From contig NZ_WVUD01000002.1 in assembly GCF_009856865.1 (NCBI RefSeq), forward strand, positions 1 through 64,000: a DNA stretch of 64,000 nt, written 5' to 3'. Position 1 is the first letter of the stretch, and the number at the start of each line of letters is the position of its first letter. The position numbers were made by a program, and so were the translations under genes. Source of the stretch: Solidesulfovibrio aerotolerans. Its GTDB lineage: Bacteria > Desulfobacterota > Desulfovibrionia > Desulfovibrionales > Desulfovibrionaceae. Of this stretch, positions 1 to 64,000 are shown in pieces. Below the pieces are notes generated by a model. That model did not search any database, was not told where the DNA came from, and saw only the letters and a program-made list of their open reading frames with translations.

Positions 1-28
1 TCCAGCCCAATACGCCGCCTTTTCGGAT

Positions 29-433
29 CTATGCTCCGGTGCCGATGCTACCATGGTCGCCCCTCCTGGGGACACTCCATGCCAGAAAATTCAGGAGGCG
101 TAAGAAGGGGTTCTTTTGACGGTTACGAGCCCGAAGATAGCCATTCCGTCTTTCTCGAATTACCATTTGAGAAATTGGCTTCTTATCAGGTTTGTCCAGC
201 AATTCTGCCAACCATTGTGCAAGCTGCCCTCGAAGTTCTTGATAGTCCTACACTCCACCTTCAATCAACTTTAGCAATATGGCATATAAGCCAGAAGCTC
301 TATTCCGAGCCTCCCGGACATACTCCGTCTGCAAACTGATGCGGATTTCAGCATGGCCCAGCAGATCACGATATGCCTTTGGAAAAGCATATCGAAAATA
401 GTAAAGATTTCCTTTGAAGTAAAGGTAGGTCGG
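29..433 (-). pseudogene. DUF6538-type tyrosine integrase, N-terminal remnant
   Basis: The minus strand from about 433 encodes a stretch typical of the DUF6538 N-terminal domain of phage and island integrases: PTYLYFKGNLYYFRYAFPK, then a short RISLQT segment and a REARNRA helix. The frame stops at an amber codon (248-250) and continues in the same frame to 29 (NPFLRLLNFLAW). The N-terminal DNA-binding part is therefore interrupted and no catalytic domain is visible. Sequence between 434 and 706 is open but has no integrase character, so the start is lost or unclear. The fragment points away from a copy of the tRNA-Leu 3' end at 712-728, the usual arrangement of an integrase beside its attachment site. 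I read it as the decayed end of an integrated element; suppression of the amber codon is possible but unlikely. Confidence 0.6.
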
Positions 434-1162
434 CGAGGAACGCCGGAGGGATCGCCCCTGCGGCAGGGAATTGGCGCGGGATGCTCGTGAAGCTGGCCGT
501 GGGGGTGAGCGTGCTTCCCTTCGGCTCTGTAGTGATGTGCTGGCTTGTGACACGACTGCGGCCCACGCCGCGATGTGGCATGTTTGACCCCGCGCTTTGA
601 CCCCTTTGGGTAAACAGGGGAAAACGCGGAGCTTATTGAAGCCTAGCCACAACCTATTTGACAAAAAGAACACATGATTGCAGCCATTTAGCTGCAACCC
701 CTTCAAGATGATGCCGAAGGGGGGACTCAGACCTCATCCAAAATTATTACCTTGAATGAGTTACATTTCCCTAGATCAACAGCTTGGTTTTTGGTTCGTT
801 TTGTTCCAGCGCTTTGTACCAGATTGATAGTCAATGAGGGACTCGAATTCAAGGCTATTTTGAGGGATGAGAGGGGGCAACTCCAGGGGGCGACGTGGAA
901 ACGCCGACAACTCAATTTAATACGAGGTGAGGGGGTCCCGATTTTCTTGGACGCTGCATTTGCCACCATCAGGTCCAGGAAGGGAGTGCCCAGCTCCCGA
1001 TCTTCTTCCAGGACAGGCTCCAAGGCTATCTCGGCCAAACCATCCACCAGTGAAGTTTACACAGTTTTAGGACACCTCCCCTCCTGGTCCGGCCGGCGCA
1101 ATACGAAAAACGGAACGCCGTTGCCGGACGTTCCGTTTCCTGCACAGACCCGCCAGGCGGGA
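434..1162. other. Gene-poor island margin
   Basis: No gene can be supported here. The stretch holds the tRNA-Leu 3' end copy (712-728) and, just below it, a perfect 7-bp dyad TTGCAGC/GCTGCAA (679-698) that parallels the terminator hairpin following the real tRNA. A minus-strand reading frame at 727-1047 matches nothing I know. The motif at 1056-1078 (TTTACACAGTTTTAGGACAC) looks like a transposon terminal repeat and may be the edge of a degraded insertion sequence. Confidence 0.4.
712..728 (-). repeat. tRNA-Leu 3'-end copy, putative att site
   Basis: TGCCGAAGGGGGGACTC is an exact 17-bp direct repeat of the 3' end of tRNA-Leu(GAG) at 18053-18069, same orientation. Flanking similarity continues on the low-coordinate side (AGCT..AACCCCTT followed by an ATG-containing spacer at both sites). 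Beyond each copy is a DUF6538 integrase fragment. This fits an attachment site left by integration into the tRNA gene. Confidence 0.7.
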
Positions 1163-1993
1163 CTATTTCATATCGACAGCCTTGACCCAGATAAGCGCAT
1201 CCTGGGACAGGGGTTTGCCGTCGAATTCCTTGACCGGCCCGGTCCCCAGGGCGGCAAAGCCCCACCAGCCGGCCTTGGGCATGGCGTAGACAAACACGCC
1301 GTTGGCATCGGCCTTGATGGTCTGGGTGGCGAAAGCGTCGTGGGGAGCGGTGGCCACGGCCTTTTTGTCAAAGCTGTTGGAGCCCATGACCATGGCGTGG
1401 TTTAAAAACTCCACCTCGATCTCGGCATCGGCCACCGGCTTGCCGCCGGAGAGCACCTGGCCGACAAAGACGTTGCCGGTGTAGAGGCTGTAGGGTTTGG
1501 CCATGGGCACGATTTCGGTGGGCAGGCCGACGGGCTTATCCCAGTTGCCGGGAATGCCGCCGATGTTGAGCACCATTTTGGTGATCTGCTGCATGTAGGC
1601 CTTTTCTTCCGGGTCGAAATAGGGGGCCGGAACCAGGGCGAACACGTAGTCGCCGGGGCTGCGCAGCTTTTGCTTGAAGGCATAGGCCTTGCCGGAATTG
1701 GTCAGGCTTTTCCAGGTGATGGGGGTCAGCCCCGCCTTGAGGTCGGTCTTTTGGCCTTCACCTTCGGAGCCGCGCTGGAAAACCATGAAGAACTGTTCCG
1801 GCGCGCCCATGTCCATGGTGTGCCCGGCCTCGAAGGGATGGGTGAAAACGAGGCGCATGTCCACCTCGCCACCCTTGTCCAGAACGATTTCCGGGGTGTA
1901 GATCATCTGAAAGTGGGCGCTGGCCAGACCCGGCAGGGCCAGGGCGAGAACCAGGGCAGAGAGAAATCCGGCCAAAGTCTTTCGGTGCTGCAT
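1163..1993 (-). CDS. DUF4198 family periplasmic metal-associated protein
   Basis: A 276-residue exported protein with a classical signal peptide (charged MQHRK, hydrophobic core, cleavage near ASA-HF at residue 26-27). The mature part begins HFQMIYTPE, and the GxPVADAEIEVEF and ADANGVFVYAMPKAGWWGFAAL segments are typical of DUF4198 proteins, which lie near metal transport genes (NikM-like) in many anaerobes. The start has an AGGAGGAC ribosome site. It is the last gene of a minus-strand run containing feoA and feoB, so a role in periplasmic iron or other divalent metal handling is likely, but no reaction is established for the family. A short decayed copy of residues about 90-108 lies at 14081-14138. 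Confidence 0.75.
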   Translation of the reverse strand: MQHRKTLAGFLSALVLALALPGLASAHFQMIYTPEIVLDKGGEVDMRLVFTHPFEAGHTMDMGAPEQFFMVFQRGSEGEGQKTDLKAGLTPITWKSLTNSGKAYAFKQKLRSPGDYVFALVPAPYFDPEEKAYMQQITKMVLNIGGIPGNWDKPVGLPTEIVPMAKPYSLYTGNVFVGQVLSGGKPVADAEIEVEFLNHAMVMGSNSFDKKAVATAPHDAFATQTIKADANGVFVYAMPKAGWWGFAALGTGPVKEFDGKPLSQDALIWVKAVDMK

Positions 1994-2022
1994 GTCGTCC
2001 TCCTGTTTAGGGGTTTATCGCG

Positions 2023-2346
2023 TTATTCCAGAATCTTTTTGCCGTCGATCTCAATCTTGTGGCCTTCGCCGGCGTCGAAAACGACCGCGTAGGCTCCTTC
2101 GGGTTTTTTGAAGGTGTACTTCGAGGTCTTGTCCATGGCCCCCTGCTCCAGGACCTTGCCCGAGCCGTCCTTGACGATCAGGCCCACACCCGAGGCCGAG
2201 GAGCCGTCGGAAAAGCCGCCTTCACAGGTGATGGTGCCGTCGGCGTTGTCAAAGCACGAACACAAGGCGGTATGGGCCAGGGCTGCGCCGGGCAAGGCCA
2301 GGGTCAGGACAATGAGAGCGGGAATAATTTTCATTCTCAATTTCAT
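2023..2346 (-). CDS. Small exported cysteine-containing protein
   Basis: A 107-residue protein with a signal peptide (MKLRMKIIPALIVLTLALPG, cleavage after ALA) followed by HTALCSCFDNADGTITCEGGF. The three cysteines close to the mature N-terminus (CxC...C) suggest a metal site or disulfide. The rest looks like a small beta-sandwich (VGLIVKDGSGKVLEQG). The start is set by an AGGAG site 8-9 bases upstream of ATG at 2346; a second ATG four codons later is possible. It lies between feoB and the DUF4198 gene on the same strand, and the pair probably acts together in the periplasm. No named family is assigned. Confidence 0.65.
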   Translation of the reverse strand: MKLRMKIIPALIVLTLALPGAALAHTALCSCFDNADGTITCEGGFSDGSSASGVGLIVKDGSGKVLEQGAMDKTSKYTFKKPEGAYAVVFDAGEGHKIEIDGKKILE

Positions 2347-2462
2347 GGAAAAGCACTCCTGAAATCCGCGTCCGCTGCGGGTTGAGGGTTGACGGGAAAG
2401 AGGCGAATGTGCCCCGGCCACAGTGCGTGCCGGGACCGTTGCCCCGGCGGGTTGCCATTGCA

Positions 2463-2485
2463 GGCGGGGCCGGACCGGCCCCGCC
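2463..2485 (-). terminator. GC-rich hairpin after feoB
   Basis: A perfect 11-bp palindrome, GGCGGGGCCGG and its complement around a single A, begins ten bases past the feoB stop codon. There is no T-run, so it may be a pause or mRNA-stabilising hairpin separating feoAB from the two downstream periplasmic genes rather than a full terminator. Confidence 0.45.
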
Positions 2486-2494
2486 CGTTTCGGA

Positions 2495-5008
2495 TCAGGC
2501 GTTTTGCGCAGCCTCTTCGCCGGCCACCGCAGTGACGGGCAGGGTCACCGGGGTGCGGTGGGGAATCAGCCCGGCAACAATGGTGGCCGCCACGGCCAGA
2601 CCATAGAAGCTCCACATGGCCGTGTTGCCGTCAAGGCCGAGCAGTCGGCCGCCGGTAAACACCGCGCTGGCCACGATGATGCCGAGGACCATGGGATAGA
2701 GGATGGCCAAGACCATCCACTTGGCCTGCCCGGTCTGGACTTTGATCATCATCGAGGTCGCCATGCACGGAGGATAAAGAGCCATGAAGAGCATGAGCGC
2801 CAGGGCGTGCAGCGGCGTGAAATCGGCCTCGCCCTGACGCATGGAGGCTTCCAGCGACTGGTTGTCGGTGCCGCCGGCTTCAAGCTTGTAAATGGCTCCC
2901 ATGGTGGCCACGGCCGACTCCTTGGCGGCAAAGGCCGAGAGCAGGCCGGCATTGACCCGCCAATTAAAGCCGGCGAACTGGGTCACCGGTTCCAGAGCCC
3001 GGCCCAGGATGCCAAGGAAGCTCGTTTCCAGGCGCTCCCGGCGCATTTCTATACTGATGCTGTCGCGGCTTTGGGCAAAGGCCTTGACGCCGGCCAGAGC
3101 CGCCTTGGCGACCGCGTCGGCGCGGGGTTTCAAAATAGCGAAATAATCAGGATTTTCCTCGCGAAACCGGGTGTCGATGGCCTTGGCCGCCGCAGCGTCC
3201 TCAACGCCGGCCCGGGCCGCCTTGTAGGCTTCCTCGTAGCGCAAAAATCCAAGCAGCCCGTCGCCGGCCAGAACCGCCTGGAAGCGTGAGCCGGCCACGG
3301 CGGCGTCGAGCTGGCTGCGGGAGGCGTCCAGCCGGGCCTGATACGCGGCCTTGTGCTCCCGACTGATGCCGGGGAATTGCAACAGCACAAAGATAATAAT
3401 GGCCACGGCCGCCACCACGGTGATGATCTTCTGGACGAAAAGCGCCACCTTCTCAATGGCCCGGGTAAACAGGTTGCGCAGGGTCGGCAGATGGTACGGC
3501 GGCATCTCCATGATAAAGGGCGCGCTGTCCAGGCTCGATAACAGCGTCGAGGACAGCAGCCGGGCGATGGGCAGGGCCATGAACAGGGTCACCGTGGAGA
3601 TGAAAAACATGGCTGCCGAGGCGTCGCCAGGGAAAAAGGCCCCGACCAGCAGGATATAGAGCGGCACCTTGGCCAGACAGTTCATGAGCGGAATAATCAG
3701 GATGGTGGCCAGACGCGACTTGTCGTCGGGAATGGCCTTGCAGGCCATGACTCCGGGCACGCAGCAGCCGCCCAGATAGACTCCGGCCAGCACCATGGGC
3801 AACGTGGACTGGCCGTGCAGGCCGTAAGACCGAAACAGCCGGTCCAGGATAAAGGCCATGCGCGGCATGTAGCCGGTGTCCTCCAGGAAGGCCACGCAGA
3901 AAAAGAGCAGAAAGAAGATGGGGATGTAGTTTAACAGCGAGTTGACGGAATCCATGAACCACAGGCCAAGGGAGCGCAGCATGGGGTCTTCCAGCATCCC
4001 GGCCGGGGGCAGGAAACCGGCCACAAAGGTCTTCAGGCCCGCCAAAAGCGGCCACGTGTAGTTGGTCAGCTTGTAGCCCCAGACGATGGAGACCTGATAA
4101 AGGATAAAGAGCACACCGATCAGGACAAGGGGGCCGAGGTATTTGTGGCACACGAGATCGTCGATGGCGTCGGTCCGGGTTTTTTCCGGTCCGGCCGACT
4201 TGACCGTGGCCGCCTGGGCCAGTGACCGGGCCAGCCGGCGCCGGGCCAGGGCGGCAAAAGCGGCGACGGTCTCCCCGGCCGACTCCCGGAAGGCTTCCTG
4301 ATGCTCGGCAACCAGCCTGGAGAGGCGCACCGGATCAAAAAACACCTCGGCCACGAACTGCCGCGCCCCCTCGTCGTTTTCGAGCAGCCGCACGGCCAGC
4401 CAACGCCGGGGCGCGCCCAGATCACCGCCCTCGGCCAGCACGTCCTCCACAGCCTTGATATGCGGCTCAAGGGGACCGTAGTCCACCCGGAACGCTTCTT
4501 CCTTGGCCGGCTGGTCCATGGCTGTCGTCATGACTGCGGCAAGCTGTTCACGGCCCTGCCCCGTGCGGCCGATGCCCGTGGACACCGGCACACCCAATCG
4601 CTGGGACAGGATGTCGGCGTCGAGCACCTGGCCACGCCGCGTGGCCACGTCCATCATGTTGCAATGGACCACCACGTTGCTTTCCAGTTCAAGCAGTTCG
4701 ACGGTAAGGCACAAATGGCGGCGCAGATTGGAAGCATCGATGACGTTGACCACCACCCGGGGATGGTCAAAGAGCAGGAAATCCCGGGTGACCCGCTCTT
4801 CCGGGGAGTAGGAACTGATGGAATAGGCCCCGGGCAGGTCCACCAGTTCGCAGGTGCGTCCGCCAAGCTTGAAGTGGCCGGATTTCTTCTCCACGGTGAC
4901 GCCGGGAAAGTTGGCCACATGCTGGCGCGCCCCGGTGAGCATGTTAAACACCGTGGATTTGCCGCAGTTGGGTTGGCCGGCCAAGGCGGCCAGAATGCGA
5001 CGGCTCAT
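2495..5008 (-). CDS. feoB: Ferrous iron transporter FeoB
   Basis: An 837-residue inner-membrane ferrous iron permease with an N-terminal G domain. Visible motifs are G1 GQPNCGKS (residues 11-18), the switch I NFPGVTVE stretch (about 33-40), G3 DLPG (57-60) and G4 NMMD (117-120). A membrane domain with the paired gate regions follows, including GVYLGGCCVPGVMACKAIPD with two cysteines and, near the C-terminus, FAAKESAV. Residues about 550-655 form a soluble Ala/Arg-rich insertion (REHKAAYQARLD onwards) that makes the protein longer than the roughly 770 residues common in enterobacteria. The ATG at 5008 overlaps the feoA stop as ATGA, so the two are translationally coupled. Confidence 0.97.
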   Translation of the reverse strand: MSRRILAALAGQPNCGKSTVFNMLTGARQHVANFPGVTVEKKSGHFKLGGRTCELVDLPGAYSISSYSPEERVTRDFLLFDHPRVVVNVIDASNLRRHLCLTVELLELESNVVVHCNMMDVATRRGQVLDADILSQRLGVPVSTGIGRTGQGREQLAAVMTTAMDQPAKEEAFRVDYGPLEPHIKAVEDVLAEGGDLGAPRRWLAVRLLENDEGARQFVAEVFFDPVRLSRLVAEHQEAFRESAGETVAAFAALARRRLARSLAQAATVKSAGPEKTRTDAIDDLVCHKYLGPLVLIGVLFILYQVSIVWGYKLTNYTWPLLAGLKTFVAGFLPPAGMLEDPMLRSLGLWFMDSVNSLLNYIPIFFLLFFCVAFLEDTGYMPRMAFILDRLFRSYGLHGQSTLPMVLAGVYLGGCCVPGVMACKAIPDDKSRLATILIIPLMNCLAKVPLYILLVGAFFPGDASAAMFFISTVTLFMALPIARLLSSTLLSSLDSAPFIMEMPPYHLPTLRNLFTRAIEKVALFVQKIITVVAAVAIIIFVLLQFPGISREHKAAYQARLDASRSQLDAAVAGSRFQAVLAGDGLLGFLRYEEAYKAARAGVEDAAAAKAIDTRFREENPDYFAILKPRADAVAKAALAGVKAFAQSRDSISIEMRRERLETSFLGILGRALEPVTQFAGFNWRVNAGLLSAFAAKESAVATMGAIYKLEAGGTDNQSLEASMRQGEADFTPLHALALMLFMALYPPCMATSMMIKVQTGQAKWMVLAILYPMVLGIIVASAVFTGGRLLGLDGNTAMWSFYGLAVAATIVAGLIPHRTPVTLPVTAVAGEEAAQNA

Positions 5009-5256
5009 CGGGCCACCACCTCCACCAACGAGGCCTCGCAGCGTCGCAGGCTGACCAGAAAACCGCTGACTTTGATTTCGATGGGATCGCGCAGGGGCGC
5101 ATTGCGCACCACCATCACCTCCTCGCCGGGCACCAGCCCCAGATCCCCCAGACGCTGCCCCAGACAGCCGTCGCAGCCCACCCTGGCCACTGTGCACCGC
5201 TCACCCGGGGCAATGGCCCCCAAATGGGTCCGGTCCTTGGTTGCGTCTTCGTCCAT
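5005..5256 (-). CDS. feoA: FeoA-type SH3-like protein
   Basis: An 83-residue protein with the FeoA fold: a short beta start (GERCTVARV), the helix GCLGQRLGDLGLVPGEEV and an SH3-like end (PIEIKVSGFLVSLRRCEASLVEV). FeoA is a cytoplasmic partner needed for FeoB activity. The start at 5256 has a weak GGAGG-type site. It follows the chemoreceptor-like gene by 58 bases and overlaps feoB by four. The AT-rich gap upstream holds TTGATTTTGA...TTTTCAA, which could be a poor Fur-type site. Confidence 0.93.
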   Translation of the reverse strand: MDEDATKDRTHLGAIAPGERCTVARVGCDGCLGQRLGDLGLVPGEEVMVVRNAPLRDPIEIKVSGFLVSLRRCEASLVEVVAR

Positions 5257-5314
5257 GTCCACCTCCGGCGAATCTATTGCTCTTTGCAATGTGGATTGAA
5301 AATACGACTCAAAA

Positions 5315-6694
5315 TCAAATACAGGCGACGGTGTCCTCGTCTGCTGCCGCGCCGCACAGCCGGGCCATGAGCCGGTCCACGCCGGCCAGGGCCTCGCGCG
5401 CTCCCCGGGCATGGTCCTGGCCGGCCAGAGCGGCCTCCTCGATGGCCGTGGCGTTGGCCAGTGTTTCGTGCAGGGCCTGTCCGGCCCGGCCAAGCGGTTC
5501 CAGGGAGCGGCGCACGGTCTCGGCGCTGGCCTCGCCCTGGTTGCGGGCGGCCACGGCATTGGCGCTGATGGCCGCCAACGCCGCCCCGACCCGGGAAGAC
5601 AGCTCCAGGAGGTCGCCGGTGGCGGCATTGGCCCCCCGAAGCAACCCGGCGTTGCCCTCGGCCTGAACCATGACCCCGCCCAGACGCGACGCGGCCTGGG
5701 ACGCAGCTTCCTTGGAGCGTTCGGCCAGCCGGCGCACCTCGTCGGCCACCACGGCAAAGCCCCGGCCGTGGTCGCCGGCCCGGGCCGCCTCGATGGCGGC
5801 GTTTAGGGCCAGCATGTTGGTCTGATCGGCAATGTCGGAGATGGCCTCGCCGGTGGTGGCGGCAAAACGCAGCCCGTCCACAAGCTCCTCAAAAGAGCCG
5901 GACAGTCCCTGCATGGCCTCGGCCATGCTGCGGCAGGCCCGTTCCAGGCCCGCTTCCAACTGATGTCCGGTTTCGGCTATGCCGACCGCCTCCTGGGCCT
6001 TGGCCGCCGCCCCCAGGGCGTTTTCGGCTGCCTCGCGCACGGCCAAAAGGGCCGTGTCGAGAAGCGTGAAGGCCTCGCCCAGGCTGCCGGACTGGGCGGC
6101 AACCAGCTCGATGGTGGCCGAGCCGTCGGCCAGCAGGGCCTCGGCCCGCCCGGAGGCGGCCTCGATATGGCCGCGCACCTCGCCCACCACTTCCGACACG
6201 GCAGCCACCCGGGCCTGGCCGGCGGTGCGGTGGGCCTTGGCCGCGTCGCGCAGGGCCTTGAGCGCCTGCCGGTTTTCCGTGAAGGCCTGCCTGCGCTGGT
6301 CTTCGGCCTCGGCCATGAGGCCCGATACCGTCCCGGACACCTCGGCGGCCGTGTCCCACAGCCCGGCCAGGGGGCTGACAGCCAACCCCAGGGCCGGGGA
6401 GTCAGCCGCCGGCTGCCCGGCCAGGGCGGCACTGAGCCGGGCAGCCAACTGGCGGGCCGGCATTTCCACCAGGGTGGCCCAGGCGGCAAGTCCGGCCAAC
6501 AGCGTGGTCCCGCCGGCCAGGAGCACGGCAGCGGACGGGGGCATGTCCCAGGCCGCCGCAGCCCCGGCGGCCACGGCGGCAATGGCGGCCAGAAGGCCGG
6601 AAACAGCCAGGGAGGCAGGATGCGGGGCGCGCCAGCAAAGCGCTGCCCCGGCCAGTTCTGCCGGCTGTCCGGCCCCTGTCGAATCGTCCATCAT
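5315..6694 (-). CDS. Membrane-bound methyl-accepting chemotaxis-like protein
   Basis: A 459-residue protein with two closely spaced hydrophobic segments near the N-terminus (about residues 30-53 and 59-77) and no room for a periplasmic sensor. A long helical region leads to the conserved receptor hairpin tip ([20 protein letters not shown], then [18 protein letters not shown]). This receptor class binds CheA/CheW. A second helical arm follows to the C-terminus, which carries no CheR-binding pentapeptide. The start is set by AGGAGG next to tandem ATGs (6694/6691). It sits between the SiaC-like gene and feoA on one strand, so it may sense an internal or membrane signal, possibly tied to iron. 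This is inference from position only. Confidence 0.8.
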
Positions 6695-6713
6695 GTCCTC
6701 CTGCGGGCAACGC

Positions 6714-7094
6714 CTAGAGCGCCACCAGTTTGAAGGCCAGGGCCTTGGCGTCTTCGGCAAACTCCTCGCCGCATTCACAGGCAATGTCGTTGTCCTTGTC
6801 GTAGCGCCAATTGACCGTGATGCGTATTCCGCCGCCTGCAGCGATTTCGAGCATCTCAAACAAATCGAGCAGGGCCTTGGACGACGACGAGTTGAAGTAG
6901 ACCAGCTCCATATCAAAGGTGACCGGCCCGGCCGGCTTGGCAGCCAGATAGGTTCGCAGCCAAGTGAAAAGAGGGCTGAAAAAGGCGGCGGCGTTTTCCG
7001 GGTAACATTCACCCTTCATGCGATGATGATGGCTGTCCGCATCGAAGCGGACCTCGGGGGTGGAGCGCGTGGGCGCACTGACAAACGGCTGCAT
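6714..7094 (-). CDS. SiaC-like phospho-switch protein (DUF1987)
   Basis: A 126-residue cytoplasmic protein of the DUF1987/SiaC family. The family pattern is clear: [20 protein letters not shown], then [19 protein letters not shown], then [10 protein letters not shown] and [10 protein letters not shown]. In Pseudomonas aeruginosa SiaC is phosphorylated by SiaB, dephosphorylated by SiaA, and activates the diguanylate cyclase SiaD when unphosphorylated. The phospho-site loop there has a threonine (NTSS); here the loop is FNSSSS, so a serine would be the acceptor. The gene follows SiaB- and SiaA-like genes, which supports the assignment. The start at 7094 is the ATG preceding QPFVSAP. Confidence 0.82.
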
Positions 7095-7104
7095 GGCGGC
7101 TCCT

Positions 7105-7653
7105 CTAGGCAATGACGACATCCAGGGCGAACCAGGCCAGGTCGTCGGAGATGGATTGGATTTCATAGCGCATGGGACGCACGGACCGGCGGGCCATTTC
7201 CAGAAAGCCCAGACCAGCGCCCCGGGACTGGGCGTCAGGACCCTGCTGGCGGCAGGATTTGTACAGGGCCTTGAGCGTCTCCCGGTCGGTACCGGCCAGG
7301 ACGTCGAGGCGTTCGCTGATGCGGCTGGCGAGTTCCTTGCGGATCAGGTTGCCGCAACTCAGGCACAACCCGTCGGGATCAAGCCGAATGATGAGTTCAC
7401 CCGAGGCCATGCGGCCGGTGGCCATGTCAACGGTGTCGGCAGCGTAGTGCAGGACGTTTTGCAACTGCTCAACGAGCACGGCAAAGGCCATGGCTGCCCG
7501 GGTGCGGTTGGCGATCTCGAAATCCACCTTGCACCGGATCATGGAGCCGAGGCCCTCCACCACTTCCTGGGTTACCGGCCCCTTGAAGTACAAAACCACG
7601 CCGCCTTCCCGAAGCAGTTCACGGCATCTGTCAAATTGCTGGCCGCCAGTCAT
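7105..7653 (-). CDS. SiaB-like kinase
   Basis: A 182-residue protein matching the SiaB/DUF6272 family by length, content and neighbours. The segments FKGPVTQEVVEGLG, LVEQLQNVLHYAAD (resembling the N-box helix of GHKL kinases) and GAGLGFLEMARRS (resembling a glycine lid) support an anti-sigma-factor-like ATP-binding fold. Its expected role is to phosphorylate the SiaC-like protein. The start overlaps the stop of the phosphatase gene (ATGA), and the next gene begins ten bases after its stop, so the three genes are one translation unit. Confidence 0.78.
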   Translation of the reverse strand: MTGGQQFDRCRELLREGGVVLYFKGPVTQEVVEGLGSMIRCKVDFEIANRTRAAMAFAVLVEQLQNVLHYAADTVDMATGRMASGELIIRLDPDGLCLSCGNLIRKELASRISERLDVLAGTDRETLKALYKSCRQQGPDAQSRGAGLGFLEMARRSVRPMRYEIQSISDDLAWFALDVVIA

Positions 7654-8879
7654 CGGATTCCTCCCAGGGCCTGGGGGCGAACGGCCAGCACGGCCACATC
7701 GTCGCGCCGCCCGTTTCTGCCCCGGTGTGTTTCAAAAAGTTCGATCAGGGCCTCTCGGCGTTCGGCCAGAGGCGCTTCCGCCGTATCGGCCAGCCACTGG
7801 CGCAGGGGCCGCTTGCCAAGGGGCAGATCGCGTCCGCCGCCGACCTGGTCGGTGACGCCGTCGGAAAAAAGAACCAATATGTCGCCTGATTCCAGGGCTA
7901 CGGGCACATTGGCAAAGACCGCCTCGGCCGGGGTTTTGGAGTAGCCAAGGCCCATGCGGTCCGCGCCGATCTCGATGACCTCGGCCCCGCGTCCGATCCA
8001 CAGGGGCCGGCGCGCTCCGGCATAGATGAGGCGGGAGCAATCGTCGGCGTCGAGATAGACCAGCCCCATGTCCATGCCGTCGTCGACCTCGCCGCCGCCG
8101 CCCTGGAGCAGCAGCCACTGCTGCATGAACCGGTTGACCTCGGTAAGCACCCCGGCCGGATCGCCCTCGAAGCGCTCCAGGCGCACCCGGTCCAGGGCCG
8201 CCTTGGCAATAAGCGTCATAAAGGCCCCGGGCACGCCGTGGCCGGTGCAGTCGCCGATGCCGACGAAGACGCCGCCCTGGCTGCGGGCAATATAAAACAC
8301 GTCGCCGCCGACCACGTCGCGCTGGTCCCACCAGAGAAAGCTGTCGGGGAAAACCGCGGCCAGTTCGCTTGGCCTGGAGAGAAAGGCGCGCTGGATGCGG
8401 GCGGCGTAGTCAAGACTCGACGCAATCTGGCGGTGGGCGCCTTCCAGGTTGACCAGGGTGTCGTTGAGGCGGCGTTCGCGCACGGCCACGGCATGGCCGA
8501 GCCAATAAATCTGGCGGGCCAGCCCCGGAAAATCCCCGGAGTCGCCACGCACCGGCGGAGCGGCGTCGGCTGCGTAACTGCCCTGCTTGATGCGCATGCA
8601 ACTGTCCATGAGCCGGCCCACCTGGTCAAAGACGATGGATTTGCCGGCCAGACGCACCAAAGGATAATACAGGATCACGCCCAGCGTGACATAGCCGGCC
8701 AGCACGGCCTTAAGCGTCCCCTCGTCCAGCGCGGCCTGGCCAAACATCAGGGCCAGGGGGGCGATGACGACAAAAGGGAAGAGAATCAGTCCGAGTTTGG
8801 CCGGGGTGCCCAGACCCGCGTCCATGACTCCGGCTTCCCCGCTCCTGTTGCTGCGCCATTTCCGAATAAATCTCTGCAC
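7650..8879 (-). CDS. SiaA-like membrane PP2C phosphatase
   Basis: A 409-residue protein. Two transmembrane segments (about residues 28-50 and 55-80) are followed by a short linker and a SpoIIE/RsbU-type PP2C domain with the metal motifs VVGGDVFYI, GDCTGHGVPGAFMT, SDGVTDQVGGG and GRRDDVAVLAV. SiaA-type phosphatases dephosphorylate SiaC. There is little periplasmic sequence to act as a sensor, unlike Pseudomonas SiaA. The start is taken as GTG at 8879 because a perfect AAGGAGG lies five bases upstream; an ATG at 8927 is in frame but has no such site. It overlaps the SiaB-like gene by four bases. Confidence 0.82.
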   Translation of the reverse strand: MQRFIRKWRSNRSGEAGVMDAGLGTPAKLGLILFPFVVIAPLALMFGQAALDEGTLKAVLAGYVTLGVILYYPLVRLAGKSIVFDQVGRLMDSCMRIKQGSYAADAAPPVRGDSGDFPGLARQIYWLGHAVAVRERRLNDTLVNLEGAHRQIASSLDYAARIQRAFLSRPSELAAVFPDSFLWWDQRDVVGGDVFYIARSQGGVFVGIGDCTGHGVPGAFMTLIAKAALDRVRLERFEGDPAGVLTEVNRFMQQWLLLQGGGGEVDDGMDMGLVYLDADDCSRLIYAGARRPLWIGRGAEVIEIGADRMGLGYSKTPAEAVFANVPVALESGDILVLFSDGVTDQVGGGRDLPLGKRPLRQWLADTAEAPLAERREALIELFETHRGRNGRRDDVAVLAVRPQALGGIR

Positions 8880-8964
8880 AGTTGCCTCCTTGCCGTCTCT
8901 GACATCCCTGTCCGACAGTCCGGGCATTCCCTGGAACGACGCCCCGGACTGTCGTCACCGACAA

Positions 8965-8979
8965 TGAAATTGCATGTCA
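8965..8979. promoter_or_regulatory. Possible Fur-type site upstream of the siaABC-feoAB run
   Basis: TGAAATTGCATGTCA matches ten of fourteen informative positions of the 7-1-7 Fur pattern TGATAATnATTATCA. It lies 86 bases before the GTG of the phosphatase gene, in the only sizeable gap (8880-9123) ahead of the long minus-strand run that ends with feoAB. The match is modest. Confidence 0.3.
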
Positions 8980-9123
8980 AAATCAATACAAAGCGAGCAT
9001 TCTTCGCTCCATGGCGCAGTCCGGCCGTCCCCGGCCGAGTGTGGCCTTCACAAAAAATATGTATGTTTTTGTGAATAAAAATAGCAAATGAAGCTTTTAC
9101 ATGCGCTGCAAACCCTACCATCT

Positions 9124-10302
9124 CTAGCCACTGCGGCACGCGATTGCCGGCAACGTCCCCCGGTCCAGACAGACCCGGTTGCGCCCGCTGCGTTTGGCGG
9201 CATACAGGGCCTTGTCAGCCCGGGCCAGACAGGCGGCAGGTTCGGCATCAAGCCCGTCGATGAAAACGGCCACGCCAAAGCTGGCCGTCACCCGGATACG
9301 GCGGTCGCCAGCCTCAATGCACAGCACTTCCAAGGCCCGGCGCAACCGCTCGGCCAGTTCCTCACCACCGGCCAGATCCGTGCCCGGACACAGCACGGCG
9401 AATTCCTCGCCCCCCACCCGGCCCACCATGTCCGACAGCCGCACACCGTCGCGAAGCCGGCCGGCCACGGCCCGCAACACCGTATCCCCGACATCATGGC
9501 CGTAGGTGTCGTTGACATTTTTAAAATGATCCACGTCGACCATGATCATGCCAAGAGGAGCCTTGGAGCGGACGGCCACGGCCTGGGCCCGTACGGCGTT
9601 TTCAAAAAACCCCCGACGATTGGCCAGCCCGGTCAGGGCGTCGGAAGCGGCCCGGCGCACCAGTTCATCTTCCAGGGCCTTTCGGGACGAAATATCCTGG
9701 GTCATGCCCACCACGTGGCCGTCAGGTTCGATGCGCGCGGCCCCCACCAGACACCACAACGGTCCCCGGGGCGTTTTAAGCCGCACTTCCAGGCGCTGCA
9801 CCCGGCCCGTCTCGGCCAGGGCACGGGCAAAGGCATGCCAGTCAGCTTCGTCGAAAAAAAGCGAGGCCACTGCCGCTGTTTCCGGGGGCAGGCCGGCAGC
9901 CGTCCCCCTCGGGCCGGCTGCCGGTCCACCCGGGTCCAGCAGATCCAGCAGGGCCGGATTGGCGGCCATGAGGCTGCCGTCGGCGTCAGCCAGAAAAATA
10001 CCTCCCGTGGAATTTTCGAAAATGCCACGGTACCGTTGTTCCTGCTGGCGCAATTTTCGGTTCAGTTCCACCATGCGGGCCTGGGTGCGATCTCCTATGC
10101 GAGCCAGTTTTTCCGCTTTGACGGCCATGCGGCCGGCCAGATCCAGAAATTCACCGGCCAGGGCCGCGACCTGGGCAGGGTCGTCCCGCACCCGCTCCAG
10201 CCTGGCCCGCATCGCCTCAATGCTTTCGTCCTGCAGACTCGCCAACGCATACACTCCCCGGCAGTTCGTTGCCTTGGCCGACGAGGCCGGCAGCGTGTTC
10301 AC
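9124..10302 (-). CDS. PAS-GGEEF diguanylate cyclase
   Basis: A cytoplasmic protein of up to 392 residues. It has an N-terminal helical region (about 25-95), a PAS domain (YRGIFENSTGGIFLADADGS), and a complete GGDEF domain with DALTGLANRRGF, VDHFKNVNDTYGHDVGD, the product-inhibition site RLSD five residues before GGEEF, and the closing ADKALYAAKRSGRNRV. It makes cyclic di-GMP from two GTP. It lies directly upstream of the SiaABC-like genes on the same strand and may be the SiaD equivalent, although SiaD of Pseudomonas lacks a PAS domain. The start is uncertain: GTG at 10302 has no good ribosome site, and the first in-frame ATG (MRARLERV) is about 30 residues in. Confidence 0.85.
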   Translation of the reverse strand: MNTLPASSAKATNCRGVYALASLQDESIEAMRARLERVRDDPAQVAALAGEFLDLAGRMAVKAEKLARIGDRTQARMVELNRKLRQQEQRYRGIFENSTGGIFLADADGSLMAANPALLDLLDPGGPAAGPRGTAAGLPPETAAVASLFFDEADWHAFARALAETGRVQRLEVRLKTPRGPLWCLVGAARIEPDGHVVGMTQDISSRKALEDELVRRAASDALTGLANRRGFFENAVRAQAVAVRSKAPLGMIMVDVDHFKNVNDTYGHDVGDTVLRAVAGRLRDGVRLSDMVGRVGGEEFAVLCPGTDLAGGEELAERLRRALEVLCIEAGDRRIRVTASFGVAVFIDGLDAEPAACLARADKALYAAKRSGRNRVCLDRGTLPAIACRSG

Positions 10303-10333
10303 AGCATTCGGAAATGCTGGGAAGGGTCATAAT

Positions 10334-10353
10334 TGATAGCGATTGTCATTGTC
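10334..10353. promoter_or_regulatory. Fur box between divergent genes
   Basis: GATAGCGATTGTCATTGTC matches 14 of 19 bases of the classical Fur box, and the 7-1-7 form TGATAGCGATTGTCA matches 11 of 14. It lies between the diguanylate cyclase gene (minus) and the ABC importer operon (plus), so iron-Fur may repress either or both. The neighbouring genes (ABC importer, feoAB) fit iron control. Confidence 0.6.
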
Positions 10354-10389
10354 AAGATCGTTTCTGACCTCCGTCTGCAGGCAGGGCAC

Positions 10390-10418
10390 TTGACTTGCCC
10401 AGGGTCGTTCTTTATGTT
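10390..10418 (+). promoter_or_regulatory. Sigma-70 promoter of the ABC importer operon
   Basis: TTGACT, a 17-base spacer and TATGTT give a good -35/-10 pair about 45 bases before the importer start codon and 37 bases downstream of the Fur box. The Fur box lies upstream of, not over, the -35, so repression of this promoter would need polymerised Fur or a second site. Confidence 0.5.
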
Positions 10419-10463
10419 TTTCATGCTATTTTTCATGGAATAATAACATAGCGAGATGACCTA

Positions 10464-11567
10464 ATGGGTTTTATTCATCGCCACTGGCTGGTCCTGGCGG
10501 CCACGCTCTGCCTGGCCGTATTGCCGGGGCATGGCGACGCCCGCACGATCACAGACGCCCTGGGCCGGGAGCACAGCCTTGCGGACCAGATTTCCAACGT
10601 GATCTGCTCCGGTCCCGGTTGCCTGCGGCTTTTGGTCTATCTCCAGGCCCAGGACGCCGTGGTGGGTGTGGACGACATTGAAGGAAAGCGCCGCCAGTTC
10701 GACGCGCGGCCTTACGCCCTGGCACAGCCGCAGTTGCAGGTTCTGCCTGTGTTCGGCGAGTTCCGGGGTTTTGACCACCCGGAACAGATCCTTGCCCTAT
10801 CCCCGCAACCGCAGGTCATCTTCAAAGTGCACAGTCCCGGACAGGGGATGGACCCCCTGGAATTGCAGGAAAAAACCGGCATCCCTGTGGTGGTGTTGGA
10901 TTACGGAGACCTGGGCGGAAAACGCCCGCGCCTGTACGCCTCCCTGCGGTTGCTGGGCGACGTCCTTGGCAAGCGGGACCGGGCCGAGGCGGTGGTGGAT
11001 TTTTTTGAAACGCGCATCGCCGCGCTCGAACGCCGCACGGCAGACCTTCCCGAGGCGGCCCGCTCCGGCGTCTATGTGGGCGGGGTGGCTTCGCGCGGAG
11101 CCCAGGGCTTGCAGTCCACGGAGCCAAACTATCCGCCCTTTGCCTTTGTGCACGCCCGCAACCTGGCTGCCGGCGGCGCAGCCGGCGCGGTGGTCGTCGT
11201 GGCCAAGGAACAGATCGTCGCCTGGAATCCCGACGTGCTCTTCCTCGACCTCGCCACCCTGCAACTGGGCGAGGCCGGCGGCGGCCTTTATGAACTCAAG
11301 ACCGATCCCGCGTATCAAAGCCTTTCTGCCGTAGCCAAGGGACACGTGTACAGCGTATTGCCGTACAACTGGTACAGCACCAACTACGGTTCGCTGCTGG
11401 CCAATGCCGCCTTTATTGGCAAAACCCTCTACCCGGACCGGTTTGCCGACGTCGATCCCGTGGTCGAAGCGGATACGATTTACACGTTCCTGGTGGGCAG
11501 GCCTGTGTTTGGGGAGATGAACGCCCGCTTTGGCAATCTGGCCTTCGCGCCTGTTATCTGCCAATGA
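10464..11567 (+). CDS. Iron-complex ABC importer, substrate-binding protein
   Basis: A 367-residue exported binding protein with signal peptide (LVLAATLCLAVLPGHGDA). The BtuF/FecB-type fold follows: the opening TDALGREHSLA, first-lobe signature VVGVDDIEGK, DYGDLGGKRPRLYASLRLLGDVLGK at the hinge, and second-lobe WNPDVLFLD. Unlike siderophore receptors it keeps the extra SRGAQGLQSTEPNYPPF loop seen in proteins paired with FmdE genes. Likely cargo is an iron or other metal complex. No lipobox cysteine is seen, so it may be soluble in the periplasm. The gene heads an operon in which the next two genes overlap by four bases each. An upstream Fur box supports iron control. Confidence 0.85.
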   Translation: MGFIHRHWLVLAATLCLAVLPGHGDARTITDALGREHSLADQISNVICSGPGCLRLLVYLQAQDAVVGVDDIEGKRRQFDARPYALAQPQLQVLPVFGEFRGFDHPEQILALSPQPQVIFKVHSPGQGMDPLELQEKTGIPVVVLDYGDLGGKRPRLYASLRLLGDVLGKRDRAEAVVDFFETRIAALERRTADLPEAARSGVYVGGVASRGAQGLQSTEPNYPPFAFVHARNLAAGGAAGAVVVVAKEQIVAWNPDVLFLDLATLQLGEAGGGLYELKTDPAYQSLSAVAKGHVYSVLPYNWYSTNYGSLLANAAFIGKTLYPDRFADVDPVVEADTIYTFLVGRPVFGEMNARFGNLAFAPVICQ

Positions 11568-12658
11568 TCCAGACAGACCGGAGGCCTTTTCCAAACGGCG
11601 GCATTCCCGAGGAGTACCGTCGCCATCTTGGCCGCAAGCTGGCCTTCCTGCTGGCCTTGGCTGCGGCTTTGGCCGTGGTACTGGTCGCGACGATCACCGT
11701 GGGCGCGGCCAACGTCTCGCTCCTCGACGTGGCGCGCAGCTTGCTCGGGCTTGCAGTGCCGCGCCAGGTGGAGATCATTGTCTGGAACATCCGCCTGCCC
11801 CAGGCTCTGGCCTGTTTGCTGGCCGGCATGGGCCTGGCTGCCGCCGGCACGGTGATGCAGTCTGTGCTGCGCAATCCGCTGGGCTCGCCCTTCACCCTGG
11901 GCCTGTCCCATGCCGCGGCCTTTGGCGCGGCCCTGGCCGTGATCGTTCTGGCCGGCGGCACGATGACTTCCAAAGGCGCCGTCACGGTTTCCAGCCCGTG
12001 GCTGACCACAGCCTGCGCCTTTGCCTCCAGCATGGCCGCAGCCGGCCTCATACTGGCCATTTCGCAGCGCAGGGGCGCGACGCCGGAAGCCATGGTCCTG
12101 GCCGGGGTGGCCCTGGGCTCCCTGTGCACGGCAGCCACGATGTTGCTGCAATATGTCGCGGACGACGTGCAACTGGCGGCCATGATCTTTTGGACTTTTG
12201 GCGACGCATCCCGGGCCTCTTGGCGCGAGTGCGGGATTCTGGCGGGCGTGACCCTTGGGGCGCTGCTGTTCTTTTATCGGAATGCCTGGAACTACAACGC
12301 CATCGACGCCGGAGATGAAACGGCCAAAGGCCTGGGCGTGCGCGTTGGGCGGGTGCGCCTGACCGGCATGCTGGTCGCCTCCCTGGCGACGGCAACCCTC
12401 GTTGCCTTTCTCGGGATCATCGGGTTTGTGGGATTGGTGGCGCCGCATCTGGCGCGGCTGCTCCTCGGGGGTGACCATCGTTTCCTGTTGCCCGGGGCGA
12501 CACTGACCGGGGCATTGCTGCTGCTGGCCTCGGATACGGCGGCCAGACTCGTGCTGGCCCCGCATGTGCTGCCCGTGTCCGTGCTGACGGCCTTTCTCGG
12601 CGCGCCGATTTTTCTGCTGCTTATTCTGCGTAAGCCGCAGCAGGGACGGGGACGATGA
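11564..12658 (+). CDS. FecCD-type ABC importer permease
   Basis: A 364-residue FecCD/BtuC family permease with about ten membrane helices. It has the family signatures RLPQALACLLAGMGLAAAGTVMQSVLRNPLGSPFTLG and, near the C-terminus, GIIGFVGLVAPHLARLLLGGDHR. It forms the membrane channel for the binding protein encoded just upstream. The start ATG overlaps the previous stop (ATGA), and its own stop overlaps the start of the ATPase gene, so all three are translationally coupled. Substrate is inferred from neighbours only. Confidence 0.92.
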   Translation: MIQTDRRPFPNGGIPEEYRRHLGRKLAFLLALAAALAVVLVATITVGAANVSLLDVARSLLGLAVPRQVEIIVWNIRLPQALACLLAGMGLAAAGTVMQSVLRNPLGSPFTLGLSHAAAFGAALAVIVLAGGTMTSKGAVTVSSPWLTTACAFASSMAAAGLILAISQRRGATPEAMVLAGVALGSLCTAATMLLQYVADDVQLAAMIFWTFGDASRASWRECGILAGVTLGALLFFYRNAWNYNAIDAGDETAKGLGVRVGRVRLTGMLVASLATATLVAFLGIIGFVGLVAPHLARLLLGGDHRFLLPGATLTGALLLLASDTAARLVLAPHVLPVSVLTAFLGAPIFLLLILRKPQQGRGR

Positions 12659-13413
12659 TGCTTGATGTCCGGGAATTGCGCTTCGGGTATAACCACCAGC
12701 ACCCCGTCTTGCAGGATATCTGCTGCCATGTGGCCGCAGGCGAAATCCTGGCCATCCTTGGCCCCAACGGCGCGGGCAAGACCACCCTGCTCAAATGCAT
12801 CAACGCCATTCTCTCCCCGGCCGGCGGCACCGTGCTTGTGGAAGGCCGCGATGTGCTGCGCCTGCCACCGGCCGCCATCGCCCGAAGCATCGGCTATGTG
12901 CCGCAACGCGCCGAAACGTCCCCTGTCACGGTCTTTGATGCGGTGCTCCTGGGCCGGCTGCCGCATTTTCGCTGGCGGGCCAGGGAGGAGGATCTGCACA
13001 TCGTCGATGCCGCCCTCAAACGCCTGTGCCTGGAGGCCCTGGCCTTGCGCCCCATCGACACGCTCAGCGGCGGCGAATTGCAAAAGGTGTGCATGGCCCG
13101 GGCGCTGGTGCAGCAACCCCGGCTGTTGCTCCTGGACGAGCCTACCAGCGCCCTGGATCTCAAAAACCAGTTGGAAATCATGCGCCTGCTGCGCCGTGTT
13201 GTGGATACGCACCAAATAGCTGCTGTGATGACCATGCACGATCTCAACACCGCCCTGCGTTTTGCCCACAAGGTTGTATTCCTCATGGCCGGCCGCGTGC
13301 ATGCCTGCGTGCCGTCTGCCGAAGTCGCCGCTGAAACCATCCAGGCCGTGTACGGTGTGCCTGTAACCATTCATCGCCTGGGCGGCGTTCCGGTCGTCAC
13401 GCCGTTGTCCTGA
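12655..13413 (+). CDS. Iron-complex ABC importer ATPase
   Basis: A 252-residue ABC ATPase of the FepC/BtuD type: Walker A GPNGAGKTTLL, Q-loop YVPQRAET, signature LSGGELQKVCMARAL, Walker B LLLLDEPTSALDL and H-loop MTMHDLNTALR. It powers the importer formed with the overlapping permease gene. Tandem ATGs (12655/12658) make the exact start uncertain by one codon. The fmdE-like gene follows after 20 bases and is probably in the same transcript. Confidence 0.93.
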   Translation: MMLDVRELRFGYNHQHPVLQDICCHVAAGEILAILGPNGAGKTTLLKCINAILSPAGGTVLVEGRDVLRLPPAAIARSIGYVPQRAETSPVTVFDAVLLGRLPHFRWRAREEDLHIVDAALKRLCLEALALRPIDTLSGGELQKVCMARALVQQPRLLLLDEPTSALDLKNQLEIMRLLRRVVDTHQIAAVMTMHDLNTALRFAHKVVFLMAGRVHACVPSAEVAAETIQAVYGVPVTIHRLGGVPVVTPLS

Positions 13414-13433
13414 GGCGCTTTTGGAGGCTGTTT

Positions 13434-14045
13434 ATGTCCTGCTCCTTTCCCGCTGAAACGATTGAACGCGTCGTCCTGTTTCATGGTCATAGCTGCCCCG
13501 GCCTGTCCATTGGCATCCGGGCTGCGGAATACGCCCTGCAATACTTTGGCGATGCCGGGAACGGCGAGCTGGTCTGCATCACGGAGACGGATATGTGCGG
13601 CGTGGATGCGCTCCAGTACCTCACCGGCTGCACCCTGGGCAAAGGGAACCTGATTCACAAAGATTACGGAAAGATGGCTTTCTCCTTCCACCATCGCCCC
13701 ACGGCGGTCGGCATCCGCTTGCGGCTTCGGCCCGAGACGCGCGGGGAGATCGACGCCGAACTGGCTCCCCTGCAACGGGCCATTGGCCAGGGCACGGCCA
13801 CGCCGAAAGAACACGACCGGGCCAAAGAACTGCGCCGCATGCTTGTAAAGCGTTTCATGACCCTGCCCCTGGAGGCGCTGTTCGACAGGCAAGAGCTGGA
13901 AACCCTGCCCCCGCGCCCGGCGCAGATTCTGGAGAGTCTGCCCTGCGCCTGCTGTGGAGAAAAAACCATGGAATCGCGCACGCGCCGCCTTGGCGGGCAG
14001 ACCCTTTGCATCCCCTGTTTTTTGGAACGCGAACAGAAAATCTGA
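13434..14045 (+). CDS. FmdE family protein with C-terminal zinc ribbon
   Basis: A 203-residue cytoplasmic protein. The N-terminal FmdE domain shows FHGHSCPGLSIGIRAAEYAL and the ETDMCGVDALQYLTGCTLGKGNL motif, with His/Cys residues thought to bind metal. The C-terminal part has CACCGEKTM...CIPC, a four-cysteine zinc ribbon. FmdE was named from methanofuran dehydrogenase operons, but in sulfate reducers it usually stands alone beside an ABC importer, as here, so a metal-trafficking role is more likely than a dehydrogenase subunit. The start has GGAGG six bases upstream. It is probably the last gene of the Fur-box operon. Confidence 0.85.
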   Translation: MSCSFPAETIERVVLFHGHSCPGLSIGIRAAEYALQYFGDAGNGELVCITETDMCGVDALQYLTGCTLGKGNLIHKDYGKMAFSFHHRPTAVGIRLRLRPETRGEIDAELAPLQRAIGQGTATPKEHDRAKELRRMLVKRFMTLPLEALFDRQELETLPPRPAQILESLPCACCGEKTMESRTRRLGGQTLCIPCFLEREQKI

Positions 14046-14080
14046 GTGTCCCCGGGCCGTGCGCCTCGTCCTGGTCCCCT

Positions 14081-14138
14081 GAAAGGCATGGACTCTGCCG
14101 GAATTGCGCAGGCTTTTCCAGGTGATGGGGACCAGTGC
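14081..14138 (-). pseudogene. Fragment of a DUF4198 gene
   Basis: This stretch repeats bases 1676-1732 of the DUF4198 gene in the same orientation: GCCGGAATTG..CAGGCTTTTCCAGGTGATGGGG is shared with two central mismatches. In the minus-strand frame it reads VPITWKSLRNSGRVHAF against TPITWKSLTNSGKAYAF in the intact gene. No start, signal peptide or remainder is present. A second DUF4198 paralogue next to fmdE that has decayed is more likely than a recent copy, because the third-position changes are spread out. Confidence 0.65.
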
Positions 14139-14480
14139 AAGCCCATATACCGGGTGGTCGACGGGAAATCCCGGGCTGCTATCGCTTTCTTGGCCCATTG
14201 ACGTTCGTGCCGTCGTCCTGCGGCGGTTTGGGCTCATTTTTCGTCTGGCCGGTGCGGATGCCCGATAAGCTTTTTTGAGAACTTTTTTCTCGTTCCCTTT
14301 CTCGGCCCAAGACAACGGGACTCAATACCCGGCAATAAAATCAATACTGATCCATTATTCGCATTCTGGGTGCCCTGCACTCTTGGAGCCAGGCCTTGGT
14401 CGTGAGGGTAATTCCAAGCCCTTTCGGCCGATCCATTGGCCGCATCCAGTATGCCCAGCGAGCTTTTTGGGATAAATTAT

Positions 14481-14510
14481 CGCCCAAAAATTAAACTTGG
14501 GCGAATTTTT
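14481..14510 (+). terminator. Rho-independent terminator
   Basis: CGCCCAA and TTGGGCG form a 7-bp stem around a nine-base loop, followed by AATTTTT. It reads out on the plus strand and could end the fmdE transcript, though it lies 436 bases past that gene. Confidence 0.55.
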
Positions 14511-14615
14511 AGCTCCCAGTCGGCGAGCCTAGCGGCCCTTCTCGTTCAACAAGCTATAATACAAGTCTTTTCCCAACTGGCACTCTTTATGCTTTAGGAG
14601 CTCTGAGGTTTCGCC

Positions 14616-14987
14616 ATGCCAGAGATCCAATCACCTTATCACTCGCCCCACCGCTGCCCCCGCGTCTGTCTGGCCTGCTACGGAGCCCGGCTGGCCTCGC
14701 TCCTCGAAATGGCATCGACCTTGCGCCTGTACAGCATTTATGGAGAGGCTGTCGTGGAGCAAGGAGTTTTGGAAATGCCGACCCAGGGCCTGGTCGATCT
14801 GGCTCCTCTTTTGGCCAGGGCCGGCGTGGCCCTGCTGGCATGCGGCGGGGCGACCTGTTGCTGCCTGAAACACTTTGCCCGCCACGGCGTGGCGGTCGCT
14901 CCCTGGATCGTTGGCGTGGTGTCTGTGGTCCTTTCCGCCCCGGGTCAAAACCGCACGATATTTTCAAAGAGCCCTGATAATCCATGA
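14616..14987 (+). CDS. NifX/NafY-like (DIM-Co) cluster-binding protein
   Basis: A 123-residue protein with the ribonuclease-H-like layout of the dinitrogenase iron-molybdenum cofactor (DIM-Co) family: RVCLACYGARLASLLEMAS, a central beta-hairpin, and LLACGGATCCCLKHFARHGV. The CCC triplet and preceding CGGATC are features of a sub-group found with MBL-fold and DUF5320 genes in Desulfovibrio, near the orange protein (ORP) genes. The C-terminus (VVSVVLSAPGQNR onwards) departs from the family. The start has GAGG eight bases upstream; the stop overlaps the MBL gene as ATGA. No nitrogenase genes are nearby, so a metal-sulfur cluster role outside nitrogen fixation is inferred. Confidence 0.65.
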   Translation: MPEIQSPYHSPHRCPRVCLACYGARLASLLEMASTLRLYSIYGEAVVEQGVLEMPTQGLVDLAPLLARAGVALLACGGATCCCLKHFARHGVAVAPWIVGVVSVVLSAPGQNRTIFSKSPDNP

Positions 14988-15811
14988 CCCAACGAACGCT
15001 GCACATTATTATGGACAACCGGGCCGAGGGTGAAACCCTCGCCTTCGAGCACGGCTGGTCAGCTTGGCTGAACCTCGGCTCTGACGGAGCGTGGCTGTGG
15101 GATACTGGCCAGACCGGAGAGTTTCTTAACAATGCCACTAAAATGGGGATCAATCCGCTCGACGCAACCGGCGTGGCTTTGAGCCATGGGCACTACGATC
15201 ATGCCGGTGGATTGCCCACGCTGCTTGCCCAAGGGTTTGTCGGTCCGGTGGTTGCGCATCCGGACTTCATGGCTGTCCGTTACAGTCGGCGTGGTCCGTC
15301 CACGTTTCGCTCGATTGGTATCGGTGATAGCCGATTGCAGAACACCCCATGCCATTTCCTTCCAACCAAAGACCTTCGCGAACTCGCGCCGGGGGTCGTG
15401 TTCGTCACTGGCATCACACGCCGCCCCGGGGCCTTTACCGCCACGTCCGACCTCTTTCTTGATACGGCCGGCCTCGTTCCGGACGCGGTGCCGGACGACG
15501 CCTGCCTCGTCATAAAGAAGCCCCAAGGCCCCCTCGTTCTCTTGGGGTGCTGCCACTCGGGCCTTGGCAATACACTGTTTCATCTGAGCAACCGCCTGGG
15601 CGTGTCTTCCTTTCATACTGTCGTGGGCGGGCTCCATCTCAGCGGCGCACCAGTCGCAGTCGTGGAAGAAACCGCCGCGGCCCTTAATCACTTTGGCGTG
15701 CAGCATCTTTTCCCGGGACACTGCACGGGGGAAATTGCTGTAAAGGCTCTGCGTGCGTGTTTTTCCGGGGAGATCATCGCGACGGGAAGTGGCTTGCGCA
15801 TCGATCCGTAG
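14984..15811 (+). CDS. MBL-fold hydrolase (dihydropterin synthase-like)
   Basis: A 275-residue metallo-beta-lactamase-fold protein. The metal motif SHGHYDHAGG is at about residues 66-75, LLGCCHSGLGN supplies the second site, and VVGGLHLSG and FPGHCTGE complete it. This pattern is that of the archaeal-type RFA-P synthase-like group (annotated as 7,8-dihydropterin-6-methyl aminobenzene phosphate synthase homologues), but the true substrate in bacteria is unknown. It is coupled to the NifX-like gene by a four-base overlap, which suggests joint function in cofactor or cluster metabolism. Confidence 0.75.
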   Translation: MTQRTLHIIMDNRAEGETLAFEHGWSAWLNLGSDGAWLWDTGQTGEFLNNATKMGINPLDATGVALSHGHYDHAGGLPTLLAQGFVGPVVAHPDFMAVRYSRRGPSTFRSIGIGDSRLQNTPCHFLPTKDLRELAPGVVFVTGITRRPGAFTATSDLFLDTAGLVPDAVPDDACLVIKKPQGPLVLLGCCHSGLGNTLFHLSNRLGVSSFHTVVGGLHLSGAPVAVVEETAAALNHFGVQHLFPGHCTGEIAVKALRACFSGEIIATGSGLRIDP

Positions 15812-16002
15812 TCGCTTCTTGAGGTTTTACTTTTCCCCCTGTGTGCTCTTGAGGAAACGGTCGGAGAAGCGGCACAGCGACTGGCGGCCGCTACAGCCGG
15901 CAATGCCTCGGGGACGCTTCAGACAATACAATCCAACAGCCCAGAATAGCGGGAACTGTAAACGCGGCACGGGCTGTCCCCTTTTAACCGGAGGTTATCG
16001 TT

Positions 16003-16296
16003 ATGAAACAAGGTTGCGCTACGCAAACTGGGCAAAAAGGCGGACAGGGCCGTTGCGGGCAAGGACAAGGCAAAGGTCAGGGTCAAGGTCAGGGTCAAGG
16101 TCAAGGAGGTCGGGGCGGCGGCCAGTGTGGTCAGGGACAGGGCAGGCAAGGGATCAGTGGAACCCCCGGAATCACGCAAAATGCGGCTGGGCAGTGCGTG
16201 TGCCCGAAATGCGGCCAGGTCGTGCCGCATAGCCCGGGAAATGCTTGCGTCAACATGCAATGCCCCGCTTGTGGGGCGGCCATGGCGCGCCAATAA
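16003..16296 (+). CDS. Gly/Gln-repeat protein with zinc ribbon
   Basis: A 97-residue protein with two parts. Residues 1-50 are almost only G, Q, K and R with three cysteines, built from a GQ repeat encoded by a GGTCAA/GGTCAG hexamer run at 16075-16110. Residues 60-97 form a four-cysteine ribbon (CVCPKCGQ and MQCPACGA). A GGAGG site precedes the ATG. Similar small proteins sit beside NifX-like and DUF5320 genes in Desulfovibrio; their role is unknown. The hexamer run could change length by slippage. Confidence 0.7.
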   Translation: MKQGCATQTGQKGGQGRCGQGQGKGQGQGQGQGQGGRGGGQCGQGQGRQGISGTPGITQNAAGQCVCPKCGQVVPHSPGNACVNMQCPACGAAMARQ

Positions 16297-16322
16297 CCTC
16301 TCAAGACGAAGGAGGCTGCACG

Positions 16323-16496
16323 ATGCCACGAGGAGATGGAACAGGTCCCATGGGAATGGGCTCTCAAACGGGACGACAGGCAGGCTATTGTTCAGGTTCC
16401 GACGCACCTGGTTTTGCGAACGCCCGGGGACGCGTCGGTTCCCGCCAGGGCTTTGGGCAAGGCGTCTTTGGCCGAGGCTTGAGGTGGTCCGGATAG
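16323..16496 (+). CDS. DUF5320 family protein, cut short by IS insertion
   Basis: The N-terminal 52 residues (MPRGDGTGPMGMGSQTGRQA, then a Gly/Arg-rich stretch) are a clear DUF5320 start. Family members usually run past 100 residues and end in a coiled coil. Here the frame enters the IS3-family element at 16480 and stops after five more residues (LRWSG). The ribosome site GAAGGAGG is intact, so a truncated protein could still be made. It ends the NifX-like/MBL/zinc-ribbon cluster. Confidence 0.7.
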   Translation: MPRGDGTGPMGMGSQTGRQAGYCSGSDAPGFANARGRVGSRQGFGQGVFGRGLRWSG

Positions 16497-16541
16497 GTTG
16501 GACAGGTTGGCGGCGCCGTTAAGCTATAGTCCTGTTGGTGC

Positions 16542-17396
16542 TCATGCCGCCTTGGAGGCCGAGTGGCCATCCCTGTATACGTCCATGGGGCGGCGACCGT
16601 CAAAAGCCGTATGCGGCCGCTGCTCGTTGTAGAAGCGGAACCAGTCTCCAAGCGCCTGGCGGGCCTGGCTGCCGGTTTCGAGTTCCCGCAGATAGACGCA
16701 TTCCCATTTCAGCGAGCGCCACAGTCGCTCGATGAAGACGTTATCCATCCACCGGCCTTTGCCATCCATAGAGATGGCGACGCCGGCATCTTTGAGCGCC
16801 CGGGTGAATTCCAGGCTGGTGAACTGCGATCCTTGGTCCGTGTTGAAGATTTCCGGCACCCCGTACCGATTCATGGCCTCCTCCAAGGCGGCGACGCAGA
16901 AATCCGCGTCCAGGGTGTTGGAGAGCCGCCAGGACAGCACGGCCCGGCTGTGCCAGTCCATGACCGCCACTAGGTAGAGGAAGCCGCGCCGCATGGGAAC
17001 ATAGGTGATATCGGCGCACCACACCTGATCCGGCCGCTTGATCGCAAGCCCGCGCAGCAGATACGGATAGATCTTGTGCCCTGGATGCGGCTGACTGGTC
17101 CTGGGCTTCTGGTAGATCGCCATCAGCCCCATCCTGCGCATCAACCGCCGCACACGTCCGCGTCCGATCACGATGCCCTGATGCCGCAAATGCAGCCGCA
17201 TCTGACGCGATCCGTAAAACGGCGTCTCCAGAAACTGCTCATCGATACGCCGCATCAGGTCCAGGTTCATGGCCGACTCGCCCTTCGGGCGATGGTACCA
17301 CGTCGACCTAGCCAGTCCGAGAATGTGGCACTGTGGGGAAATACTGAGTCGGGGATGGCCGCGGTCGACCATCCCGCGCCTTCGCTCGCGACTCAC
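16542..17396 (-). CDS. IS3-family transposase OrfB (DDE catalytic part)
   Basis: A 284-residue integrase-core protein. The catalytic triad is visible: D in VWCADITYVP, D in FNTDQGSQFTS and E in NVFIERLWRSLKWE, followed by YNEQRPHTAFDGRRP. It begins with an HTH-like region (CHILGLARSTWYHRP). Its GTG start overlaps the orfA stop (GTGA), so it is made by restart or by frameshifting from orfA. It appears intact. Confidence 0.93.
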   Translation of the reverse strand: MSRERRRGMVDRGHPRLSISPQCHILGLARSTWYHRPKGESAMNLDLMRRIDEQFLETPFYGSRQMRLHLRHQGIVIGRGRVRRLMRRMGLMAIYQKPRTSQPHPGHKIYPYLLRGLAIKRPDQVWCADITYVPMRRGFLYLVAVMDWHSRAVLSWRLSNTLDADFCVAALEEAMNRYGVPEIFNTDQGSQFTSLEFTRALKDAGVAISMDGKGRWMDNVFIERLWRSLKWECVYLRELETGSQARQALGDWFRFYNEQRPHTAFDGRRPMDVYRDGHSASKAA

Positions 17397-17677
17397 CGTT
17401 TGGCGAAGGCTCGCTCTAAAAAATCCTTCTCCACGGTCAATTGACCGATCTTGGCGTGGAGATCCCGAATTTCGGCGGCGGAATCCTTCTGCGCGGTCGC
17501 CGCCTTTCCAGAAAAGGCCGCAACCATGCCTTCCTTGGCCTGACGCTTCCAGCCGGCGATCTGTGTCGGATGCACGTCGTACTTGCTGGCCAACTCGGCC
17601 AAGGTCAACTCGCCTGACAGGGCCTCGAGCGCCACTTTGGCCTTAAACTCCGCTGAAAACTTTCGTCGCTGGGACAT
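17393..17677 (-). CDS. IS3-family transposase OrfA
   Basis: A 94-residue helix-turn-helix protein that binds the IS ends: RRKFSAEFKAKVALEAL, LAELASKYDVHPTQIAGWK, then a C-terminal leucine-zipper-like helix (LHAKIGQLTVEKDFLERAF). The start ATG at 17677 is preceded by GAGGAGGACGG. It overlaps orfB by four bases. Confidence 0.93.
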   Translation of the reverse strand: MSQRRKFSAEFKAKVALEALSGELTLAELASKYDVHPTQIAGWKRQAKEGMVAAFSGKAATAQKDSAAEIRDLHAKIGQLTVEKDFLERAFAKR

Positions 17678-17744
17678 CGAAAACCGTCCTCCTCGTTTGA
17701 GGACTATAGCTTAACTGACTGTCCAATTTTCCGCGACCACCTCA

Positions 17745-17885
17745 CTCGCGGAGGCCACCTAAACGCGGATGGCATGGTCCGGGAACGGCCATACGAAAAT
17801 GCCACGTGCCGTTTCGTAGTACGAGATGGGAAGGGGATTTCGTCTTCTGGGAGAGGGTCGGATAAGCCGAAGATGAAGCCCGCAT
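17745..17885 (-). pseudogene. DUF6538-type integrase, 5' end only, cut by IS3
   Basis: The first 47 codons of an integrase gene survive, with an AGGAGG site six bases before the ATG at 17885. The DUF6538 opening SHLVLRNGTWHFRMAVPG is clear. Reading is cut at the IS3 end (17744), and no catalytic part is found on the other side of the element. The gene points away from tRNA-Leu, 165 bases from its 3' end, as expected for the integrase of an element inserted there. Confidence 0.65.
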
Positions 17886-18000
17886 GGGGGCCTCCTGGCG
17901 TTGGCATTTTGTACCAACACTTTGTACCAAAAACCGGCTTCAAGAATTTCAAGGGTTTTTCGCGGGCCGAGGTCAAAAAACGGCCGATTTTAACCCCTGA

Positions 18001-18042
18001 AAAAAGTAAAGGGATTCAAGCTGTTACAGCTCAAACCCCTTT
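18001..18042 (-). terminator. Terminator after tRNA-Leu
   Basis: On the minus strand AAAGGG/CCCTTT and AGCTGT/ACAGCT form a two-part stem, followed by ACTTTTTT. It lies eight bases beyond the tRNA 3' end and likely ends the pgk-tpiA-secG-tRNA transcript. Confidence 0.75.
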
Positions 18043-18049
18043 ACAATTA

Positions 18050-18135
18050 TGGTGCCGAAGGGGGGACTCGAACCCCCACGAGCATAGCCCACCACCCCCT
18101 CAAGATGGCGTGTCTACCAGTTCCACCACTTCGGC
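18050..18135 (-). tRNA. tRNA-Leu(GAG)
   Basis: An 86-base class II tRNA with encoded CCA. The acceptor stem GCCGAAG pairs with CTTCGGC, the D-arm has TGGTAGACAC, and the anticodon stem CCATC/GGTGG holds the loop TTGAGGG with anticodon GAG. A long variable arm is present and the T-arm is GGGGGTTCGAGTCCCCC. It lies ten bases after the secG stop. Its 3' end serves as the integration site of the island to its left. Confidence 0.96.
18053..18069 (-). repeat. tRNA-Leu 3' end, att core repeat
   Basis: The 17-bp sequence TGCCGAAGGGGGGACTC inside the tRNA is repeated exactly at 712-728. The two copies would be the recombined core of a tRNA-targeting integrase and bound about 17.3 kb. Confidence 0.7.
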
Positions 18136-18145
18136 AAATTTATAC

Positions 18146-18538
18146 TTACTGCTTCGCTGCCCCACCGGCCGGAGCATTTGCTCCAGGAGCCGGAATCTCT
18201 TCAAAGGTGACACCCTTTTTGGGCTCCGCATCCTTGGCCGCACCGTCCGGCAATACCGGAATCTGGACCGGCGCGCCGCTGGCGTCCATCATGACCGATT
18301 TGGCCGAACGCCGTTGCGAACCCGAAGAGGCATTATAGACAAGCGAAGTAATGAGAAAGAGCGCTCCGAAAAGGGCTGTCAGCTTGACCAGAAGTCCGCC
18401 GGCACCCGTGCTGCCGAAAACGGATTGACTTCCGCCGCCGAAGATCACACCCATGCCTTCCTTACCCGATTGGAGCAGGACCAGGATGATGACCGCCACG
18501 CAGGCGAGTACATGTACAGTAATGATGAGAGTTGTCAA
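18146..18538 (-). CDS. secG: Protein translocase subunit SecG
   Basis: A 130-residue inner-membrane protein with two helices (residues 3-22 and about 52-72) joined by the SecG motif LLQSGKEGMGVIFGGGSQSVFG, and a longer than usual Pro/Ala-rich cytoplasmic tail. SecG assists SecYE in protein export. The start is a TTG at 18538, chosen because homologues begin exactly there. It follows tpiA and precedes tRNA-Leu on the same strand. Confidence 0.92.
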   Translation of the reverse strand: MTTLIITVHVLACVAVIILVLLQSGKEGMGVIFGGGSQSVFGSTGAGGLLVKLTALFGALFLITSLVYNASSGSQRRSAKSVMMDASGAPVQIPVLPDGAAKDAEPKKGVTFEEIPAPGANAPAGGAAKQ

Positions 18539-18580
18539 CTGATTTTTCCCGTTATTTTCACGGACATGTCCGCGAGTTCT

Positions 18581-19336
18581 TTATGCTGCGACAATCGCCG
18601 CAAAGCTGTCAGCGTCAAGGCTTGCGCCACCTACCAGCACTCCGTCCACGTTGTCAATCCCCAAAATCTGTCCGGCGTTGCCGGGCTTTACGCTGCCGCC
18701 GTAGAGAATCCGGATTTTCGACCCGACCGCCCCAAAGCGCTTGACCAGAAAAGCCCGCACCACGGCATGCGCCCCGGCGATTTCCTCCGGCCCGGCGGTC
18801 AGGCCCGTGCCGATGGCCCAGACCGGTTCGTAGGCTACGGCCAAGGCTTCCGGCGTGACGTCTGCCGGCACATCGGCCAGCCCGGCCGTCAGTTGGCGGG
18901 CCAGCACGGCCTCAAGCTGCCCTGCCTGGCGCTCCTCAACCTTCTCGCCCACGCACAGGATCATGGACAGGCCCGAGGCCAGCCCGAAGGCTGTCTTTCG
19001 CCCCACCATGGCGTCGTCCTCGCCAAGAATGTGGCGCCGCTCGGAATGCCCGGCCAAGGCGTAGCGGCAACCGGCGTCCGTCAGCATCTCCGGGGCGATC
19101 TCACCGGTAAAGGCTCCCTGCGGGGACGGATAGAAGTTCTGCGCCCCCAGGGCAAAGCCGTGTGCCCCGGCCAGGGCCTCGCCCACACCGCCAAGGGCGG
19201 TAAAGGGCGGGATGACCAGCACTTCGCGATCCGCCGGCAGCTTGCCCGCCAAACACGCCACCAGCGCCGCAGCCGTGGCCGCAGCCTCGCCCCGCAGCTT
19301 GTACATCTTCCAGTTGGCTGCCATCAGCTTTTTCAT
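18581..19336 (-). CDS. tpiA: Triosephosphate isomerase
   Basis: A 251-residue TIM-barrel enzyme that interconverts dihydroxyacetone phosphate and glyceraldehyde 3-phosphate. Visible are the N-terminal AANWKMYK lysine, the catalytic histidine in GHSERRH, the catalytic glutamate in AYEPVWAIGTG, and the phosphate loops YGGSVKPGN and GVLVGGASL. The ATG at 19336 overlaps the pgk stop as ATGA and has AAGGAG upstream. Confidence 0.96.
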   Translation of the reverse strand: MKKLMAANWKMYKLRGEAAATAAALVACLAGKLPADREVLVIPPFTALGGVGEALAGAHGFALGAQNFYPSPQGAFTGEIAPEMLTDAGCRYALAGHSERRHILGEDDAMVGRKTAFGLASGLSMILCVGEKVEERQAGQLEAVLARQLTAGLADVPADVTPEALAVAYEPVWAIGTGLTAGPEEIAGAHAVVRAFLVKRFGAVGSKIRILYGGSVKPGNAGQILGIDNVDGVLVGGASLDADSFAAIVAA

Positions 19337-20535
19337 GACTGGCACTCCTTAAGGGCTTTAAACGCCGGCAGTTCCTTGCCTTCGAGAAATTCAAGCGATG
19401 CCCCGCCGCCGGTGGAGATAAAGGCCATCTTATCGGCCAACCCGGCCTGGTGCACCACCACGTCGGTGTCGCCGCCGCCAACGATGGACAGGCCGCGCAC
19501 CCCGGCCACGATATGGGCCACGGTATAGGAACCCTGGGCAAAGGCGGGATTCTCAAACGCGCCCATGGGGCCGTTCCAGACCACAGTCTTGGCCGGGTCC
19601 AGGACAAGGGCAAAAAGCCCGGCCGTCACCGGACCAATGTCGAGCACCACGGCGTCGTCCGGGATGGAGGCAAAGGGCACCTGCCCGGCCGGCTGCATCT
19701 CGCTGATGGGCTTGCCGGCGTCTTTGGAAATGATAAAATCCACGGGCAGATAGAAACCCACGCCGCGTTTTTTGGCCTCGTCCATAATCTCGCGGGCTGC
19801 CTCGAAAAGATCCGACTCCACCAGCGACTTGCCAACGGTATGGCCCAGAGCCGCCAGGAACGTGTTGGCCATGGCCCCGCCGATGCACATGGCATCGACC
19901 TTGGTCAGCAGGTTTTTGAGCACCCCGAGCTTGGACGACACCTTGGCCCCGCCGGAAACGGCCACAAAGGGCCGCGTGGGCGACTGCACGGCCTCGCCCA
20001 GAAACTGCCATTCCTTCATGAGCAAAAAGCCGGCGCAACATTTGGCCGCGACCTGGGCAAACGCCACCATAGAGGCATGGGGCCGGTGGGCCGTGCCAAA
20101 GGCGTCGCAGACGTAGACCTCGGCCATGGACATGACTTCCTTGGCAAAGTCCATGTCGCCAGCCGTCTCGCCGGGATGAAAGCGCAGATTTTCAAGCATG
20201 AGGACTTCGCCGGGCTTAAGCGCTGCGGCCATGGCCCGGGTGGCCTCGCCCAGGCAGTCCGGGGCCATGCGCACTTCGCGCTCAAGCAGTTCCGACAGGC
20301 GCTTGGCCGTCGGAGCCAGGGAATACTTGGGATCGGGCACGCCCTTGGCCTTGCCCAGATGGGAACATAAAATGAGCGAACAGCCCTTGGACAGGGCGTA
20401 TTCGATGGTGGGCAGGCTCGCCCGGATGCGCAGATCGTCGGTGATGACGCCGTCGACCAGGGGCACGTTGTAGTCCACCCGGATCAGCAGTTTCTTGCCG
20501 GCGACGTCGATCTGATCAATGCGGAGAAGGGCCAT
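19333..20535 (-). CDS. pgk: Phosphoglycerate kinase
   Basis: A 400-residue glycolytic enzyme that makes ATP from 1,3-bisphosphoglycerate. The family patterns are present: LIRVDYNVPL, ICSHLGKAKG, DAFGTAHRPHAS, VSGGAKVSSKLGVL, the GGAMANTFLAALG segment, and GPMGAFE with GGGDT near the end. The start has AAGGAG seven bases upstream. It leads the pgk-tpiA-secG-tRNA-Leu unit. Confidence 0.97.
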   Translation of the reverse strand: MALLRIDQIDVAGKKLLIRVDYNVPLVDGVITDDLRIRASLPTIEYALSKGCSLILCSHLGKAKGVPDPKYSLAPTAKRLSELLEREVRMAPDCLGEATRAMAAALKPGEVLMLENLRFHPGETAGDMDFAKEVMSMAEVYVCDAFGTAHRPHASMVAFAQVAAKCCAGFLLMKEWQFLGEAVQSPTRPFVAVSGGAKVSSKLGVLKNLLTKVDAMCIGGAMANTFLAALGHTVGKSLVESDLFEAAREIMDEAKKRGVGFYLPVDFIISKDAGKPISEMQPAGQVPFASIPDDAVVLDIGPVTAGLFALVLDPAKTVVWNGPMGAFENPAFAQGSYTVAHIVAGVRGLSIVGGGDTDVVVHQAGLADKMAFISTGGGASLEFLEGKELPAFKALKECQS

Positions 20536-20556
20536 GGCAACTCCTTGGCGCTCTTG

Positions 20557-21060
20557 TTAAACAGGTTGCGATGCTTGGGACAGCGCCTGACCGGCCGTTC
20601 GGACCATGACCAGGGCGTCCTCCCCACTGTCGGTATAATAGCGTTTTCGCACGCCAACCACGGCAAAACCGTGGCGAAGATACAACCGTTTGGCCGGGAT
20701 ATTGCCGGCGCGCACTTCCAGATACCCCTGATTCATGCCTGCTTTATCGGTATGTTGCAAGACATGCCCCAAAAGACGCGAAGCCAGTCCGCAGCTTCGC
20801 AGCCCGGGATCGACGGCAATATTTATGACTTCAAACTCCTCGCCCAGAAAATGGAAGGTGGCGTAGGCGGCAAGACCCCTCCCCTGGCGCAGGCCATAGG
20901 CGGCAAAGGGCGGCCGGGCAAAAGCGGCGAGGAAAGCGGCCTCGTCCCAGGCATCGGGAAAGGTGCGGGCTTCCAGCCCGGCCAGGGACGCGGCGTCCCC
21001 GGGACCGAGCCGGGCCGGTTCGCCCCAGGGCGCACACGGTGTTGGTTGCATTTCCTGCAT
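20557..21060 (-). CDS. rimI: Ribosomal protein alanine acetyltransferase RimI-like
   Basis: A GNAT acetyltransferase of about 167 residues. The acetyl-CoA signature INIAVDPGLRSCGLASRLL carries a variant of the Q/RxxGxG/A loop, followed by LEVRAGNIPAKRLYLRHGF, the RimI-type end with YLRHGFAVVGVRKRYY. RimI acetylates the N-terminal alanine of ribosomal protein S18. The start may be ATG 21060 or 21051; ribosome sites are poor for both. It follows nothing on its strand and lies 21 bases before pgk. A different GNAT substrate cannot be excluded. Confidence 0.82.
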   Translation of the reverse strand: MQEMQPTPCAPWGEPARLGPGDAASLAGLEARTFPDAWDEAAFLAAFARPPFAAYGLRQGRGLAAYATFHFLGEEFEVINIAVDPGLRSCGLASRLLGHVLQHTDKAGMNQGYLEVRAGNIPAKRLYLRHGFAVVGVRKRYYTDSGEDALVMVRTAGQALSQASQPV

Positions 21061-21098
21061 CCCCTGGCAGTATGGCCGCGGGGCGGAGGCGACGCGGC

Positions 21099-21635
21099 AT
21101 GGCGAAAAAAACGAAATCCGAGACGACTGTCGAACTGGTGGACGTTGTGGACGGCTGCGACCGGCCACTGCTCGTCATGCCCTTAACCGAAGCCCACCGG
21201 CAGGGGCTTTTCCACCGGTCGGTGATGGTGCTGGTCTATGACGCCGCCGGACGCCTTTATCTGCAAAAGCGCGGTCCGCAAAAAAGCCTCTATCCGGGGC
21301 GGTTCGACCTTTCGGCCACGGGCCATGTCCGGGCCGGCGAGGCCCGCGAGGAAGCCGGGGCGCGGGAACTGTTTGAGGAACTGGGTCTGGCCGCCCCGTC
21401 GCTGACCCGGCTTGACGCCATCCCGGCCACACGGGAGACGGCCTTTGAATTCGTCACGCTTTTTTCCGCCGGCCGCATAAGCGATACGCCCCGGCCCAAC
21501 CCCGACGAGGTGGCCGGCGGCATGTTCGTGGACGAGGCGGAACTGGCCGCTTTGGTGCGCGACTACCGGGACTGGCTGACCCCGGCCGTGGTCCATTTTT
21601 TCGAAAAACGCACCCTGTTTCCCCATTCCCGCTAG
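21099..21635 (+). CDS. Nudix hydrolase
   Basis: A 178-residue protein with a perfect Nudix box (GHVRAGEAREEAGARELFEELG) and the YLQKRGPQKSLYPGRFDLS lead-in seen in isopentenyl-diphosphate isomerase-like and YfcD-type members. It probably hydrolyses a nucleoside-diphosphate derivative; the substrate cannot be told from sequence. The start at 21099 follows GGAGG by ten or more bases; an upstream ATG at 21072 is in frame. It is divergent from rimI. Confidence 0.85.
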   Translation: MAKKTKSETTVELVDVVDGCDRPLLVMPLTEAHRQGLFHRSVMVLVYDAAGRLYLQKRGPQKSLYPGRFDLSATGHVRAGEAREEAGARELFEELGLAAPSLTRLDAIPATRETAFEFVTLFSAGRISDTPRPNPDEVAGGMFVDEAELAALVRDYRDWLTPAVVHFFEKRTLFPHSR

Positions 21636-21688
21636 CCGTCGCTTTGACCGCCAACGAATTGCCGGCCAACGCCTAAACTCCCTTGCAA

Positions 21689-21754
21689 AACTTCTCCCGT
21701 CGGGGGGTCCGGGGGGATCATCCCCCCGGCCGCCGGAGGCATCTTCTGCCTTCT
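21689..21754. repeat. Intergenic hairpin repeat, copy 1
   Basis: A 66-base unit built round the palindrome CCGGGGGGATCATCCCCCCGG and ending GCCGCCGGAGGC plus a pyrimidine-rich tail. It is identical base for base to 63903-63968 and related to copies at 21812, 40351 and 42331. It lies between two convergent genes. The strong hairpin may act as a transcription terminator or mRNA end. Confidence 0.85.
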
Positions 21755-21811
21755 TCTCTCTCATCCCCGCAGCCGACCAATTTACCCGCCAACGCCCAAA
21801 AACCCTTAAAA

Positions 21812-21880
21812 CACTTCTCCAATCAAGGGGGTCCGGGGGGGATTATCCCCCCCGGCTGCCGGAGGCTCTCTTCCTTCTCT
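21812..21880. repeat. Intergenic hairpin repeat, copy 2
   Basis: A diverged copy (CCGGGGGGGATTATCCCCCCCGG core) about 55 bases after copy 1. Its right half forms the last codons of the inositol-monophosphatase-family gene on the minus strand, which ends at 21823. Confidence 0.8.
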
Positions 21881-22677
21881 TCACTCTCTTCATTCTCTCC
21901 CAACAACTCCAGCATTCCCTCGTGGAGCGCCCCGTTGCTGGCCAGGATGCGAAAATCGCCCAGCCGGTAGGGGACAGCCGGCCGATAGCCGCCGACGCGG
22001 CCGCCGGCTTCGGCCACCAGCAGCACGCCGGCGGCCACGTCCCAGGGATTAAGGGCCAGTTCGTAAAAGGCGTCGAAGCGCCCGGCGGCCACATAGGCCA
22101 GATCAAGGGCCGCGGACCCGGGCCGGCGGATGCCCTGGGTGGCGTCGAGCATGGCGCGCACATCCGTCATGATTTCGTCGAGATTTTCCCGGATGGCGTA
22201 GGGAAAGCCTGTGGCCACCAGCGCCGCTTCAAGGCTGTCGGTGGTGGAGACGTGGATGGGCGCGTCGTTTAAAAATGCCCCCTGCCCGGCTGCGGCCGTG
22301 AAGCACTGGCCGAGGATGGGGGCGTTGACGCAGCCGAGAAGCGGCGTCTGGCCGTCGTACAGGGCCACCGAGGTGCAGACAAAGGGAAAACCGTGGGCGA
22401 AATTGGTGGTGCCGTCCAGGGGATCGATGATCCAGGTCAGGCCGGAAAGGACGGTTTGGGCAGCGGTTTCTTCGGCCAGAAAGGCGGCCTCGGGCAGGAT
22501 GCGGGCGAGTTCGGTCGTCAGAAAGGCTTCAACAGCCAGATCCGTGGCTGTGACCAGATCGATGCGGCCCTTGCGGCGCACATCGCGCGGCGCACCAAAA
22601 TCGGCCAGGATGCGTTCCCCGGCGGCCAGCACGGCTTCCCGGGTCCGGGGCAGGAGCCCTGCGATATCGTCCACCAT
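21823..22677 (-). CDS. Inositol monophosphatase family protein
   Basis: A 284-residue Mg-dependent phosphatase: first metal ligand EE in FLAEETAAQ, the core WIIDPLDGTTNFAHGFP, and late WDVAAGVLLVAEAGG. Members act on inositol phosphate, PAP or fructose bisphosphate; the exact substrate is not evident. The C-terminal tail after NGALHEGMLELLG is unusual: it ends QPGGIIPPGPP, encoded by the intergenic hairpin repeat, so an original stop was probably lost when the repeat arrived. The next gene upstream is mreB, 22 bases away. Confidence 0.9.
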   Translation of the reverse strand: MVDDIAGLLPRTREAVLAAGERILADFGAPRDVRRKGRIDLVTATDLAVEAFLTTELARILPEAAFLAEETAAQTVLSGLTWIIDPLDGTTNFAHGFPFVCTSVALYDGQTPLLGCVNAPILGQCFTAAAGQGAFLNDAPIHVSTTDSLEAALVATGFPYAIRENLDEIMTDVRAMLDATQGIRRPGSAALDLAYVAAGRFDAFYELALNPWDVAAGVLLVAEAGGRVGGYRPAVPYRLGDFRILASNGALHEGMLELLGENEESEEKEESLRQPGGIIPPGPP

Positions 22678-22699
22678 ATCCGCCTCCGGGGCGACGTCT

Positions 22700-23725
22700 T
22701 TAATTGATAAAGACGTCCTTGTAGCGCAGCCGGTCGCTCATGGCCCGGCCGGTGCCGCGCACAACGGTGGTCAGCGGGTCGTCGTCCAGGAGCACCGACA
22801 GGTTGGTATCCTGGCTGATGCGTGCGTCAAGGCCAGCCAAAAGCGCCCCGCCGCCGGCGAGCAGCAGGCCGTTTTTGGAAATATCGGCCACCAGTTCCGG
22901 CGGCGTTTTCTCCAGGGCCTTCATGACGGCGCTGACGATGATGTTGACCGGTTCGCGGATGGCCTCGCGCACCTGGCTGTCGGTGATGGTGATGGTGGTC
23001 GGTGTGCCGTCGATGAGCGATTTGCCGGACACGTCCATGGAGCGCGGCTCGGGCAGGGGCATGGCCGACCCGATGCGGATCTTTATTTCTTCGGACATGT
23101 TCTCGCCGATGAGCACCTGGAATTCATCCTGGACAAAGCGCTGGATGGTCTCGTTGAGCTCATCGCCGGCCACCCGTACGGATTCGGAATAGGCAATGGC
23201 CGACAGCGAGATGACGGCCACTTCGGTGGTGCCGCCGCCGATGTCCACCACCATGTTGCCCGATGGCCGCTCAATGGGCAGCCCCGCGCCGATGGCGGCG
23301 GCCATGGGCTCTTCCACCAGCTTGACGTCCCGGGCTCCGGCCATTTGGGCCGATTCGATGACGGCCCGTTTTTCCACCTGGGTGATGCCGGTGGGCACGC
23401 AGATGACCATTTTGGGCTTGGCAAAGCGGAACCCGGCCAGCACCTTGCGCACGAAAAAGGCGATCATGGCCCGGGTAACGTCGAAGTCGGCAATGACGCC
23501 GTCTTTCATAGGCCGGATGGCCCGGATACGCTCCGGGGTGCGGCCAAGATATTCCTTGGCTTCCGTGCCCACGGCAATCAGTTCGCCGCTGCGCGTATCG
23601 ATGGCCACCACGGACGGTTCGGCCAGGACGATGCCGTCAAGGGTGGTGTAGAGCAGGGTGTTGGCCGTGCCGAGATCCATGGCCAGATCTTTGCCGAGAA
23701 AGCGAAAGAAATTCTTGAAAAACAT
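22700..23725 (-). CDS. mreB: Rod-shape determining actin MreB
   Basis: A 341-residue bacterial actin that organises lateral wall synthesis at the membrane. Visible are MDLGTANTLLY (phosphate 1), VCVPTG and EPMAAAIGAGLP (connect 1), MVVDIGGGTTEVAVISL (phosphate 2) and LLLAGGGALLAGLD (adenosine). The hydrophobic start MFFKNFFRFLG is a likely membrane anchor, so ATG 23725 is preferred to an in-frame TTG at 23749. No mreC follows on the downstream side, which is uncommon for this gene and matches scattered mre genes in this group. Confidence 0.95.
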   Translation of the reverse strand: MFFKNFFRFLGKDLAMDLGTANTLLYTTLDGIVLAEPSVVAIDTRSGELIAVGTEAKEYLGRTPERIRAIRPMKDGVIADFDVTRAMIAFFVRKVLAGFRFAKPKMVICVPTGITQVEKRAVIESAQMAGARDVKLVEEPMAAAIGAGLPIERPSGNMVVDIGGGTTEVAVISLSAIAYSESVRVAGDELNETIQRFVQDEFQVLIGENMSEEIKIRIGSAMPLPEPRSMDVSGKSLIDGTPTTITITDSQVREAIREPVNIIVSAVMKALEKTPPELVADISKNGLLLAGGGALLAGLDARISQDTNLSVLLDDDPLTTVVRGTGRAMSDRLRYKDVFIN

Positions 23726-23814
23726 GCCCACACTCGCATTGGCGTTCAATATCCGGGAACAAGAGGCCCACTCCCCGACGATTCGGGTATGGTAGATGCC
23801 CGCGAGGAAAAAGT

Positions 23815-24795
23815 CTACGCCGAAGGGCTGCCGAGACGGGTGCGCAGATGCAGATTTTCCAGAAACAGGGCCAGACTTTCCGCCACCATACCGACGAAGG
23901 ATTTGAGTTCCTCGGTGATGGGCAGCGGCCGCGCATCGGCCAGGGTGAGCACACCGCGAGTCTTTTTGGAAAAATGGATGGGCAGGCAGATGACACTTTT
24001 GAAATCGGTGGTCGGCACATCCAGGCCGAAAAGCGGCAACCGGCTGGCTTCGTCTTTTTCCCCGGTATAGACCGGGGTATGGTTTTTAAAAACCCAGCCC
24101 ACCAGCCCCTGGCCCACGGAGAAACGGGTGGGCGCGTCGCGCCCGCCGGTAAACGGGCTTTCGTTGGCCCCTTCCAGAAAATACGACCGCCCCGATTCGT
24201 CGCGCACCGTCAAAATGGCGTGGCGAAAACCGGTTGTTTCGGCCAGGATGTCCAGCAGCCTGGAACGGAAGGCCGACCATTTGGGATGGTTTTTGTGCAG
24301 GGTGGCAACCCGGCGCTGGGCTTGATAAAATCCATGTTCCACAAGGCTTTGGGCCGTCGCTCGGGACTGGGCCAGATGATTGCCGGCCAGCTCGGCGAAT
24401 TGCGACAGGATTTTTAAATCCTTTTCCCCGAAGGTGTAGGTCTTGCGGCTGTCCAAGCACAGCGCCCCGCCGGTGGCGGCCACGGGATAGCCCATAAAGG
24501 CCCGGATGCGTTCTTCCTCGCCACCCCGGTAATAGCCGAGGATGCCCCGGTGCTGGTCGAAATTGCTGATCAAAAGGGGTTTGTTTTCGCGGATGATCCA
24601 GCCCACCAGCCCCTGGCCCGGGGCGATGGCGGCCTCGCGGTTGAGCGCGTCGCCAAGACTGAAGGCCGCCGCCGCCCGGCAGACGTCGGTGTCGGGCTCG
24701 GGCAGAAAGAGTACGGCCGAATAGGCGTCGAAGACATTGCCGACGATGGCCAGCAACTGCTCGTAAAAAGGTGTCCCGGACATGGCGGTCAGCAT
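23815..24795 (-). CDS. Tandem GAF-domain protein
   Basis: A protein of about 326 residues with two GAF domains. The first runs from FYEQLLAIVGNVFDAYSAVLFL to LKILSQFAELAGNHL, the second from RLLDILAETTGFRHAILTV to FVGMVAESLALFLENL, and each has a GQGLVGW segment. There is no output domain, so it may be a ligand sensor acting through a partner. GTG 24807, ATG 24795 and ATG 24783 are all possible starts; none has a good ribosome site. It lies 66 bases upstream of mreB on the same strand. Confidence 0.75.
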   Translation of the reverse strand: MLTAMSGTPFYEQLLAIVGNVFDAYSAVLFLPEPDTDVCRAAAAFSLGDALNREAAIAPGQGLVGWIIRENKPLLISNFDQHRGILGYYRGGEEERIRAFMGYPVAATGGALCLDSRKTYTFGEKDLKILSQFAELAGNHLAQSRATAQSLVEHGFYQAQRRVATLHKNHPKWSAFRSRLLDILAETTGFRHAILTVRDESGRSYFLEGANESPFTGGRDAPTRFSVGQGLVGWVFKNHTPVYTGEKDEASRLPLFGLDVPTTDFKSVICLPIHFSKKTRGVLTLADARPLPITEELKSFVGMVAESLALFLENLHLRTRLGSPSA

Positions 24796-24807
24796 GTCCG
24801 GCCACAC

Positions 24808-25194
24808 GCGTGGGGGCTTGGGTCAGGCCGGCATCCGGTCCCGGCGGAACAACCCGGGCACGGGCGGACACGCTCCCCTGGCTGGGGGCCTGTCTGACGG
24901 GCGTCGGCCATGATCTCCTCCCCTTGGCTGTGGCGGCTTTGAAACTGCAGGGCATCTTACGGTTCCAAGCCCCTGCCGTCAAACGGACATGCTGGCGGGA
25001 CGACAGACTCCGGCGGGCACACGGGCGGCCGACAGGTGGGCGGGCAGGCAGCCGGCGCAACCGATCCGGCGACAGTCCAGGAAGAGGGCTTTATAACGCA
25101 AGGAGAATGGGCTATAGAACTCTTTTAGGCAGATGCCCTACCCAGGCCGGCCCCAGGCCGCTGCCCGCAACCGCCAACCCGCCACGGAGCGGCC
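24808..25194. other. Divergent intergenic region
   Basis: A 387-base stretch between the GAF gene (minus) and a large unknown gene (plus). No coding signal is convincing on either strand. Possible promoter elements for the plus-strand gene are TATAGA at about 25114 with weak -35 matches. No repeat or RNA structure was recognised. Confidence 0.4.
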
Positions 25195-26952
25195 ATGACC
25201 TTTGACTGGTCGACAGCCTTTTCCCAGGTGCCGGAGACTGCTTTTCTCCAGGGCGAACACCGCCCCAGGGAAGGCGAGATCCTGCGCGTCCAGACCCTGC
25301 CCGATCTGCGCCGGTTCCTCGACTGGGTGCATATCAAACAGTGCCTGCTCAAGCCCTATTTCGAGCACGCCAACTACCCGGTGGTGGATTTCCGCGAACT
25401 GCTCCCCTCTTTCGAGGCCGACGCCTACGAATACAAGGAACTCCCCGGGTTTTCCATGGTGGCCCTGGCCAGGCCGCTTAAATATTTCCAGGAAATCTTC
25501 CAATACGATATCCTGCACTGCCTGCTCGACTATACCGACGAGACCTACCGCGACCAGTGCCCCCTGGAGTCGTCCGTCTTCGGCCAGAACATGCGCACAT
25601 TTTGCGCCCGCCAGGCCAAGGCCAGCCAGGACGCCTTCCGCCATGAATTTTCCGAAACAGACGTCACCAGCCTGGAAAATTACGCGGCCCTTTTGCCCAC
25701 CATCCTCCAGATGGACCGCGCCCATGTCCTGTCCATGGACAGCCAGAACGACTTTTATCTCTCCGGCGTCTACTGTTCGTTTCCGTCCTACCTCGACACC
25801 GAACTCAAGCGGTTTGGCCTGAATATCAAGAAATTCGTGGTGGGCGATGACCGCCGCTACGAACGCCACCGGAGTTTCGTCTATCAGTTCCTCATGGAAC
25901 TCTACGGCTTTCCCATCGTGTCCGAACGGCGCACCTCCTCGGCCCTTTTCGCCCGCCGGCTTTTCCGCATGGGCGAGAAGTTCATGGTGCGGGTGCTCGG
26001 CCAGACCGACCGCACCATCACCACGCTCTATTCCCATCCCGAGGCGCGCTTTTACCCCCGGGTCGAGAAAATCGCCCTGGTGAGCGTGGACAAGAGCCAG
26101 ACCGAGGCGGTCAAGGCCCTCTACGAAGGCGGCTTTTTCATCGACCCCGACCGCCGGGTGGCCATCACCCGGGTGGTCTACCGCCAGCACAAATTCGATC
26201 CCAACAACGTGCGCCAGGACCGGGCCTTGTCCGTGGCCTCCCAGGAAGTCATCCACCCCGTGACCGGCAAGAGCTTTTACCGGCTCAATCTGGTCAAGGA
26301 CACCTACAGCCTCTTTTTGCGTTTAAACGACATTGTGCGCGGCGAATATTCCGGCCGTATCGTCTACAAACGCAACGAGATCGTGGAAAATACCGACACC
26401 CACGAGAAAAAGCTCAAATTTCTCTACGCCTGGCTGTCCAAGCACCAACGCCGCATCATCGGCTACTCCGACGAGTTCTATTCCAATGTCGTCAAGGTGC
26501 TGGACAATTATCTGTTAAGCGCTGACAATTACGACGATTTCAGCAACATGCGCGATGTCTACCAGGAAGTCTGGAGCAAATACAGCTACATCCAGCAGGC
26601 TCGCAAAGTGAAGTTCCTGGAAGATCTGCAGGACAGAAATTACAAAGGCGAGAAGCTGACCTATTTGCGCATGCTCACCCTTTTTACCGAAGTCTTAAAC
26701 GATCTCAAGTTCGAAATCGTCAACTACTTCGACGCCCTGGTGGAACGCGTCCTGTCGCTGGGCGATATGATCCTCAACGACAGCTATGTGCTGCGCCACT
26801 ATATCCGCAAAAAAGACCTGGAACTCTCCCCCTACGGCCTGTCCGTGAAAAAAACCTACGGACGCCTCGTGGCCCTGCTTGACGAGTTCCGGTCGATCCG
26901 CAAAGCCAAAAAGGAACAGGGCATCGTCCTGCCGCTGGTGGCCCAGAGCTGA
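25195..26952 (+). CDS. Large conserved-looking protein of unknown function
   Basis: A 585-residue protein that I do not recognise. It is rich in aromatic and charged residues, has no signal peptide or membrane segment, and shows no P-loop or nuclease motif. Notable stretches are DWVHIKQCLLKPYFEHANY (near residue 45), SMDSQNDFYLSGVYCSFPSY (near 180), VVGDDRRYERHRSF (near 215) and a helical C-terminal third (RKVKFLEDLQDRNYKGEKL). Codon use and GC match the core genes and GGAG lies five bases before the ATG, so it is a real, expressed gene, not a chance frame. It stands alone between the GAF gene and gcvT. Confidence 0.7.
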   Translation: MTFDWSTAFSQVPETAFLQGEHRPREGEILRVQTLPDLRRFLDWVHIKQCLLKPYFEHANYPVVDFRELLPSFEADAYEYKELPGFSMVALARPLKYFQEIFQYDILHCLLDYTDETYRDQCPLESSVFGQNMRTFCARQAKASQDAFRHEFSETDVTSLENYAALLPTILQMDRAHVLSMDSQNDFYLSGVYCSFPSYLDTELKRFGLNIKKFVVGDDRRYERHRSFVYQFLMELYGFPIVSERRTSSALFARRLFRMGEKFMVRVLGQTDRTITTLYSHPEARFYPRVEKIALVSVDKSQTEAVKALYEGGFFIDPDRRVAITRVVYRQHKFDPNNVRQDRALSVASQEVIHPVTGKSFYRLNLVKDTYSLFLRLNDIVRGEYSGRIVYKRNEIVENTDTHEKKLKFLYAWLSKHQRRIIGYSDEFYSNVVKVLDNYLLSADNYDDFSNMRDVYQEVWSKYSYIQQARKVKFLEDLQDRNYKGEKLTYLRMLTLFTEVLNDLKFEIVNYFDALVERVLSLGDMILNDSYVLRHYIRKKDLELSPYGLSVKKTYGRLVALLDEFRSIRKAKKEQGIVLPLVAQS

Positions 26953-27030
26953 CCGCACGGACGACACCCCGCCGCCGCACACTTTAAAGCCTTCGGAAGC
27001 ACCCTTCCGACAGACCCGGAGCACGAGACC

Positions 27031-28119
27031 GTGGAAAACCCCATCCCCACTCCCCTGACCGACTGGAACCGCAGCCACGGTGCCAAGATGGTGCCGTTTG
27101 CCGGCTACGACATGCCGGTGCAATACACGTCCATCCTGGCCGAACACGAGCACAGCCGCACCAAGGCCGCCGTCTTCGACATCTGCCACATGGGCGAGTT
27201 TCTCCTGACCGGACCCGGCGCGGCCGAGGGGCTGGGCAAGGCCGTCACCCACGATCTGGCCACTCTGGCCCCGGGCAAATGCCGCTACGGTTTTTTGCTC
27301 AATGCCGCCGGCGGCGTCATTGACGATCTGATCATCTACTGCCTGGGCGTGGACGAGTACATGCTGGTGGTCAACGCCTCGCGCATCCAGGTCGATTTCG
27401 AGGCCATCAAAAGCCGTCTGCCGGCCGGGGCCGCTTTTAAAGACGTCTCGGTCCAGACCGCCAAGATCGATCTCCAGGGACCGCTGGCCTTTGAGGTGCT
27501 CAAAGACCGCGTCCCGGGCGATTTTTCGGGCTTGAAATACTTTAATTTCGCCTGGACCGAATTCCAGGGAGCCAGGCTCATGGTCAGCCGCACCGGCTAC
27601 ACCGGGGAACTGGGCTATGAGCTGTTTCTCCCGGCCGAACAGGCCGTGGCCTTGTGGGAGGCGCTGGTGGCCGATCCGCGCGTCATGCCGGTCGGGCTTG
27701 GAGCGCGCGACACCATCCGTCTGGAGATGGGCTATCCGCTGTACGGCCAGGATCTCGACGAGGAGCACACCCCGGCCGAGGCCGGCTACGGCTGGCTGCT
27801 CACCTCCCCGGCCGAGTATGTCGGCAAGGGCAAGGCGGCTGCGCTGCGCCAGAAACTGATCGCCCTGGAAATCCCCGGCCGGCGCAGCGCCCGGCACGGC
27901 GACGTGGTGCTGGATCGCAATGGCGAGACTGTTGGCGTCGTCACCAGCGCCTCCTTTGCCCCGAGCCTGGGCCATGCCGTGGCCCTGGCCTATGTGGACG
28001 CCGCAGCGGCCGAAGCCAATAACTTTGTGGTCAAGGCCGCCCGCACCGAACTGCCGGCCGTCAAGCGCGCCCTGCCCTTTTATAAAAACGGCACGGCCCG
28101 AAAGGCTGTGACCGGCTAG
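27031..28119 (+). CDS. gcvT: Glycine cleavage T protein (aminomethyltransferase)
   Basis: A 362-residue folate-binding enzyme that transfers the methylene group of H-protein-bound aminomethyl to tetrahydrofolate. It shows FAGYDMPVQYTSI, DICHMGEF (catalytic aspartate region), RTGYTGELGYELF, ARDTIRLEMGYPLYGQDL, and the C-terminal barrel with GVVTSASFAPSLG. Starts with GTG at 27031 (GGAG eight bases upstream). The other gcv genes are not in the window, so it is detached from its usual operon here. A hairpin follows at 28139. Confidence 0.93.
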   Translation: MENPIPTPLTDWNRSHGAKMVPFAGYDMPVQYTSILAEHEHSRTKAAVFDICHMGEFLLTGPGAAEGLGKAVTHDLATLAPGKCRYGFLLNAAGGVIDDLIIYCLGVDEYMLVVNASRIQVDFEAIKSRLPAGAAFKDVSVQTAKIDLQGPLAFEVLKDRVPGDFSGLKYFNFAWTEFQGARLMVSRTGYTGELGYELFLPAEQAVALWEALVADPRVMPVGLGARDTIRLEMGYPLYGQDLDEEHTPAEAGYGWLLTSPAEYVGKGKAAALRQKLIALEIPGRRSARHGDVVLDRNGETVGVVTSASFAPSLGHAVALAYVDAAAAEANNFVVKAARTELPAVKRALPFYKNGTARKAVTG

Positions 28120-28138
28120 GCGCTTCGCAACAATAAAA

Positions 28139-28167
28139 CGGCCGGGGGGCGAACAGCCTCCCGGCCG
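28139..28167 (+). terminator. Strong hairpin after gcvT
   Basis: CGGCCGGGGGGC and GCCTCCCGGCCG form a 12-bp stem round a five-base loop, 20 bases past the gcvT stop. On the plus strand no T-run follows; on the minus strand TTTTATTG follows. It also marks the left edge of the ATPase/PIN cassette. Confidence 0.55.
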
Positions 28168-28235
28168 GCTGCCGTTGCAGATGTTCCCGCAACGCAGGCG
28201 ACACAGAAAACCGGGATAGTGCCCAAGGACATGTC

Positions 28236-29456
28236 ATGATCAAATCATTGCGGCTCATCAATTGGAAGAGTTTCGCCGATGCGACGCTCTACATTGATCC
28301 GCTGACTGTGGTCATCGGCATGAATGCCAGCGGGAAATCCAATATTTTGGATGCGCTGTGTTTTTTGCAGCGGATTGCGTCTGGAGTGCCCATTGCAACG
28401 GCCCTGGCTGGCGACAACATGCTCGCGGGCTTGCGAGGCGGGCTTGATTTGAGCCCCAGACACCCCCATCACCATTTTACGCTAACGACCGTCATATCTG
28501 ACCGGAACAATAAAGAGTTTACCCATACAATCACTGTTACAACAGACAAGTCAACAGCATCAATAACATCAGAAGAAATAACAAGCAACTCAGACAACAA
28601 AAAACTCATACATTTCGAAACACTACATGAGACACTCGCTCTGGTAGCAAATCTTGAAAACAGAGAAACGTTCTCTAAACCACACCAATTGTTTACAACT
28701 TCTGCACATTCATTACTAATAAAAACGGATTCACTGCCCATTTCCGAAGAAATAAAGGATGCCTCCCGGTCAATCAAAGATTATCTGCAATCCATATTCA
28801 TCCTTGACCCGATACCGAGCCACATGCGCGGCTATGTTCCCCTTTCCGATACTCTCAAGCCGGATGCCGCCAACATCGCCGGCGTGCTGGCTTCGCTATC
28901 CGACGCAGAACGATCCCACATCGAATCCACGCTGACCGCCTATCTCCAGCAGCTTCCGGAACGCGACATCGAACGCGTCTGGACCGAACGCGTAGGCAGA
29001 CTCGCCTCCGACGCTATGCTCTATTGCGAAGAGAACTGGGGCGGCAAGACACCGCAAATCGTCGATGCGCGCGGCATGTCCGACGGCACACTCCGCTTCC
29101 TCGCCGTCGTCGCCGCTCTGCTAACCTGCAAAAGAGGCAGCCTGCTCGTCATCGAAGAGGTCGATAACGGCCTACACCCTTCCCGGGCCGATACCCTGGT
29201 GGATATGTTGCGCACCCTTGGGGCCAGACGCAACATCGACGTCATCGTCACCACACACAACCCGGCCTTGCTCAATGCCCTTGGCCCGGAAATGGTCCCC
29301 TTTATCTCCGTGACCCACCGTGACGCATCCGGGGCCAGCGCCATCACCCTGCTCGAAGACATAGAGCAGCTCCCCAAACTCATGGCCGGCGGCCCGCTCG
29401 GCCGCATCGTCAGCGAAGGTCGCCTGGAATCGGCCCTGCAGCACGACGGGGAGTAA
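28236..29456 (+). CDS. OLD/RloA-like AAA ATPase of a two-gene cassette
   Basis: A 406-residue ABC-class ATPase. The N-terminus KSLRLINWKSFADATLYI and Walker A GMNASGKSN (28-36) are typical of the SMC/OLD/RloA group. The C-terminal half has the signature DARGMSDGTLRFLAVV (about 274-289), Walker B LLVIEEVDNGLHPSRAD (about 302-318) and H-loop VIVTTHNPALLN (about 335). There is no TOPRIM domain, so it is not a full OLD nuclease. Residues about 80-185, between the ATPase halves, are encoded by clearly AT-rich DNA (28480-28790), unlike the rest. A PIN-like gene follows after five bases and was presumably acquired with it. Such pairs usually act in phage defence; this is inference. Confidence 0.8.
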   Translation: MIKSLRLINWKSFADATLYIDPLTVVIGMNASGKSNILDALCFLQRIASGVPIATALAGDNMLAGLRGGLDLSPRHPHHHFTLTTVISDRNNKEFTHTITVTTDKSTASITSEEITSNSDNKKLIHFETLHETLALVANLENRETFSKPHQLFTTSAHSLLIKTDSLPISEEIKDASRSIKDYLQSIFILDPIPSHMRGYVPLSDTLKPDAANIAGVLASLSDAERSHIESTLTAYLQQLPERDIERVWTERVGRLASDAMLYCEENWGGKTPQIVDARGMSDGTLRFLAVVAALLTCKRGSLLVIEEVDNGLHPSRADTLVDMLRTLGARRNIDVIVTTHNPALLNALGPEMVPFISVTHRDASGASAITLLEDIEQLPKLMAGGPLGRIVSEGRLESALQHDGE

Positions 29457-29461
29457 GTGCA

Positions 29462-29977
29462 ATGCCCGGGAAAGTGCTGGTCCTCGACACCTGTATTCTG
29501 TGCGTCTGGTTGCAAATTCCCGGCAAAACAACGTGCGGACCCGACCATGACAGATGGGATTTCGCCAGAGTTGACGCCAAACTGCGTCAGGAAGAACTGG
29601 AAAAGGCCACCTTCGTGCTGCCGCTGGCGACTATCATCGAAACCGGCAACCATATCAGCCAGACCAATGGCGACAGAAAGAAGCTGGCCGACTCCCTGGG
29701 CAAGATCATGCAACAGGCTGCCAACAGCACGTCGCCCTGGGCCGCGTTCAGCGACCAATCCGAACTCTGGTCCGACGGAAAATTGGGCGCGCTGGCTGTG
29801 ACGTGGCCGCCCCTGGCCGCCCAGAAACTGTCCCTGGGAGACGCAACCATCCAGGAAGTTGCGGCCTTTTATGCCAAAACCGGCTGTCACGTGGAACTCT
29901 TGACCGGCGACCAAGGCCTTAAAGCCTACGAGCCGGCCAAACCTACCACTCTGCCGCGACGCCGCGCCCGGCCCTAG
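29462..29977 (+). CDS. PIN-like nuclease partner
   Basis: A 171-residue protein with a PIN-domain layout. The first strand VLVLDTCILCVWL gives D9, LPLATIIETGNHI gives E60, LSLGDATIQEVAAF gives D127, and VELLTGDQGLKAY gives D150. These are the four acidic residues expected of a PIN ribonuclease active site. Length is a little above that of VapC toxins (about 130-150) because of a Trp-containing loop (about 92-117). A GGAG site lies seven bases before the ATG, and the ATPase gene ends five bases upstream, so they form one operon. No antitoxin-like gene is seen, suggesting that the ATPase itself controls the nuclease. Confidence 0.65.
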   Translation: MPGKVLVLDTCILCVWLQIPGKTTCGPDHDRWDFARVDAKLRQEELEKATFVLPLATIIETGNHISQTNGDRKKLADSLGKIMQQAANSTSPWAAFSDQSELWSDGKLGALAVTWPPLAAQKLSLGDATIQEVAAFYAKTGCHVELLTGDQGLKAYEPAKPTTLPRRRARP

Positions 29978-29999
29978 CCGCGCCAAGGACCATCCGATC

Positions 30000-30722
30000 A
30001 TGGGCCGACCCGACTTTTTTTTTATCCCGCCCGAGGCCTTTGCCGCGCCGTATGCCCTGACCGGCGGCGAGGCCAACCACTGCGCCAAGGTGCTGCGAAA
30101 GCAGGCCGGCGACACGGTGCGCGCCTTTGATGGCCAGGGGCGCGACGGCCTTTTCGCCATAAAGGCCCTCTCCCGCAGCCGGGTGGAGCTTGAGCCGATC
30201 TCCCTTGCCGTCGCTCCCCTGCCAGCGCGCCGCCTGCATCTGGCCGCCGGCTTTTCCCGGTCGGCCCGACGCGATTTCTTTCTGGAAAAGGCCGTGGAAC
30301 TGGACGCTGCCGGTATCCTCTTCTGGCAGGCCGAACGCTCCCAGGGCAAAATGCCAGGCGAGCCCAAAGAAGCCTGGACTACGGCGCTTATTACCGCCGC
30401 CAAGCAGTGCGGCGCGGCCCGGCTGCCGTCCCTTCGCCTGGCGGCCAGCGCCGCCGCCCTGGCCGCCGATACCGGGCAGGGCTTTGTCCGGCGGTATCTG
30501 CTCTGGGAAGACCCGGGCGTGGCCCGCCATCTGACCCCGGCCGATCTGGCCGAACCGGGCGACACACTGTGCGTCGTTGGCCCGGAAGGCGGCCTGTCTG
30601 ACGCCGAAGCCCGCCTTTTTAGAGACGCCGGCTTTGTGCCGGTCACGCTCGGTGCGCGCGTGCTGCGCTGGGAAACCGCCGCCCTGGCCGTTTTAGCCCT
30701 TGGTCTGGTCGCCGCCTCCTGA
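30000..30722 (+). CDS. rsmE: 16S rRNA m3U1498 methyltransferase RsmE
   Basis: A 240-residue SPOUT methyltransferase that modifies U1498 of 16S rRNA. It has the PUA-like N-terminus (ALTGGEANHCAKVLRKQAGDTVRAFDG), the motif KAVELDAAGILFWQAERS, and the SAM-binding trefoil knot LCVVGPEGGLSDAEARLF with LGARVLRWETAALAVLAL. The start is 22 bases after the PIN-like gene, so the cassette sits directly against it. Confidence 0.92.
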   Translation: MGRPDFFFIPPEAFAAPYALTGGEANHCAKVLRKQAGDTVRAFDGQGRDGLFAIKALSRSRVELEPISLAVAPLPARRLHLAAGFSRSARRDFFLEKAVELDAAGILFWQAERSQGKMPGEPKEAWTTALITAAKQCGAARLPSLRLAASAAALAADTGQGFVRRYLLWEDPGVARHLTPADLAEPGDTLCVVGPEGGLSDAEARLFRDAGFVPVTLGARVLRWETAALAVLALGLVAAS

Positions 30723-30905
30723 CGCTTTTACGACGGCCGTGCACGGTATCCTTTAAGAATGATCCGGGCTTTGCAAAGAATGCAAGCACGTAAAGACCGA
30801 CCGCAAGACTGAAGCCAACCTCCCGAAATTGTATCGGGATTCCAAAGGGTGCCAACCCTTTGGCCGCCGGAGGCTGCCCCCCGGCGCAAACTGCAGGCAG
30901 GTTCC

Positions 30906-32132
30906 ATGGATTTGCTCGGAAACGAAAAACGCCCCCTGGCCGAACGCATCCGCCCGGCCACCCTTGACGACTTCGTGGGCCAGGCCCACGTCATCGCGCG
31001 ACTGACCACCATGCTGGCCGGCCCGCGCCTGCCGAGCCTGCTCCTGTTTGGCCCGCCGGGCTGCGGCAAGTCCACCCTGGCGCTGATCCTGGCCCGCACC
31101 AAGGGCCGGCCCTATGTGCGGGTGAGCGCCCCGGAGGCCGGCCTGGCCGCCCTTCGCGAACTCATAAAGGGCAAGGAAATCCTTATCCTCGACGAGCTGC
31201 ACCGCTTTTCCAAGGCGCAGCAGGATTTTTTCCTGCCCATCCTTGAAACCGGCGAGATTGTGCTCTTGGCCACCACCACGGAAAATCCGTCCTTTTCCAT
31301 CACCCGCCAACTGCTCTCCCGGCTCCATGTCCTGCGCCTGGGACCGCTGACCCACCCTCAGTTGATGGTCCTGGCCGAGCGCGGGGCCAGGGAAGCCGGC
31401 ATGGTGCTACCCAAGGAAAGCCTGGAATCCATTGCCATGCTGTCATCCGGCGACGGGCGGACACTCCTGAATCTGGTGGAATTCACCGCCGCCCTGCCCG
31501 AGGACAAGCGCGCCCCGGACGAACTGCGCAAGCACCTGCCCGAGGCCATGGCCCGGGGCGACCGCGACGGCGACTCCCATTATGAACTGGCCTCGGCCAT
31601 GATCAAGTCCATCCGGGGCAGCGACCCGGACGCGGCGCTGTATTATCTGGCCTGCATGCTGGAATCCGGCGAAGACCCGCGTTTTTGCTGCCGCCGGCTC
31701 ATGATCTCGGCCTCGGAAGACATCGGTCTGGCCGATCCCATGGCCCTGCCCCTGGCTGTCTCTGCCGCCGAGGCCGTGGAACGCATCGGCATGCCCGAGG
31801 GCTTTATTCCCCTGGCCCAGACCGTCGTCTATCTGGCCCTGGCCCCCAAGAGCAATACCACCTACGCCGCCTATCTGGCCGCCAAAAAAGAGATTATGCA
31901 GTCCGGCGTCAAACCCGTGCCGCTGCATCTGCGCAACGCCTCCACCCGGATGCAAAAGGAATGGGGCTTTGGCAAAGGGTACAAATACCCCCACGCCTAC
32001 CCCGACGCCTGGGTGGAGCAGGACTATCTGCCCGAGGAACTGACGGGCCGGCAGTTCTACACGGCCAAGGACCAGGGCATGGAACCCCGGCTGGCCGCCC
32101 GACTGGCCCGGCTGCGGCGTCGCCAGTCCTGA
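30906..32132 (+). CDS. rarA: Replication-associated AAA ATPase RarA
   Basis: A 408-residue clamp-loader-like AAA+ protein (RarA/MgsA, Mgs1 homologue) that acts at stalled forks. It shows PLAERIRPATLDDFVGQAHV, Walker A FGPPGCGKSTLA, Walker B ILILDELHRFSKAQQD, sensor 1 TTTENPSF and the C-terminal tetramerisation region (KSIRGSDPDAALYYLACML, then SEDIGLADP). ATG 30906 is chosen because homologues start with this MDLLGN-like leader; an ATG 57 bases upstream lies in the preceding gap. The gap 30723-30905 holds part of the hairpin repeat (GGCCGCCGGAGGC near 30860). Confidence 0.93.
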   Translation: MDLLGNEKRPLAERIRPATLDDFVGQAHVIARLTTMLAGPRLPSLLLFGPPGCGKSTLALILARTKGRPYVRVSAPEAGLAALRELIKGKEILILDELHRFSKAQQDFFLPILETGEIVLLATTTENPSFSITRQLLSRLHVLRLGPLTHPQLMVLAERGAREAGMVLPKESLESIAMLSSGDGRTLLNLVEFTAALPEDKRAPDELRKHLPEAMARGDRDGDSHYELASAMIKSIRGSDPDAALYYLACMLESGEDPRFCCRRLMISASEDIGLADPMALPLAVSAAEAVERIGMPEGFIPLAQTVVYLALAPKSNTTYAAYLAAKKEIMQSGVKPVPLHLRNASTRMQKEWGFGKGYKYPHAYPDAWVEQDYLPEELTGRQFYTAKDQGMEPRLAARLARLRRRQS

Positions 32133-32410
32133 CCCGCTGACAGACGAACTTTTCCCCTTACCGGCCCGTTTTCCCGGGCCGGGGAACATCTGGGACACAA
32201 AATCACCCCGGTCAGGTCAAAAGTCGCCACTGCCCGGCCTTGTCCCGCTGGGCAAAAAAAGCTATTTTTTTCACGGCGGCAGGGCAAAACGTCCGGCCAG
32301 CCGTTTCGGATCGGCCTTCGACGCGATGGCGCGACGCCGGCCGTCCCCCACCCGGCCCGGCCCCAGGCATAACCGCCCGGCCCGGCCCCTACCTGCGGAT
32401 GCGGTGATCC

Positions 32411-33307
32411 ATGACCGATCCACGTTTTGAGCGCTTTTTCACCGGCAAAGCCCGGGACTTTCTCATCCGGGCTATTAATCTGGCCCTGGACGAAGACGGC
32501 CCGGACCTGACGTCGATGGCGGTCTTTTCCCCAACCGACCGCCTGACCGCCTCCATTGTGGCCAAGGAAGAGGCCATCGTGGTGGCCGGGCTGCCCATCG
32601 CCCGCCTTGTGCTGGAACGCATGGGCCAGGCCGAGAACTGCGAGCTGGCCTTTTTCGCCGCCGACGGCGACCGCGTGCCCGACCGTCTGGTCGTTGCCAC
32701 CCTGGTCGGCCCGGCCATAACGCTTCTGAAAGCCGAACGCGTCATCCTCAATTTCCTGTGCCATCTCTCGGGCATCGCCACCAAGACGGCGGCGGCCGTG
32801 GCCGCCCTGGCCGGCAGCAAAACCCGGCTGCTCGACACCCGCAAAACCCTGCCGGGACTTCGCTACCCGGAAAAATACGCGGTGTTGTGCGGCGGCGGCG
32901 TCAACCACCGCATCGATCTGGCCGAGATGCTCATGTTTAAGGATAACCACATCGACCGGGCCGGCGGCATCCCCCAGGCCATGGCCGCCTTGCGAAAAGC
33001 CTACCATGGTCGTATGGAATCCATGCCACCGGTTGAAATCGAATGCCGCACCCTGGCCGAAGTGGCCCAGGCGATTGCCGAAGCGCCCCGGCGCATCATG
33101 CTCGACAACATGGACCGGGACACCATGCGCCAGGCTCTGGCCATGGTTCCGGCCGGTATTGAAACGGAAGTCAGCGGCGGCGTGGATTTGGACGCCCTGG
33201 CCGGCATCGGCGCGCTAGGCCCGGATTTCGTGTCGGTGGGGCGCATCACCCATTCCGCCAAAAGCGCCGACTTCAGCCTGCTGCTTAAGGAGACGGGGGC
33301 CTTATGA
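32411..33307 (+). CDS. nadC: Quinolinate phosphoribosyltransferase
   Basis: A 298-residue enzyme that turns quinolinate and PRPP into nicotinate mononucleotide. Key stretches are the DTRKTLPGLRYPEKYAVLCGG loop, NHRIDLAEMLMFKDNHI, VEIECRTLAEVAQA, IMLDNMD, and the TEVSGGVDLDAL phosphate site with SVGRITHS. The stop overlaps the nadA start (ATGA). The unusual gene order nadC-nadA-nadB forms a complete aspartate-to-NaMN pathway. Confidence 0.96.
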   Translation: MTDPRFERFFTGKARDFLIRAINLALDEDGPDLTSMAVFSPTDRLTASIVAKEEAIVVAGLPIARLVLERMGQAENCELAFFAADGDRVPDRLVVATLVGPAITLLKAERVILNFLCHLSGIATKTAAAVAALAGSKTRLLDTRKTLPGLRYPEKYAVLCGGGVNHRIDLAEMLMFKDNHIDRAGGIPQAMAALRKAYHGRMESMPPVEIECRTLAEVAQAIAEAPRRIMLDNMDRDTMRQALAMVPAGIETEVSGGVDLDALAGIGALGPDFVSVGRITHSAKSADFSLLLKETGAL

Positions 33308-34335
33308 CTGCATCCATTTCCGATAAGATCACAGCCATTCGCCGGCAACGCGGCAACGAATTAGCCATCCTGGCCCACCATTACCAGGGCGACGCCGTGG
33401 TCGGCCATGCCGACATCCTGGGCGATTCGCTGGAGCTCTCGCGCAAGATCGCGGCCCTGTCCGCCAAAGACATCATGTTTTGCGGCGTGTTTTTCATGGC
33501 CGAAACCGCAGCCATGCTGGCCGCGCCCGGCCAGCGCATCCACATCCCGGTGCGCGAGGCGGCCTGCGTCATGTCCGAGATGGCCCCGGCCCCGCTGCTG
33601 GACACGGTTCTCGCCACGTTGCGGGCAGCCGGCCGGGACGTGCTGCCCCTGACCTATGTCAACTCCTCGGCAGCGATCAAAGCCGTGGTCGGAGCCTGCG
33701 GCGGCGCGGTGTGCACCTCGGCCAACGCCCCCAAGATGCTCAAATGGGCGCTCGACCAGGGGCGCGGCGTGCTTTTCCTGCCGGACAAGATGCTCGGGCA
33801 AAACACCTGCAACACACTTGGCGTGCCCGAATCCGCCCGCCACATCCTGGATGTGCGCGGCGGCGGCGCAAGGCTTGACATGGACGCCGCCCGCCAGGCC
33901 GAGGTGCTCTTTTGGCCCGGCCAGTGCGTCATCCACGCCCGGTTCAAGGCCGCTGCCATCGCTGCCCTGCGCGCCCAAAATCCCGACGTGCGGGTGGTGG
34001 TCCATCCCGAGTGTTCGCCCCAAACCGTGGCCGCTGCCGACGCTGCCGGTTCCACGTCGTTTATCATCAAATACGTGGCCGAGGCCCCGGCCGGGGCAGA
34101 CATCGTCATCGGCACGGAAATCAATCTGGTCAACCGGCTGGCCAAGCAGTACCAGGGCCAAAAGAGCATCCGGCCGCTGTGCCTCAGCGCCTGTTCCAAC
34201 ATGGCCAAGGGCACCGAGGCCAATCTGCTGGCCGCTCTGGAAACACTGGATACGGCCGAGCCGGTCACCGTGCCCGAGGCTGTGCGCGCCCCGGCCACTG
34301 CCGCCGTGGTGCGCATGCTCGAAGTTTCCGCCTGA
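33304..34335 (+). CDS. nadA: Quinolinate synthase
   Basis: A 343-residue iron-sulfur enzyme that condenses iminoaspartate with dihydroxyacetone phosphate. Cluster cysteines are in GACGGAVCTSANA, HPECSPQTV and LCLSACSNMAKG. The N-terminal AILAHHYQGDAVVGHADILGDS and FCGVFFMAETAAML substrate motifs are clear. It is coupled to nadC by a four-base overlap and followed by nadB after 77 bases. Confidence 0.96.
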   Translation: MTASISDKITAIRRQRGNELAILAHHYQGDAVVGHADILGDSLELSRKIAALSAKDIMFCGVFFMAETAAMLAAPGQRIHIPVREAACVMSEMAPAPLLDTVLATLRAAGRDVLPLTYVNSSAAIKAVVGACGGAVCTSANAPKMLKWALDQGRGVLFLPDKMLGQNTCNTLGVPESARHILDVRGGGARLDMDAARQAEVLFWPGQCVIHARFKAAAIAALRAQNPDVRVVVHPECSPQTVAAADAAGSTSFIIKYVAEAPAGADIVIGTEINLVNRLAKQYQGQKSIRPLCLSACSNMAKGTEANLLAALETLDTAEPVTVPEAVRAPATAAVVRMLEVSA

Positions 34336-34412
34336 CCGCAGCGGTCGGGCCATTTCCGCTTGCGCCGCGACACCCGAATGCCGTGGCCAGCGCCGCAGGA
34401 AGGAGAAGAGCC

Positions 34413-35993
34413 ATGGTCTACCGCATGCATGCCAATGCCCTGGTTATCGGTTCGGGGCTGGCGGGCCTGACCGCCGCCCTGTCCATTGCCGACTCGGGCC
34501 TGGAAGTGATCCTTTTGACCTCCGGCGAAGATCTCGACGACGGCAACAGCGCCCTGGCCCAGGGCGGCATTGTCTATCGCGGCCCGGACGATTCGCCGCA
34601 ACTGCTCGAACGCGACATCCTCACCTGCGGCTGGCGGCACAATTCCGTGCGGGCGGTCAAATATCTGGCCCGGCGCGGACCAGCGACGGTCAAGGAAGTG
34701 CTCATCGACCGCCTGGGCCTGCCCTTCGACCACAAAGGTGCCAGCGACGAATTCCACCTTGGCAAGGAAGGCGGCCACAGCGTGGCCCGCATCCTCCACA
34801 TGGCCGACCGCACCGGCCGGGCCATCATGGAAGGGCTCATGGCGGCGGTCAAAGCCAATCCCAATATCAAGGTGCTGACCCATCGCACGGCCGTTGACCT
34901 GCTCACCTCCAGCCACCACGCCACGCTGCTGGAATTTAAATACCAGCTGCTGAGCCAATGCCTGGGGGCCTACGTCTTAAACGAAATCTCGGGGCAGGTG
35001 GAAACCATCCTGGCTGATTTCACCGTGCTGGCCACCGGCGGCTGCGGCCGGCTGTTCCTGCACACCTCCAACACCCGTTCCTCCATCGGCTCGGCCATGG
35101 CCATGGCCTCGCGCGCCTTTGCCAAGGTCATGAACGCCGAATACGTGCAGTTTCACCCGACCACTTTGTTCCATCGGGCCGAACGTCGGCTGCTCGTCAC
35201 CGAGGCCCTTCGCGGCGAAGGGGCGCGTCTGGTCAATGCCTCGGGCGAACCCTTCATGCAGCGCTACGACCCCCGGGCCGATCTGGCCCCGCGTGACATC
35301 GTCACCCGGGCCATCCTGGCCGAGATGTTAAAGACCGACCAGGACTGCGTCTATTTAGACGTCGCCAACTATGTCAAAGACCTGGAGAAACATTTCCCAA
35401 CCGTCTATACGGGCTGCTTGCAGCTTGGCATCGACGTCACGAAACAGTCCATACCGGTGGTGCCGGCCGCGCATTATTTCTGCGGCGGCGTCCTGACCGA
35501 CAACACCGGGCGCACCACCCTGGAGCGGCTCTACGCCGTCGGCGAATGCGCCTGCACGGGCCTGCACGGAGCCAACCGGCTGGCCAGCACCTCTTTGCTC
35601 GAATGTCTGGTCTGGGGCTGGAGTGCCGGCCAGGACATTGGCAAGCGGGCCGGGTCCAAGGCGGCCATCGGCCGGCGTCTCCTGGACAGCATCCCGGATT
35701 GGGTCAGCCCCGGTTCCAACCGCAACGAAGACCCGGCGCTCATTGCCCAGGACTGGGCCACCATCCGCAATACCATGTGGAACTACGTGGGCATCAACCG
35801 GTCGAGTTCGCGGCTCAAACGTGCCTTTGAGGATCTGCGCGAACTCAATAAGCACATCCACGACTTCTACCGCGAAACGCCTCTGAGCAAAGCGATTGTG
35901 GATCTTTTCCATGGCTGTCAGGCCGCCTACACCATCACCATCGCGGCCATGCAGAACCGACGCTCGCTTGGCTGCCACTATCGGGTGGATTAG
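34413..35993 (+). CDS. nadB: L-aspartate oxidase
   Basis: A 526-residue flavoprotein that oxidises aspartate to iminoaspartate. It has the FAD-binding start ALVIGSGLAGLTAALSIAD, GNSALAQGGIVY, EGGHSVARILHMADRTG, ATGGCGRLF, TEALRGEGARLVN, and PAAHYFCGGVLTD with the FAD motif GECACTGLHGANRLASTSLLE. Anaerobic members pass electrons to fumarate or quinone rather than oxygen. The start has AAGGAG at a proper distance. It completes the nadCAB operon. Confidence 0.95.
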   Translation: MVYRMHANALVIGSGLAGLTAALSIADSGLEVILLTSGEDLDDGNSALAQGGIVYRGPDDSPQLLERDILTCGWRHNSVRAVKYLARRGPATVKEVLIDRLGLPFDHKGASDEFHLGKEGGHSVARILHMADRTGRAIMEGLMAAVKANPNIKVLTHRTAVDLLTSSHHATLLEFKYQLLSQCLGAYVLNEISGQVETILADFTVLATGGCGRLFLHTSNTRSSIGSAMAMASRAFAKVMNAEYVQFHPTTLFHRAERRLLVTEALRGEGARLVNASGEPFMQRYDPRADLAPRDIVTRAILAEMLKTDQDCVYLDVANYVKDLEKHFPTVYTGCLQLGIDVTKQSIPVVPAAHYFCGGVLTDNTGRTTLERLYAVGECACTGLHGANRLASTSLLECLVWGWSAGQDIGKRAGSKAAIGRRLLDSIPDWVSPGSNRNEDPALIAQDWATIRNTMWNYVGINRSSSRLKRAFEDLRELNKHIHDFYRETPLSKAIVDLFHGCQAAYTITIAAMQNRRSLGCHYRVD

Positions 35994-36083
35994 CCCGGCA
36001 CCCTTTCATCAGAAGCACCAGCGCAACAGGAAACGCAGCCGCCAGCGTTTGCTTGCTTGCAATACGCTGCCCCCGTAGTTAAC

Positions 36084-36132
36084 CCCGCCGTGCCGCCGGA
36101 GACGCAACAGACGTCCCAGGCTGCACGGCGGG
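36084..36132 (+). terminator. Hairpin after nadB
   Basis: CCCGCCGTGC and GCACGGCGGG form a 10-bp stem with a 29-base loop, about 90 bases past the nadB stop. No T-run follows closely. A second short palindrome, GCGCGCCCATGGCGCGC, lies near 36192-36209, ahead of opgG. Confidence 0.4.
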
Positions 36133-36235
36133 CTTTGGGCCAGGGGGACGGTTGCCACCGGCCCGAGGGTGCCCACCAGCAGCAAAAAAACCGCGCGCCC
36201 ATGGCGCGCGACCAAAAGATAGGATAGAAACAGAT

Positions 36236-37846
36236 ATGAAAAACGCAGCAGACGTCTTGGTACGCTTCAAACGAACGCCCTTTTATAAGTATATCGGCCT
36301 GTTGACCGTCGTCGCCGTCCTGACCTGGGCACCAGCCCCTGGTAGTGCCGCCCAGGCTGCGGCCAAGCCCTTTACCTTTGAAAATGTCGAGCAGGCCGCA
36401 AAAGAGATGGCCACGGTTCCCTTTCAGGCTCCGCCCGCCATACCCGAGGCACTGCACAAGCTTGATTACGACACCTGGCGCAAGATCCGCTTCCTGCCTG
36501 ACCGCGCCTTTTGGGGCAAAAGCAAGTCGCCCTACGAAATCCAGTTTTTCCACCCGGGATTTTTATACGACCGCACCGTCAAGCTGCATGTCATTGACGG
36601 CGGCAAGGTCGAACCCCTGGCCGTGACCAAGGCGCTGTTTGATTACAGCCAGGTCAAAGATCTCCCGGACCAGCTCCCCACGGAAATCGGGGCCGCCGGC
36701 TTTCGGGTCCATACCGCCATCAACACCCCCACCTACCTGGATGAATTCGTTGTCTTTCTGGGCGCGTCCTATTTTCGGGCCGTGGCCAAGGGCCAGGGCT
36801 ACGGCCTGTCGGCCCGGGGACTGGCCATCAATACCGCCGAGCCTGAAGGCGAAGAATTCCCCTGGTTTCGCGAATTCTGGATCGTTAAGCCCGCCCCGGG
36901 CAAGGCCGCCAAGGGCCTGACCGTCTATGCCCTCCTCGACAGCAACAGCCTGACCGGGGCCTATGCCTTTACCATAACACCGGGCCGCGAAACCGTTATG
37001 GATGTCACCTCGCGCGTATTCCCGCGAACGCCTATCAAAAAAATTGGCATCGCACCCCTGACCAGCATGTTCCTGTACGGCGAGAATTCGCTGCCGGGCA
37101 GCCGCATGGACTGGCGTCCCGAAGTCCACGACTCCGACGGCCTGCTGGTGCATTTCGGCAGCGGCGAATGGCTCTGGCGACCGGCCGTCAATCCCGCCAC
37201 GCTCTTGACCAGCAGCTTTGAGGCCGACAACCTCAAGGGTTTCGGGCTGCTTGAGCGCGATACGGATTTTACCAACTTCCAGGACACCGAAGCGCGCTAT
37301 GAAAAACGTCCGAGCCTGTGGGTTGAGCCGCGCGGCGACTGGGGGCCGGGCCGGGTGGAGATGGTGCTGATCCCGTCCGAACAAGAGATTCACGACAACG
37401 TGGCGGCCTATTTCGTTCCCAAACAAGTTGTCGCGCCAGGGTCGCCCCTGCGTTTTGACTACCGGCTGCGCTGGCTCACAGCCCCGGCCGATCTGCCGCC
37501 CGGCGTTCGGGTCACGTCCACCCGCTCGTCCCAGCCGGACAAGAACAGCCGCTTTTTCGTCGTGGATTTCCAGGGCGACAAGCTGCCCGCCCTGCCCCCA
37601 ACCGCCACGGCCGAAGCAGTGGTCAGCGTCGGGCCGGGAGCCAAGCTCCTCTCGCAACAGTGCTTTCGCAATCCCGTCACCGGCGGCTTCCGCCTGACCT
37701 TTGCCATCGGTTTCGAGGGAGGCTCCACCCTGCAAGACATTTTGCCGGAAAAACGCGAGGCCATCGAATTGCGGGCCTTTTTAAAATTCGACGATAAAAG
37801 TGTCAGCGAAACCTGGAGCTACGCTGTGACGCCGGGGAAATCATGA
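36236..37846 (+). CDS. opgG: Periplasmic glucan biosynthesis protein OpgG
   Basis: A 536-residue exported protein with an N-terminal hydrophobic signal (YIGLLTVVAVLTWAPAPGSA) and the MdoG fold: FTFENVEQAAKEMA, YDTWRKIRFLPDRAFWG, FQVQFFHPG-like IQFFHPGFLYD, GASYFRAVAKGQGYGLSARGLAI, SMFLYGENS and WVEPRGDWGPGRVEMVLIP. OpgG builds or trims osmoregulated periplasmic glucans. The start at 36236 has AGGA upstream; an upstream ATG-free leader would only lengthen it with Pro/Arg-rich sequence. It overlaps opgH by four bases. Confidence 0.94.
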   Translation: MKNAADVLVRFKRTPFYKYIGLLTVVAVLTWAPAPGSAAQAAAKPFTFENVEQAAKEMATVPFQAPPAIPEALHKLDYDTWRKIRFLPDRAFWGKSKSPYEIQFFHPGFLYDRTVKLHVIDGGKVEPLAVTKALFDYSQVKDLPDQLPTEIGAAGFRVHTAINTPTYLDEFVVFLGASYFRAVAKGQGYGLSARGLAINTAEPEGEEFPWFREFWIVKPAPGKAAKGLTVYALLDSNSLTGAYAFTITPGRETVMDVTSRVFPRTPIKKIGIAPLTSMFLYGENSLPGSRMDWRPEVHDSDGLLVHFGSGEWLWRPAVNPATLLTSSFEADNLKGFGLLERDTDFTNFQDTEARYEKRPSLWVEPRGDWGPGRVEMVLIPSEQEIHDNVAAYFVPKQVVAPGSPLRFDYRLRWLTAPADLPPGVRVTSTRSSQPDKNSRFFVVDFQGDKLPALPPTATAEAVVSVGPGAKLLSQQCFRNPVTGGFRLTFAIGFEGGSTLQDILPEKREAIELRAFLKFDDKSVSETWSYAVTPGKS

Positions 37847-40311
37847 GCCAAGGCACGATTCCCCAGGCGGCAACCGGCCAGGACAAACCCTGGCTCGACG
37901 CTCTGGGCGCGCGGGTGCTGGCCTATCTGCGCCGGCTGCCCCTGCCCGAAGGCAAACGGCTGGAGACGGCTCTCAAAACCCTTGAGAGCCTGCCGGCCGA
38001 GGTCAACGAACCTGGAGCGGCCACCCGGCTGGCCATGACCGAACTGCAAACACGCCTGGACGTGCCGCGCGCCGACACTCATTTACACCCCACGCCGCCG
38101 CTCATCCGAACACCCATGGCCCCGGAGCGCATGGGGCTGCGGGTCTGGCGCAAGGCCCTTGGCAAGGCCGTGGGTGCGCCGGCCCCGGATCAAGGCCAGC
38201 CGCCCAAAGATTCCACTGCGCCGGACGGTGCGTCCAATCCGACCTGGAGCGCCGTGGCCGGTCGCCGCCGGCTGGTCTTGGCCGGACTGATCTTTGTACC
38301 CACCGCTTTTGCCGTCCTGCGCATGGCCTCGGTGTTGCCCCACGAGGGCGGCACGGTGCTGGAGAAAATCCTGCTGCTGGTCTTTGCCATGCTCTTTGCC
38401 TGGATCTCCATCGGTTTTTGGACGGCCATGGTCGGTTTTTTCACCCTGATCAAACGTTTTGACCGCTTTGCCATCACCCGGCCCCGGCCAACAGACGCGC
38501 CGGTTCGGTCGGATGCCCGCACAGCCATCGTTTTCCCGGTCTACGGCGAGGACATGGACCGGGTCACGGCCGGCATGGAAGCCGTCTACCGCTCGCTCAC
38601 CCGCGACGCGGCCATCGAGCAGTATGATTTCTTCTTTTTAAGCGACACCCGCGACCCCGAAGCCTGGGCCGAGGAAGAAGCGGCCTGGGCCGGCCTGCGG
38701 GATCGCCTGGACGCCCGGGAACGCATTTTCTACCGTCGCCGCCGGGTCAACACCAAGATGAAAAGCGGCAACATCGCCGACTTTTGCCGCCGCTTCGGGG
38801 CCAATTACGTCTATATGCTGGTCATGGACGCCGACAGCGTCATGAGCGGTGCCACCATCGCCCGCATGGTGACCGTCATGGAAGCGCGGCGGGAAGTGGG
38901 CATCCTGCAATCAGTCCCGGCCATTGTCGGGCGCGAAACCTTTCTGGCCCGCCTCCAGCAGTTCGCCAGCCATCTCTACGGCCCCATGTTTTCCGCCGGC
39001 TTAAGCTACTGGCTTCTGGGCGACGCCCAGTTCTGGGGCCATAACGCGCTCATTCGCATCCGGCCCTTCATGCGCCATTGCGCCCTGCCCCGGCTGTCCG
39101 GCAAGCCGCCCCTTGGCGGCGAAATCTCCAGCCACGACTTTGTCGAAACCGCGCTCATGCGCCGGGCCGGCTGGAGCGTCTGGCTGGCCTACGATCTGCC
39201 CGGCAGCTACGAGGAAGCCCCCCCCAACCTGCTGGCCGAACTGGCCCGGGACCGACGCTGGTGCAAGGGCAACATGCAGCATCTGCGGCTGGTTTTCACC
39301 CGGGGCTTTATTCCGGTCCACCGGGCCTTGTTTCTAAACGGTATCATGGCCTACGGCTCGGCCCTGCTCTGGTTCCTGTTTCTGGCCGTGTCCACGGTCG
39401 AGGCCATCATCGAGTCGCTCACCCCCCCGACCTATTTCCCGCCCACGCGCACGCTGTTTCCCGAGTGGCCGGTCTGGGAGCCGTGGTGGGCCTTAAGCCT
39501 GCTCGCCACCACCGGTGTGCTGCTCTTTTTACCCAAGATTTTTGCCGCCTTCCTGGTCCTGGTCAAAGGCCGCCGACGTCTCTTCGGCGGTTTCTGGCGG
39601 CTGGCGGTCAGCATGGTGATCGAGGTGTTCGTTTCCTCACTGCTGGCCCCGGTGCGCATGCTCTTTCACAGCAAATTCGTCAGCATCACCCTGCTTGGCC
39701 GGGAAACCGGCTGGGGCCGGCAAGTGCGCGACGACCGCTCCACGCCCTGGTCCGAGGCCGTGCGCTTTCATCTGGGCGGCACCGTGCTGGCGGCCCTGTG
39801 GGCCGGCACGCTTTACCTGTATAATCGGGAATTTTTCTGGTGGGTCAGCCCCATCTTCGGGCCGCTGCTCCTGGCCATCCCCTTGTCGGTAATAACCAGC
39901 CTGCCAAGCCTTGGCCGGTGGCTTAAGCGCCTTGGGCTGCTGCTGATCCCCGAAGAGATGGACACGCCGCGCGAACTCTCGGAAATGGAGGCCTTTCACG
40001 AGCAAAACGCCCAGGCCCCACGGCCGCTGGGCATTGCCCGGGAACACGGCGTGGCCCTGGCCGTGGTCGATCCCACGGCCTGCGGCAGACGGCTTGGCCT
40101 GCTTGGCCGACCGTCCCGGGCCGCCAGGGCAGACGCGGCCGCGCGCCAGACGCTGGTGGACAAGGCGGTCGATCTTGGTCCCCAGGGCCTGACGCGCGCC
40201 GAAAAATCAGCCCTGCTGGAAGACCCCGCCGCCTTGGTCGCGACCCACCGCGCCGTCTGGCTGCTGCCCGAGGCCGCCCTGCGCCAACGCTGGTTTGCAG
40301 CCTGGCGCTAG
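37843..40311 (+). CDS. opgH: Glucan glucosyltransferase OpgH
   Basis: An 822-residue inner-membrane family 2 glycosyltransferase. Two helices lie at about 140-200, then comes the catalytic domain with VFPVYGEDMDRVTAG, VMDADSVMSGATI, the acceptor region HDFVETALMRRAG and the processive motif RDRRWCKGNMQHL, then about five helices. It polymerises UDP-glucose into beta-glucan passed to OpgG. The N-terminal 120 residues are cytoplasmic and variable. A hairpin repeat follows the stop at 40351. Confidence 0.95.
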   Translation: MSQGTIPQAATGQDKPWLDALGARVLAYLRRLPLPEGKRLETALKTLESLPAEVNEPGAATRLAMTELQTRLDVPRADTHLHPTPPLIRTPMAPERMGLRVWRKALGKAVGAPAPDQGQPPKDSTAPDGASNPTWSAVAGRRRLVLAGLIFVPTAFAVLRMASVLPHEGGTVLEKILLLVFAMLFAWISIGFWTAMVGFFTLIKRFDRFAITRPRPTDAPVRSDARTAIVFPVYGEDMDRVTAGMEAVYRSLTRDAAIEQYDFFFLSDTRDPEAWAEEEAAWAGLRDRLDARERIFYRRRRVNTKMKSGNIADFCRRFGANYVYMLVMDADSVMSGATIARMVTVMEARREVGILQSVPAIVGRETFLARLQQFASHLYGPMFSAGLSYWLLGDAQFWGHNALIRIRPFMRHCALPRLSGKPPLGGEISSHDFVETALMRRAGWSVWLAYDLPGSYEEAPPNLLAELARDRRWCKGNMQHLRLVFTRGFIPVHRALFLNGIMAYGSALLWFLFLAVSTVEAIIESLTPPTYFPPTRTLFPEWPVWEPWWALSLLATTGVLLFLPKIFAAFLVLVKGRRRLFGGFWRLAVSMVIEVFVSSLLAPVRMLFHSKFVSITLLGRETGWGRQVRDDRSTPWSEAVRFHLGGTVLAALWAGTLYLYNREFFWWVSPIFGPLLLAIPLSVITSLPSLGRWLKRLGLLLIPEEMDTPRELSEMEAFHEQNAQAPRPLGIAREHGVALAVVDPTACGRRLGLLGRPSRAARADAAARQTLVDKAVDLGPQGLTRAEKSALLEDPAALVATHRAVWLLPEAALRQRWFAAWR

Positions 40312-40350
40312 GGCGTGCGAGAGAGGAGTAGAGGGGAGAGAAGAAGAGAG

Positions 40351-40416
40351 AAGGCAGAAGAGGCCTCCGGCGGCCGGGGGGGATAATCCCCCCCGGACCC
40401 CCTTGATAGGAGAAGT
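40351..40416. repeat. Intergenic hairpin repeat, copy 3
   Basis: The unit appears in the opposite orientation to copy 1: GCCTCCGGCGGCC, then the palindrome around GGATAATCC, then a purine-rich tail. It lies 40 bases past opgH, between convergent genes, where a terminator would be expected. Confidence 0.8.
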
Positions 40417-40536
40417 TTTTCAAGGGGGGCTGGGGAGTTGGCTGGCCCACGGGGGCTGGCGGACTGGACAGCCGGCGTTTGCGCTGGCGGGTGCCGCCGC
40501 TGCTTCGGCGTTGCGTCTCCTGCCTTGGCGCTGGCG

Positions 40537-41085
40537 TCAGGCCAACCCGGCGATCACGGCGTCGGTCGTGGCAAACATGACCCCGGCCTGCTCCATGGTG
40601 GCAAGGGCCCGCTCAGCGTCGCCGGGGGTCAAATCCACGCCGGCAATGGCGTCCACAATGACAGTGACAGAAAATCCCTGGGCCACAGCGTCCAGGGCGC
40701 AGGCTTTAACGCAATACTCGGTGGCCACCCCGGCCAGATAAAGGCGCGAAGCGCCAAAGCCACGCAAAAGCCCTTCGGCCGCAGCCTCGGCGAACAGGGT
40801 CAGCGCATCCTTGGTAAGGACGATGTCGCCCGGCCCCGGGGCAAGGGCGTCAACGATCCGAGCTCCCCAGGAACCGACCAGGCAATGGGGCGGCCAGACC
40901 GCAAACTCCTGGGAGTCGGGCGGATGGGCGTCGTTGACGTAAAGCTGCGGCGCACCGACGGCCCGAAACGCCGCTTTGAGTCGCTGGATCGGCGCGACGA
41001 CGGCCTGCCCCTTTTCAAAATACAATTTGCCGGTGGGTTCAATGAAATCATTGAGCATATCGACGATGAGAAACAGCTTTCCCAC
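40537..41085 (-). CDS. pncA: Nicotinamidase-like cysteine hydrolase
   Basis: A 182-residue isochorismatase-fold amidohydrolase. The catalytic aspartate is in LFLIVDMLNDFI, the lysine in DIVLTKDALTLF, and the cysteine in AGVATEYCVKACALDA, the form typical of nicotinamidase (TxYCVKAT). It lacks the long metal-binding loop of enterobacterial PncA but keeps VNDAHPPDS. It would convert nicotinamide to nicotinate. The next upstream gene on the same strand, nicotinate phosphoribosyltransferase, uses that product, which supports the call. The start is GTG at 41085. Confidence 0.85.
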   Translation of the reverse strand: MGKLFLIVDMLNDFIEPTGKLYFEKGQAVVAPIQRLKAAFRAVGAPQLYVNDAHPPDSQEFAVWPPHCLVGSWGARIVDALAPGPGDIVLTKDALTLFAEAAAEGLLRGFGASRLYLAGVATEYCVKACALDAVAQGFSVTVIVDAIAGVDLTPGDAERALATMEQAGVMFATTDAVIAGLA

Positions 41086-41100
41086 GAAAACGACTCCGGG

Positions 41101-42198
41101 TTAGAGGATGCGCCGCAGGCGCGGATTCTCGCGAAAGGCTCTGCCCGTTTTGGCCAAGGCCCGGCCCTCGACCCGCACGATGTCGGCGGTGGCGCACCAG
41201 GCCTCAAAGAGTCCGCCGATCCCCAGCGATTCAAACAGCCGGCCGTGGCGGCCCTCGGCAGCGGCAAAGGCGGCCACCTTGGCCAGATTGCCAAAGCCGC
41301 TGGAGAGTACGATGTTGACGTGTCCGAATCCGGCCGCGTCCAGCGCCTTGCGCACCGCCGCCGTCCCGGACACCGTCACCCCCTTGCCGCCGACAAACGG
41401 TTGCCCAGCATCAGCCGCCCCCCCCTGGCCCGTCAGTTCCCCGGCCGTGTCCAGACGCACGCCCCACAACGCCCCCGGAAGGGCCTCGGCCGTAGCCAGG
41501 GAATCGGTAATCTCGTGATTAAACGTGTCCACCAGGGCGATGCGGCTGCATTCGGGTTCAATGTGGCGGTCAAAGGCCAGCGTCGCCTCCCGGGTGGCCT
41601 GCTGCGGGCCGACATGGTGGGCAAAAACCAGCACCAGGGCATGGGGAATGGTGCCAACGCCTGCGGCCAGACCGGCCGCGCGGGCTCCGGCGTCCGTGGC
41701 GCAGGCATCGAAACCGGCAGCGATAACGGTCTGGCAGATGGCTTCTTCCATGGACCAATGCCAGTGGCGTGCCCCGAAATAGAGGAGGTTTTTGGTTGGC
41801 AGCAGCGCGCGAATGGAGCGGGCCTTGGCCGCAACAGCAGTCAGGTCCGGCGGGGCAATGCCGTTGGCCAGACTGGTGCGCGAGGTCAGGATGCCCAGAT
41901 AGAGCGTTTCCAGCTCAATGAAATCCTGGATCGGGCCTTCAATGTGCATGACAGGTTCCAGGGGGGCAAAGCTGCTGCCCTCAGGTAAGGCCCACACCTG
42001 CCCACCATGCTCGAGCAGGGGCGAAGCGGCCCGAAAAAGCTCGGCTGCTTCCGCGACTCCCGCAAGCACCCCCGGGCCGTTGCGGAAAAAGACCTGCATG
42101 GTGACTCGGGGATTCAGCCCTTCCCGCTCCAGAATGCGCCGCGACCGGATGAAATACTTATCCACATAAGGCAGATGACTCTGGGGCAACGTCGGCAT
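41101..42198 (-). CDS. pncB: Nicotinate phosphoribosyltransferase
   Basis: A 365-residue enzyme that joins nicotinate to PRPP to give nicotinate mononucleotide. Typical stretches are the N-terminal YVDKYFIRSRRILEREGLNP, PVMHIEGPIQDFIELETLYLG, FGARHWHW, IPHALVLVFAHHVG, LVDTFNHEITDS, GVRLDTAGEL and VLSSGFGNLAKV. It is of the shorter archaeal/clostridial type rather than the E. coli type. The start at 42198 has GGAG eight bases upstream. Together with the nicotinamidase gene 15 bases downstream it forms an NAD salvage pair, complementing the de novo nadCAB operon. Confidence 0.92.
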   Translation of the reverse strand: MPTLPQSHLPYVDKYFIRSRRILEREGLNPRVTMQVFFRNGPGVLAGVAEAAELFRAASPLLEHGGQVWALPEGSSFAPLEPVMHIEGPIQDFIELETLYLGILTSRTSLANGIAPPDLTAVAAKARSIRALLPTKNLLYFGARHWHWSMEEAICQTVIAAGFDACATDAGARAAGLAAGVGTIPHALVLVFAHHVGPQQATREATLAFDRHIEPECSRIALVDTFNHEITDSLATAEALPGALWGVRLDTAGELTGQGGAADAGQPFVGGKGVTVSGTAAVRKALDAAGFGHVNIVLSSGFGNLAKVAAFAAAEGRHGRLFESLGIGGLFEAWCATADIVRVEGRALAKTGRAFRENPRLRRIL

Positions 42199-42558
42199 GC
42201 GGGACACTCCACGGGGCTGCTGTGAACGGACGCTCCAAACATTTAACAAGCTAAAAATACTGTCCATTCAAAGCATTGCCAAGGACAAAATCACGCTGGG
42301 GAAATGCGAGACGTAAAGAAAAGAGAAGACGGAAGATGCCTCCGGCGGCCGGGGGGATGATCCCCCCGGACCCCTGCGACTGGAAAAACTTTTAAAGGGT
42401 TTGCAACAGTGGTTGGTACGATGGTCGGCTAAAAACCGGGGCAGCCGGGGGAGGCGCTTGACGGGAACCACCGCTGCTCCGGTGGCCGGGATAACAAAAC
42501 GGCCCGGAAACAAGAACCGTCTGACAAAGAAAATGGCACTGGACGGACTCGGATCACG
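42199..42558. other. Intergenic region upstream of pncBA
   Basis: No gene is seen. It holds one hairpin repeat (42331-42392) and, near 42240-42265, an AT-rich stretch that may carry the pncBA promoter on the minus strand. Confidence 0.4.
42331..42392. repeat. Intergenic hairpin repeat, copy 4
   Basis: GCCTCCGGCGGCC plus the palindrome CCGGGGGGATGATCCCCCCGG, with a diverged purine tail. It lies between the old-yellow-enzyme gene and the promoter side of pncB. Confidence 0.8.
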
Positions 42559-43683
42559 TCAGCCCTTGGCGGCTTTTTCCGCCGCAACCTTTTCCGTCAG
42601 GCAATATATCCCTTCGCCATTTTTGGCCGGGCGAAAGCAAAGATTGTCCGAAATGCAGGTCGAAGGCCGTAAATCGCCGGACTTCCAGCGGTTGATCAAC
42701 TCCGGTTCCCGAATCAGCGGTCTGGACAACGAAACGGCGTCGCAGACGCCGTCCGCGACAAGACGGCGCGCCGCCTCGAAGGACCGGATGCCGCCCACCA
42801 GAATCAAGGGCAGATCCACAGCCGCCTTGATCCGCCCGGCTGCCACCTTGAAATAGCCTTCCCCTTCCGGGGACTGTATCTTGCCGGGTCGCACCGGCAT
42901 GAGCCGGCCCGAGTCACCCGTACCGCCGGAAAGTTCCAGAACGTCCAGACCGGCTTCCTTGAGCCAGCCCGCCACCGTGACGGCCTCCTCAACAGTGAGC
43001 CCGCCCGGCACAAAATCTTCGGAATTGACCTTGCACAACACCGGGTACCCCGGCCCCACCGCCAGCCGCACCCGCTTGACCACTGCGAGCAGAAAACGCG
43101 CCCGATTGGCCAGACTGCCGCCGAAGGCATCGGTGCGCTTATTGTAATACGGCGAAAGGAATTGACTTAACAGATAGCCGTGGGCGGCGTGGATCTGCAC
43201 CGCGTCAAAGCCGGACTCGCGGCACAGCCGGGCAGCCTTGGCAAAGGCTTCGACGGTCGACTCAATCGCAGCCTCGGTCATGGCCCGAAAGCCTTCCCCA
43301 TCCGACGGCCCCACCGCCTCCTCGCCCGAAAGCGCGACAAGGGCCGCCTGCCCGGCATGGGCCAACTGGGCCGCAATCCTGCCGCCCGCTGCGTGTACGG
43401 CCCCGGTCAGGCCCGTCAGCCCGGGCTGCATGGCGCTGGAGTGGACCCCCAGCTTCCATGGCCCGGCCTGTCCCTGCTTTTGGACATAGGCGTGTCCGGC
43501 GATGACCAGCCCCACCCCGCCCTGCGCCAGACGGACAAGGGTCTCGGTCAGCTTTTCCGTGACCGAGCCGTCAACGGCGGCCATCCCCTCCCAGGTGGCG
43601 GAACGAACAAAACGATTGGCCAGGGTCAGGCGTCCCAGGGCAACGGGCGCAAACATGTCAGGGGCGCTGGTTTGGGAAGTCAT
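42559..43683 (-). CDS. NADH:flavin oxidoreductase (old yellow enzyme family)
   Basis: A 374-residue FMN TIM-barrel protein: FAPVALGRLTLANRFVRSATWEG at the start, QLAHAGQAALVA, HAAHGYLLSQFLSPYYNKRTD, FGGSLANRARFLL and LILVGGIRSFEAARRLV. The catalytic HAAHGY is intact. It is the short form without the C-terminal iron-sulfur and FAD domains of 2,4-dienoyl-CoA reductase, although CISDNLCF near the end keeps two cysteines. It reduces activated alkenes; the natural substrate is unknown. The start has GGAG seven bases upstream. Confidence 0.88.
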   Translation of the reverse strand: MTSQTSAPDMFAPVALGRLTLANRFVRSATWEGMAAVDGSVTEKLTETLVRLAQGGVGLVIAGHAYVQKQGQAGPWKLGVHSSAMQPGLTGLTGAVHAAGGRIAAQLAHAGQAALVALSGEEAVGPSDGEGFRAMTEAAIESTVEAFAKAARLCRESGFDAVQIHAAHGYLLSQFLSPYYNKRTDAFGGSLANRARFLLAVVKRVRLAVGPGYPVLCKVNSEDFVPGGLTVEEAVTVAGWLKEAGLDVLELSGGTGDSGRLMPVRPGKIQSPEGEGYFKVAAGRIKAAVDLPLILVGGIRSFEAARRLVADGVCDAVSLSRPLIREPELINRWKSGDLRPSTCISDNLCFRPAKNGEGIYCLTEKVAAEKAAKG

Positions 43684-43981
43684 GGGCGTTCTCCGTCGGG
43701 TACGCGGCAACCAGGCAGGCGGCTTTCAGCCGCCGTTGCGGCCGCGGATTGCAGGGTGCAGCGTTTTTGCCGGGCACCGATGCCGCATCGTGTTTTTTTC
43801 CGACGAGACCGATATCCCGGGCAACGGGTACGCAGAGTAGTCCAACAAGACCGAAAGCCGGTATCGTGTCAAGAAGCCTGCTGCGACGCGGCCAGCGCGC
43901 CCCAGCCGAAAAAGCCGTGTCGGGCCTGTCAGCCGGGGCAAACGCCGGGGTGTCGCAACGCCGTGCCCGACAGTCGGGCCA
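43684..43981. other. Intergenic region
   Basis: A 298-base gap between two minus-strand genes. No coding sequence, repeat or RNA was recognised. It should hold the promoter of the old-yellow-enzyme gene and the end of the upstream three-gene cluster. Confidence 0.35.
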
Positions 43982-45202
43982 TCAGGCTCGCGACGCGTAG
44001 TACGCCTTGGCAAAGACCGCCCCGGCTTCGGCGATCAGCGGCCCCAGGTCGTGGCTTTCCAGCACGTCCCAGCCAATAAAGCGCACCGTCGCGCCGGGCG
44101 GCAGCGCCACGGGAGCATCCGGCCGGGTGGCCGGCATGCCCGCGCCCGAGGCCAGGATGGCGGTTTGCCGACCAAGAAAACAATCCAGCAGCGGAGCCAA
44201 GGCGTCCCGGGCCGCTTGCTTGACCATGACAAACAGCGGCGACGCCAGCGCCCCGCTCGCCGGCCAGATGATTTCCACGTCGTCCTGACGCGGCGCAGCC
44301 ATGGCGAAAAAGTACGGCATGACGCCGATGGGCGGGGGATTACTCCCCGGGGCCGGCCGGAAAATCTGGGCCGGGTGGGTGTCGCACAGCATGGCCCGGC
44401 CAAGGGCCGCCAGGGCACCAAGGCCATGGCGCAAACGGATGTCGAGCAACAGCGTGGAATCACCGGCGGTTTCCGGCGGGCCGCACAGACCGATCTTGCC
44501 GGCATAGACCGGATCAAGGAGGTCATCAAACGAACGCGGCACAGGCAGGCCGCCAAGGCGCGAGCGCACCACCACCAACACCAGCGGATTGACGGCGTAG
44601 ATGCGACAGACCTGGCGCGGATCGGCCAGCCCGGCCGCAGCCAGGGCCGGGTGGATATCCTGGGGCAGGCGGGCCAACAGGCCATCGCCAGCGAAGCGGT
44701 CGCGAAAGCTCTTGGACAAAAAACCGTTTAAGCCCGCTGAAATGACCATGTCCGGCACTTCTTCCGGTCGGGTCAGGTTGGCGGCCAGATCGTTTAAGGT
44801 GTGCTTGCCGCAACTGTCCATGAAAAGGCGCGGCCAGGGCGCGCCGGCCGGCAGGCTTTGCCGCAGATTGTCCAAGGCAAGGCCCATGGGGGCCTTGAGT
44901 GGACAGGGCAGGCTGACGAATCCCCGAAGTCCCGGGCCAGAGGGCGTCCAGCCGTCGGTGAAAAGCGGCGTCATGCCGCCCCGCCGCCCGGGGACGGCGC
45001 TGGCCAGGGCGTCCAGGAAAAGCTGCGGGGCAATGCCGTAGAGGGTGAGCAGGGTGCGCATAGCCAGAAACGGCGCGGCCGAGGCCATAAATTCCGCGTC
45101 GGCCACGGCTGCCACGCCCCGTTCGATCAGGATGTCCCGGGCACCGGGATGGTCGGCTATGTATCGCAGGACCGGCGTCTCAAGACAGTGGCTATCAGGC
45201 AT
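43982..45202 (-). CDS. DUF1858-like plus periplasmic-binding-fold protein
   Basis: A 406-residue protein. Residues 1-60 (TPVLRYIADHPGARDILIERG) look like a DUF1858/ScdA-N domain. The rest resembles the substrate-binding fold of iron or sulfate transporters (NPLVLVVVRSRLGGLPVPRSFDDLLDPVYAGKIGLCGPP). No signal peptide is visible, so it may work in the cytoplasm, which is odd for a binding protein. It is the third gene after a GTPase and an ABC ATPase, overlapping the latter by eight bases. There is no permease gene. The cluster may handle a metal or cofactor; function unknown. Confidence 0.6.
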   Translation of the reverse strand: MPDSHCLETPVLRYIADHPGARDILIERGVAAVADAEFMASAAPFLAMRTLLTLYGIAPQLFLDALASAVPGRRGGMTPLFTDGWTPSGPGLRGFVSLPCPLKAPMGLALDNLRQSLPAGAPWPRLFMDSCGKHTLNDLAANLTRPEEVPDMVISAGLNGFLSKSFRDRFAGDGLLARLPQDIHPALAAAGLADPRQVCRIYAVNPLVLVVVRSRLGGLPVPRSFDDLLDPVYAGKIGLCGPPETAGDSTLLLDIRLRHGLGALAALGRAMLCDTHPAQIFRPAPGSNPPPIGVMPYFFAMAAPRQDDVEIIWPASGALASPLFVMVKQAARDALAPLLDCFLGRQTAILASGAGMPATRPDAPVALPPGATVRFIGWDVLESHDLGPLIAEAGAVFAKAYYASRA

Positions 45203-46211
45203 GGTCGTCTCCCTCGTGGGTAAAACGGAGTTGCCGGCCATGGCGCAAGGCCTCGCGCAGGGCGCTTAACCGGGCGTCGGCAGCGGCCAGGGCGGTCAGG
45301 CAGTTCTTTTCGGCCGGGCTGGTTTCCATGACCGCTGCCACGGCCCCGGCGGCAAAGACGAGTCGCCGCCCGGCCAGCAAAGCCAACAGCGGATCATGGG
45401 TGGCCATGAGCACGATCTTGCCGCTGCCGGTGAGCAGTTCAATGGCCTTTCGCCGGTCGATGCCGGCGTTTTCCAGCTCGTCCACCAGCACGATGGGCGA
45501 GGCGCACAAGCGGGCCACATCGGCGATCATCAGCGCCCGGCTCTGGCCGCCGGAGAGAGCCGGCAGCGCCGTTGTCGGGCTGAAAGCCTCCCCGGACAAC
45601 TCGTTGGCCAGGGCAATGACCTCGGCCGCAGCCCCGACGCCGTCAGCAACCAGGCGGCTCTCGGCATGGGCCAGGAGAAAGTCCGTCACGGTCAGGTCCA
45701 TGACGAACTGCATGTTCTGGGACAATTGGGCGATGAGCCGGCCCGAGGCGGAAAGCCGCACCGCGGCGTCGCAGGGGTGGCCGTCGAGCAGCACACGCCG
45801 GCCGGTGGGAGTATCGCCGTGGGCCAGCCATTCGATATCGGCCAGAAACCGGCTCTTGCCGGAACCTGTGGGGCCGACCAGGGCGGCCACGTCGCCAGGG
45901 ACCAGGGTCAGCTCCAGGTTTTCGGCCCGACCATGCTTGTCCCGGCCGCCAAGGATGGTGAGCGAGGCCACGGACGGGGCGTCGGTTTCAAGGGTTGCCA
46001 AGGCGGCGAGGAACCGGGCAAAGGCCTGGGCCAGATCGCTGGCCGAGGCAGCGGCTTCGGTGAGGACTTCGCTGCCAAGACCGGCGAAATACGCCGCGGG
46101 CGTCTGGTCGGGCAGTGGCTGCGGCAGGCCTTGGAGCAGGAAAAAATCCCGGGCCGGCGGCAGTTCGCGCCACAGGTCGGCAAAGGGGCGATTGAGCCGG
46201 GGATCGATCAT
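45195..46211 (-). CDS. ABC-type ATPase of a permease-less cluster
   Basis: A 338-residue protein with about 90 residues of unknown N-terminal sequence and then an ABC ATPase domain: Walker A VGPTGSGKSRFLADIEW, Q-loop region IAQLSQNMQF, signature ALSGGQSRALMIADVA, Walker B SPIVLVDELENAGIDR and H-loop MATHDPLLALL. The Walker B ends in ELE where transport ATPases have DEP, as in soluble ABC proteins. Both neighbours overlap (ATGA with the GTPase, eight bases with the binding-fold gene). It probably performs an ATP-driven step in the cytoplasm with them rather than transport. Confidence 0.7.
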   Translation of the reverse strand: MIDPRLNRPFADLWRELPPARDFFLLQGLPQPLPDQTPAAYFAGLGSEVLTEAAASASDLAQAFARFLAALATLETDAPSVASLTILGGRDKHGRAENLELTLVPGDVAALVGPTGSGKSRFLADIEWLAHGDTPTGRRVLLDGHPCDAAVRLSASGRLIAQLSQNMQFVMDLTVTDFLLAHAESRLVADGVGAAAEVIALANELSGEAFSPTTALPALSGGQSRALMIADVARLCASPIVLVDELENAGIDRRKAIELLTGSGKIVLMATHDPLLALLAGRRLVFAAGAVAAVMETSPAEKNCLTALAAADARLSALREALRHGRQLRFTHEGDDHA

Positions 46212-46906
46212 GACGCGTCCTGGCCGAAATCCATCTTTCGAACGTTGCCCATCTGATGGTCCAGGCCGATCTTTCGCTGCCCCAGGCAATAGGAGCACAC
46301 GGCCGCCGGCATGGTAAAGCGCAGCGTGGCCCCGTCAAGGCCGGTTGTATCCGGGGCCGCGCCCACCACATGGGCCAGGGCCTCGGCCCCCTGGCCGGTT
46401 AAGCCGTTGACGAACAGCACCGTGGCCCTGGGATTGGCCCGGCGTACGCGAAAGGCAAAAACCTCGCGCTCGGCCTGGGACACCACGTCGCCCTTGGTCA
46501 CGGCCACCACGTCGGCCAGACGCAGCATGGGGCCGATTTTGGCCGGGGTGTCGATGCCGGAAAGGCTGTCCACGACGCACAGGGCCAGCACGCCTTCGAT
46601 GTGGGGGGCGCAGCGGTTGCAAAGGCCAGCGCTCTCAATGGCCAGCACCGACACCCCCCTGCCCTGGCCCCAGGCAAAGGCGTCGGCCGCGTTGCACACG
46701 AAAAAATGATCCGGGCACAGCGCCCCGGAAAGGCCGGTCAGGCAGGGAATGCCGGCCTGGGTAAAGATCTCCCGGTCGCGGCTGGCCAGACAGTCGAACT
46801 TGACCACGCCCAGACTGCGGCCACGCCGGGCCAGAACGCAAGCCAGGCGCAACAGGATTGACGTTTTGCCGGAGGAAGGCGGTCCGGCCACGGTAAGAAG
46901 CTGCAT
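46208..46906 (-). CDS. HypB/UreG-like P-loop GTPase with cysteine pairs
   Basis: A 232-residue SIMIBI-class GTPase. Walker A is GPPSSGKTS (8-16), the switch area VVKFDCLASRD, and the base-specificity motif VTKGD. Two CxxC motifs, ESAGLCNRCAPH (near 100) and CSYCLGQRKIG (near 210), suggest a bound metal or cluster, as in metallochaperone GTPases such as HypB and CooC. It heads the cluster with the ABC ATPase and binding-fold protein. The nearest well-known role is metal-centre assembly, but I cannot name the target enzyme. Confidence 0.65.
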   Translation of the reverse strand: MQLLTVAGPPSSGKTSILLRLACVLARRGRSLGVVKFDCLASRDREIFTQAGIPCLTGLSGALCPDHFFVCNAADAFAWGQGRGVSVLAIESAGLCNRCAPHIEGVLALCVVDSLSGIDTPAKIGPMLRLADVVAVTKGDVVSQAEREVFAFRVRRANPRATVLFVNGLTGQGAEALAHVVGAAPDTTGLDGATLRFTMPAAVCSYCLGQRKIGLDHQMGNVRKMDFGQDAS

Positions 46907-46938
46907 TGTCGGGCTCTCGCCTCCTTGGCGGTACGAAA

Positions 46939-47457
46939 TCAGCGAAACCGGTCGTCGGAACGCAAGGTGTCGGCTTGCTGGGCCTTGGTCGCAAACCAGC
47001 CCGTGCGCTCACCCTTCCAGACATCGAACCGGGGGACGTAGGGTTTGATATCGAGGACCGGCGTGCCATCCAGGATATCGATGTTGCGCAGATGCACGGT
47101 GTTGCCTTCGATACCAGCCAGCTCAAGCACCGACAGCCCGATGGGATTGGGGCGTTTGGGCGAACGGGTGGCAAAAATGCCATGGTGGCTGGTGTCCATA
47201 AACGGTTTGACCATAAGGTCATATCCGGTCACCCGGTGCAGATGGTACAGCAAAAAGACATGGGAAAAGCCTTCCAGATCCGTAAGTCCCCGCGCGAACT
47301 CAGGATGCACCTCCACATGGCCGGCGATGCCCATGGCTCCCACGGGCTGCACGGGCATGCCGGCGATATCCTGAAACGGCGAGCGCAGGATGCCGATGGC
47401 GCGGTAGGCGATGTCGGTGCCGGCATTATGGTCTGGGACGGCGTCGGGTTCTTCCAA
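46939..47457 (-). CDS. trmO: tRNA m6t6A37 methyltransferase TrmO
   Basis: A protein of about 172 residues of the TrmO/YaeB family, which methylates t6A37 of tRNA-Thr with SAM. The family core is clear: YRAIGILRSPFQDIAGMPVQP, HVEVHPEFARGLTDLEGFSHVFLLYHLHR, THSRSPKRPNPIGLSVLEL-like RSPKRPNPIGLSVLELAGI, and LDIKPYVPRFD. It is the short form without the C-terminal domain of E. coli TrmO. TTG at 47457 is chosen as start because GAGGA lies six bases upstream and the conserved part begins soon after. Confidence 0.88.
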   Translation of the reverse strand: MEEPDAVPDHNAGTDIAYRAIGILRSPFQDIAGMPVQPVGAMGIAGHVEVHPEFARGLTDLEGFSHVFLLYHLHRVTGYDLMVKPFMDTSHHGIFATRSPKRPNPIGLSVLELAGIEGNTVHLRNIDILDGTPVLDIKPYVPRFDVWKGERTGWFATKAQQADTLRSDDRFR

Positions 47458-47702
47458 GGCGTTCCTCGCTGGAAAAGGGTTCGTTTGCGGCAGCAGCAAG
47501 ATACAAGCCAAGAGAATTGCGTTGTATTCTCTGGCCTTTTTGACGCCGTCCAAGGCTGAAAAGACAATTCCGTCGCGAAATCCTACAAAACTGTCGTCCT
47601 GTGCCCGGGCATTGCCGCAGCGATGCGCCGCATGGTTCACTCCGGCGCACGCCCCCGGGGACAGGCACTTCCTGGCTCAGGGCTCGCCAGGACTTCAGGC
47701 GA

Positions 47703-48404
47703 TCAATCGTCCCAATCCGCATCCGACTGGGGTGGATTGACCTGAACATACACAGTGGTTCCGTCCTGGATCACGGGCTGGTAATAGGCGTCGTTCACGC
47801 TGTAGTAGGTCTGGCCGGCGATGTTGACTGCCGCAGCCGCAGCCGGAAGCGCAAACATGGTGGCCGCTGCCGCTGCCGCCATGCCCACTCCGGGCGGCGG
47901 CAGGGGAACTGGTACCGGGACCACCACGGGATAGGGGCCGACCGGATGCGGTCCGACCCAGGGAGCAGGCGGCGGGGGACCGACCGGTCCAAAAGCCGGG
48001 GTAAAGGGGCCGGGATGCGGCGGTGGCACGGGACCGCCACCGAAACCGCCGGGCCTGGGTGCCGGGGGCGGCATGGCCCCGCCGCCATAGGCCGCCGGTC
48101 CCATGGGCTCCGGACCGTGCACGGCACCCGGCGGGGCCATGCCGGGACCGCCGCCGAAACCGGCCGCCCCCGGCGGGCGCATGCCGTCGTCAAAGCCCGT
48201 CCCCCCTGGCGAAGCCGACCCACGCATGCCGTCGCCGCCAAAACCGCCGCCTTCGGGGGGATGATAACCGCCGCCGCCGAACCCGCCGCCGCCGCGAAAG
48301 CACTGCGCGACCTGGGGAGTGGCCAGGGACAGGCTCGCCGCCAGCCCAACCAGCCCGATCAACCCGGCCAAACGGCGCACCGCTGGCATTTTTCGATATG
48401 ACAT
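47703..48404 (-). CDS. Exported Gly/Pro-rich protein
   Basis: A 233-residue protein with a signal peptide (LAGLIGLVGLAASLSLATP), a long low-complexity centre of GGGF and PPP runs (about 35-175), a short hydrophobic Ala stretch, and a conserved-looking C-terminus (GQTYYSVNDAYYQPVIQDG then VYVQVNPP) that resembles the DUF6515 repeat of surface or periplasmic proteins. GGAGG lies six bases before the ATG. It follows the DUF2092 gene by 13 bases on the same strand and the two are probably one operon at the cell envelope. Confidence 0.75.
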   Translation of the reverse strand: MSYRKMPAVRRLAGLIGLVGLAASLSLATPQVAQCFRGGGGFGGGGYHPPEGGGFGGDGMRGSASPGGTGFDDGMRPPGAAGFGGGPGMAPPGAVHGPEPMGPAAYGGGAMPPPAPRPGGFGGGPVPPPHPGPFTPAFGPVGPPPPAPWVGPHPVGPYPVVVPVPVPLPPPGVGMAAAAAATMFALPAAAAAVNIAGQTYYSVNDAYYQPVIQDGTTVYVQVNPPQSDADWDD

Positions 48405-48417
48405 GGTCAACCTCCGG

Positions 48418-49176
48418 TTACGGCTTCTGGCCGGTGGTTGCCGGCTGCGGGGCAACCTTGGTCCGCACGGCCTCGGCCGGCGGGGTGAAGGCAAACGTCT
48501 TGGCGGCAAAGCCCGAGCTCGGCTTCCAGTCGCGGTATTCCACCAGGACGCGGGGGTCGCCGTGCCGGGTCTTGTCCGTGATGGCCAGCCGCAAAGGCCA
48601 CGGGGTCTTGCCGGCGTCGATCCACAGTTCGAAATCCTGGGTGAGCTGGCGAAAGGCCAGATGATGGCACGGTGTGCCGCCGACCGTGCTTTGGCCGACG
48701 TAAACGACCTCCAACACCTTCTCCATGATGCTCTTGTAGGGATCAGCGGCTAAAAAATCGATCATGGGACCGACGAGATTGAGCCGGACCATGGCCTGCT
48801 CCAGGGCCGCATCCAGGCGCGGCGGCACATCCAGGGCGACATAGGCCTTGGTCTTGGCGTCATAGACCTGGAAGGTCGGGCCATTTAAGACAAACGTCGC
48901 AGCCACGTCATCGCCTGTGGCTTCGGCCCGCAGCTTGTCCGGGCGCTGGGCCTTGATGGCTGTGGTGTGGAAGAAGGCCACCTTCTGGCCGTTGGGGAAC
49001 ACCCGGTCCACAAGGCTGGTCTCGATGACCGAAAAGGCGGCCAGGGACTGCACATGGGCGGACATGGCCCGCAGCAGGCCCTCGGCCCGGGGATCGACGC
49101 CGGTCCCGGCCTGGGCCGAACCGAGCAGAAACACGAGGAAAAGCCCTGTCAGTGCCGCTTTGATGCCGTGACGCAT
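48418..49176 (-). CDS. DUF2092 family periplasmic protein
   Basis: A 252-residue exported protein with signal peptide (GLFLVFLLGSAQA, cleavage near residue 23). It shows the DUF2092 pattern: RAMSAHVQSLAAFSVIETS, RPDKLRAEATGDD, YDAKTKAYVALDVPP, TVGGTPCHHLAFRQLTQDFELWIDAG and PLRLAITDK. The fold is LolA/LppX-like and may bind a lipid or hydrophobic ligand. AAGGAG precedes the start. It is paired with the Gly/Pro-rich exported protein. Confidence 0.82.
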   Translation of the reverse strand: MRHGIKAALTGLFLVFLLGSAQAGTGVDPRAEGLLRAMSAHVQSLAAFSVIETSLVDRVFPNGQKVAFFHTTAIKAQRPDKLRAEATGDDVAATFVLNGPTFQVYDAKTKAYVALDVPPRLDAALEQAMVRLNLVGPMIDFLAADPYKSIMEKVLEVVYVGQSTVGGTPCHHLAFRQLTQDFELWIDAGKTPWPLRLAITDKTRHGDPRVLVEYRDWKPSSGFAAKTFAFTPPAEAVRTKVAPQPATTGQKP

Positions 49177-49309
49177 GGGGAAGCTCCTTTGGTCGCTTGC
49201 AGACCGTGTTGCGGCGCACAAGGCCGCGCCCGATTCCACAAATCGCTTACCGAACAACGCGTCTTTTTGTCGAATACAAAAACCAAAGCAGTGGGCAGGC
49301 CATGGGCGG

Positions 49310-50683
<1,374 letters not shown>

Positions 50684-50734
50684 GGCGGCCTCCTTTGATT
50701 GGGGGTTGCCTGGAACGCTCGTTGTCCCGACCGC

Positions 50735-52981
50735 TTACGTCTGTCCGTCGCGGACCTTGGCCCGCAGTTCCGCATCCAGGCAGCGCAGCGCCTCGTAGGG
50801 CACAGCGCCGCCAAGGGCCTCAAAGGCCGGGGTCAGGCCCACCGCGCCCTCGCGGCGAAGGCGGGTCAAGGTCTCGCACGCCCGCGCCAGCACCTCGTCC
50901 GGCAGACCGCACACATCTTTGGCCGACAGCCGGCCCCAGGCCACGTAGGCCAGCAAATGGCCGTGGATGCTCGCCGGTTTAAGCCCCCGGCGCTCGGCCA
51001 CCGCCTCCACCGAGCCAAGCTCGCGGAAAAGCTCCAGGCTCTTGGCCGCCGTGTCCCCGGGTTCGCGCACCGGGCCGCTGCCGTCGGCTTCGGGCGGCAA
51101 CGCCGGCTGCGGCGCGGCCCGGCCGTGGGCCGCATAATGCTCGGCCAGCATGGCCATGAGCGCGTCCCCGTACTTTGTTATCTTGGCCTGGCCCATACCG
51201 CCGGCCCCGGCCAGACCGGCTGCGTCCTCGGGTTTGAGCAGCACCACATCAAGCAAAGTACGGTCGTGAAAAATCACATACGGCGGCACGCCGGCTTCCT
51301 TGGCCGTCTCGGCCCGCCAGGAGCGCAGCCGTTCCCACAACGCCGCGTCCTCGGGTGTGGCCAGATGGTCGTAGATCCAGCTCTTTTTCGAGCGCCCGCC
51401 CTCGCCCCCGGCCTCCCGCTCGCCCCGGCTGCCACGCTTGCGCGAGCGGGGTTCGGGATCGGCCGGGAAACGCATGGTCAGGCCGCGCCGGCCCTTGAGG
51501 ATGTCCCAGGCCAGCGGGGTCAGCACCAGCCCGCCATAGCCCTCCTCGTCCGGGGCCAGGGCACCCATGGCGGCCAAACGACGGTAGACCGCCCGCCATT
51601 GCAGCTTGGTCAGTTCCGCACCGATGCCGTAGGTGCTCACCTCGACATGGCCCAGCCGCACCACCCGGGTGGTGGGCTTGCCCAGCAGCACGTCAACCAA
51701 ATGCCCGGCCCCGAAGCGCTGGCCGGTGCGAAAGACGCACGAGAGCGCCTTTTGGGCCGCAACAGAAGCGTCCACCGGTTCGGTCGGGTCGGAACAGACG
51801 TCGCAGTTGCGGCACGGCTCGGGCATGTTCTGGCCGAAGTAGCCAAGCAGCGTCTGGCGGCGGCAGGCGTCGGCCTCGCAATAGCCGGCCATGGCGTCGA
51901 GTTTGGACAGTTCGATGCGCGTGCGCGGCCCTTCCCCGCCTTCGGGGGCAATGAGGCGACGCAGGTTCGCAAAATCCCCAGGACTGTAGAGCATAAGGGC
52001 TGTGGCCGGTTCGCCGTCGCGCCCGGCCCGGCCGGTCTCCTGGTGGTAGGCCTCCAGGCTCTTGGGCGGATCAAGATGGGCCACAAACCGCACATCGGGC
52101 TTGTCCACGCCCATGCCAAAGGCCACCGTGGCCGCCATCACCAGCCCTTCCTCGCGCATGAACCGGTCCTGGCGGCGGTCACGCTCGGCCGGCGGCAGGC
52201 CGGCGTGGTAGGCCAGGGCCGGCACGCCGTGTTCGGTGAGCCACTCGGCCATGTCCTCGACTTTTTGCCGGGACAGGCGGTAGACGATGCCGGACTGGCC
52301 GGCATGGTCCTCGGTGATAAACTGCAACAGCCGACGCCGGGGTTTGTCTTTGGGTTCCACGAGATAGCGGATATTGGGCCGGTCAAAGCCGGTGGCAAAC
52401 ACCCGGGCGTGGGTCAAATCGAGGCGGGCCAGAATGTCGGCCCGGGTCGGGCCGTCGGCCGTAGCCGTCAGGGCCACACGCGGCACGCCGGGATAATCCT
52501 GGGCTATTGTCGCCAGTTGCAGATATTCCGGGCGAAAATCATGCCCCCACTGGGAAACGCAGTGGGCTTCGTCGATGGCGAAAAGGGCCAGGGGCAGGCC
52601 GGCCAGGAGTTGGCCGAAGCCCGGGCTCATGAAGCGTTCCGGGGCGGTGTAGAGCAGATCGAGTTCGCCGCGTCGCAGCTTGGCCATCACCTCCCGGGCA
52701 GCGGCCGGGGCCAGGGCGGAATGGAGGCATTCAGCGGCAACGCCCAGGGCGGTGAGCGCCTGGACCTGATCGCGCATAAGGGCAATAAGCGGCGAAATGA
52801 CAATGGCCGTGCCCGGCCGCAGGATGGCCGGGATCTGGTAACACAGCGATTTGCCGCCGCCGGTCGGCATGAGCACCAACGCGTCATCGCCGGCCAGCAC
52901 ATGGTCGATGATTGTTTCCTGGGGACCGAGAAACCGGTCGTGTCCGAAAACCTGTTTGAGTATCTGGCGTGGTGTGGTCAT
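50735..52981 (-). CDS. recQ: ATP-dependent DNA helicase RecQ
   Basis: A 748-residue superfamily 2 helicase. It has the RecQ motif 0 ([20 protein letters not shown]), Walker [20 protein letters not shown] in [20 protein letters not shown], motif [16 protein letters not shown], zinc-binding CRNCDVC, the RQC winged helix, an HRDC domain ([25 protein letters not shown]), and a further C-terminal HTH-like part ([20 protein letters not shown]) that makes it longer than the 610 residues of E. coli RecQ. ATG at 52981 matches the family start. Confidence 0.95.
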
Positions 52982-53154
52982 GGGTGTGCGGCAGGCTCGG
53001 CCCGCCAAGGATGGGGTAAACGGTTGGCCGGGGAAAGGCAATGCAAGCCCCCGGCTGCTCTTGAATTCCTGCCCGCTGCGCCGTACTCTGGGGGCATCCC
53101 GCAACCAGCGCCCAACAGGCCATGACAGGCCACCACAGGCAAGGCAGGCACCGC

Positions 53155-55119
53155 ATGACGACCCCGGTCCATCCCCCGCTTTCCAGAGAACGCATGCTCG
53201 CCGTCTCGGCCCAGTGGCAGAGGTTCATGGCCGGTCTGGCTGTTGATGCAGACCTCGTGCGGCCGGTCATTTTGCAATCCTGGCAACGCTGTCGCCAGGC
53301 CGGCTTCCCCAGCGACAGGCTGGCACTGTGTCCCATCGACACCGCCGGGCTGGCCCGGTCCGTGGCCCACAACCGGGAACTGGTGGAAACGGCCAAGGAA
53401 GTCATGGACCGGCTGGCCCACTCCATCCACCTTTCCAGCAGCGTGGTCACCCTGGTCGATACCACCGGTCTGGTGCTCCATGTCTCGGCCACCAGCGAGG
53501 ATCTGGAAAACGTGCCCTACGGCGCGCCGGGCCGACGCTGCGACGAGGCCACCCTGGGCACCAACGGCATGGGCGTGTGCCTTATTGAACAAAAACCCGT
53601 GCATATCATCGCCTCAGAACATTTCAATGCCTCACTGCATTATCTGAGTTGCTCGGCCGCGCCTGTCCACGACAGTTCCGGGCACTTTCTGGGCGCGATC
53701 AATCTGGCCATCAGCACGGATAATTTCCACCAGCACACGCTGGGGCTGGTGGAGGCCGCCGCCCACGCCATCGAGGAACATCTGCGGCTGCGCAGTCTGG
53801 TGCGCACCCAGCACATCATCCTGGAACTGCTCGACGACGGCGTCATTGTCCTGGACAGCGACGGCGTCATCGCCAGCCTCAACCGGCAGGCCTGTTCCAT
53901 GCTGGGCCTGGACGCGGGCGCTGCCGGGAAAAACATCCAGACGCTTGTGCGGGCCAGCGACGGGCTGGGCACGGTCCTTTCCGACCGCCAGACCTTCCAC
54001 GACCGGGAGACGACGTTTAACCTGGGCCACGGCGAGCGCTCCTGCGCGTTGTCCTGCGCCCCCTTTGCCGATGGCGGCCTGCTCCTCACCCTGCGCGAGA
54101 CCCGGCGCATGCGCAAATACGCCGCCCGGGTGGCCGGGGCCAAGGCCGTCTATACCTTTGAAAATATCGTCGGCGAGTCCAGGCAGTTGCGCGAAGCCAT
54201 CCGCCTGGCCCGGGTGGCCTCCCAGGGCGAGGCCACCACCTTGCTCCTGGGCGAGTCCGGCACCGGTAAGGAACTGTTCGCCCAGGCCATCCACAACGCC
54301 AGCAACCGGCGCAAAGGGCCGTTTGTGGTGGTCAACTGCGGCGCGCTGCCGCGCAATCTCGTGCAAAGCGAGTTGTTCGGCTATGTGGCCGGCGCGTTTT
54401 CCGGGGCGCTTAAGGAAGGCAGTCCGGGCAAGTTCGAGCTGGCCGACGGCGGCTCGATTTTTCTCGACGAGATCGGCGAGATGCCGCTGGAGGCCCAGGT
54501 GAGCCTGCTGCGGCTGCTCCAGGAAAGCGAGGTCACCCGCCTGGGCGGCAAGGAGGCCAAACCCATCGACGTGCGCATCATCGCCGCCACCAACAAGGAT
54601 CTGCCGACCGCCGTTCGCAACAAAGCCTTTCGCGGCGATCTCTATTACCGCTTAAACGTGCTGAGCATCCAGATTCCGCCCCTGCGCCAGCGCGACGACG
54701 ACGTGCAACTGCTCATCCGGGTCTTTATGGACAAATTCAAGCGCTCGCTGGGCAAGCCCGACCTGGAAATGACCCGCGAGGCATTGGCCTCCTTGGCGGC
54801 GCACCACTGGCCGGGCAATGTGCGGGAGCTGGAAAACTGCATCGAACGGCTGGTCAACGTGGCCTGCGAGGACCGCATCGACATCAGCGACCTGCCCCAG
54901 GACGTCATGGCCGACATGGTCCGGGGCCGCCAGCCGTCTTCCGGCGGGGCGGCCATGTCGCTCAAGCGCATTCAACGCGCGCTCATCCTCGAAACCCTGC
55001 GTGAAACCGGCGGCAACTTCCGGCGCACCTCGTCCCTGCTCAATATCTCGCGCACAACGCTCTACGCCAAACTCAAGCAATACGGCATTACGGCGGACAG
55101 CTTTCGCGCCACCTCATAG
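53155..55119 (+). CDS. Sigma-54-dependent activator (AcoR-like)
   Basis: A regulator of about 654 residues. An N-terminal GAF-like domain ([38 protein letters not shown]) and a PAS domain ([17 protein letters not shown]) precede an AAA+ domain with Walker [17 protein letters not shown], Walker [13 protein letters not shown] and a C-terminal Fis HTH ([19 protein letters not shown]). The sigma-54 contact loop reads [11 protein letters not shown], that is GAFSGA in place of the usual GAFTGA. Start at 53155 (MTTPVHPP) or an ATG 33 bases upstream. It lies upstream of an Fe-alcohol dehydrogenase gene, its likely target. Confidence 0.9.
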
Positions 55120-55192
55120 CCAAACCGTCCCCTCACCCACTGGGCAGGCGAGCGGTCATCGCGCTTTTTCCGGTGTCCACCGGTGCCTTGCC

Positions 55193-55300
55193 CCCGGCAC
55201 AGACCAACGGTCCCAGGCAAGCCCCCGCCTTCGGGCCGCACGCCCACGACCTTGCGGCCCCTGCCCGGCACAGACCACCGGTCCCAGGCGAGCCCCCGCC
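55193..55300. repeat. Pair of 37-bp direct repeats
   Basis: Two near-identical stretches, 55193-55229 and 55264-55300, share CCCGGCACAGACCA and GGTCCCAGGC.AGCCCCC with only a few changes; spacing 71 bases. They lie between the activator gene and its putative binding sites. Confidence 0.75.
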
Positions 55301-55336
55301 CCCCACTCCCTGTGTCCATCGTTGTCTGCAAACCGC

Positions 55337-55369
55337 ACATGTCAGCCTGACATGTCCAGAAAATGGACA
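55337..55369. promoter_or_regulatory. Tandem dyads, putative activator (UAS) sites
   Basis: A perfect palindrome ACATGTCAGCCTGACATGT (55337-55355) is followed at once by TGTCCA-GAAAA-TGGACA (55353-55369). Both are typical in shape of Fis-HTH binding sites. They lie 85-117 bases upstream of the -24 element of the sigma-54 promoter, the usual enhancer distance. Confidence 0.65.
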
Positions 55370-55453
55370 ACTCACCATTCCACAGCCTGACACACCATCT
55401 ACGCAATTAACTGTATTTATTATATATATTTAAAACAGACGAACCAGGGCGTC

Positions 55454-55470
55454 CTGGTCCGGCTTTTGCT
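55454..55470 (+). promoter_or_regulatory. Sigma-54 promoter of the Fe-ADH gene
   Basis: CTGGTCCGGCTTTTGCT fits the -24/-12 consensus (YTGGCACGnnnnTTGCW) with the invariant GG and GC ten bases apart and a full TTGCT. It would give a leader of about 245 bases before the dehydrogenase gene. A weaker candidate, TTGGCGTGGAACAGGCT, lies at 55545-55561. Confidence 0.6.
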
Positions 55471-55727
55471 TTGGCGTGTAGAATGGTGCCTGGACAACGA
55501 CTCGATAAGCACAGGATAGAAATGATGCGCGCGGGCATCACGATTTGGCGTGGAACAGGCTTTGCCATAAAACGGCATGGCTGGTCCGCAGGCTTTCCGA
55601 CGGATGCAAGCTGGAAGCAGCGCCAGAATCAAACACGCCAGACACAAGAAATTCGTTTTCCAGCATTGCCGGCACAACGTCAGGAGCAACGAGCCACCAG
55701 CAACGTATAACATTCGCGGAGGACGCT

Positions 55728-56909
55728 ATGGCAGTTCAGGAACAGGTCTACGGCTTTTTCATCCCCAGCGTGACGTTTATCGGCATCGGCGCTTCCAAGC
55801 TGATCCCGGAAAAAATCAAGGCCCTGGGCGGCAGCAAACCCCTGCTCGTTACAGACAAGGGCGTCATCGCCGCCGGCATCCTCAAACAGGTGACCGATCT
55901 GCTTGATGCCGATAAAATGCCCTACATCGTCTACGCCGAAACCGTGCCCAACCCCACGGACACCAATGTCCACGACGGCGTCACCGTCTACACGAAAAAC
56001 GGCTGCGACAGCCTCATCACCCTGGGCGGCGGCTCCTCCCACGACTGCGGCAAAGGCATCGCCCTGGTCGTGACCAACGGCGGCAAAATCCATGACTACG
56101 AGGGCATCGACAAGTCCACCAAGCCGCTGATGCCCTACCTCGCCGTCAACACCACCGCCGGCACGGCCTCGGAGATGACCCGTTTCGCCGTTATCACCGA
56201 CACCTCCCGCCACGTCAAAATGGCCATTGCCGACTGGCGCGTCACCCCGGGCATCGCCATCGACGATCCGGTCCTCATGGTCGGCATGCCCCCGGCCTTG
56301 ACCGCCGCCACCGGCATGGACGCCCTGACCCACGCCGTGGAAGCGTTTGTCTCCACCATCGCCAATCCCATGACCGATGCCTGCGCCATCGAATCCATCA
56401 AGCTGGTGTTTAAATACCTGCGCAAGGCCGTGGCCAACGGCCAGGATCTGGAAGCCCGGGAAGGCATGTGCTTCGCCCAATACCTGGGCGGCATGGCCTT
56501 TAATAACGCCAGCCTGGGCTATGTGCATTCCATGGCCCACCAGCTCGGCGGCTTTTACAATCTGCCGCATGGCGAATGCAACGCGCTGCTTTTGCCTTAT
56601 GTTGAGAAGTTCAACCTCATCGCCAAGGTGGAGAAATTCGCGGCCATGGCCGAGATCATGGGCGAAAACATTGCCGGCCTGGCCCCGCGCGACGCGGCCG
56701 AACTGGCGCTCAAAGCCATCCGCCAGCTCTCCGCCGATGTCGGCATCCCGACCAATCTGGTCGAACTGGGCAAACGCTACGGCAAGGACGTCAAGGCCGG
56801 CGACATCCCGACCATGACCGCCAACGCCCAAAAAGACATCTGCCGCTTCACCAACCCGCGCTGCGCCACGGACAAGGACGTGGCCGACATCTATACCGCG
56901 GCGCTGTAG
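55728..56909 (+). CDS. Iron-containing alcohol dehydrogenase (group III)
   Basis: A 393-residue NAD-dependent alcohol dehydrogenase. It has GGGSSHDCGKGIAL (cofactor), NTTAGTASEMTRFAVI, GMDALTHAVEAF and the metal-binding LGYVHSMAHQLGGFYNLPHGECNALLLP histidines. Close relatives oxidise ethanol in Desulfovibrio. GGAGG lies six bases before the ATG. Regulation by the upstream sigma-54 activator is inferred from the promoter and dyads between the two genes. Confidence 0.94.
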   Translation: MAVQEQVYGFFIPSVTFIGIGASKLIPEKIKALGGSKPLLVTDKGVIAAGILKQVTDLLDADKMPYIVYAETVPNPTDTNVHDGVTVYTKNGCDSLITLGGGSSHDCGKGIALVVTNGGKIHDYEGIDKSTKPLMPYLAVNTTAGTASEMTRFAVITDTSRHVKMAIADWRVTPGIAIDDPVLMVGMPPALTAATGMDALTHAVEAFVSTIANPMTDACAIESIKLVFKYLRKAVANGQDLEAREGMCFAQYLGGMAFNNASLGYVHSMAHQLGGFYNLPHGECNALLLPYVEKFNLIAKVEKFAAMAEIMGENIAGLAPRDAAELALKAIRQLSADVGIPTNLVELGKRYGKDVKAGDIPTMTANAQKDICRFTNPRCATDKDVADIYTAAL

Positions 56910-56924
56910 CCCGACAGGGCAACG

Positions 56925-56960
56925 CCTTCCCCCGGGAGAACCCACGCTCCCGGGGAAAGG
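56925..56960 (+). terminator. Hairpin after Fe-ADH gene
   Basis: CCTTCCCCCGGGAG and CTCCCGGGGAAAGG pair almost fully around an eight-base loop, 16 bases past the stop. No T-run follows. Confidence 0.55.
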
Positions 56961-56991
56961 CCGGCCGGCGCACCCAACGCGCCAGCTTTTT

Positions 56992-57097
56992 GCGCCATCC
57001 GAGAAGAGCCCGTCACCACGCATCGCTCGCGAACTGCCATGGTGCCAACCGATGCACGTCTCGTTGCCGCTTGTGACGGGTTCTTCTTGGATGGCGC
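56992..57097. repeat. 25-bp inverted repeat with 56-base centre
   Basis: GCGCCATCC.AGAAGA.CCCGTCAC at 56992-57016 is matched by its reverse complement at 57073-57097 with 23 of 25 bases. Shorter nested complementarities (GCATCG/CGATGC) fall inside. It lies between convergent genes and would fold into a long RNA hairpin in either direction. Confidence 0.7.
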
Positions 57098-57172
57098 GAA
57101 CGCATCCTGCCAGCGTCGCATTCACAAAATTCCAAAACGCAACACCAGTCGGCATGGCCCTGGCGGCGGCGC

Positions 57173-57646
57173 TTACGCCACAAGCGCTGCGACCACGGCC
57201 CCCAACACCCGCACGGCGTCGGCCGGCGCCAAACGCACCATCACCCCGCGCTGGCCGCCGTTTATGATCACATACGGCTCGGCCACGGCCGCCGCTTCCA
57301 GGGCCACGGGGACGCGCTTTCGTGAGCCAAAGGGACTGATCCCGCCCACATGGTAGCCTGTCGTCTTCTCGGCCTCGGCCGGGGGCATCATGGCCGCCGT
57401 CTTGCCGCCAAAGGCCGTGGCCACGCGCTTCATGGACAGTTCCCCGTCGGACGGGACCACGGCGCAGGCCGGCTTGCCGTCCACCACCACCATCAGTGTC
57501 TTGAGCACCCGGGCCGGCGGTTCGTCGATGGCCTGGGCCGCCTGCAAACCGATGCGCGCCGCCCCGGACTCGTAGTCATAGGAAAGGACCGTAAAGGCAA
57601 TACCGGCCTTAGCCAGGGCCTGGGTGGCCCGGGTACTCTTCGCCAT
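57173..57646 (-). CDS. ybaK: Cys-tRNA(Pro) deacylase YbaK/EbsC
   Basis: A 157-residue editing protein that clears cysteine mischarged on tRNA-Pro. It has STRATQALAKAGIAFTVLSYDY, VLKTLMVVVDGKPACAVVPSDGELSMKRVA (with the catalytic lysine), TTGYHVGGISPFGSRKRVP and VIINGGQRGVMVRLAP. The start ATG has CAGGAGATG upstream. Confidence 0.93.
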   Translation of the reverse strand: MAKSTRATQALAKAGIAFTVLSYDYESGAARIGLQAAQAIDEPPARVLKTLMVVVDGKPACAVVPSDGELSMKRVATAFGGKTAAMMPPAEAEKTTGYHVGGISPFGSRKRVPVALEAAAVAEPYVIINGGQRGVMVRLAPADAVRVLGAVVAALVA

Positions 57647-57809
57647 AGGGCAACATCTCCTGGGTTAGGCGCTCACCCCGGGATAGCCAAAGGCCTGCCA
57701 TGCGGCAAGGGGCCGAATACTTCGGCACAACCTTGGGATGACAACGCCAACGCCTGCGTGTAACGAACAAGACCAAATCGTTTCAACCGCAGCCGAAAGG
57801 AACCCAACG

Positions 57810-58808
57810 ATGTTTGCGCGTATCACTGCATCGATCAAAACCGTGGCGACAACGGTTGGCATCCTGTTTCTCGTGCTTGCCGCCCTGCCCCAGGACGCCA
57901 CCGCCTCCGAAGGCGGAACCAGCCACTACATCCAGGGAGCCTACGGCGATTTTCTCATGGGCTACATTCCGGCCCAGGGTTTCTACGTGCGAAACGACAC
58001 CCTGTATCAGTCCGCCAGGATGGATGGTGCCCTCAAGGGCGGCCGGGCCTACGCCGAACTGAAATCCCAGGTGGTCATAAACATCACCAAACTGTCCTAT
58101 ATCTTTGACGTGCCGGCCATCGGCGGCTTTCTCGGGGCCGGCGTCGGCATTCCGTTTATTGTCAACGAGCACATCACCGGCAAAGGCTCCCTCAATTACG
58201 CCCGCCGCGATCGCACCACCGGCCTGCCCCATGCCGACGTTTTAAACATCGGCGGCGGCGGCGACCGGGGAGGCCTGTCCGACATTTTTTTCATGCCGGT
58301 CATCGCCGGCTGGAACTTCGGCGAATGCCATCTGGTGTTCTCGCCGGTCATCTATTTGCCCACAGGCTATTACAATCCAAAAAAGCTCACCAACCTGGGC
58401 ATGAATTACACGACATTTGACCCCAACCTGGCTTTTACCTGGTTAAACAAAAGCGGTTTTGAATTTTCCACCAACGTCGGCTACATGATCAATACGGAAA
58501 ATATCACGAGCAAGTACCTCTCCGGCAACGAGTTGCATGTGGACTGGACCGCTGCCATGCACATCAAGGAACGCTACGCCATCGGTGCTGTTGGGTATTT
58601 CACGGTGCAGACCACGCCGGACACCGGTTCCGGGGCCAGCCTGGGCTCGTTTTACTCCTCGGCCTGCGGCATCGGCCCCATCGTCAGCTACACCATGCCG
58701 GTCGGCGGCAAGGAACTGACCGTCATCGGCAAATGGCTCCACGATATCGGCGCCACCAACCGCCTGCACGGCGACATGGTCTATGGGTCACTCGCCATCA
58801 ATTTCTAG
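57810..58808 (+). CDS. Exported SphA/MetA-pathway-like outer-membrane protein
   Basis: A 332-residue protein with a signal peptide (ATTVGILFLVLAALPQDATA) followed by alternating beta strands typical of the phenol-degradation MetA-pathway family (PF13557): GTSHYIQGAYGDFLMGYIPAQGFYVRND, SDIFFMPVIAGWNFGECHLVFSPVIYLPTGYYN, WTAAMHIKERYAIGAVGYF. It ends in a terminal aromatic residue (AINF), as outer-membrane barrels do. It probably passes a hydrophobic compound; substrate unknown. AAGGAA precedes the start. It stands alone. Confidence 0.78.
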   Translation: MFARITASIKTVATTVGILFLVLAALPQDATASEGGTSHYIQGAYGDFLMGYIPAQGFYVRNDTLYQSARMDGALKGGRAYAELKSQVVINITKLSYIFDVPAIGGFLGAGVGIPFIVNEHITGKGSLNYARRDRTTGLPHADVLNIGGGGDRGGLSDIFFMPVIAGWNFGECHLVFSPVIYLPTGYYNPKKLTNLGMNYTTFDPNLAFTWLNKSGFEFSTNVGYMINTENITSKYLSGNELHVDWTAAMHIKERYAIGAVGYFTVQTTPDTGSGASLGSFYSSACGIGPIVSYTMPVGGKELTVIGKWLHDIGATNRLHGDMVYGSLAINF

Positions 58809-58887
58809 GAAAATCAGCCGCAACCAGTCCCCTCCTGCACGCGCATATCGCCGGCCTGTACCCCGCCCGTGCCCGATCCTGGCACAC

Positions 58888-58926
58888 AAAAAAAGCGGAC
58901 GCCGGACTTTTCAGTCCGACGTCCGC
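58888..58926 (-). terminator. Terminator of dnaA
   Basis: GCGGACG.CGGAC and GTCCG.CGTCCGC form a strong stem with a TTTTCA loop. On the minus strand a run of seven T follows. It lies about 150 bases past the dnaA stop and may serve the convergent plus-strand gene too. Confidence 0.8.
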
Positions 58927-59073
58927 CAGGCCAATGGCGGCCTCCCCCTAGCTGGTACATGATCGTTGTTTCGAGTCTGCCTGCCGGCTCCACAGGGTGA
59001 CGGTCGGTCACCGGAGCGTGTGGCAGGACTGCCCGCGATGGGGGCCTCAAAGGAAAATCATTTACAGGCGCAT

Positions 59074-60438
59074 TTAGCTGCGCATGTGATCGATGGTGCG
59101 CTCCAACTCCCGCCCAAGGGGCGTTTTGAGGGACAAGTGCTTTTCCAGGGACGTGATGCCCTTGACCACCGTGGAATGGCGGCGATTGAACCGATTGCCA
59201 ATGTCGGCCAGGGACAGATCGGTGTGCTGGCGGGCCAGCAGGAAGGCCGTGTTGCGGGCCAGGACAAGCTGGCGTTTGCGCGACTTGGATATCAGCTGAT
59301 CCGGCGAAAGCCGGTAGACGTCGCAGACATAGGCCACGATGTCCTCAAGGTTGCGCGGGGCGGCCTCCACATCGTAGTGCTGCAAGACGTCCCAGGCCAG
59401 ATCCATGGAAATGCGGCAATTGAGCAACCGGGCTTTCAGGGCCAGATTTTGCAGGCAGCTTTCCAGTTGGCGCACATCGGCCGAGAGCTTGTCGGCCAGA
59501 AGCGTAGACACGTCCTGGGGCAAGAGCACCTGATGCACGGCAGCCTTGCGCTCCAGAATGCGCCGCCGGGTCTCGCGGTCGGGCTTGTCGATAACCGCCA
59601 GGAACCCGGAATTGATGCGCGAGAGCAGCTGGTTGTCCAGGCCCGAGAGTTCCTTGGGCAGAAAGGAGCTGGTAAAAACCAGCCGGCAGCCCCGGGAATT
59701 AAGCGCCTTTAAGGTATTTAAAAGCTCGTCCTGGATGCGTGGCTTGTCGCGGAAAAAATGGATGTCTTCCAGGAGCAGCACGTCGACGTTTTCCCGAAAC
59801 GCAGCCTTGAATTGCTCCACCTGCCGGGTCTTGATGGCCATGATCAGGCGGTTGGCAAATTCCTCGGCCGACAGATAGGCCACCCGGGGCTGGCGTTCGC
59901 CCTGGCCGGCCAAACTGAGGCGCTTGCCCATGGCCTGAATGAGATGGGTCTTGCCCAGGCCCGGGGCGGAACTGATAAACAGTTGATCGGCCGTCAAGGA
60001 CATATCGCAAATGCCACGGCTGGCGGCATAGGCCATTTCGTTGGACGGGCCGACCACGAAGTCATCGTAGCTAAACCGAAAACGGTCACCGACCAGTTCC
60101 GGTGCCCTGGGGGCCACGGGCAGGGTCAGGGAGGTGGCCACGGGCCGGGGGCCGGCAGCCTTGGGGCCGTCCTGGCGACGGGCGCGCGGGGCGTTGCCAG
60201 TGGCCGGGCCTTCGACGACGAGAACCTCGGGCCGGGTTCCCATGACCACGGCAGCGGCTTCGGCTATGGAATCGGTCAGTCGTTCCCGCACCCAGGAGGC
60301 GACAAAGGCATTGGGTGCAGCGAGTTCAAGCACGCCGTCGCGGGCCCGGGCCGCAAGCGGTTTGATCCAGAGGTTGAAGAGTCCGGGGCTCAATGTCTTT
60401 TCGAGCAGCTCTTTGGTTTGTGACCAAATCGTTTCCAT
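59074..60438 (-). CDS. dnaA: DnaA family replication initiator, divergent
   Basis: A 454-residue protein with all DnaA domains. Domain I is IWSQTKELLEKTLSPGLFNLWIKPL. The AAA+ domain has FVVGPSNEMAYAA, Walker A SAPGLGKTHLIQAMG, Walker B VLLLEDIHFF (E where most DnaA have D), the arginine-finger area LLSRINSG and sensor II DVRQLESCL. Domain IV has LARQHTDLSLADIGNRFNRRHSTVVKGI, where the usual RDHTTV signature is RRHSTV. These departures, and the lack of dnaN nearby, suggest a second DnaA rather than the main chromosomal one. Neighbours are thyX and ruvBAC. Start at the ATG of METIWSQ. Confidence 0.88.
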   Translation of the reverse strand: METIWSQTKELLEKTLSPGLFNLWIKPLAARARDGVLELAAPNAFVASWVRERLTDSIAEAAAVVMGTRPEVLVVEGPATGNAPRARRQDGPKAAGPRPVATSLTLPVAPRAPELVGDRFRFSYDDFVVGPSNEMAYAASRGICDMSLTADQLFISSAPGLGKTHLIQAMGKRLSLAGQGERQPRVAYLSAEEFANRLIMAIKTRQVEQFKAAFRENVDVLLLEDIHFFRDKPRIQDELLNTLKALNSRGCRLVFTSSFLPKELSGLDNQLLSRINSGFLAVIDKPDRETRRRILERKAAVHQVLLPQDVSTLLADKLSADVRQLESCLQNLALKARLLNCRISMDLAWDVLQHYDVEAAPRNLEDIVAYVCDVYRLSPDQLISKSRKRQLVLARNTAFLLARQHTDLSLADIGNRFNRRHSTVVKGITSLEKHLSLKTPLGRELERTIDHMRS

Positions 60439-60941
60439 GGGGCGCAACCTAGTGCCGAAGCGTGGCCGGGCAAAGGACGATTAGGGACCGCTTTTCCGGG
60501 CCTGACGGTTTGGTTCTCTACAACGCAACATGCTGCATATACTGACTATTGCCGCAGAGCCAGGAGAAACGGGTATTTTGGGGCGTGGTGCAAGGCCGCT
60601 TGCAGCCTGGGTTTTAGGGCGCGGCTCAAAATTGTGCACATATGTGAAAGCTTTTTCCACAGCATAATCTAGCATTATCTTCATTTTCCTCAATGGCAGT
60701 CAAAATATTTCATTTACCAACATGCAACTTTTGGGTTGACCACCCCCAAAAGCCGCTTGGCCCTTGCCTTTGCGGCGCGTCAACCCCCTGAGGCAAGATG
60801 CACAAGGCACGAACAATCCACTTATTTTATTAATAAAAAAAGTTTTCGCTGCATTTTCCGACCACTTGACGCCCAAAATAAAAAACCCGCCACAGATGCG
60901 GCGGGTGGGAAAAAAGGCTACAGAAAGGCGAATTTCAGGAA
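60439..60941. other. AT-richer gap upstream of dnaA
   Basis: A 503-base stretch without a gene. It has a run TTATTTTATTAATAAAAAAAG (60821-60842), one near-consensus DnaA box TTTTCCACA at 60653-60661, and the thyX terminator. One box is too few to call an origin. The dnaA promoter should lie in its left half. Confidence 0.45.
60876..60906 (-). terminator. Terminator of thyX
   Basis: ACCCGCC and GGCGGGT form a stem with an eight-base loop; on the minus strand TTTTTATTTT follows. It lies 36 bases beyond the thyX stop. Confidence 0.8.
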
Positions 60942-61688
60942 TTAGGACGAAATGGAACCGATTTGCTCAAGAAGGGGATAGCGGCCGCAGGTGAATCGGG
61001 CGGCCTCAGGGCAGTAGCCAAGCCGCTCGCAGCGCGCCCCGGCCCCGCTAAAGATGACCGGCAGGGCCTCCTGGCACAGGCGCAACATCGAAAGCGCCAT
61101 GGCCCGAATCTCCCACTGGGCCCGGGTACAGCAGCGCAGCTCAAAAAAATGCAACAGCGACCGGCAGTTCATGGTCGTAACCACCTTGGTCTCGCAGGCG
61201 TTGGGCAAAACGAACCGGGCATCCTCGTTGGCCTTGTCCCCCCGGCCGTGGCGGGTGAGGATTTCCTGCAACTCGGCGTAGGCGGCCCCGGCCTGTTCCA
61301 TGGCTGCCGTAAAGCGTTCCCGGGCCTCGGGGATGGCAGCCACCTGGGGCGGCAGCACGTAATCAAAGCCGGCCGCGTCCACGTAGCGCTGGGACTGCTG
61401 GGAATAGCTGGCAATCCGGTGGCGCACGAGCTGGTGCGACAGCGCCCGGGACACCCCGGCCACGGCAAAGGTAAACGAGACATGTTCGATGGGCGATTCG
61501 TGACCGGAATCAAGGATGCGCCCGACGAAGGCGGCCTGCTTTTCGGCCGTGATCTCGCCTGCGAGCAGACGCGGCCACATATCGGCCACATAGCCGGGGT
61601 GGTAGCACTGGCGAAAAGCGGCGTAAATGAGCGCCAGGGCGTCTGGGGTGTGGGCGAGTAGCGTTACGGAAAGGCGCGTTTGCGGCAT
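60942..61688 (-). CDS. thyX: Flavin-dependent thymidylate synthase
   Basis: A 248-residue enzyme that makes dTMP with FAD and methylenetetrahydrofolate. The ThyX motif RHRIASYSQQSQRY is at about residues 90-103, preceded by HESPIEHVSFTFAVAGVSRALSHQLV. LPNACETKVVTTMNCRSLLHFFELRCC completes the active site. The C-terminal extension with four cysteines (CERLGYCPEAARFTC) is common in anaerobes. It is close to ruvB (20 bases). Confidence 0.96.
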   Translation of the reverse strand: MPQTRLSVTLLAHTPDALALIYAAFRQCYHPGYVADMWPRLLAGEITAEKQAAFVGRILDSGHESPIEHVSFTFAVAGVSRALSHQLVRHRIASYSQQSQRYVDAAGFDYVLPPQVAAIPEARERFTAAMEQAGAAYAELQEILTRHGRGDKANEDARFVLPNACETKVVTTMNCRSLLHFFELRCCTRAQWEIRAMALSMLRLCQEALPVIFSGAGARCERLGYCPEAARFTCGRYPLLEQIGSISS

Positions 61689-61708
61689 GGGCGTATCCTC
61701 GCAACTCC

Positions 61709-62713
61709 TTACAAAAGCTGCATCTTCAAATGGGCATAGGCCTTGGCCGTGGCCACCCGGCCGCGCGAGGTGCGTTTAATAAGGCCACACTGGATGAGAT
61801 AGGGTTCGTAAATCTCCTCCACCGTGCGCACTTCTTCGCTAATGGCCACGGCCAGGGTTTTGACCCCGACCGGCCCGCCTTCATAATGATTGATGATCGT
61901 TTCCAAAATCTTGCGATCCATTTGATCCAGACCGCTGGGATCGACGTCCAGACGCAGCAAGGCCGACTTGGCCAGCTCTTCATCCAGCGTGGCCGCACCG
62001 GCCACCACGGCGAAATCGCGGGCCCGGCGCAGCAAGCGGTTGGCGATGCGCGGCGTGCCCCGGGAACGCTCCCCGATGACCAAAGCCCCGCCCGGGGTGA
62101 TGCCGATGCCGAGAATGGCGGCGGCCCGGGTGACAATGCGGGCCAATTCGGCCGGCTTGTAAAATTCCAGGCGGAAAATGACGCCGAAGCGGTCGCGCAA
62201 AGGCGAGGTCAAAAGCCCCAGACGGGTGGTGGCCCCGACCAGGGTGAAGGGTTCAAGGTCGATGCGCACGGTGCGCGCCCCCGGCCCCTGGCCGATAATG
62301 AGGTCGAGCTTGAAATCCTCCATGGCCGGATAGAGGATTTCCTCCACCGCCGGCGGCATGCGGTGGATCTCATCAATAAAAAGGATGTCGCCCCGGCGCA
62401 GGTTGGTGACGATGGCAGCCAGATCGCCGCAGCGCTCCAGGACCGGCCCGGTGGTCTGGACCAGATTGACCCCAAGTTCAGACGACATGATCTGGGCCAG
62501 GGTGGTCTTGCCCAGGCCCGGCGGACCGTAGAGCAGGCTGTGGTCCAAGCTTCGCCCCTGCTCCATGGCTGCCCGCAAAAAAACGCGCAGATTGGCCCGC
62601 AGATCGTCCTGGCCGATAAATTCGTCCAGGCGCGAGGGCCGGATGGTGTCCTCGGGCAAAGCCTGCGCGGCCACAAGCCCGGTCGGCGGGCAAAAATCGT
62701 CATCCATGCTCAT
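61709..62713 (-). CDS. ruvB: Holliday junction ATPase RuvB
   Basis: A 334-residue AAA+ helicase motor. It has [22 protein letters not shown], Walker [16 protein letters not shown], Walker [13 protein letters not shown], sensor 1 GATTRLGLL, and the C-terminal winged helix ([20 protein letters not shown]). Its start overlaps the ruvA stop (ATGA); a second ATG two codons in is possible. Forms the ruvC-ruvA-ruvB operon. Confidence 0.97.
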
Positions 62714-63318
62714 GCCTTGGCCGCTGCCAGGCGTTTAAGGGCCTGGCGCAGCGCCCCGCCCACGTCGAGATCGGGTTCGTCGTCAAGGACACCGGCCGCC
62801 ACGCGCCGGGCCTCGGCTTCCTGATAGCCGAGATTGGTCAGGCCAGCCACCACATCGCCCAAAACGCCGCCGGGCAGGAGAGTGCCGGCCGCCGGACCGG
62901 CGGTCGGGGCGCGGCCTTCGAGCTTATACGACAGCTCGATAAAAATGCGCTGGGCGCTTTTCTTGCCGATGCCCGGCACCCGGACCAAGGCTTCGGCGTC
63001 GCCGGCCGCGACGATGTGCAGCAACTCATCCGTGGAAAACTGGGACAGGATGGCCAGCCCCGTTCGCGGCCCGAGCTTGCTGATGCTGATAAGCACCCGG
63101 AAGGTCTCGCGGTCCTCAAGGGTTGCAAAACCAAAGAGTTCCAGGGCGTCCTCGCGCACCACGGTGTGGACGAAAAGAGCGGTCTGGCCGCCGGCAGCCG
63201 GAAGCGACGCGGCCACCGGTGCCGGCAGTTCCAGCTCATAGCCCACCCCGCCAGGGGTCAGCACAATGGCAAAACGCTCCCGGCGGGCGAGCACCCGGCC
63301 TTCAATATAGCCTATCAT
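62710..63318 (-). CDS. ruvA: Holliday junction DNA-binding protein RuvA
   Basis: A 202-residue protein that holds the four-way junction. The N-terminal OB fold starts [19 protein letters not shown], two helix-hairpin-helix motifs follow ([35 protein letters not shown]), and a C-terminal domain contacts RuvB ([18 protein letters not shown]). It overlaps ruvC upstream and ruvB downstream by four bases each. Confidence 0.96.
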
Positions 63319-63839
63319 CGCGCCCCGCACAGGCGGGTCAGCCGCCTCTGGTTGAGATGACAGACGGCTGCGGCCAGGGCGTCGGTCGCGTCGAGTGCGA
63401 AAGTTTCCCGGCATGCCAGCACCCTGCCCACCATAAAGGCCACTTGGGATTTCTCGGCCCGGCCTGTGCCCACGAGGCTTTGCTTGATCACCGTCGGCTC
63501 GTAGGAATAGACCGTCAGCCCGGCCACGGCGCAAGCAGCCAGGGCCGCGCCCCGGGCCTGGCCGAGTTTGAGCGCCGTGGCCGCATTTTTGGAGACAAAC
63601 ACGTTTTCCACCGAGGCTTCCACCGGCCCGAAGCGTTTGATAAGTTCGGCGACGGCCGTAAAGATAACGCCCAGGCGGCTGGGAAAATCGGGCTGGGAGG
63701 CCGTGCGCACAACGCCCGCTTCCAGCAGTTCGAGCACGCCTGAGCGTTCGCGCACAAAGCCGTAGCCCGTGGCCCGGGAGCCCGGATCAAGACCGAGGAT
63801 GATCAGATCCCCCTGCGCCGCAGCGCCTGCGTGTCCCAT
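63315..63839 (-). CDS. ruvC: Holliday junction resolvase RuvC
   Basis: A 174-residue endonuclease. The acidic active site is formed by D in ILGLDPGSRATGYG, E in ASVENVFVSKNAATALKLGQARG, and the DATDALAAAVCH pair near the C-terminus. The ATG at 63839 is about 14 bases after GGGAGAA; an upstream GTG-type start would add only a short Gly-rich leader. First gene of the ruvCAB operon, and 63 bases from a hairpin repeat. Confidence 0.95.
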   Translation of the reverse strand: MGHAGAAAQGDLIILGLDPGSRATGYGFVRERSGVLELLEAGVVRTASQPDFPSRLGVIFTAVAELIKRFGPVEASVENVFVSKNAATALKLGQARGAALAACAVAGLTVYSYEPTVIKQSLVGTGRAEKSQVAFMVGRVLACRETFALDATDALAAAVCHLNQRRLTRLCGAR

Positions 63840-63902
63840 GTCCGTAGGTTCTCCCTTTTGTCCACACCCGCTGCCGACCAGTGCCAAGACCCCCCTTTAA
63901 TA

Positions 63903-63968
63903 AACTTCTCCCGTCGGGGGGTCCGGGGGGATCATCCCCCCGGCCGCCGGAGGCATCTTCTGCCTTCT
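63903..63968. repeat. Intergenic hairpin repeat, copy 5
   Basis: Identical over 66 bases to copy 1 at 21689-21754, including the pyrimidine-rich tail, although 42 kb apart. It is upstream of ruvC, so it probably lies beyond the end of the next gene outside the window. Confidence 0.85.
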
Positions 63969-64000
63969 CTCTCGCAACGATCCTCTACCCCAACATCTCG

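Follow-up and report, generated by a model that had tools for sequence, protein, structure and literature searches.

An ABC ATPase and PIN-domain gene pair of the candidate defence family PDC-M07 inserted between gcvT and rsmE in Solidesulfovibrio aerotolerans

The window analysed here, a stretch of 64,000 nucleotides of contig NZ_WVUD01000002.1 from Solidesulfovibrio aerotolerans, carries two adjacent genes, A and B, flanked by gcvT (27031-28119) and rsmE (30000-30722), with rarA beyond. Gene A runs from an ATG to a TAA and encodes 406 residues, gene B runs from an ATG to a TAG and encodes 171 residues, and the gap between them is 5 nt (Table 1). Both reading frames and all motifs are intact, and B is single-copy in the 4.6-Mb genome. 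The complete two-gene operon that the initial annotation had placed between gcvT and rsmE is borne out, with exact coordinates. This copy lies between housekeeping genes, outside any defence island. A promoter scan found no sigma-70-like site upstream of A, an uninformative result. In congeners a run of T follows the gcvT terminator hairpin (window 28119-28240); the insertion starts right there and the window lacks the T run, so that A and B may be read through from gcvT.

Table 1. Coordinates in the window of the gene pair and of the inserted segment
Feature	Position	Strand	Basis
Gene A, ABC-type ATPase (PDC-M07A family), Rad50/PtuA-like head, no TOPRIM (model-based)	28236-29456	+	PADLOC, Pfam AAA_21, AF2
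Gene B, predicted PIN-domain nuclease (PDC-M07B family); D9, E60, D127, D150; basic PRRR tail	29462-29977	+	PADLOC, AF2, invariant acidic residues
Left edge of inserted segment and leader of A	28166-28235	.	blastn against L028, L029
Right edge of insert, rsmE leader	29978-29999	.	blastn against L028, L029
Variable A+T-rich insert region of the ATPase gene	28480-28800	+	38% GC; poorly aligned columns

A search against PADLOC-DB v2.0.0 placed both genes in one candidate system, PDC-M07. Protein A matched PDC-M07A with an E-value of 1.6e-154 and 512.9 bits (residues 1-403 on profile positions 1-407 of 412), the next PADLOC family being HEC-01A (3e-44, 149.6 bits), and protein B matched PDC-M07B with an E-value of 5.4e-46 (residues 4-160 on profile positions 3-152 of 154). 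With both profiles covered nearly in full and the genes adjacent, the pair is, as judged from sequence, a member of PDC-M07. The description of the two genes at the outset as a candidate defence pair with a PIN effector was right in kind, and the defence context of the relatives supports it, but the pair is not undescribed, since the catalogue already lists both genes. The PADLOC entry itself comes without a description or function, and PDCs are putative candidates drawn from guilt-by-embedding, mostly without experimental validation (2026 survey, PMC12988326). The papers searched (preprints and the 2020 ABC ATPase survey of Krishnan et al. aside) contained neither the name PDC-M07 nor a direct report of an ATPase-PIN pair, nor a phage, toxicity or nuclease experiment on PDC-M07. 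What is added here is the PIN assignment of B, the adjacency of A and B across many phyla, the asymmetry of lone A genes, the empty-site comparison and the embedding pattern.

Protein A contains a Walker A motif (GMNASGKSN, residue 28), an ABC signature (MSDGTLR, residue 281), an EE-type Walker B motif (LLVIEEVDNGLHPSR, residue 303) and an H-loop (TTHNP, residue 339). These motifs are conserved across 24 aligned sequences, the exception being a change of EE to EK in one relative (L018:4730-5998). Pfam matched A to AAA_21. In the AF2 model (pLDDT 88.0) structure comparison matched the heads of Rad50, SMC and PtuA at Z 20-22, and only about 65 residues with a few short elements follow the H-loop, too few to hold a TOPRIM domain. 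The motif set and the absence of TOPRIM are as first annotated, and on the model A is a Rad50/PtuA-type head without TOPRIM. Lacking a C-terminal TOPRIM, A falls outside the OLD nuclease family; the earlier label "OLD/RloA-like" is loosely right, the closest solved structures being PtuA and the Rad50/SMC heads. Residues of about 100-170 form a variable insert in the alignment, and the corresponding DNA has a GC content of 38%, against 65-69% in gcvT and rsmE.

For protein B, Pfam and NCBIfam gave no match, which leaves structure and PADLOC as the only informative sources, and searching PDB sequences with a profile of B returned nothing useful. The AF2 model, built from 23 sequences, reached a pLDDT of 86.9. 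Foldseek placed PIN proteins (VapC, FitB, SMG6) as the leading PDB matches, with E-values only of 0.006 and above, while VIA-align ranked VapC20 first (Z 13.0, rmsd 2.6 Å over 127 residues), ahead of a long series of VapC toxins; VapC, FitB and further PIN proteins make up the leading PDB matches above Z 10. All 23 relatives, the most distant at 31% identity, keep D9, E60, D127 and D150. In the model these residues lie where the acidic residues of a PIN domain would be expected, at the end of strand 1, in helix 55-67, at the start of helix 125-139 and after strand 143-147. In a wider set E60, D127 and D150 remain unchanged, and L065 is the only sequence without D9. Structure prediction thus upholds the PIN fold first proposed from residue spacing, and the four acidic residues then singled out are exactly the invariant ones. 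We conclude that B is, as modelled, a PIN domain. PIN folds can cut RNA, act on DNA or serve other roles; B is probably a metal-dependent RNase.

Each of the 25 relatives fetched by B alone has A directly upstream of B, with strand and gene order unchanged, and the stop and start codons often overlap. The A-A and B-B identities are correlated (r = 0.90, 0/5000 permutations), and together with the adjacency in 25/25 loci this means that the pairing goes beyond chance. Among 292 cyanobacterial genomes, 29 of the 34 strong A loci have B alongside and five have A alone (G858, G941, G996, G870:C1 and G854, the last of them broken), with at least four of these five lone genes open over near full length. 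The pairing of an ATPase with a putative nuclease, proposed at the outset, is upheld. No intact B without A was found in the same 292 genomes, the exceptions being contig ends or truncated copies (L140, L149/L162). The presence of lone A and absence of intact lone B fits a B protein that is harmful or useless without A. The lone A genes also show that A can persist for a while in the absence of B, which counts against the explanation that we favour below.

Broken relatives of the pair occur in L024, L157 and L149/L162. The L024 copy (L024:260-2014) has a frameshift in B, and in the B gene of Anabaena cylindrica (L065:5881-6360) the first catalytic Asp has become Tyr. In two further loci (L158:4472-5071 and L159:2864-3451) a protein of about 200 residues follows an ATPase about 27% identical to A. 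The L158 protein had no Pfam or PADLOC match; by eye it resembles RloB/TOPRIM-like proteins, and a further effector swap is possible.

In all 11 same-genus genomes with both genes readable, rsmE follows gcvT at about 80-170 bp, and blastn homology with the nearest congeners (L028, L029) ends at 28165, inside the gcvT terminator, and resumes at 29982/29983. Since gcvT adjoins rsmE in every one of these congeners, the insertion of A and B at this site is, from the sequence comparison, a recent one. The pair is therefore not fixed at the junction, and its mobility is upheld. The junction was also considered as a recurrent defence hotspot and rejected as such, as nothing lies there in the 11 congeners. 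The leaders of A (CCAAGGACAT) and rsmE (CCAAGGACCAT, 29978-30003) are alike, perhaps through a short duplication at insertion. Because close relatives have the empty site and the insertion in the window is clean and natural in origin, this copy would lend itself readily to comparison with a deletion.

The distribution of B is patchy. It was found in 3 of 99 relatives (the window genome counted, one copy distant), in 3 of 395 genomes of the phylum, in 5 of 369 genomes of one gammaproteobacterial class and in 28 of 292 cyanobacteria. In a tree of A and B together the copy in the window falls, with weak support (88/88), beside two other copies of its own family. A Chromatiaceae copy sits among Chloroflexota copies in a supported group (99/96), a placement that points to transfer between phyla. 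Horizontal acquisition of the window locus forms part of our best explanation. No B relatives were found in viral contigs and phage records, which leaves phage carriage without evidence. A comparison of a Photobacterium copy with E. coli genomes, at the DNA level only, gave no match, so no ready E. coli homologue was found. One congener (G008, L144:7694-9486) carries a distant pair of the other subfamily at a different site, its A being 33% and its B about 30% identical to those of the window.

Several relatives are nested in defence operons, and these embeddings are lower bounds, taken from a scan of neighbours in selected loci without a background rate. Linkage to type I RM genes was seen in L066, L114, L129 and L137. 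On Photobacterium plasmid pAQU1 the order is hsdM-hsdS-A-B-hsdR, and near-identical copies exist on two more plasmids. In L114 (G469) the order is hsdM, PDC-S13, PDC-S05, hsdS, A, B, hsdR, and in two cyanobacteria (L129, L137) it is hsdM...hsdS-A-B. Two BREX arrangements were found: a Desulfobacteraceae MAG (L005) has pglX-A-B-pglZ, the genes overlapping, and Akkermansia MAGs (L020) have pglX-A-B-orf-brxHI-pglZ. A DISARM-like locus (L113) reads DpdE/DrmD helicase-DrmMI-A-B-DrmA, and beside Hma genes the order is A-B-HmaA-HmaB (L003/L146). In Cohnella (L148) the pair comes after type I RM genes and three TIR-like ThsB matches. Each of the type I RM, BREX, DISARM and Hma hosts of the pair carries a DNA methyltransferase.

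Some of these loci hold additional candidates. PDC-S13, PDC-S05 and the A-B pair make three candidate inserts in one type I RM operon (L114:10904-12771), and in Cohnella a 469-residue gene without a PADLOC match sits between the RM genes and A-B (L148:4541-7519). HEC-01, a RloA-like ATPase with DUF4276, directly follows the pair in L017:6882-8665, placing two ATPase-effector systems side by side, and L119, L126 and L162 also have ATPase matches of this kind close to the pair. The two genes after hsdM-hsdS-A-B in L129 (L129:8239-8963) look by eye like XisH and XisI, and a PADLOC scan of the first of them was negative.

We propose, as the probable explanation, that the two genes arrived by horizontal transfer and form an anti-phage module of the PDC-M07 family, with an ABC ATPase sensor and gate and a VapC-like PIN ribonuclease effector. 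In the scheme that we infer, A would be a dimerising Rad50/PtuA-like ABC ATPase that keeps B inactive in uninfected cells. A phage-induced signal, such as DNA ends or a disturbed restriction or BREX complex, would alter the ATP state of A, and the altered A would then release or activate B, a putative VapC-like metal-dependent ribonuclease. Active B would cut an essential RNA, tRNA being a first guess; translation would stop, phage production would fail and the infected cells would cease to grow. That A gates B and that B cuts RNA needed for translation is the most likely arrangement by analogy with WonAB, retron-Eco7 PtuAB and PrrC. The site of the window copy between housekeeping genes was counted against an anti-phage role. 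A candidate family found only as a catalogue entry gains a testable identity: a predicted PIN nuclease with a defined catalytic tetrad and a putative ABC ATPase gate.

For the embedded copies, the type I RM genes beside them point to a guard role like that of PrrC. A narrower form of the same explanation is that the module monitors methyltransferase-based defence complexes (type I RM, BREX, DISARM, Hma), and that their inhibition by a phage sets off the PIN ribonuclease. We regard this as possible, although it is not the reading we would expect to hold. The positions of relatives between hsdS and hsdR, inside BREX and DISARM and beside Hma, all with a DNA methyltransferase, speak for it, and PrrC itself is linked to type Ic RM and triggered by a phage anti-restriction peptide (PMC3874168). 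Most copies, that of the window included, are nevertheless not beside such an operon, any defence gene travelling in defence islands would be expected to become embedded, and both PrrC and RloC consist of one chain and use another nuclease. Stand-alone copies would have to act in trans or, like RloC, have a sensor of their own; the window copy possibly does one or the other, the genome containing two type I RM loci elsewhere. The nesting of relatives in type I RM, BREX and DISARM operons also opens to test whether operons of this kind hold suicide RNases in reserve, to fire, as PrrC does, once a phage has blocked the first-line defence. In its most specific form, which we put forward tentatively, PDC-M07 would be the equivalent of PrrC in a portable form, split over two genes and built on a PIN domain. 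Such a guard would plug in between the genes of methyltransferase-containing defence operons, sense when phage anti-restriction proteins inhibit them and halt translation by cutting RNA, with stand-alone copies guarding in trans.

The main rival outside defence is a toxin-antitoxin function, in which B would be a VapC-like toxin, A an ATP-dependent antitoxin or chaperone, and the main role maintenance on mobile elements. The closeness of the B fold to VapC toxins, the existence of lone A with no intact lone B and the A-B copies on plasmids all agree with it, but there is no VapB-like gene, A is a 406-residue ABC ATPase, and addiction alone leaves the nesting of several copies in defence operons unexplained, so that we judge it unlikely. 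Slightly more doubtful is a module acting on DNA, in which the Rad50-like ATPase would load the PIN protein as a DNA nuclease onto phage DNA ends or structures. Here the best matches of the A head to Rad50/SMC along with PtuA are in its favour, as is the targeting of nicked phage DNA reported for Septu PtuAB in work cited in PMC11555353; the matches of B above Z 10, by contrast, are VapC-type RNases and other prokaryotic PIN proteins and include no DNA flap nuclease. It is improbable that the pair has no part in defence and serves instead in repair or as an accessory to housekeeping, or that it is a functionless insertion in decay. The site between gcvT and rsmE and the broken state of some relatives would suit such a reading, but the window reading frames and motifs are intact, the distribution is patchy and relatives are embedded in defence operons. 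The anti-phage ATPase-PIN module remains our preferred explanation.

Membership in the named systems PARIS, Septu, Gabija, WonAB, VapBC and PrrC/RloC was considered and rejected, the effector or the layout differing in each. WonAB of the Vibrio cholerae WASA-1 prophage consists of an OLD-type ABC ATPase and a small nuclease, both needed for phage defence (PMC12137116). WonAB and the related PD-T4-4 share with A-B the arrangement of two genes for an ABC ATPase and a small nuclease, although the WonAB nuclease has a PD-(D/E)xK fold and B a predicted PIN fold; the likeness is one of layout. In Septu and retron PtuAB the PtuA head is among the best structural matches of A (Z 20-21), retron PtuA being longer than A. 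The Septu/PtuAB partner is an HNH nuclease, whereas B matches no PtuB model and is predicted to fold as PIN. Retron-Eco7 PtuAB depletes tRNA-Tyr (PMC11555353). PARIS likewise combines an AAA_21-type ATPase with a nuclease effector, AriB, described in PMC12409363 as cutting tRNA, but AriB is a TOPRIM protein (DUF4435), B has no AriB match, and the AriA models score A at 105.7 bits, far below the 512.9 of PDC-M07A. Gabija consists of GajA with a TOPRIM and the UvrD-like helicase GajB, whereas A has no TOPRIM and B no GajB match. HEC-01 (RloA/RloB-like ATPase with DUF4276), the second-best PADLOC family for A, has DUF4276 rather than PIN as its effector. The VapC of VapBC shares the PIN fold with B (Z 13.0), but there is no VapB at the window and the upstream neighbour of B, 5 nt away, is an ABC ATPase. 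The anticodon nuclease of PrrC is under the control of its ABC ATPase domain. Every PrrC is coupled to a type Ic RM locus and has a phage anti-restriction peptide as its trigger, whereas RloC seldom has RM genes beside it and reacts to DNA breaks (PMC3874168). The RM linkage that defines PrrC, and not RloC, is absent at the window with its gcvT and rsmE flanks, and in PrrC and RloC one chain holds the ATPase and a nuclease of another type, where A and B are two genes. Common to both are the control of an RNase by an ABC ATPase, as we propose it for A and B, and the linkage of PrrC to type I RM, which relatives of the pair share.
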